This document shows positions 1 through 22,417 of a stretch of 22,417 nt of DNA, piece after piece (position 1 is the stretch's first letter; each line of letters begins with the position of its first letter). The position numbers and the translations under genes are program-made. The notes below the pieces were generated by a model. It made no database searches, had not been told where the DNA came from, and saw only the letters and a list, made by a program, of their open reading frames with translations. Origin of the DNA: a virus. Location: the IMG/VR virus record IMGVR_UViG_3300050821_018847, positions 1 to 22,417 of that record, one strand, 5' to 3'.

Positions 1-549
1 CAAGAAGTTCCAGAGTTAAATACTCCATCCAATGTTCCTTTTGATTTAAATACCACTAAAAAAGTAGTAGTGGCTCCGTCTGCTGGTAAAGTAGAGCCTA
101 CTGGTGAAACAGAATATGCACCACCTTCTGAAGAGTTTGGAACTATTAATTTGCCCACTCCTACTGATTTTTCTGATCCGAGCATTCCTCCTCCGCCTAA
201 AGTTCCAACCAATTTAGGGCCTCCCGTTCCAGATACCACTCCACAATTAAATAAGCCCGAAATGGAGTCAAATCCACAACGCCAAACTTTGAATTATCCC
301 TCGCCCGCCAAACCTCGTGAGACAATGATTTTTCCAAGCAATATCCCTAATACTGATACTAATACTCGAAAAACCTTAATGCAAACCTCCTCATCGCATC
401 AAGAATTTTATCGAACATTGGAAAGTTTAGCTGGCGAGGACACAAGGATTTTAGCGTCATATATTAGAAAGTATGCTTCATTAATTCAAAATAGCGATCC
501 ATTAAAATCCATTCAACTTTTCAAAATAGCCAAGTCGATCAAGGAATAA
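1..549 (+). CDS. Proline-rich virion-type protein, 5' end missing
   Basis: The reading frame is open from the first base, so the gene begins before the window; the GTG at 70 is only an internal codon. 182 residues are visible. The first two thirds are low-complexity and rich in Pro, Thr, Ser and Asn, including 'SIPPPPKVPTNLGPPVPD', which looks like an extended linker. The last ~50 residues ('EFYRTLESLAGEDTRILASY' onward) are predicted helical and resemble the helical-hairpin modules of other proteins in this window. The stop lies two bases before the next start, and that gene's ribosome binding site (AAGGA) lies inside this gene's end, so the two are probably co-transcribed and translationally coupled. 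I do not recognise a family. A structural or internal virion role is inferred from position only. Confidence 0.75.
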   Translation, partial: QEVPELNTPSNVPFDLNTTKKVVVAPSAGKVEPTGETEYAPPSEEFGTINLPTPTDFSDPSIPPPPKVPTNLGPPVPDTTPQLNKPEMESNPQRQTLNYPSPAKPRETMIFPSNIPNTDTNTRKTLMQTSSSHQEFYRTLESLAGEDTRILASYIRKYASLIQNSDPLKSIQLFKIAKSIKE

Positions 550-551
550 CG

Positions 552-1658
552 ATGGTTGTTAATGATCCAGATTTTTATCATAAGCTATTACAAGTCTCCA
601 ACGAAGTCCAAATGAAACCGGAAGACTTATTAAATGTAATGGCTTTAGAAAGTGGTATTGATCCAACTGCCCACAATGCTAATGGCAACGCTTCAGGATT
701 AATTCAATTTATGCCCTCCACTTTAAAGGGATTGGGATATCAAGGATCGCACACAGATTTTCGTCATATGTCTTCGGTGGATCAATTAGATTATGTCAAG
801 AAATATATTGAAGGAAATATGAAATACAATGGCGGGCCTTTTACCTCCGCTGCTCAATACTATGTTGCCAATTTTCTTCCCGTAGCCTTACAATTGCCTG
901 GGATCAAAAAAGGCGATCCTAATACTATTATTGTAGCTAAAAATCCAACGGAAGCTCATTTGCCGGGAGTTAGTAAGCATATGGAGCAAGTTTATTATAA
1001 TGCCAATCCAGTGTTAGATGCTGATGGAGATGGAGTAATTACTTATGGTGATATCCAAACCGTTCTAAATAAAGCTTCGGCGGGTAAAAATTTTCGTTCG
1101 GCATTGGCTCAACTTGAAAATAATACTGGATATCAACCTGCTAAAAATATAAACACTAATCCAGCTTCGATGATGGCTAAAAATACTCCAACTAATACTA
1201 ATAATCTCCCAGATCAAGCTATTACCAATTTACTCAATCAATATTTACAACAAGTGGAAGCGTCTGATAAATTGAATAAAAATATATATAAAAAATATCT
1301 TCCAAATAATGATCTAACTATTAAAGTTGCAGGATCTTCTTTAACTGACGCTCTTGAATTTGCCAGGATTTTAAAATTAGGATTAGATGAAGAATTATTA
1401 TCCACTTCTTATGTTCATCTTCAAAATGATCAGATAGAAGTAAATTGCTCTATTGCTGGGCCTAAAAAAGAATGTTTTAAGGCAGTAAGTGGATTGACCC
1501 AAGCTATTAAACAAGCTTTTCAAATTGCTACCAAAAAAATTGGTGAGATTAAAATAGATACTCAAATTATCAATAAAAAATCATCTTATCAACCAATTAG
1601 TTTAAATACAGCTGACACACAACATCGTAAATTTTTAATCAAGTTTATTAAAGGATAA
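552..1658 (+). CDS. Virion-associated lytic transglycosylase with EF-hand motif
   Basis: A 368-aa protein. Residues ~24-60 carry the soluble lytic transglycosylase (lysozyme-like) signature: 'VMALESGIDP' with probable catalytic Glu33, then 'GLIQFMPST' at 49-57. The family cleaves the MurNAc-GlcNAc bond of peptidoglycan; in phages it usually sits in the virion and opens the wall locally during DNA entry. No signal peptide or membrane segment is seen, which fits a particle-borne enzyme rather than a lysis enzyme. Residues 156-167 read 'DADGDGVITYGD', a canonical EF-hand or dockerin-type calcium loop (Asp156, 158, 160, 167), in the lytic domain or directly after it. Residues ~225-368 are a second domain I do not recognise. 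The start has a clear AAGGA ribosome binding site. The transglycosylase call is strong; the calcium site is seen only as a motif. Confidence 0.88.
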   Translation: MVVNDPDFYHKLLQVSNEVQMKPEDLLNVMALESGIDPTAHNANGNASGLIQFMPSTLKGLGYQGSHTDFRHMSSVDQLDYVKKYIEGNMKYNGGPFTSAAQYYVANFLPVALQLPGIKKGDPNTIIVAKNPTEAHLPGVSKHMEQVYYNANPVLDADGDGVITYGDIQTVLNKASAGKNFRSALAQLENNTGYQPAKNINTNPASMMAKNTPTNTNNLPDQAITNLLNQYLQQVEASDKLNKNIYKKYLPNNDLTIKVAGSSLTDALEFARILKLGLDEELLSTSYVHLQNDQIEVNCSIAGPKKECFKAVSGLTQAIKQAFQIATKKIGEIKIDTQIINKKSSYQPISLNTADTQHRKFLIKFIKG

Positions 1659-1660
1659 TA

Positions 1661-2059
1661 ATGACCAACGAAAAAGAAGTTCTACAAAAAGTAAAAGAAT
1701 GTAATGATGAAGGAAGAGTTAAGACCTTCGCTGAGTTTATTGTGGAAAATTTTAAAGGCAAGTTTGTGGAAATTTATTTGAGCGATGCCTATGAAGAAAT
1801 TAGCTTGGAACAAACTTCAACTACTTATCCCGCCGTTTTTTGTGGTAAAGTAGTTGCGGCCTATCGAGAATGTTTAGTTATTAATTCCGTTTATATCGAC
1901 AAAGAAAGAAAAATGCAGCTGGGTAATTTAATGTTTTTGAGTGAAAGAGCAATTAAAGCCATTAATGAAATCAATGGCAATGGAATTATGGAAGAGATGT
2001 TTTTAAGAAGTCGGGAAAGTTTAGTTATTAAAAAACACTTCGTAGATGGTAATGGATAA
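1661..2059 (+). CDS. Small probably beta-rich protein, unknown function
   Basis: 132 aa, starting two bases after the previous stop with an AAAGGA ribosome binding site. A short helical N-terminus (1-30) is followed by alternating hydrophobic strands ('KFVEIYLSDAYEEI', 'PAVFCGKVVAAYRECLVINS') and a final block ('NLMFLSERAIKAI'), a pattern compatible with a small Sm- or SH3-like barrel. That fold idea is an impression, not a match. Two Cys residues (in 'VFCG' and 'RECL') lie in the core strands. Its last 14 bases overlap the next gene in another frame. The role is unknown; position suggests a virion or assembly protein. Confidence 0.75.
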   Translation: MTNEKEVLQKVKECNDEGRVKTFAEFIVENFKGKFVEIYLSDAYEEISLEQTSTTYPAVFCGKVVAAYRECLVINSVYIDKERKMQLGNLMFLSERAIKAINEINGNGIMEEMFLRSRESLVIKKHFVDGNG

Positions 2060-2804
2060 TCAACAGCTTATCAAATTGGCAGATGTTTATTATCAAGGAT
2101 GTATATCTTTGGTTAAGTTGGCGTTTGTTCGAAAACTACCCAATGGAAAATGGAGGGTCGTCTCTCATAAAGGTAAAAATTTAGGAACTTATGATACCGA
2201 AGCAGAAGCAAAACAAAGATTAAAACAGATAGAGTATTTTAAACATAATAAAGTTGATGATAGTGCCGCTAATGACAAATCCGAAGATAAAAAAGTAATT
2301 GACTTAACTGATGCTGATGATTTTTCTTATTCTGCCATTATGAGAAAGCTACGACAAAAAGCTTCCAAAGAACAAGTGATGGAGTTTTTAAAGTTGTTCA
2401 AACTTCATTTTGATAAAGCGGTGAAGAATAAATTACAAAAACCAGAAAAAATTGCTTTACAAAACTCACTAATTAAGTTCAATAAAATGCATCCAATTAA
2501 ATTAAAAAAGAAATTAGTTAAAAATGCAGCAGTGTCAGAATTGGGAGCACCAGCCGAAGTTGGAAAATATTTAGCTAATTTAGTTAAGTTTGTGCTCAAT
2601 CGATTAGAACCATCGCAAAAAGTTAAAGCTTTGGATACATTAAGAAAGAAATTTTTTCAAGCCAATGCCGAAGAGTTAGCACAAAAAAACTCTCCGCCTA
2701 CTGCTGGCATTGGACAATCTATAACATTTATCAAACACATTCTTTTCAATCAAGACCCAACCTACATCCGAGCGGTTCTTAACGAATTAGCCAGAAATCT
2801 CTAA
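2046..2804 (+). CDS. Helical virion-type protein with 'RKLPNGKWRV' module
   Basis: 252 aa. Residues ~27-66 form a compact module: 'FVRKLPNGKWRVVSHKGKNL' followed by 'GTYDTEAEAKQRLKQIEYFK'. That is a beta-hairpin and a helix, a pattern I associate with many phage structural proteins but cannot name. Residues 90-252 are rich in Lys and Leu and look all-helical. The frame begins at ATG 2046; a second ATG at 2052 is equally plausible, and neither has a strong ribosome binding site, so translation may be coupled to the upstream gene it overlaps by 14 bases. The basic charge would suit contact with DNA, membrane or other head proteins, but this is inference. Confidence 0.75.
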   Translation: MVMDNQQLIKLADVYYQGCISLVKLAFVRKLPNGKWRVVSHKGKNLGTYDTEAEAKQRLKQIEYFKHNKVDDSAANDKSEDKKVIDLTDADDFSYSAIMRKLRQKASKEQVMEFLKLFKLHFDKAVKNKLQKPEKIALQNSLIKFNKMHPIKLKKKLVKNAAVSELGAPAEVGKYLANLVKFVLNRLEPSQKVKALDTLRKKFFQANAEELAQKNSPPTAGIGQSITFIKHILFNQDPTYIRAVLNELARNL

Positions 2805-2808
2805 AATT

Positions 2809-3567
2809 ATGATCCAGCGATTTAGACAGGTAGCTCCGGGACTTTATCGAGGATCGGCACCATCTCCTTCCGATGTAGCTCATTTACAAAAAGAATATGG
2901 AATTAAAAAAATTGTTAGTTTAGATGAAAGATCAGGCGAAAGAATTAGTAAGGCTTGCAAGTTATTAGGAATTAATCAAATTAAATTATATATTGACGAT
3001 CGACAGTCAATTTTAAAAGTATTACATCATAATTTAAAAGATTTGTTAATCGAAGGTGGCCCGACTTTTGTCCATTGCTATCACGGTAAGGATAGAACTG
3101 GACTGGTGATAGCAATGTTTCAATGTAAATATTTAGGAATGAACCCCGAAGAAGCTATACAACAAGCTAAAAAACTCGGCTTTGGTATTGGCGTCCCTCC
3201 TTCCGTCGTTAATTTATACGAAAAACTAATAAAATCTTGCAAGCCAGTAAAAGATGAAAACCACGCTGATATAGTATCTAATGAACGCGAACCTTACGGA
3301 GATAATCGAGATACTTATTTAGATCACACTAAAATGGATAGCTTTGCCCCTTATCTTGATCCAACACAACACTCTCCAATAGATATGGTTTATAATCCAA
3401 TTAATGATCAATCTTCAACACGAGAAAATTATCAAGATTATAAAAATGTCAAAGAAAATAGTTCAGAAAATCAAGATATAATCCCACAAGTAGGCATTTA
3501 TAATAATGATGCTGGTATATATGGAGAAGGCCCATCGATTAATTCGGGAGGCTTCATCTACGACTAA
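2809..3567 (+). CDS. Dual-specificity/tyrosine phosphatase-like protein
   Basis: 252 aa. Residues 1-145 follow the cysteine-phosphatase plan: 'VAPGLYRGSAPSPSDVAHL' near the start (the usual entry strand of dual-specificity phosphatases), 'IKKIVSLDERSGE' (33-45), a possible general-acid Asp in 'YIDDRQS' (63-64), then the P-loop 'VHCYHGKDRTG' at 88-98. This fits HCx5R with nucleophile Cys90 and Arg96. All key residues appear intact, so it is probably an active phosphatase on phosphoproteins, phosphoinositides or nucleotides; the substrate cannot be read. Residues ~146-252 are a polar, Asn/Asp/Tyr-rich tail, probably disordered, with no family match. It lies between structural genes, so packaging in the particle or action on assembly proteins is possible. 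No clear ribosome binding site is visible. Confidence 0.85.
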   Translation: MIQRFRQVAPGLYRGSAPSPSDVAHLQKEYGIKKIVSLDERSGERISKACKLLGINQIKLYIDDRQSILKVLHHNLKDLLIEGGPTFVHCYHGKDRTGLVIAMFQCKYLGMNPEEAIQQAKKLGFGIGVPPSVVNLYEKLIKSCKPVKDENHADIVSNEREPYGDNRDTYLDHTKMDSFAPYLDPTQHSPIDMVYNPINDQSSTRENYQDYKNVKENSSENQDIIPQVGIYNNDAGIYGEGPSINSGGFIYD

Positions 3568-3586
3568 TGAAACATAATTATAGTAA

Positions 3587-4240
3587 ATGATGTATAAAAG
3601 AGCTTATCTCACACAATTAACCTATGAAGTATCCGATGCCGAGAAAACTGAAGCCTCTCGTGCATTAGAGTTCTTTCATCATACTTTAAAAATGTTAAGA
3701 TTGGCTTCCGATCATTTGGATATTATGAAAACACCATTCAAAGCTAATCCAAATATGACTTCTGAAGATGTAATGAAAGCTCGAGCTGCCATCAGAAGAT
3801 TTAGAGATAAAGCCATTGATAATTTTAATGAGTTTAAACATGCGGCTTTTAAATGTGTCAATGTAATGCAGCACTTCGCTTCGGATACTCAAACAGTCAA
3901 ATTAATGAAATCCTTTATTGCTGCCATTGATGAATTAGAAGTTAAGGTTAATAATTTTGCTGATTTATTTAATGATTTACACGCAGAAGATTTTTCTACT
4001 AAAATTGTTAAAAATATTGAGGATATTCAGGATCAATGTAAATCGATTGAAGAAATTATTGATGAAAGAATAACCGATCACATTCAACAAAATATTTTAG
4101 CTTCTTCTTGGGTAGATAGCGTTGGAGATGAGCTACAATTAAAAATCGAGCATAAAACTCCATTAATTGTTGATCTTTATAATAAGCGTCAAGATCAATT
4201 AAATTCTATCATTTTAGATAAAAACACTCAAAAACAATAA
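3587..4240 (+). CDS. All-helical protein, unknown function
   Basis: 217 aa, almost wholly predicted helix with heptad-like spacing ('RALEFFHHTLKMLRLASDHL', 'AIRRFRDKAIDNFNEFKHAA', 'AAIDELEVKVNNFADLFNDL'), so a coiled-coil bundle is likely. There are no cysteine clusters, signal peptide or membrane segments. Two ATG codons are adjacent (3587 and 3590) and neither has a good ribosome binding site. It precedes the 54-aa gene and the protease-scaffold gene, so a head-assembly role is plausible. I recognise no family. Confidence 0.75.
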   Translation: MMYKRAYLTQLTYEVSDAEKTEASRALEFFHHTLKMLRLASDHLDIMKTPFKANPNMTSEDVMKARAAIRRFRDKAIDNFNEFKHAAFKCVNVMQHFASDTQTVKLMKSFIAAIDELEVKVNNFADLFNDLHAEDFSTKIVKNIEDIQDQCKSIEEIIDERITDHIQQNILASSWVDSVGDELQLKIEHKTPLIVDLYNKRQDQLNSIILDKNTQKQ

Positions 4241-4268
4241 TAACATATCAATAAAAGGTAATAATATT

Positions 4269-4433
4269 ATGTTCATCAAACACGGCACTGGCATCATAAC
4301 GGCAATCATCGAGGAAGAAAAATTAACGGATGTGCAAAAAGCAACCGCACAATTATTAACCGATGAAGCCGTTAGAGTTGTCGATCAAGATACAAACAAA
4401 ACTTCTGATAATGAAAAGAAGTTGGAGAATTAA
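4269..4433 (+). CDS. Small 54-aa protein upstream of the protease gene
   Basis: A 54-codon frame in an otherwise empty gap, beginning MFIKHGTGIITAIIEEEKL and ending in a charged Lys/Asp/Asn-rich tail. It has an AAAGG ribosome binding site 7 bases before ATG 4269 and ends 3 bases before the next ATG. The next gene's GGAG ribosome binding site lies within its last codons, which points to coupling. The sequence suggests a short beta-hairpin and a helix. The size, ribosome binding site and exact fit between neighbours make it a likely real gene. The function is unknown. Confidence 0.65.
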   Translation: MFIKHGTGIITAIIEEEKLTDVQKATAQLLTDEAVRVVDQDTNKTSDNEKKLEN

Positions 4434-4436
4434 TAT

Positions 4437-7400
4437 ATGTCATTTCTAAAACAAGGTGAGTCATTGGCTAGTATTTATGTAGAAAACTCTGCTAATTGTG
4501 CTAAAATGGTTAATCCCGATATTTTAGATAATTTCAAAAAAATTGCTGCTAATCTGAAAAAAATTGCTCCCAAAGCCGAAGATTTTCTTTATTTTAGTGC
4601 CGTTATGATGCACGCTGCCGAAGCCGCTGGACTCAATGATGATGGTAGTATCAAGAGAACGGCTCGTGGTCAAAATGTGGAAGTGGGCTGGGATCAAAGT
4701 GGTGGAACTTGGCGATGGATGAGTAATGATCCTTCTATTAAACCCTACAAAAACTCTAACGGCGACATTTTTCCAGAAGAAGAACTATTAAAAGCTTATA
4801 AAAAATGGGTAGGGAAACCTCTTTGCGTTGATCATAAGTCCAGTTCAGTAGAGCATGTAAGAGGATTTATTGTTGATACTCATTACGATCGTGATTTAAA
4901 ACGAGTAATTGCCTTATGTGCTCTTGATAAAGCAGGATATCCACAATTAGCCAGACAGGTTTCGACGGGGATGTCCAATTGCGTCTCTATGGGAACTGCG
5001 GTAGGTAAGGCAATTTGTTCCGATTGTGCTCGAGTTGCCAGAACCGAAGCTGATTTTTGCGATCATATGAAGCGAAAAAGCTGCTACGGCGAAATTAATA
5101 TTGATTTAAACCCAATTGAGCTTTCTATCGTAATGAATGGGGCTGACGGAAAAGCCACTATCAAAACTATTATCGCTTCTAAAACAATTTCAGAAGCAGC
5201 TCAAAATATGAATTCTTATTTGGATAGCAAACAAGAAGAATTACAAAAATTAGCTTCTGGATTCCACGCTAATATCAATTTCGATAATGATGATGGTAAT
5301 GCTACAACTTTTAACATTAGTTCCAAAGATATCGAAACTTTCAAGCAAGATGTCAATAAAGCCATTGAAGAGTATCAAAAAATACAATCTTCTTTGTCAA
5401 ATGAAGAAAATGTTGAAAAATCTGGTAATGATCTGACATCTAATCAATTGTCGGGTGCTGAAGCAGATACTCCAACAGCCGATTTTGGATTAGCCCCGCC
5501 ACACGAAAGATATGCTTCTAATGTTGTAGAAGCGGGAACAGTTGCTGAATTACACGAGGTCACTAGGTCAATTGAAGCCAAACTCAATCAACTAAAAAAT
5601 AGTTTGGACAAGTTAGCAAACAACACTTCTACACTTTCACAGAAAACACAAGAGGAAAATATGTCAGGTACCAATATCAACAAACAAGGTTATTTTCAAG
5701 GAGCTGGCGGAGTCAATGAACCCACGCCAGGACAAGCTAAATATCCCAAAGATCCTCTTAATGAAAAACTGCGTGAGCATGAAGATAAACAAATGGTAGG
5801 CGAACCTCCATTTCCAGGCGTAGGAGCAGTTGATGGTCTTCATCCTTCTCCTTCATCTGCCGATCCTTCTGATGAACTAGAGCGAAAGAAAATGCTCGCT
5901 CGTGCAGAAGCCGAAGAACGAGCAATTCGTCGTCAAGCCATTGTTTCGTTAGCCAAGAAAAATCTCGAAGATAAAAAAGCCTATTTCCAAAATGGTCTCG
6001 AGAAAAACAATGTCAATACACCCACACCAGGGCAAGTTAAATATCCCATTGATAAACTTAATGAACAATTAAGAGATCATGAAGATAAGCAAATGGTCGG
6101 GCAAAAACCCTTCCCAGGCGTCGGGCCCGTAGATGGTATGCATCCTTCACCTTCTTCAGTTGATCCCTCAGATGAACTCAAACGAAAAGAAATGCTTCGT
6201 CGAGCCTCATTAACAGGTCGATTTATCAAAGCCTCCAATGAAGATGGCAGTCAAAATCTAGGAAAGAGTGCTTGGGAAATCTTTCTCGGCGACAAATTAG
6301 TTCTCACCGCTTCAGTTGAGGATTTATCTGGTGGTCGTTCTGATGTCTTTTATGATAGCATTGCAACCAAACCTTTCGGCGTCAAACTAATTGAAAAAGT
6401 CAAAAAAGAAGGGGCTGACAAAGTTCGTTCAACATTTGTAAAGAGTGCTCAATCTGCTCCCGCTGCTCCTCCCGCAGATGCTTCAGCTCCTCCAATGGAA
6501 GCTGCTCCGCCCGCACTTGAACCAGCAGCTGAAGATAATGGCAAATCAGGCGATCCCAAAGATAATGTCCTTGAGCTTGCCGAAAAAGCTCGCGATCTCA
6601 ATTCCGATTTAGTGGAAGGCGTCCGAGCACTCACTGGCGAACAAGCGGAAATGGGTGATGCTCCAAAAGAAGCTGCTCCAGAAATGGGAACTGCTGCCTC
6701 ATTTAGCACTGCCGCACTTACCACAATGCGTCGAGAATTAAATAGTGCTCTCGTCGGTGCAATGAAAGAAGTTATTGCCGAACTTAATGATCATCAACAA
6801 GAACTAGGAATGATTGCTGGACTTTATGATCAAGGTGCGGTTAATTCATCCAATGCAGATCAAGTTGCTGCCATTGCTCAAGATGCAGTTAATGAAACAA
6901 AATCATCAATTGCCAACGGATTTAATTTAATGACAGCGTTTGTGAAATATGCTCGCGGCACCAAAGCCATTGTTAAACGAGCGGAAATTGAGGCAGAGCT
7001 CGAAGCATTAGCCAATGAGGGAGATTCTATGACCAGTGAAAAAGATAGCAATTCTAGCGATGATCTAATGAATCTAATTCAAAACACTGACTCCGATTTA
7101 GATGCAGTCAAAGAGCTAATGGCAGACGATGTTGAGCTTGCTGATATGCCAATGGACGAGAACGAAGCAATGTTGGCAGTCAAGCCAGGCGAAGCAGTTC
7201 CCACCGACGCCCCCAAAGGCGTTCCAGTTGAGGTAATGCATGCCGAAGCTTCATTCGATACACGCGAAGGCCGAACAGCACTACGAGCCAAACTTGCTGC
7301 TGACGCTCTCGGCAAAGAAGATGATGGCGAAGTTCAAGATATGAGCAAAGCCAAGTTCAGCGATATGCTCCAAGAGGCAGATCGTCTTGCTGATGGACAA

Positions 7401-8018
7401 ACACAACTCGATGTCAAACCTTCGGATGATCTTGGATTAGTGGAAACTCTACCAGAACAAAACAAAGCCTTTATGGAAGTTGCCAAAGCTCCACCAAAGG
7501 TTCGCAAAGAAGCAGAAGCCATTCATAAACTAGTTTCACAAGGCAAACTCGATCCACAAGATCTAGATGCACTTGTAGCAGAAGGTCTCGACAAGGATGC
7601 AGTGGCTTACTGGAAGAAATATTACGGACAAACAGATGGCGGCTCAGAGTTCGCCAGTGAGCTTGTTAAAGAGCATGTCAAAGCACAACTCGAAGAACAA
7701 CTCGGTCAATATCGCGTTAAATTAGCACGAGCTTATGAATTAACCTACGAGATGGTTGATCGTGGTCTTTGCAACAGTGATCGAAGCTCCATTTCTTCAC
7801 AAGTCGATGAAGTAATGAAGTTTAATGATGAGGGTTTTGAAAGCCTCAAACGAGTTGTTGCTCGCCATGCCCCCTCAATGAAAAAAGAGGCAGGTCGTCT
7901 TCCACAAGTAGGTTCTATTGGTTCAGGAGAAATGTTTTCATCTGAATCAGCACAAGAACAAAATCTATACACTGAACTATCAGGTGCATTTTCAACTTCC
8001 ACCAAGAAAATGTTCTAA
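4437..8018 (+). CDS. Prohead maturation protease fused to scaffold-like region
   Basis: 1193 aa. Residues ~95-245 follow the herpesvirus/HK97-type prohead protease pattern: 'GKPLCVDHKSSS' with probable catalytic His133, 'HVRGFIVDTHYD', 'QVSTGMSNCVSMGT' with probable Ser184, and 'PIELSIV' at 226-232. A zinc-like insert follows the Ser strand: Cys194, Cys197, Cys208, His210 and Cys216. Residues 300-400 are coiled coil. Residues 416-490 and 513-590 are a tandem duplication ('TPGQAKYP', 'EHEDKQMVG', 'PFPGVG', 'HPSPSS'). A single domain follows (~610-670, 'GKSAWEIFLGDKLVLTASVE'), then an Ala/Pro linker (671-700) and long acidic helices to the end. Lambda gpC/Nu3 and P2 gpO similarly join protease and scaffold. 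Internal ATGs at codons 409 and 865 have good ribosome binding sites, so shorter scaffold forms are likely. Leucine codons shift from TTA/TTG towards CTN in the 3' part, as in the capsid gene. Confidence 0.82.
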   Translation: MSFLKQGESLASIYVENSANCAKMVNPDILDNFKKIAANLKKIAPKAEDFLYFSAVMMHAAEAAGLNDDGSIKRTARGQNVEVGWDQSGGTWRWMSNDPSIKPYKNSNGDIFPEEELLKAYKKWVGKPLCVDHKSSSVEHVRGFIVDTHYDRDLKRVIALCALDKAGYPQLARQVSTGMSNCVSMGTAVGKAICSDCARVARTEADFCDHMKRKSCYGEINIDLNPIELSIVMNGADGKATIKTIIASKTISEAAQNMNSYLDSKQEELQKLASGFHANINFDNDDGNATTFNISSKDIETFKQDVNKAIEEYQKIQSSLSNEENVEKSGNDLTSNQLSGAEADTPTADFGLAPPHERYASNVVEAGTVAELHEVTRSIEAKLNQLKNSLDKLANNTSTLSQKTQEENMSGTNINKQGYFQGAGGVNEPTPGQAKYPKDPLNEKLREHEDKQMVGEPPFPGVGAVDGLHPSPSSADPSDELERKKMLARAEAEERAIRRQAIVSLAKKNLEDKKAYFQNGLEKNNVNTPTPGQVKYPIDKLNEQLRDHEDKQMVGQKPFPGVGPVDGMHPSPSSVDPSDELKRKEMLRRASLTGRFIKASNEDGSQNLGKSAWEIFLGDKLVLTASVEDLSGGRSDVFYDSIATKPFGVKLIEKVKKEGADKVRSTFVKSAQSAPAAPPADASAPPMEAAPPALEPAAEDNGKSGDPKDNVLELAEKARDLNSDLVEGVRALTGEQAEMGDAPKEAAPEMGTAASFSTAALTTMRRELNSALVGAMKEVIAELNDHQQELGMIAGLYDQGAVNSSNADQVAAIAQDAVNETKSSIANGFNLMTAFVKYARGTKAIVKRAEIEAELEALANEGDSMTSEKDSNSSDDLMNLIQNTDSDLDAVKELMADDVELADMPMDENEAMLAVKPGEAVPTDAPKGVPVEVMHAEASFDTREGRTALRAKLAADALGKEDDGEVQDMSKAKFSDMLQEADRLADGQTQLDVKPSDDLGLVETLPEQNKAFMEVAKAPPKVRKEAEAIHKLVSQGKLDPQDLDALVAEGLDKDAVAYWKKYYGQTDGGSEFASELVKEHVKAQLEEQLGQYRVKLARAYELTYEMVDRGLCNSDRSSISSQVDEVMKFNDEGFESLKRVVARHAPSMKKEAGRLPQVGSIGSGEMFSSESAQEQNLYTELSGAFSTSTKKMF
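5651..5663 (+). promoter_or_regulatory. Internal ribosome binding site and in-frame start (codon 409)
   Basis: AGAGGAAA is followed 4-5 bases later by ATG 5661, in frame with the 1193-codon gene. Translation from here would give a 785-residue protein beginning MSGTNINKQGYF, starting exactly where the non-protease repeat region begins. The motif match to a ribosome binding site is better than for several full genes nearby. Use in vivo is inferred. Confidence 0.55.
5682..6206 (+). repeat. Tandem coding duplication in the scaffold region
   Basis: Two copies of a ~75-residue module, at about 5682-5906 and 5973-6206, separated by a charged helix. Shared blocks in order: 'YFQ', 'TPTPGQ' or 'EPTPGQ' then '(A/V)KYP', 'LNE.LR.HEDKQMVG', 'PFPGVG.VDG.HPSPSS.DPSDEL.RK.ML'. 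The proteins match closely while the DNA has diverged at third positions, so the duplication is old and kept by selection. Confidence 0.85.
7017..7031 (+). promoter_or_regulatory. Second internal ribosome binding site and start (codon 865)
   Basis: GAGGGAG at 7017-7023 lies 5 bases before ATG 7029, in frame. The product would be a 329-residue acidic helical protein starting MTSEKDSNSSDD, directly after a Glu/Ala-rich helix. The spacing is ideal, but Glu-Gly codons can create such a motif by chance, so the evidence is weaker than for the site at 5651. Confidence 0.4.
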
Positions 8019-8063
8019 TTCGGTTAAACAAATACTTCAAACAAACTTTAATAGAGGAAACAG

Positions 8064-8888
8064 ATGAATAATAAAAGTATATCAGATTTTGTCGCTAATG
8101 CTATGGATGCGACGCTTAAATCGGCAGAACATCAATCACTTTTTGGCACACAATATAAATATGCCAGCGAGAAATGCGAAAAATGCAGCAAGGACAAAGG
8201 CTCTTGCATGTGTGATTCGGGAATGGCAGACGATAATGATGCCAAAAAAGGTGTTTGTAAAGAATGTGGCAAACCAAATTTCCTCTGCAAATGTGATAAA
8301 AGCAAAGCAGATGACAATGAAGCACGAAAGCACAAAGATTCATCGGACGAAAACGATGCTCGCAAACATAAAGATAACTCCTCGGAAGATTCATCTCATG
8401 CCGACGATAATGAAGCTCGCAAACATAAAAAATCAGAAGAAGATAGCTCCAAAGACTCATCTAAAGACAGTTCAGATGCCGATGATCTTAAATCTGAAGC
8501 AGCTTTCGCAGTTGCCATTGATAGTCTCTTAACTGCTTCGGCCGCTCTTGATTCAGTTGGTATGGAAAAATCAGCTGCTTTCAGTCTCAAACTAGCTTCT
8601 ATTGTAGTTGAAGCCAAGAAAAAAGACAAAGAGAGCAAGAAAAGCAAATCTGGCGACTCCAATGATGCCAAAGCAAAAGCCAAGGAAAAAGTTCTAAAAG
8701 AAAAAGAGAAAGAAAAGGCAGCAAAAGCCAAAGAGAAGGAAAAACACGACTCACAAATGGCAAAAGATAAAGCAGCTAAAGAAAAAGCCAAGGAAAAAGC
8801 TGCTAAAGATGCACAAGCCGCTAAAGACAAATCTGCCAAAGAAAAGGAAAAAGCAGCTAAAGAAAAAGCCTCTAAATCTTCCAAATAA
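8064..8888 (+). CDS. Protein with two zinc-knuckle repeats and lysine-rich tail
   Basis: 274 aa, with a strong GAGGAAA ribosome binding site. Residues 38-50 and 65-77 each read CxxCx6CxC, exactly 27 residues apart, as expected for two small zinc-binding knuckles. Each is followed by a charged repeat: 'ADDNDAKK', then 'ADDNEARKHK', 'DENDARKHK' and 'ADDNEARKHK' between residues 55 and 122. Residues ~146-178 form the helical hairpin seen in the next two genes ('LLTASAALDSVGMEKSAAF'). Residues 180-274 are almost only Lys, Ala, Glu, Asp and Ser in patterns such as 'AAKEKAKEKAAKDAQAAK', like the tail of histone H1. An internal head protein that binds DNA, or a scaffold partner, is a reasonable inference. 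I know no named family with this layout. Confidence 0.8.
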   Translation: MNNKSISDFVANAMDATLKSAEHQSLFGTQYKYASEKCEKCSKDKGSCMCDSGMADDNDAKKGVCKECGKPNFLCKCDKSKADDNEARKHKDSSDENDARKHKDNSSEDSSHADDNEARKHKKSEEDSSKDSSKDSSDADDLKSEAAFAVAIDSLLTASAALDSVGMEKSAAFSLKLASIVVEAKKKDKESKKSKSGDSNDAKAKAKEKVLKEKEKEKAAKAKEKEKHDSQMAKDKAAKEKAKEKAAKDAQAAKDKSAKEKEKAAKEKASKSSK

Positions 8889-8893
8889 TTCCA

Positions 8894-9109
8894 ATGTTTA
8901 AAACTAGCTCGTTCGAAGAAGAAATCTTTCAATCGATGGAAAAACAATTGGTCAGTAATCAATTGGAAAATCGTCATGGATTTCAAAAATTAGCCAAAGC
9001 TGCAGAATATCTTAATGCCGCTGCTTCAATCTTCGAACAAGCTGGAATGGAAGAAACGGCAGAAGATATTACCGAGCTACTTCAAAATCTGGCGGGAGCT
9101 TTAAAGTGA
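8894..9109 (+). CDS. Small helical protein, paralogue of the next gene
   Basis: 71 aa. The N-terminus MFKTSSFEEEIFQSM parallels that of the next gene (MIKQAVFEDEIINGM), and residues 31-70 ('KAAEYLNAAASIFEQAGMEE') parallel its 'KAADLLQAAMEIFEETGLTA', so the two are tandem paralogues. The fold is probably a two-helix hairpin. The start at 8894 lacks a clear ribosome binding site and lies five bases after the previous stop. The TGA stop overlaps the next GTG start. A head-assembly role is inferred from location only. Confidence 0.7.
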   Translation: MFKTSSFEEEIFQSMEKQLVSNQLENRHGFQKLAKAAEYLNAAASIFEQAGMEETAEDITELLQNLAGALK

Positions 9110-9600
9110 TTAAACAAGCCGTTTTTGAAGATGAAATTATTAATGGGATGATGCAGGAATTACAGCTGCAAAATGTCAAAGTTGCATCCAAAAAAGAAGG
9201 CGTTGATAATTTAGTTAAAGCTGCTGATTTATTACAAGCAGCAATGGAGATTTTTGAAGAAACTGGATTAACTGCTCAAGCTGATCAAGTTCTAAATATT
9301 CTTTCTAAAATTGCTCATCAAAAAGTAGATCATCATACACAAGGATTAACCCCCGAAAAGATGGTTAAAAATCTCAAAGAACACGGCATTGTTTTTAATT
9401 TAGCCGATGATGGACAAGCCGATCATCTATTGAATGCTGATATTGAAATGCCGTTAGAAAATAGTAAAAAACCAATTAACCCCTTACTTCCCAATCAACC
9501 AGTTCCAGCTTTAAAAGATACTGCTGATTTAACCGTACAAGATGTAGCTCACGCCGAAGATTTAGAGGTGGGCGAAGAAGACTTTGAGGACGAAAAATGA
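9106..9600 (+). CDS. Helical-hairpin protein with acidic tail
   Basis: 164 aa, starting at a GTG that overlaps the previous stop (GTGA). Residues 1-65 are the paralogous helical region described for the gene before. Residues ~75-100 contain 'GLTPEKMVKNLKEHGIVFNL'. The last 25 residues are strongly acidic ('HAEDLEVGEEDFEDEK'). The stop TGA overlaps the following ATG (ATGA), a sign of translational coupling. The function is unknown; the acidic tail would suit interaction with a basic partner such as the lysine-rich protein two genes upstream. Confidence 0.7.
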   Translation: MIKQAVFEDEIINGMMQELQLQNVKVASKKEGVDNLVKAADLLQAAMEIFEETGLTAQADQVLNILSKIAHQKVDHHTQGLTPEKMVKNLKEHGIVFNLADDGQADHLLNADIEMPLENSKKPINPLLPNQPVPALKDTADLTVQDVAHAEDLEVGEEDFEDEK

Positions 9601-9639
9601 ATAAAAATCTTGGAGGACGAAAAATGAATAAAAATCTTG
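9586..9639 (+). repeat. Perfect 27-bp tandem duplication carrying RBS and start codon
   Basis: Two identical 27-bp copies (9586-9612 and 9613-9639) lie head to tail. Each holds a GAGGA ribosome binding site, six bases of spacer, ATG and the codons for MNKNL. 27 is a multiple of three, so the frame is kept and both starts (9597 and 9624) give the same protein with or without nine extra residues. Perfect identity implies a recent slippage event. Confidence 0.95.
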
Positions 9640-9905
9640 CTCGTTTGGTGGTAATTGGTCAAGTGATGGAAGAGAAATACGATCCATCTTCTCATTCCAC
9701 TGCTGATGAAGCTAATGCCGCAATTGGTGATATTGAAGAAAAATTAGAGTTTCTTAAAAATCTTCCTTGGCTCTCTGACAAAGGTGTAGAGACAGTAGTG
9801 CATTTGAGCGGAATGATATCTATTTTACATAAAGAAGTTGCTAAATCGGTAGAACAATCCCGCGATACCTTTATTCCAACGGGCGAAGAAAACGACACTT
9901 ATTAA
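9597..9905 (+). CDS. Small protein with duplicated start region, unknown function
   Basis: 102 aa from the first ATG (9597), or 93 aa from the second (9624). The second is probably the original start: the first nine residues (MNKNLGGRK) are a translation of the duplicated ribosome binding site. The body is helical ('IGDIEEKLEFLKNLPWLSDK' and 'VVHLSGMISILHKEVAKSVE') with a polar C-terminus. It closes the head-assembly block; a 124-bp gap follows. I recognise no family. Confidence 0.7.
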   Translation: MNKNLGGRKMNKNLARLVVIGQVMEEKYDPSSHSTADEANAAIGDIEEKLEFLKNLPWLSDKGVETVVHLSGMISILHKEVAKSVEQSRDTFIPTGEENDTY

Positions 9906-9959
9906 TTATTTTTATTTTCGAAAGCCACAAAACCGTCGAATAAGCTGATATATAAAGAG

Positions 9960-10067
9960 ATGAGACGATCATTTTGTTTTAAAACCAATTTCGAGGTATC
10001 GTTAGAAGTTTTAACTAACCATACCGATAATGGAGGCTACAATTCTTCGCTTAGTTCAAACTTCTAA
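9960..10067 (+). CDS. Possible short upstream ORF (35 aa)
   Basis: ATG 9960 follows AAAGAG and opens a 35-codon frame that ends inside the next gene, in a different frame. It reads across the left arm of the inverted repeat around the start at 10030, so translation of it would open or reshape that hairpin. There is no composition or family support, and it may be only a chance frame. Confidence 0.25.
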   Translation: MRRSFCFKTNFEVSLEVLTNHTDNGGYNSSLSSNF

Positions 10068-10069
10068 CG
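10000..10069 (+). repeat. Inverted repeat enclosing the start codon at 10030
   Basis: Left arm 10000-10018 and right arm 10051-10069 pair over 18 of 19 positions (one U-C mismatch at 10012). The 32-base loop holds ATG 10030 and a GGAGG at 10032-10036. In mRNA this is a stable stem presenting the start codon in a loop. The right arm is coding (residues 8-14). Confidence 0.8.
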
Positions 10070-10731
10070 CTATCCCTCAATCATTTATTCTCGATCCCTC
10101 TTGTGAATTTCAGGCTGGTCAAGTCGCCGAGCTTACAGTTATTGGCAATCAAGTAATGGCTACAGTGTCTAACGGAACTGCACCGTTAGGCATTATTGAT
10201 GATGTTCGAACACGAGCCTTCACCAATGTCTCTTGGAATGAAGTGGTTATTGTTCCAGCCATTGGTGTCCCTGGGCCTGGCGGAATCATCGTCACACCAG
10301 TTGAAATCAAAGCCGAATTGAGGAAACCCAATATTCTTTCCTCATCTTTTAATTCTACCGTTGATGTCTTTCTTAATCCCACTAATGGAGTAATTGCCTT
10401 TTTAGCAGGCACACAACTAAATTACGATATGTTGGGCACGGGAACACCTAATGCCATTCGAACCATCGTTAATTACACCTATCAAGTTCCTAATATTCCA
10501 GGCGATGATAGCACGGCAGGAACAGGGCGAGTGACAGTGTGGTTCAATAGAATGTTTTTTCAGGTAGATATTTATGAAACAAATCAGCAGTATCCTATTA
10601 GAGCCAATGTTTATGTCAGCGAACACGGCATCCTAACAACTCGCCGACCCAGTTTAATTCATCCAGCAGTGGGTATGGTGACTGGAGTACCTTCGCCGTT
10701 TAGTCCTTTATTAGAAGTGTTGTGGTTCTAA
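10030..10731 (+). CDS. Beta-rich virion protein, decoration-like
   Basis: 233 aa, mostly short strands, Gly/Pro turns and few charged residues, without signal peptide or membrane segment. Typical stretches are 'SCEFQAGQVAELTVIGNQVM', 'GTAPLGIIDDVRT', 'GRVTVWFNRMFFQVDIYETN' and an end in 'LEVLWF'. I associate this pattern ('TAPIGIIDD', a Trp-Phe C-terminus) with capsid-associated structural proteins of large phages, so a head-decoration or other abundant surface protein is likely; the exact role is open. The start is odd: ATG 10030 has no ribosome binding site upstream, while GGAGG lies just inside the frame, ahead of an ATT codon at 10042. Start choice or regulation by the surrounding inverted repeat is therefore uncertain. 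An 18-bp inverted repeat spans its stop codon. Confidence 0.75.
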   Translation: MEATILRLVQTSNAIPQSFILDPSCEFQAGQVAELTVIGNQVMATVSNGTAPLGIIDDVRTRAFTNVSWNEVVIVPAIGVPGPGGIIVTPVEIKAELRKPNILSSSFNSTVDVFLNPTNGVIAFLAGTQLNYDMLGTGTPNAIRTIVNYTYQVPNIPGDDSTAGTGRVTVWFNRMFFQVDIYETNQQYPIRANVYVSEHGILTTRRPSLIHPAVGMVTGVPSPFSPLLEVLWF

Positions 10732-10749
10732 TAAACGGCGAAGGTACTC
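10685..10749 (+). repeat. 18-bp perfect inverted repeat spanning the stop codon
   Basis: Arm 10685-10702 is the reverse complement of 10732-10749 without mismatch; the 29-base loop contains the stop codon (10729-10731). In RNA it is a strong hairpin. No T-run follows directly (a T-rich stretch begins about 15 bases later), so it is a poor intrinsic terminator. It may instead protect the mRNA 3' end. Alternatively the right arm is a DNA-binding copy of the gene's end placed just ahead of the endonuclease gene. Confidence 0.9.
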
Positions 10750-10786
10750 ATAGCAATTAAATTATTTTTAAAAGAAAATTAATATT

Positions 10787-11638
10787 GTGAAAAAAATTAC
10801 ATTACCATCAGACACTATATTAGATATTATTAACAAATATCAGTCGGGATTATCTTGCTCTAAAATCGGCAAACAATATTCTTTGTCGGGGGAATATATA
10901 CGAGCACTATTGACTAAAAATAATATTAAATTGCGAGAATATCATCAAATTAATAGAAAACATATAGTTAATGAATATTTTTTCGATAAAATTGATACTG
11001 AGGAAAAAGCATATTTTCTCGGATTTTTATTTTCAGATGGTAATGTTAGTTCTCACTACAATGCTATTACTATAAAATTACAGAAAAAAGATAAACATAT
11101 TTTAACTACTTTTTCTTATCTCATTTTAAATAAAGAAAAACTACATATTAGTGAAGGTAATTATATCTTAAGGTTTAGTAGTAAGCATATGAAACAACGA
11201 TTAATAGAATTAGGTTGCGTTCCTGCCAAATCATTAATTTTACAATATCCAGTATTAGATCATAATATGCAACAACATTTTTTACGAGGTTATTTTGATG
11301 GAGATGGATCAATATATTCTTATGATAATGATTATGCAACTTGCACTATATCGACAGATGATTTTTGTCAATCCATAAAATGCATAATTTTAGATAGAGT
11401 AGGGCTTATTGGAAATATAACTAAAAGCCAACAAATGTTCGACCGTGGCAATTATATCACCTCTAATTTTCTTTTAAAAGGTAATCGACGTGTTTTAAAA
11501 TTAATGAACTGGCTCTACAAAGACGCTACCATTTATCTAACCAGAAAATACAACAAATATTTGGAATTGAAGGCGTGGTGCGATGAAGTGGATAGTCGAA
11601 CCACAAGATATTCAAAAATTACCCAACTTTCCGCCTAA
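10787..11638 (+). CDS. LAGLIDADG homing endonuclease, free-standing
   Basis: 283 aa. Residues 10-45 form a helix-turn-helix ('SCSKIGKQYSLSGEYIRALL'). Two LAGLIDADG helices follow: 'AYFLGFLFSDG' at 75-85 (acid Asp84) and 'HFLRGYFDGDG' at 164-174 (acid Asp173). Both acids are present, so the monomeric enzyme is probably active and cuts a long asymmetric site, usually in a related phage that lacks the gene. The start is GTG 10787 without a good ribosome binding site. ATTAAATTA at 10756-10764, also found in the minus-strand endonuclease promoters, may be a -10 region, but no -35 box is seen. It is inserted between structural genes and disrupts none. Mobility by homing is family knowledge; the target is not known. 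Confidence 0.93.
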   Translation: MKKITLPSDTILDIINKYQSGLSCSKIGKQYSLSGEYIRALLTKNNIKLREYHQINRKHIVNEYFFDKIDTEEKAYFLGFLFSDGNVSSHYNAITIKLQKKDKHILTTFSYLILNKEKLHISEGNYILRFSSKHMKQRLIELGCVPAKSLILQYPVLDHNMQQHFLRGYFDGDGSIYSYDNDYATCTISTDDFCQSIKCIILDRVGLIGNITKSQQMFDRGNYITSNFLLKGNRRVLKLMNWLYKDATIYLTRKYNKYLELKAWCDEVDSRTTRYSKITQLSA

Positions 11639-11693
11639 TATTCCGACATACTTTATAGCATCTCCAATCCCAGGGAACCACTATGACATTTAA
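11583..11693 (+). CDS. Possible 36-aa ORF bridging the endonuclease end and the next gene
   Basis: A 36-codon frame (MKWIVEPQDI to PIPGNHYDI) overlaps the last 56 bases of the endonuclease gene and the first 11 bases of the next gene. It has no strong ribosome binding site. The peptide has a sensible composition and could be the remaining tail of a gene damaged when the endonuclease entered, or mere chance. Confidence 0.3.
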   Translation: MKWIVEPQDIQKLPNFPPNIPTYFIASPIPGNHYDI

Positions 11694-12828
11694 ACATACT
11701 GATTTTGACGATTCCAGCACAATGCGATCATTAGTGCGTGTGGCCAAAGAAAAAGGCTGGCTTCCCGAACAAAATCTCAATAAAACCGCAGCCAAAGAAT
11801 CGACTATCGATCTAAATCCTTCCGACAATTTACTTCAAAATATCTTAAAACTTTGCAATGGTCTTCGTTCCACTGGCTTCGATAAATACGCTGACGAATT
11901 AGAAGTAAAATATCTCAATTATAAACAAGCCAATACACTCTACAATGTTAGCGGAGAAGATGGTGAGGATTTACTTCATTCTGCTCATCCCAAAGGTTCC
12001 CATAAATTACTAGATGTAGATAGTAAAGAAGCGACAGTAGAAGATTTAATTGACAAGCATCTTCAAATTTTAGAAGTAGTTAATAAAAAGCCGCTCGGAA
12101 AAACATCCTCGACCAATGATATTCTTCAAGCAGTTAAAATAGTATTATCAGAAGCTCCAATGCAACAACTTCAATCAGCTATTCAAAGCAATGTAGATGA
12201 TGTTAATGCTACCCTTTCACAAGTAGCCGAAATTGTCAATCAAGAACTAACTTTTTCTATTTCTCCTTATCAAACGGAAATTAAAGAACTAATGAGTGTT
12301 CCCAAGATTGATAATTTAAATAAAGCTAAAAGCTGGTTGGAAAAACTCAAAACTCGATTAAATCCAAGTGGCTGGATGCATTATACAACTTTGGGAATGG
12401 GCGGGCTTTCAGAAGACACTTGGCGAGAAGTGCAAGGATTACTGGAAAAAGCCACTAAATCACTCAATGACGCTATTACTTATCGAGGCAAATTCAAAGA
12501 TTTACAATCATCGGAAATTGTTGCTCCCCCAGCCAAAGAAGAAGCTCCCGACGCGACTAATGATCCTTCTGCTAAACTCATTCAAAGCTATAATGACACT
12601 ATTAATGCTATTGGTTTATATAAGGCAAGAATAGAGGCAAAAGGATTAAATAACGCTACCGCACTCAATCAATGGTTAGATAGTGCCGATGCATTAGCTA
12701 AAAAATATCTTTCGGAATATGCAGGCTCGCAATATAAAGCTGATCCAGAAATTAATGCCAGCTATACCAATAAACTTGCTAGCATTACTTCCAAATTAGA
12801 TACTTTTAAAAATAAATGGTTGGTATAA
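11683..12828 (+). CDS. Helical virion-type protein, paralogue of the 16401 gene product
   Basis: 381 aa. The N-terminus has 'FDD' (8-10), 'VRVAKEKG' (18-25) and 'KTAAKE' (34-39), matching 'FDD', 'VRIAQEKG' and 'KTAAKEE' in the product of the gene at 16401. Both also share a 'SAHP'/'NAHP' block and a Lys-Pro-ended helix ('LQILEVVNKKPLG' against 'ILRHIIDKPVDG'). The middle and C-terminus are helical with a Pro/Ala linker near 285 and a 'KSWLEKLKTRLNPSGWMHYT' segment. An AGGGA ribosome binding site precedes ATG 11683. The conserved N-terminus could be a head-targeting or protease-removed propeptide (inference). It is the first of five adjacent genes likely to act together, perhaps as internal or ejection proteins. 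Confidence 0.78.
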   Translation: MTFKHTDFDDSSTMRSLVRVAKEKGWLPEQNLNKTAAKESTIDLNPSDNLLQNILKLCNGLRSTGFDKYADELEVKYLNYKQANTLYNVSGEDGEDLLHSAHPKGSHKLLDVDSKEATVEDLIDKHLQILEVVNKKPLGKTSSTNDILQAVKIVLSEAPMQQLQSAIQSNVDDVNATLSQVAEIVNQELTFSISPYQTEIKELMSVPKIDNLNKAKSWLEKLKTRLNPSGWMHYTTLGMGGLSEDTWREVQGLLEKATKSLNDAITYRGKFKDLQSSEIVAPPAKEEAPDATNDPSAKLIQSYNDTINAIGLYKARIEAKGLNNATALNQWLDSADALAKKYLSEYAGSQYKADPEINASYTNKLASITSKLDTFKNKWLV

Positions 12829-13836
12829 ATGAGCCAAAGGTTAGTTGATTTAATTCGAAAAACTGCTCAAGAATTGTCCGATCCTCCTGGTGCTAATCCT
12901 GCTCCTAAATCGACTTCTATCGCTCCTAATAGCTTCGTAGGACCATTACAAGGCGGGGCAGCCAAACCAGCAGCTCCAAGAGGAAACGCCACAATAAAGG
13001 CAATGCAGCAAGAACTAATTCACCTAGCTCAAACTATTACCGCTCAACTTAATGTTCAAGATTTAAGCAGCGACGATCCACGAAAACAACAAGAAGCGGC
13101 AGGGCGAGACTCATTTGGTGCTTTCATTACCAAACATTATTTACGAAGTTCCGATGTCCCAGGGGTAGAATTCGATCCTAATCCACAAAAAGCTCAAATG
13201 GCAGATAAGAAGCCTGGAATGGCCACTCGTCTGTCAGTGGTAATGGATACAATGAAACGCATCGGCAACCCCACGGCGGGAGAACAATTTGCGGATGGAG
13301 TTTGGGGACCCAGAACTAACGCCGCACTTCACAACGCTTATGCTTTTGCTTCCTCGATGTTAAAATTATCACAAGATTTTAATTTAAATGTTCGATCCTA
13401 TAATAATGCTGATTTAAAAAACTTCCAAACTTGCATTCCAGAAAACGAAAAAGATAAAGATCTAACTTGGAAAATTGAAGCGGCAGGATTAGCTATCAAA
13501 CATCTGCAACTGATTGAAAAAATGTATAATGAAATTAAGGCAGGTGTATTGGAAAAACCACAATATCGGGCTTATATTGAAGGAGACAAGCCTTATCTAA
13601 CTTATCCCAAGGGTGGAGCTAATTTAACGCCACAACAATTAGCTAACCTCAAACAAACTTTCTCTAATGGATTTAATGTGCCAGTTGGAGAAAATCAAAC
13701 GGCAGTTATTGGGGTGGATGATTTGGTTTCTTTGGATAGCTTAAAGGAATGGATAGTTAAAAATGCTCCTCAACAAGATCCGTATAATATTTTAACTTTA
13801 GTTTCCAATCAGCTTTCACAAAAGAAGGCAGGGTAA
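12829..13836 (+). CDS. Virion-type protein with peptidoglycan-binding-like motif
   Basis: 335 aa, starting directly after the previous stop. The N-terminus 'LVDLIRKTAQEL' is followed by a Pro/Ala-rich linker (19-52). Residues ~130-178 contain 'ADGVWGPRTNAALHNAYAFA', close to the core of peptidoglycan-binding domain 1 (consensus DGxxGPxTxxAV), preceded by a helix as in that fold. If real, it would anchor the protein to cell wall during entry and would complement the transglycosylase at 552. The last 39 residues carry a 'SLDSLKEWIVKNA' block also found twice in the next protein. The domain call rests on one motif and is moderate. Confidence 0.72.
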   Translation: MSQRLVDLIRKTAQELSDPPGANPAPKSTSIAPNSFVGPLQGGAAKPAAPRGNATIKAMQQELIHLAQTITAQLNVQDLSSDDPRKQQEAAGRDSFGAFITKHYLRSSDVPGVEFDPNPQKAQMADKKPGMATRLSVVMDTMKRIGNPTAGEQFADGVWGPRTNAALHNAYAFASSMLKLSQDFNLNVRSYNNADLKNFQTCIPENEKDKDLTWKIEAAGLAIKHLQLIEKMYNEIKAGVLEKPQYRAYIEGDKPYLTYPKGGANLTPQQLANLKQTFSNGFNVPVGENQTAVIGVDDLVSLDSLKEWIVKNAPQQDPYNILTLVSNQLSQKKAG

Positions 13837-13837
13837 G

Positions 13838-15331
13838 ATGTCTTTTATTCAACAAGATCAAAACCTCATCGATCAGCTACTTAAAAGTGCCTTGGAGTTC
13901 GAGACCAAATTCACCAAGCAAGGTCAAGAGGCAGCTAATAATACACAACAAGCAACAACTGCCTTACAAACACAAATCAAAAACTTACAAGACCAAATCA
14001 ATCCTTCAGGGGTTGCTAAAGATCCTAATGCTACTCCAACAATTTCTCACGCTGGGGATGCTTCAACTGCTCCCGAACTTAAAAGCGAAAATTTAGAAGG
14101 ATTAGGGGCTCTAACATCTTGGTTAGTCAATAATGCCATTACCGTCGATGGTCAAAGGGTAGCTTATGATATTCGCCAAGATCCTAAATCAGAAAATTAT
14201 CAACTTTATCAACTAGAGCCTAACGCTGGATTATTGGAAGTTCAGGATCGATCCAAAGCCACACAAGGTTATTTCGTCGATCCGGCTTTACTCAATAAAT
14301 ATTTAGTTTCTCTACAAGCTTATGTTGCCAAAAATCCCAATCAACCACTACAAGTTCAGCTAACCAAAATTGTTCAAGAGGCTAATAAGGATTTAGGAGC
14401 AAATATTAAAGAACAGTATCAGGCTCCCGAAAAAGCTTTGTCTGATAATGTAGTATTAGATGATGTTCCCAAAGATTTAATGGATACCCGCTCTTCTTTA
14501 ATTGGCGGAGGCGTTCCTTTGACCTATGGAGATATTAAAGACGATCAAACTTTCAACAAATGGCTAAACGATCATTCCATTTCCATTAAGGTCGGCGATA
14601 AACAAGCAATGATCAATAATCCAGACTTTGACAAACGAGGGGTTCTTAATATTTTATTCGAACGAGCCAGATTTAAAGTTTCAAGAGCTACCGATGAAGA
14701 AAGTAAAGAAAAAGCCACTATTTATGCCAGACAAGTTCAATCAATCGCCAGTCAAAATAACTTTCATTTGGGAGCTAATCCAGGATCTTCTTCCGATATG
14801 CAAGGAGGAAATCAAAAATCAAATCAACAAAACCAGCAAAATCAAAATACTTCCGCTAACTCCGCTAATTTAATCAAAGAAATAGTCGATACGCTACCCT
14901 TGGCTTTGCAGAACATTGATTTTAATAGAATTAGAGAGTTTTTCGGTAAGATGGCTCAATTAATGTCCAATAATCCAACAGTAATGAGTTATATTTCCAA
15001 TACCGAACAGCTGATGCAAAAAACATCAGCCTTAACAGCTAATCAAGATACCGTTTTTCAATTAGGCATTTCTCCAGAGTCATTAGCTAGAATGTTTGCC
15101 GATCAAAAAACGCCAGGAAAAGTCTTTTATCCTTTCGTGCAATTGTTAGACACCATCATCGATAATGTTAGAGCAGTCATCAATTATTTCGTTAGTCAAT
15201 ATGGTAATCAAATCAATGACAGTCAGCGAGCCTTGGTATATGGGCAAATTGGAAGACGACCTGATGATAGTTCCATTTATAGTCGCAATGTAGAATATCT
15301 AGCTAACTGGATGAAAACTTCACATACTTAA
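13838..15331 (+). CDS. Large multidomain virion-type protein with SLxxWLxxN repeats
   Basis: 497 aa, starting one base after the previous stop with an AGAAGG-type ribosome binding site. The N-terminus ('LIDQLLKSALEFETKF') is coiled coil to ~55. Two copies of a small unit follow at ~84-112 ('LEGLGALTSWLVNNAITVDG') and ~228-275 ('DDQTFNKWLNDHSISIKVGD'), related to the C-terminal block of the preceding protein. Residues 315-345 are a Gln/Asn/Ser linker, and the last 150 residues are a helical domain ('YPFVQLLDTIIDNVRAVINY'). No enzyme motif is seen. The shared repeat suggests the two neighbours form one complex. Confidence 0.75.
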   Translation: MSFIQQDQNLIDQLLKSALEFETKFTKQGQEAANNTQQATTALQTQIKNLQDQINPSGVAKDPNATPTISHAGDASTAPELKSENLEGLGALTSWLVNNAITVDGQRVAYDIRQDPKSENYQLYQLEPNAGLLEVQDRSKATQGYFVDPALLNKYLVSLQAYVAKNPNQPLQVQLTKIVQEANKDLGANIKEQYQAPEKALSDNVVLDDVPKDLMDTRSSLIGGGVPLTYGDIKDDQTFNKWLNDHSISIKVGDKQAMINNPDFDKRGVLNILFERARFKVSRATDEESKEKATIYARQVQSIASQNNFHLGANPGSSSDMQGGNQKSNQQNQQNQNTSANSANLIKEIVDTLPLALQNIDFNRIREFFGKMAQLMSNNPTVMSYISNTEQLMQKTSALTANQDTVFQLGISPESLARMFADQKTPGKVFYPFVQLLDTIIDNVRAVINYFVSQYGNQINDSQRALVYGQIGRRPDDSSIYSRNVEYLANWMKTSHT

Positions 15332-15332
15332 A

Positions 15333-16373
15333 ATGAATTCTAACGCCGAAATTAGTTTATATACCGATCAATTAATAGTGGAAATGCTATTAAACGATCC
15401 TAAACTATTAAAAACTGCTCAAGCACAGTCGATGGCAGCTTCAATTGTCGATAAAGTTAAACAATATGTAGGTAATAATATTGATCCTAATGACAAATCT
15501 GGTTCCGTTTTAGATATGTTAGCTCCAGGGATATTGACTACTACTTTAAGTTTAATGGGGTTAGGCAAGATCGGAATGCTATTAGGTTTGGCGATGAGAG
15601 TTTTTCATATCGATACGGCTGGCATTCTTCGATCTATTTGGAGCACTTTAAAATCAGCTTTATCAGGAGGCAAACAAGTTTCTTCCGAACAAGTCCAAAA
15701 TATTGTGCAAAATTCGGTGGAACAAAATGCAGCTCCCGATCCAAATCTACCTGACAATAAAGATGTTGTCGTTCCAGCCACTAAAACTTCCTCTCTACGA
15801 CAAGCCCAACTATTCAAAATATCTTTGGATCAATATGAAGAGCATATATTATCTGGTGGTTTTTATCGAACTGCTGCCACTCGAGGTAATGTTAAAAGTA
15901 TTTTGTCAACAGTTTTAAGTTTTCTTTTTAAATCCTTTTTGGCAGCGGCTGGATTGATGGTGGCGGGGGATGTCATCAATTCGGTAATGGGTCGCCCAAA
16001 CGCTCTAGACGGCTCGATAAAGGACAATAAACCCGTCGGTGAGGTAGAGCAGCCAACCACGCCAAGCAAATTTAAAACAAATCCTGGCTACACTAACACA
16101 CCTAAAAACAATGGTGATGATAATTGGATCGAAAATGTTCCCAATAATCCATCTTCCATCTCGCAAATGTTAATTAATTTTGCCAAAGAAGTGTATCAGG
16201 GGCTAGATGGTAGAGAGAATGAAATAGAACAATTGCCATCTTTCCAAACTATTGCTGAAGATATTGCTTGGGCTAATCATACAGCAAAAAACGGGCCTAT
16301 TGTTTTTATTCCCAAACTCTTTACCAGCAAAAAACAATTAGTCGATCACTTCATTAATGATCTTAAAGACTGA
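15333..16373 (+). CDS. Virion-type protein with two hydrophobic segments
   Basis: 346 aa. The N-terminus again has a 'KLLKTAQAQ' motif (24-32). Residues ~62-93 ('LAPGILTTTLSLMGLGKIGM' and following) and ~190-212 ('ILSTVLSFLFKSFLAAAGLM') are hydrophobic and Gly/Ala-rich and could enter membranes. Between them lies a polar linker (110-165); the C-terminus (225-346) is polar with a helix. There is no signal peptide. Membrane-active proteins packed in the particle are typical of ejection or pilot functions, which is the inference here. It starts one base after the previous stop, and no ribosome binding site stands out. Confidence 0.75.
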   Translation: MNSNAEISLYTDQLIVEMLLNDPKLLKTAQAQSMAASIVDKVKQYVGNNIDPNDKSGSVLDMLAPGILTTTLSLMGLGKIGMLLGLAMRVFHIDTAGILRSIWSTLKSALSGGKQVSSEQVQNIVQNSVEQNAAPDPNLPDNKDVVVPATKTSSLRQAQLFKISLDQYEEHILSGGFYRTAATRGNVKSILSTVLSFLFKSFLAAAGLMVAGDVINSVMGRPNALDGSIKDNKPVGEVEQPTTPSKFKTNPGYTNTPKNNGDDNWIENVPNNPSSISQMLINFAKEVYQGLDGRENEIEQLPSFQTIAEDIAWANHTAKNGPIVFIPKLFTSKKQLVDHFINDLKD

Positions 16374-16400
16374 ATAATAGCACATAATAAAAGAGGATAT

Positions 16401-17642
16401 ATGAGGCGTAGCGAAATATTTGATGATTTTGTCAGAATTGCTCAAGAAAAGGGATTGATCTCTAAAACGGCAGCCAAAGAAGAAAAATTACCTAAAAATC
16501 CAAGGTGGGACAGTTTAGATATCGACGCCATTCAAGCTTTATATGGCGTTAAACCTGATCAACCCAAAGATATGGAATACGAACACAATATTATGGAAAA
16601 TGCTCATCCATCCGCCGTTATTATTGCTCCCTCATATGATAAATTAAATGGTTTGGTTGAAAATAATAATGAACGAGCCAATATTTTAAGACACATTATC
16701 GATAAGCCAGTAGATGGACAGCTGACCAATAAAAAATATGCTCAAAAAGATTTATTGCTAACTTTAATTCGAGTAGCCAATGATCTGGATAATAAAAATC
16801 AAGACCAATTACGAATTTTGGCTGACACTTGCTTAACTCAAATGGGCAATGGAATGAAAAAACAAGCCTTTCTTCCTTGGCTAATTGGGGCGGGTGCAGT
16901 GTTGGGTATTATTTATTTACAACAGCATTTACCCGATGTCGATCAAGGGTTAGTTCAAAATTATACTCGCCTTCAAACGGCTTGTTCCGCTTTACTTAAC
17001 GATAATGCAAATTGGGGCGTTGGTGAAAAATTCGATCAGCAACTAAAAGATGATGTGGGTGGCTTGCAGGCTCGATTGTCGCATTTTTGGGAACTATATG
17101 AAAAAGTAGAGCCATTAATTAGAGAAATGGAAAAACCCAAAGATGCTCAAGAAATGCAAGCAGCAATAGCTCATCCACAAACTCAATCGGTGATGCAAGC
17201 CTATCAAGCATTAAGAACAGAAATCAACAATATCTCCACTTATCTAAACAAAATTGAAGAAGATTTTAGCAATCCCGACTATAAACACAATCATACAGTA
17301 GAAAAGGGAGCTCTTACCTCTTTAGTTGATGCAGTTCCATTTCTTCACGGTGGCACGGGTTCATTAATGGGCGATAAGTTTGATGCAGTTTTACAGGCAC
17401 TTACTCCATTTAAAGCTTCGGTGGCTCGTCTATTGAATATCTTAACCGCTGCTAAAAGTGTAGAGCAAAAGTTCCAAAGTGAAATTGCTTCATCTGATGT
17501 CAAAACTAATAAAGAATATGGTAGCGATCCATATGCAGCCCCTACTGGTAATGCGGCTCCCAAAACAGTAGAAGAGGCAGATCATCAAGGCGGATTATTA
17601 GAAAATGCCTTTAATGGTCTATCTGGATTATTTGGAGGATAA
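16401..17642 (+). CDS. Virion-type protein with one membrane segment, paralogue of the 11683 gene product
   Basis: 413 aa, with a strong AGAGGA ribosome binding site. Residues 7-28 carry the shared signature ('FDDFVRIAQEKG', 'KTAAKEE'), 65-70 the 'ENAHP' block and 117-147 a helical unit ('LLLTLIRVANDLD'). A likely membrane segment lies at 157-173 ('FLPWLIGAGAVLGIIYL'). The rest is helical ('LQTACSALLN', 'MQAYQALRTEINNISTYLNK') up to a Gly-rich end ('FNGLSGLFGG'). The paralogue lacks the membrane segment. It is the last gene of the five-gene group, followed by a 133-bp gap. Confidence 0.76.
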   Translation: MRRSEIFDDFVRIAQEKGLISKTAAKEEKLPKNPRWDSLDIDAIQALYGVKPDQPKDMEYEHNIMENAHPSAVIIAPSYDKLNGLVENNNERANILRHIIDKPVDGQLTNKKYAQKDLLLTLIRVANDLDNKNQDQLRILADTCLTQMGNGMKKQAFLPWLIGAGAVLGIIYLQQHLPDVDQGLVQNYTRLQTACSALLNDNANWGVGEKFDQQLKDDVGGLQARLSHFWELYEKVEPLIREMEKPKDAQEMQAAIAHPQTQSVMQAYQALRTEINNISTYLNKIEEDFSNPDYKHNHTVEKGALTSLVDAVPFLHGGTGSLMGDKFDAVLQALTPFKASVARLLNILTAAKSVEQKFQSEIASSDVKTNKEYGSDPYAAPTGNAAPKTVEEADHQGGLLENAFNGLSGLFGG

Positions 17643-17660
17643 AAAAGTTTAATATTTTTG

Positions 17661-17690
17661 CAACAATATGGTAATAATTATATATTGTTG
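17661..17690 (+). repeat. AT-rich hairpin in the gap before 17776
   Basis: CAACAATAT at 17661-17669 pairs with ATATTGTTG at 17682-17690 around a 12-base loop. No T-run follows, so it is not a classical terminator; it may mark the mRNA end of the preceding group. The rest of the 133-bp gap holds a TATAAT at 17758-17763 without a convincing -35 box, and the AAGGA ribosome binding site. Confidence 0.55.
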
Positions 17691-17775
17691 GTATGAGTGG
17701 GTATCAAAATCTGCTCGAAAGCTGGGTTTGAACTCGGTTATGATGTAAGTTTAATTCTATAATAAGGAAATCACA

Positions 17776-18474
17776 ATGTCTTTAAAACCATTACAAGCCG
17801 CATTACCATTAGGGCAATTTGACGGTCTTGATACAGAAGTTCTCACACTCAAAGGCGGAGAAGTCGTTACATTCACAGGGACAGTAGTTCCCGGTGACAA
17901 AGCCGCTTACGATGTTTTCGACGGTTATATTCCCCCAAGCTCAAGGGCAGTTGTTACACGCACAGTTCCTGCCGCAAGTCGTCCACTAATGCTCGCTGAC
18001 GAAGGAATAGCAGGGTACGGCACGCTATTCGGTGCAGTTGTTGGTGGCACAGTTGGTCAACAAGTCAACGGGCCCAATACCTTTACCGGTGCACTCCTCG
18101 GGCCACATACAGCCACAGGTTCTGGTAAAGTAACTTGCTGGGGTCAACCTGGCTTATATGCTATTAGTCTCGACGCTACAGACACTAATATCGCAACTGG
18201 CTTACAACCCACAAATTCAAACTGCACACCAGGTTCAGCAATTTACTGGGCAACAGCAGGAGCTACACCAGGCGTTCTAACCACACTTTCAGGCTCCAAT
18301 TCATCTGGTGCAGGAAATACAGTTGGTCGTCTCGTAGAATTCAATACAAACGGCTCACTTGTTACTACGCCAAACACATTAGTCGCGGCATTAAACTCAC
18401 CAAGCGGAAATGTGTCGAGCGTAGGTCCCAAGTCTTTCACCTACGCGACTATTTGGTTCTCACCAGTTCTCTAA
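17776..18474 (+). CDS. Beta-rich virion protein, probable abundant capsid-surface protein
   Basis: 232 aa, with an AAGGA ribosome binding site eight bases before ATG. It is almost all small and polar residues, Gly/Thr/Ala/Val-rich, with strand-turn patterns ('KGGEVVTFTGTVVPGD', 'GKVTCWGQPGLYAISLDATD', 'YATIWFSPVL'). Few Lys and no enzyme motif point to a beta-sandwich or jelly-roll-like structural protein. Codon choice is richer in C-ending codons than in the five genes before it, resembling the capsid gene, which suggests high expression. It stands alone between a gap with a hairpin and a strong terminator, as an abundantly transcribed unit would. A decoration, vertex or fibre protein are all possible. 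Confidence 0.72.
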   Translation: MSLKPLQAALPLGQFDGLDTEVLTLKGGEVVTFTGTVVPGDKAAYDVFDGYIPPSSRAVVTRTVPAASRPLMLADEGIAGYGTLFGAVVGGTVGQQVNGPNTFTGALLGPHTATGSGKVTCWGQPGLYAISLDATDTNIATGLQPTNSNCTPGSAIYWATAGATPGVLTTLSGSNSSGAGNTVGRLVEFNTNGSLVTTPNTLVAALNSPSGNVSSVGPKSFTYATIWFSPVL

Positions 18475-18516
18475 TAATTAGTTTTGACTGGGTTGTAAGC
18501 CAGTCGCGACTAATGT
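18376..18516 (+). repeat. 12-bp inverted repeat between gene end and 3' leader
   Basis: 18376-18387 within the 17776 gene is the exact reverse complement of 18505-18516 downstream of its stop. The downstream arm directly follows another small hairpin (GACTGG with CCAGTC, 18486-18505). Together with the terminator this gives the transcript a layered 3' structure. Chance cannot be excluded at this length. Confidence 0.6.
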
Positions 18517-18530
18517 TTGAATAATTTAAG

Positions 18531-18560
18531 AAGGGCTCGGAGTAATCTGAGCCCTTTTTA
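18531..18560 (+). terminator. Rho-independent terminator
   Basis: AAGGGCTC at 18531-18538 pairs with GAGCCCTT at 18549-18556 (8-bp GC-rich stem, 10-base loop) and runs into a T-stretch. It ends the transcript of the 17776 gene. On the minus strand the stem also lies just past the end of the HNH gene, but without a T-run there. Confidence 0.9.
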
Positions 18561-18565
18561 TTTAT

Positions 18566-19573
18566 CTAAAAGATATCACTGGACGAATTGAGTAATTGAT
18601 ATTTTTGTAAGCGATCAACCCAATCGTAAAATTCTACTAGTGTCATATCGTGTTTAGCAATATTGCACCACTTACAACAAGGCACAATATTTTCTATACT
18701 ATGATCTTTTGAACTATCTATCCGATCAATTCCGTTATAATGGTAATGACATTTATCGATAGATGATCTTGGTATATCTTTACCCGAAAGTTTTATTACG
18801 CCTTTATTACAAATATATGGATTATAATGATTAGATGATGCTATATTACAGTAATGACAAGGAAGTTGAGATAATGTATAAAATGTTTGTTTATCAATTT
18901 CCATCTTACCATAAGCTGTTATATAATGCTCGTATACTTCATTAATTGAAGTTCTTAATAATTTTTCTGGTAAATCTAATAATTGTGTAGGTGGAACGAA
19001 TATAGTGCCCACATTAATTTGGATTGAATTAATGTGTTTTAAAAAATCTTCAACCGAACGCTCCCTTTTAGCTATATTACATTTTAAACAACAAGGGGCA
19101 CAATTATCGATAGTGTAATTTTTCAAACTGTTAATTCTGTCCAATCCATTATAAGTAAAATTTCCATTTTCTTTGGCAAATTGAGACGCATTTTTTCTTG
19201 ACAAAAAATAATTGAATACATTATACGGTTTAATTCCACAATAAAAACAATTTTGCTGACTAAAATTAAACCATTCTTCAAAAGCCAAACTACATTTTTT
19301 GTCCCGATAAAGATAATTCTTCCAACATTGTCTTGCACTGGAAATGTAAGGAGAATAAATTTTGTCATCATTATTGGTAGATGATATGTTCCAATGTAAA
19401 CAACCACAGCTTTTCGTATGCCCACTTCTCAAATGAGCTCCATCATAATTTTGTTCATTTCCATCACAATCGCATTTACAACGCCATACTGCTCGTCCCT
19501 TTTTGGTTGGAGCTACGGCAATTACCAATAGTCTTCCGAATTTTTTATTTAGCAGATCGATCTTTTTTCTCAT
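18566..19573 (-). CDS. HNH homing endonuclease with two HNH-like units
   Basis: 335 aa. Residues 32-58 hold a Cys cluster ('CKCDCDGNE' and 'SCGCL') typical of the small zinc/DNA-binding head of phage HNH endonucleases. Two related units follow. Unit 1 has 'CFYCGIKP' (109-116), 'YNGLDRINS' (141-149) and 'CCLKCNIAK' (161-169). Unit 2 has 'CHYCNIAS' (239-246), 'YNGIDRIDSSKDHSIENIVP' and 'CCKWCNIAK' (299-307). Each carries the Asp-Arg variant (DRI) instead of the classical Asp-His, with the later Asn and Cys-Asn pattern kept. It ends in TAG, rare in this window. It is on the opposite strand to the structural genes, closely related to the next gene, and has its own sigma70-like promoter that places the transcript start at or near the ATG. 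Confidence 0.88.
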   Translation of the reverse strand: MRKKIDLLNKKFGRLLVIAVAPTKKGRAVWRCKCDCDGNEQNYDGAHLRSGHTKSCGCLHWNISSTNNDDKIYSPYISSARQCWKNYLYRDKKCSLAFEEWFNFSQQNCFYCGIKPYNVFNYFLSRKNASQFAKENGNFTYNGLDRINSLKNYTIDNCAPCCLKCNIAKRERSVEDFLKHINSIQINVGTIFVPPTQLLDLPEKLLRTSINEVYEHYITAYGKMEIDKQTFYTLSQLPCHYCNIASSNHYNPYICNKGVIKLSGKDIPRSSIDKCHYHYNGIDRIDSSKDHSIENIVPCCKWCNIAKHDMTLVEFYDWVDRLQKYQLLNSSSDIF

Positions 19574-19579
19574 ACCTAT

Positions 19580-19608
19580 AATTTAATCACCATCCAACCA
19601 TCAGTCAA
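19580..19608 (-). promoter_or_regulatory. Sigma70-like promoter of the first HNH gene
   Basis: On the minus strand: TTGACT (19608-19603), exactly 17 bases, TAAATT (19585-19580), embedded in GATTAAATTA as in the GIY-YIG promoter. The expected transcript start is at or next to ATG 19573, predicting a leaderless or nearly leaderless mRNA. Confidence 0.6.
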
Positions 19609-19633
19609 GTCCAACGCAATTATTTTTTAATTG

Positions 19634-20587
19634 TCATCCCGCATACATCATTTTTTGATATTTTTGCAGACGATCAATCCATCCCCCAAACTCTCGCACA
19701 CTCAATTCTCCCTTGCTAATATTACACCATTTACAGCAAGGCACTATATTTTCCATTCGATGATCCAACTTACTATCAATTCGATCAACACCATTATATT
19801 TCCATTGCTTACCATTACTATTTCTTACATTGCAATAAAAACATTTCATTTGTGAGTAAGTATAAAAAATTTGCAAATCTACCTCCATCTTTCCATAATT
19901 TTGCAGATAATAAGAATAAGCTCGTTTAATATCTGGCAAATGAGAATGTTTTTCTGGCAATAATAGTAATTTAGGAACAATAAATGGTTTCAACAAGCAT
20001 TCTAATTTAATGGAGCTAATATGAATAATAAAATCCTCCACCGATCTATTGTGTTTAGCTCTATTACATACCCAACAGCACGCAACAATATTATCAATGG
20101 AGTGATGTTTGGAGCTATCAATTCGATCCAGTCCATTATAACAGAAATTACCTTCATTAATTGCTCGTGATGATGCCCTTATTTTTCCAACAAAAACATT
20201 AAAAGTATTAGATGGTTCAATTCCACAATAATGACAATTTTTCTGGCAAACATCATACCATTGTTCGAAAGTTAAAGTGCATTGTCGATCCATATTTAAA
20301 TAATTTCTCCAAGAGGATCTGGCAGTGGAAATAGTTGGAGAATAAATAGTGTTGATTTGATGTGCTTTTTTGATGTTAATGAGTGAATTTTCGAGAGATA
20401 AACAGCCACAAGATTGTCTTAATTTTCTATTTAATCTATTGGCATCTACTTCTAATTCATTTCCGCAATCACATTTACACCACCAATGAGAACGATGATT
20501 TTTACTTTGCGTATAATGAAGGACTACTAATCTGCCAAATCGTTTATTAGCTAGATTTTTAATTTTGGGATTGGTTATTTGAGCCAT
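19634..20587 (-). CDS. HNH homing endonuclease, paralogue of the adjacent HNH gene
   Basis: 317 aa from ATG 20587, which lies two bases after the GIY-YIG stop; an upstream TTG at 20608 is possible but less likely. It has the same plan as its neighbour: N-terminal 'WWCKCDCGNE' and 'SCGCLSLEN', then two units with 'CHYCGIEP'/'YNGLDRIDSSKHHSIDNI'/'CNRAK' and 'CFYCNVRN'/'YNGVDRIDSKLDHRMENI'/'CCKWCNISK'. The connector 'YGKMEVDLQIFYTYSQ' corresponds to 'YGKMEIDKQTFYTLSQ' in the neighbour. The two genes therefore derive from one double-HNH ancestor by gene duplication or repeated invasion. It is probably co-transcribed with the GIY-YIG gene. Confidence 0.87.
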   Translation of the reverse strand: MAQITNPKIKNLANKRFGRLVVLHYTQSKNHRSHWWCKCDCGNELEVDANRLNRKLRQSCGCLSLENSLINIKKAHQINTIYSPTISTARSSWRNYLNMDRQCTLTFEQWYDVCQKNCHYCGIEPSNTFNVFVGKIRASSRAINEGNFCYNGLDRIDSSKHHSIDNIVACCWVCNRAKHNRSVEDFIIHISSIKLECLLKPFIVPKLLLLPEKHSHLPDIKRAYSYYLQNYGKMEVDLQIFYTYSQMKCFYCNVRNSNGKQWKYNGVDRIDSKLDHRMENIVPCCKWCNISKGELSVREFGGWIDRLQKYQKMMYAG

Positions 20588-20589
20588 TA

Positions 20590-21321
20590 TTATTTTACCC
20601 AACTCCAAGAACGACCATTTTTAATGCCTCTAACAGTAGTCCGAGAAATATCAAACTTAATTGCTAAATCTTTTGTTTTCACTCCCTCATTTGCTAATTT
20701 TCGTAATTCTATCACTTTTTCTTCGGTTAAAATAGAGTTATTATTTTTAGAACCCAATTTTGCATTACTCATTTTTTGTTTGGCTTCTTTATTCATACCA
20801 TTTTTAGAAGGATTATTGGTTTTATTTCTAATTTTTAATAGCTTACAATGTCCGCAATCTGGTTTATGTTTTCTACCAACATTAATTGTGTGTCCTAACA
20901 TCGCTTGTCTTCGATTTTCTTTCCATTCTTCGGTATGTTTGGCTGGAATTATTTCTCCACTGGCAATTTTTTCTAATCTTTGCTCCGACATTAATTTTCT
21001 TGTTTCATCAGTATGTTTATATCCACTAATGCCATCTCCACCTTCCGTTGCATTATATAAAATTGCTCCAAGGTTTCGATAATAGGAAATCCAAAATATC
21101 TCTGCTTCATTTAATTGATCTTCTTTTTCTAATTCATCAACTACTATCATTTCAAAGTTTTCAATACCGTGTTTTAAAATAGCGTATTGAATTGGATATT
21201 TATTGTAAAATGGCGGCAGGTATTCATTCCATCTTCTTTGTTGATCAATAGTTTTTCCGACATATATTTTACCATTTTTTTTATTGTACATTAAATATAT
21301 TATTGGTTTTATAATTTTCAT
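20590..21321 (-). CDS. GIY-YIG homing endonuclease (I-TevI/Seg-like)
   Basis: 243 aa. Catalytic domain 1-95: 'IIYLMYNKKNGKIYVGKT' (GIY and YIG strands as IYL and YVG), Arg29/30, probable catalytic Glu74 in 'LNEAEIFWISYY', and 'YNATEGGDG' (89-97). DNA-binding part: a NUMOD3-type 'GYKHTDETRKLMSEQ' (100-114), a possible short zinc element ('CGHC', 156-159), a second NUMOD3-like 'NKEAKQKMSNAKLGSKN', and a C-terminal helix-turn-helix ('TKDLAIKFDISRTTVRGIKN'). An AAAGGA ribosome binding site precedes ATG 21321. It is the first gene of the minus-strand cassette and lies divergent to the capsid gene. Free-standing relatives (Seg proteins, MobE) cut neighbouring genes of competing phages; the nearest candidate target here is the capsid gene. 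Confidence 0.92.
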   Translation of the reverse strand: MKIIKPIIYLMYNKKNGKIYVGKTIDQQRRWNEYLPPFYNKYPIQYAILKHGIENFEMIVVDELEKEDQLNEAEIFWISYYRNLGAILYNATEGGDGISGYKHTDETRKLMSEQRLEKIASGEIIPAKHTEEWKENRRQAMLGHTINVGRKHKPDCGHCKLLKIRNKTNNPSKNGMNKEAKQKMSNAKLGSKNNNSILTEEKVIELRKLANEGVKTKDLAIKFDISRTTVRGIKNGRSWSWVK

Positions 21322-21343
21322 AACACTATTCCTTTATTTTAAT

Positions 21344-21366
21344 TATCACGGTCATATACGGGTAGC
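21344..21366 (-). repeat. 23-bp inverted copy of a capsid-gene segment, possible operator
   Basis: This segment is the exact reverse complement of 21816-21838 in the capsid gene (23 of 23). On the minus strand it reads as capsid sense sequence (GCTACCCGTATATGACCGTG...) and lies about 4-26 bases after the predicted start of the endonuclease transcript. Flanking bases do not match. A protein bound here would block the endonuclease promoter region. Confidence 0.9.
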
Positions 21367-21376
21367 ACATCTTGCT

Positions 21377-21405
21377 AATTTAATCATCGATCTTTTTGTT
21401 GTCAA
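21377..21405 (-). promoter_or_regulatory. Sigma70-like promoter of the GIY-YIG/HNH cassette
   Basis: On the minus strand: TTGACA (21405-21400), 17 bases, TAAATT (21382-21377) within GATTAAATTA. This is the best promoter match in the window. The transcript start is expected near 21370. The -35 box overlaps that of the capsid promoter on the other strand. Confidence 0.7.
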
Positions 21406-21427
21406 GGGCGTCGAATTATTTTAAAAT
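21399..21427 (+). promoter_or_regulatory. Sigma70-like promoter ahead of the capsid gene
   Basis: TTGTCA (21399-21404), 17 bases, TAAAAT (21422-21427), each five of six against consensus. The start would be near 21434, giving a leader of about 90 bases. The -35 box is shared back to back with the endonuclease promoter, so the two probably cannot be occupied together. Confidence 0.55.
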
Positions 21428-21469
21428 ATGGGAATAATTTTATATTTGATCATCGTGTAAGGAGTTTTT

Positions 21470-21526
21470 TTGCACGAGCTGGCATTTTCGCTGGCAAACC
21501 TTTCCCCATATGGAGATACTAAATGA
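21470..21526 (+). CDS. Possible 18-aa leader peptide of the capsid gene
   Basis: AAGGAG at 21459-21464 is followed five bases later by TTG and 18 codons (LHELAFSLANLSPYGDTK). The TGA stop overlaps the capsid ATG (ATGA), the arrangement of translational coupling. The motif is a better ribosome binding site than the GGAG directly before the capsid ATG. A TTG start and the small size keep this tentative. Confidence 0.35.
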   Translation: MHELAFSLANLSPYGDTK

Positions 21527-22417
21527 ATATGTTTAACTCAAAAGGTGAGCTAAACGCGAGCTCATTAAAGGATAGCTTACAGAATATCCTTAAATTCGCG
21601 TCAATTCTTGAGGAAAATACACCCTCAAATCTTGGTCTCGCTGGCCAACCTTCACTTTCAGATGACCGACGTGACGATCTAATCGCACGAGCAATTTCTA
21701 CAAGCGATGGCAAAGTTGCATTAGCACAAGCAATGGCTAATCCAATCCGTAGAAATCTCGATTATCATGGGATCGCTCGTAGGGCATTAGTGGTTGATCC
21801 ATTACCTCAAGGGGCGCTACCCGTATATGACCGTGATATCGATGTTGCCGCAGTTGTTATTTCAAGCAACGGTACAGGTCCCGAGAGCCGCGTTTTCGGT
21901 GATCGCGTAACTGTTCCCGAGTTTGAAATTTTCGCCAATCCAACAGTTCGTATTGCCGAAGTCAAACGACGCCGCTTCAATGTAATTGACAGAGCAGTTC
22001 AAAAGGCTCGTCAAGAGATCATGGCACAAGAAGATGCCAACGTTTTCGCAGCTTTAGACGCAGCAGCTTCAGTTGAGAATACACTAACTGACATTGCCGA
22101 CGCTGGACTTCTAAAACGAGATCTAGTCGAAATCAAACAACAAATTGATCGTTGGGACCTAGTAACGACCAAATATTTCATGAATATCAATGAATTCACC
22201 GATATCCTCAAATGGGGTTCTGGTGGTGGTCAAGGCGTTGGCGGCGGCGATTTCGATCCCGTGACAATGCGAGAAGTTCTACAAACAGGGCTTTATGCTC
22301 ACATTTGGGGAACTGACATTATGGTATCAAAGATTGTTCCACCAGGGACTGTTTATGGTGCTTCAGATCCAGAGTTCGTTGGAGTTATGCCAGTCAGACA
22401 GGACATCGAAGTTTTAC
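21523..22417 (+). CDS. Major capsid protein, 3' end outside the window
   Basis: 298 complete codons are visible from ATG 21523 (ATG 21529 is an alternative), with GGAG seven bases upstream. A variable N-terminus (1-80) is followed by 'NPIRRNLDYHGIARRALVVD', 'PLPQGALPVYDRDIDVAAVV', 'ESRVFGDRVTVPEFEIFANP', a charged long helix ('VIDRAVQKARQEIMAQEDAN') and 'TTKYFMNINEFTDILKWGSG'. This order (N-arm, extended loop, spine helix, then P-domain and A-domain strands) fits HK97-fold capsid proteins of large phages. The N-terminal ~50 residues may be cut by the protease encoded at 4437. C-rich codon choice fits very high expression. Codons 98-106 are the segment copied upstream of the endonuclease gene. 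Confidence 0.87.
   Translation, partial: MNMFNSKGELNASSLKDSLQNILKFASILEENTPSNLGLAGQPSLSDDRRDDLIARAISTSDGKVALAQAMANPIRRNLDYHGIARRALVVDPLPQGALPVYDRDIDVAAVVISSNGTGPESRVFGDRVTVPEFEIFANPTVRIAEVKRRRFNVIDRAVQKARQEIMAQEDANVFAALDAAASVENTLTDIADAGLLKRDLVEIKQQIDRWDLVTTKYFMNINEFTDILKWGSGGGQGVGGGDFDPVTMREVLQTGLYAHIWGTDIMVSKIVPPGTVYGASDPEFVGVMPVRQDIEVL

What the first reader, a model, noticed from the sequence alone, without database searches (positions are those of the whole stretch)
21344..21838. Endonuclease leader carries a 23-bp perfect copy of the capsid gene: candidate homing site and self-repression operator
Seen: 21344-21366 is an exact reverse complement of 21816-21838. The copy sits at about +4 to +26 of the predicted GIY-YIG mRNA, and flanks do not match. 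Known: the GIY-YIG enzyme I-TevI represses its own gene by binding an operator that resembles its homing site but is poorly cut. Inferred: this enzyme recognises capsid codons 98-106 (a conserved 'LPVYDRD' stretch) in rival phages and uses the leader copy as operator. Its own capsid gene would need protection by a missing cleavage motif or sequence difference. This would couple capsid-targeted phage competition with autoregulation.
Basis: partly seen in the sequence, partly recalled or inferred. Interest (0 to 1): 0.82.

Follow-up and report, generated by a model that had tools for sequence, protein, structure and literature searches.

The report
Capsid-gene copy inside nuclease-gene leader
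In a giant phage related to Bacillus phage G, the start of a DNA-cutting 'homing' gene holds an exact upside-down 23-letter copy of the capsid-gene stretch that this nuclease probably attacks; the copy is real, but it looks at least as much like a repair scar as like the self-control switch first proposed.

Summary
Confirmed: 21344-21366 is an exact 23-bp reverse complement of 21816-21838. Chance expectation is about 1e-5, and a predicted promoter places the copy at about +4 to +27 of the GIY-YIG mRNA. Capsid codons 97-104 are the longest run of rare codons (8) in 63 related capsid genes. The next best match to this stretch is L100, which also carries this nuclease family (truncated) although it ranks 46th of 62 in capsid similarity elsewhere. 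So the inference 'this enzyme's target lies here' gains support. The operator inference does not. The leader matches only the phage's own recoded capsid (relatives match 11-18/23). The orthologue in L084 has no capsid-like leader; instead a 28-nt inverted copy of another capsid stretch sits at its 3' end. Inverted near-exact copies of neighbour genes also mark HNH and LAGLIDADG gene borders. Best reading: a recent inverted templated copy of the recoded target segment, made at a nuclease-cassette border; operator use is possible but untested. Independent support that GIY-YIG leaders can mimic targets: nine HD-gene-linked GIY-YIG leaders resemble HD-motif DNA. New variant of a known kind; interest about 0.5.

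The parts
21344..21366 (-). 23-bp copy in the 5' leader of the GIY-YIG gene (same sense as the capsid gene when read along the nuclease mRNA)
   Evidence: exact reverse complement of 21816-21838; not expected by chance
21816..21838 (+). source arm: capsid codons 98-106 (ALPVYDRDI), inside a run of 8 rare codons (97-104)
20590..21321 (-). GIY-YIG homing endonuclease gene, 243 aa, with C-terminal HTH-like region
   Evidence: Pfam GIY-YIG 2.4e-11, HTH_7 3.3e-4 (below Pfam cut-off); PHROG 314 homing endonuclease 1.3e-26; I-TevI catalytic domain 1mk0 E=1.6e-4
21377..21405 (-). predicted promoter of the GIY-YIG gene: TTGACA, 17 nt, TAAATT
   Evidence: consensus match only
21399..21427 (+). divergent overlapping promoter-like site toward the capsid gene (TTGTCA, 17 nt, TAAAAT)
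   Evidence: consensus match only
21523..22416 (+). major capsid protein gene, runs off the window end
   Evidence: PHROG 2522 major head protein 4.2e-66; 56% aa identity to Bacillus phage G gp27
18566..19573 (-). HNH / endonuclease VII-like gene
   Evidence: PHROG 1035 5.8e-27
19634..20608 (-). HNH / endonuclease VII-like gene
   Evidence: PHROG 1035 2.9e-29, Pfam HNH 2.4e-4
17776..18474 (+). gene left of the capsid gene, in the place of phage G gp26 (capsid decoration)
   Evidence: conserved next to the capsid gene in relatives; phage G order
18489..18509 (+). second inverted copy: 20/21 of 18191-18211 in gene 17776-18474, 57 nt from the HNH gene end
10732..10749 (+). third inverted copy: 18/18 of 10685-10702 (end of gene 10030-10731), 38 nt upstream of the LAGLIDADG gene 10787-11638

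Best explanation
The free-standing GIY-YIG homing cassette upstream of the capsid gene most likely attacks the 5' part of the capsid gene around codons 97-106. Carriers tend to keep a recoded version of that stretch. The leader sequence is a recent inverted templated copy of this phage's own recoded stretch, written into the cassette border by template switching (a polymerase briefly copying the opposite strand) during break repair or replication across the cassette. Shown: the exact inverted copy, the recoding and its tracking with this nuclease family in two of three carriers, the absence of flanking homology, and the recurrence of inverted neighbour-gene copies at nuclease-gene borders. Inferred: that the recoding is immunity to cleavage, that repair made the copy, and that any operator role came later or does not exist.
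For: Inverted score 23 against a control maximum of 17 at that spacing in 2.08 Mb. No flank homology, so it is a discrete insert. The leader equals its own recoded capsid, while 62 relatives match 11-18/23 and the family capsid profile fits the leader no better than shuffled DNA. The three mid-range (200-1200 nt) inverted pairs of score 18 or more are all at nuclease borders: window GIY-YIG, window HNH, L084 GIY-YIG. About six of nine significant short- and mid-range pairs lie within about 60 nt of a nuclease gene end. L084, seen in three separate contigs, copies a different capsid stretch at the nuclease 3' end, 25/28. Recoding: run of 8 rare codons at 97-104, p=0.0017 by permutation; L100 is best at the site (18/23) but 46th of 62 elsewhere. 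Carriers have a diverged capsid 5' third, permutation p=0.0006.
Against: No ancestor of this leader without the copy is available at high identity; the nearest orthologue is 56% aa. The template switch itself is not seen. The copy lies exactly between -10 and the start codon, which suits an operator. The enrichment at nuclease borders was noticed after looking, and nuclease calling was incomplete. The third GIY-YIG carrier (L084) is not recoded at this site. Published template switching favours short spacers (PMC8604942); here the spacer is 449 nt.
Confidence: 0.5

Rival explanations
1. I-TevI-like operator: the GIY-YIG enzyme binds the leader copy, blocks its own promoter, and cuts the matching capsid site in rivals; its own capsid is bound but not cut.
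For: Leader position about +4 to +27; the source stretch is the one recoded in carriers; catalytic domain closest to I-TevI in the PDB; I-TevI, II and III operators resemble their homing sites (15/20 for I-TevI; PMC2988022); nine HD-linked GIY-YIG leaders mimic the HD motif of the neighbour gene (MWU p=5e-7, including L363, which was not used to build the profile).
Against: Orthologue leaders in L084 and L100 show no capsid resemblance. The copy matches the presumably immune version exactly, rivals only 11-18/23. Comparable copies sit at 3' ends (L084) and at HNH and LAGLIDADG borders.
Confidence: 0.3
2. RNA-level control: the arms pair in a transcript and affect capsid or nuclease expression.
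For: Folded as one plus-strand RNA the arms form a full helix (z = -6.5).
Against: Capsid transcripts from the predicted proximal promoter (21399-21427) start after the leader arm, and the nuclease mRNA carries the copy in the same sense as the capsid mRNA, so the two mRNAs cannot pair. Only antisense read-through RNA would hold both arms. The nuclease leader alone has no unusual fold (z 0.4).
Confidence: 0.08
3. Arm homogenisation: an older imperfect operator in the leader and the capsid site were made identical by inverted-repeat template switching, so the leader wrote its version into the capsid gene as an 8-codon patch.
For: The rare-codon block (codons 97-104) nearly coincides with the copied block (codons 98-106) and ends abruptly. 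Template switching homogenises inverted-repeat arms and changes up to five neighbouring residues (PMC8604942).
Against: Most changes are synonymous and some are shared with L100, which fits stepwise change or exchange within capsid genes better than import from a non-coding leader. The spacer is long.
Confidence: 0.1
4. Chance or assembly artefact.
For: Only one assembly of this phage is held.
Against: Expected about 1e-5; an analogous copy in L084 appears in three separate contigs.
Confidence: 0.02

Closest known systems
I-TevI autorepression (phage T4 td intron)
   Same: GIY-YIG nuclease; sequence resembling the target lies in the promoter/leader of its own gene (PMC2988022)
   Different: I-TevI is intron-encoded with a 15/20 operator over a late promoter; here the gene is free-standing, the match is 23/23 and lies downstream of the predicted -10, and nearby orthologues lack it; binding and repression untested
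Free-standing phage homing endonucleases beside the gene they target (T4 Seg/Mob type, from general knowledge; HEGs near essential genes, PMC10448857)
   Same: Nuclease genes sit beside the capsid gene on the opposite strand; many relatives have empty sites; carriers show capsid 5' divergence
   Different: Adds a near-exact inverted copy of the neighbour gene at the cassette border
gp210 of phage PhiPA3 (nuclease-based interference between jumbo phages, PMC11620839)
   Same: Jumbo-phage homing nuclease acting on a rival's gene needed for progeny
   Different: gp210 is an intron-encoded HNH enzyme with a tested target; here target and competition are inferred
Inverted-repeat template switching / quasipalindrome mutation (PMC8604942)
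   Same: Exact short inverted copies made from nearby DNA
   Different: Spacers known for such events are mostly short; here 449 nt and tied to nuclease borders

Membership tests
I-TevI-type self-repressing GIY-YIG endonuclease | GIY-YIG catalytic domain | tested here: met
   Pfam 2.4e-11; I-TevI domain in PDB, E=1.6e-4
I-TevI-type self-repressing GIY-YIG endonuclease | C-terminal helix-turn-helix DNA-binding region | tested here: inconclusive
   HTH_7 3.3e-4, 21.2 bits against a cut-off of 23.8
I-TevI-type self-repressing GIY-YIG endonuclease | Target-like sequence in the promoter/leader | tested here: met
   23/23 copy, about +4 to +27 of a predicted promoter; that the capsid stretch is the target is inferred
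I-TevI-type self-repressing GIY-YIG endonuclease | Element present in orthologous nuclease genes | tested here: not met
   L084 and L100 leaders show no capsid resemblance
I-TevI-type self-repressing GIY-YIG endonuclease | Enzyme binds the element and represses transcription | not testable with these tools
   needs binding and reporter assays
I-TevI-type self-repressing GIY-YIG endonuclease | Encoded in a group I intron | tested here: not met
   no Rfam match in the window; gene is free-standing between two genes
Free-standing phage homing endonuclease | Present/absent at one site among relatives | tested here: met
   3 GIY-YIG and 9 HNH carriers, many empty sites
Free-standing phage homing endonuclease | Co-conversion signature in the neighbouring target gene | tested here: met
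   capsid 5' third diverged in carriers, permutation p=0.0006; indirect
Free-standing phage homing endonuclease | Cleavage of the neighbour gene in non-carriers | not testable with these tools
   needs cleavage mapping
Template-switch inverted duplication | Exact inverted copy above chance, flanks unmatched | tested here: met
Template-switch inverted duplication | Close relative with the unmodified ancestral sequence | tested here: inconclusive
   only L084 (56% aa) has a comparable leader, and it lacks the copy

The most novel reading that the evidence does not exclude
The leader copy is at once an operator for the nuclease and a template that can rewrite the capsid target through inverted-repeat template switching, so the homing cassette carries its own immunity patch for the gene it attacks.
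Probability: 0.07. Interest if true: 0.8.

Novelty: new variant of a known kind. Interest (0 to 1): 0.5.

Why it matters
If the copied stretch is the target, sequence alone would name the site that a jumbo-phage homing nuclease attacks in the capsid gene and show how carriers escape it. Inverted neighbour-gene copies at nuclease borders may be a readable footprint of past homing and repair. The HD-linked family shows that target-like leaders occur outside introns, so I-TevI-style self-repression may be a wider rule that can be tested in laboratory phages.

Tried and rejected
Exact 23-mer search of viral contigs: no other hit. GIY-YIG relatives in bacterial genomes: only distant ones. An older, longer copy: flanks do not extend. 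Similar recoding at the other inverted-copy source (gene 17776, site 18191): not strong. Target-like leader in L204: a coding repeat, discounted. Direct repeats flanking other GIY-YIG genes (L291, L305, L321): another kind of feature, and with the looser scoring chance controls reach 18. Pairwise leader-to-own-HD-gene alignment alone is clearly significant in only 2 of 8; the profile test was needed. HNH-carrier leaders show no capsid resemblance. RNA pairing between the two mRNAs is excluded by sense. Group I intron: none found. No structure prediction was run, since it would not show DNA binding.

Full report
Setting. The window is one viral contig of 22,417 bp from the late-gene region of a jumbo phage related to Bacillus phage G. 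Its capsid protein is about 90% identical in amino acids to IMG/VR relatives and 56% to phage G gp27. Between the gene at 17776-18474 and the capsid gene lie three minus-strand nuclease genes: two HNH/endonuclease VII-like and one GIY-YIG. A LAGLIDADG gene lies at 10787-11638.

Observation. 21344-21366 and 21816-21838 are exact reverse complements, extending ungapped to 28/31. About 1e-5 such matches are expected by chance. In 2.08 Mb of DNA from the same phage family the pair scores 23, whereas reverse-only and complement-only controls never pass 17 at spacers of 200-1200 nt. The predicted promoter TTGACA-17-TAAATT puts the copy at about +4 to +27. The flanks do not match.

The capsid arm is recoded. 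Against 62 related capsid genes, codons 97-104 show the sharpest local drop in identity (0.53 against 0.84 among relatives). All eight codons are rare at their positions; this is the longest such run in the set, and other runs in this gene are at most 3 (permutation p=0.0017). The next best match to the stretch is L100 (18/23), the only other capsid with a long rare run there (6). L100 also carries a member of this GIY-YIG family (truncated) upstream of the capsid gene, yet is 46th of 62 in identity elsewhere. So the recoding goes with this nuclease rather than with capsid ancestry, in two of three carriers; L084 is near consensus at this site. Nuclease genes sit 120-200 bp upstream of the capsid gene on the minus strand, and many relatives have an empty site. 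Carriers as a group have a diverged capsid 5' third (permutation p=0.0006). Both facts fit homing into the 5' part of the capsid gene. Immunity to cleavage is inferred.

The leader copy matches its own capsid only. Relatives match it at 11-18 of 23 positions, and the family capsid profile scores this leader no better than shuffled leaders. The orthologue in L084 (56% identical, same place) has no capsid-like leader; a 28-nt inverted copy (25/28) of another capsid stretch, codons 52-61, lies at its 3' end. L100 has none.

Inverted copies recur at nuclease borders. In this window 18489-18509 copies the neighbour gene in inverse (20/21) beside an HNH gene, and 10732-10749 copies the end of the preceding gene (18/18) just before the LAGLIDADG gene. 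L270 has a 24/24 case beside a LAGLIDADG gene. About six of nine significant pairs with spacers under 1200 nt lie within about 60 nt of a nuclease gene end. This was noticed after the fact, and nuclease calling is incomplete. It suggests a DNA-level process shared by three nuclease types, not a protein-specific operator.

Evidence on the other side. I-TevI binds an operator with 15/20 identity to its homing site (PMC2988022). A leader scan led to a second GIY-YIG family next to HD-domain genes. The nine distinct HD-linked leaders carry a stretch resembling the HD-motif DNA ([L/F]HD[L/I]IED) of the HD genes, in either orientation; L296 is the weakest. A profile built from the HD genes separates them from 98 other GIY-YIG leaders (p=5e-7), and L363 was not used for the profile. 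Leader mimicry of targets therefore occurs in free-standing phage GIY-YIG genes. Those copies are imperfect and conserved; the window's copy is exact and not conserved.

Weighing. The origin as an inverted templated copy explains exactness, lack of flanks, identity to the recoded version, inverse orientation, the L084 case and the HNH and LAGLIDADG cases. The operator model explains leader position and precedent. I give the first 0.5 and the second 0.3; both may be true in sequence. RNA pairing is weak: the mRNAs from the predicted promoters carry the copy in the same sense, or not at all.

Limits.

Noticed in passing
L276-L284, L296/L297, L363 (leaders directly upstream of GIY-YIG start): A GIY-YIG family sits next to HD-domain genes; nine distinct leaders hold a ~24-nt stretch resembling the HD catalytic-motif DNA, in either orientation.
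   Followed up: yes
window 18191-18211 / 18489-18509: 20/21 inverted copy of the capsid-neighbour gene beside the HNH gene; the copy itself also forms part of a small hairpin.
   Followed up: partly
window 10685-10702 / 10732-10749 and 10000-10018 / 10051-10069: Inverted repeats at the 3' and 5' ends of gene 10030-10731, the first just upstream of the LAGLIDADG gene.
   Followed up: partly
L084 5098-5125 / 6156-6183: 28-nt, 89% inverted copy of capsid codons 52-61 overlapping the stop of the GIY-YIG gene; seen in three contigs.
   Followed up: yes
L270 1253-1276 / 1372-1395: 24/24 inverted copy 19 nt after a LAGLIDADG gene stop.
   Followed up: partly
capsid codons 52-62 in L051, L080, L081, L083, L091, L086, window, L100: Second recoded capsid stretch in carriers of an upstream nuclease; possible further cleavage site.
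   Followed up: partly
window 9582-9635: 27-nt tandem duplication (26/27) spanning a ribosome site and start codon, giving two in-frame starts for ORF 9597-9905.
   Followed up: no
window 5712-5905 / 6012-6205: 194-nt direct repeat (75%) inside the 1193-aa gene at 4437-8018.
   Followed up: no
L100 1857-1872 / 2585-2600: 16-nt stretch encoding NPLGQ shared in frame by an HNH nuclease gene and the start of the neighbouring gene on the opposite strand.
   Followed up: no
L305 (-84 and +657 of the GIY-YIG start): 23-nt direct repeats (22/23) flank a GIY-YIG gene, like duplicated insertion ends.
   Followed up: no
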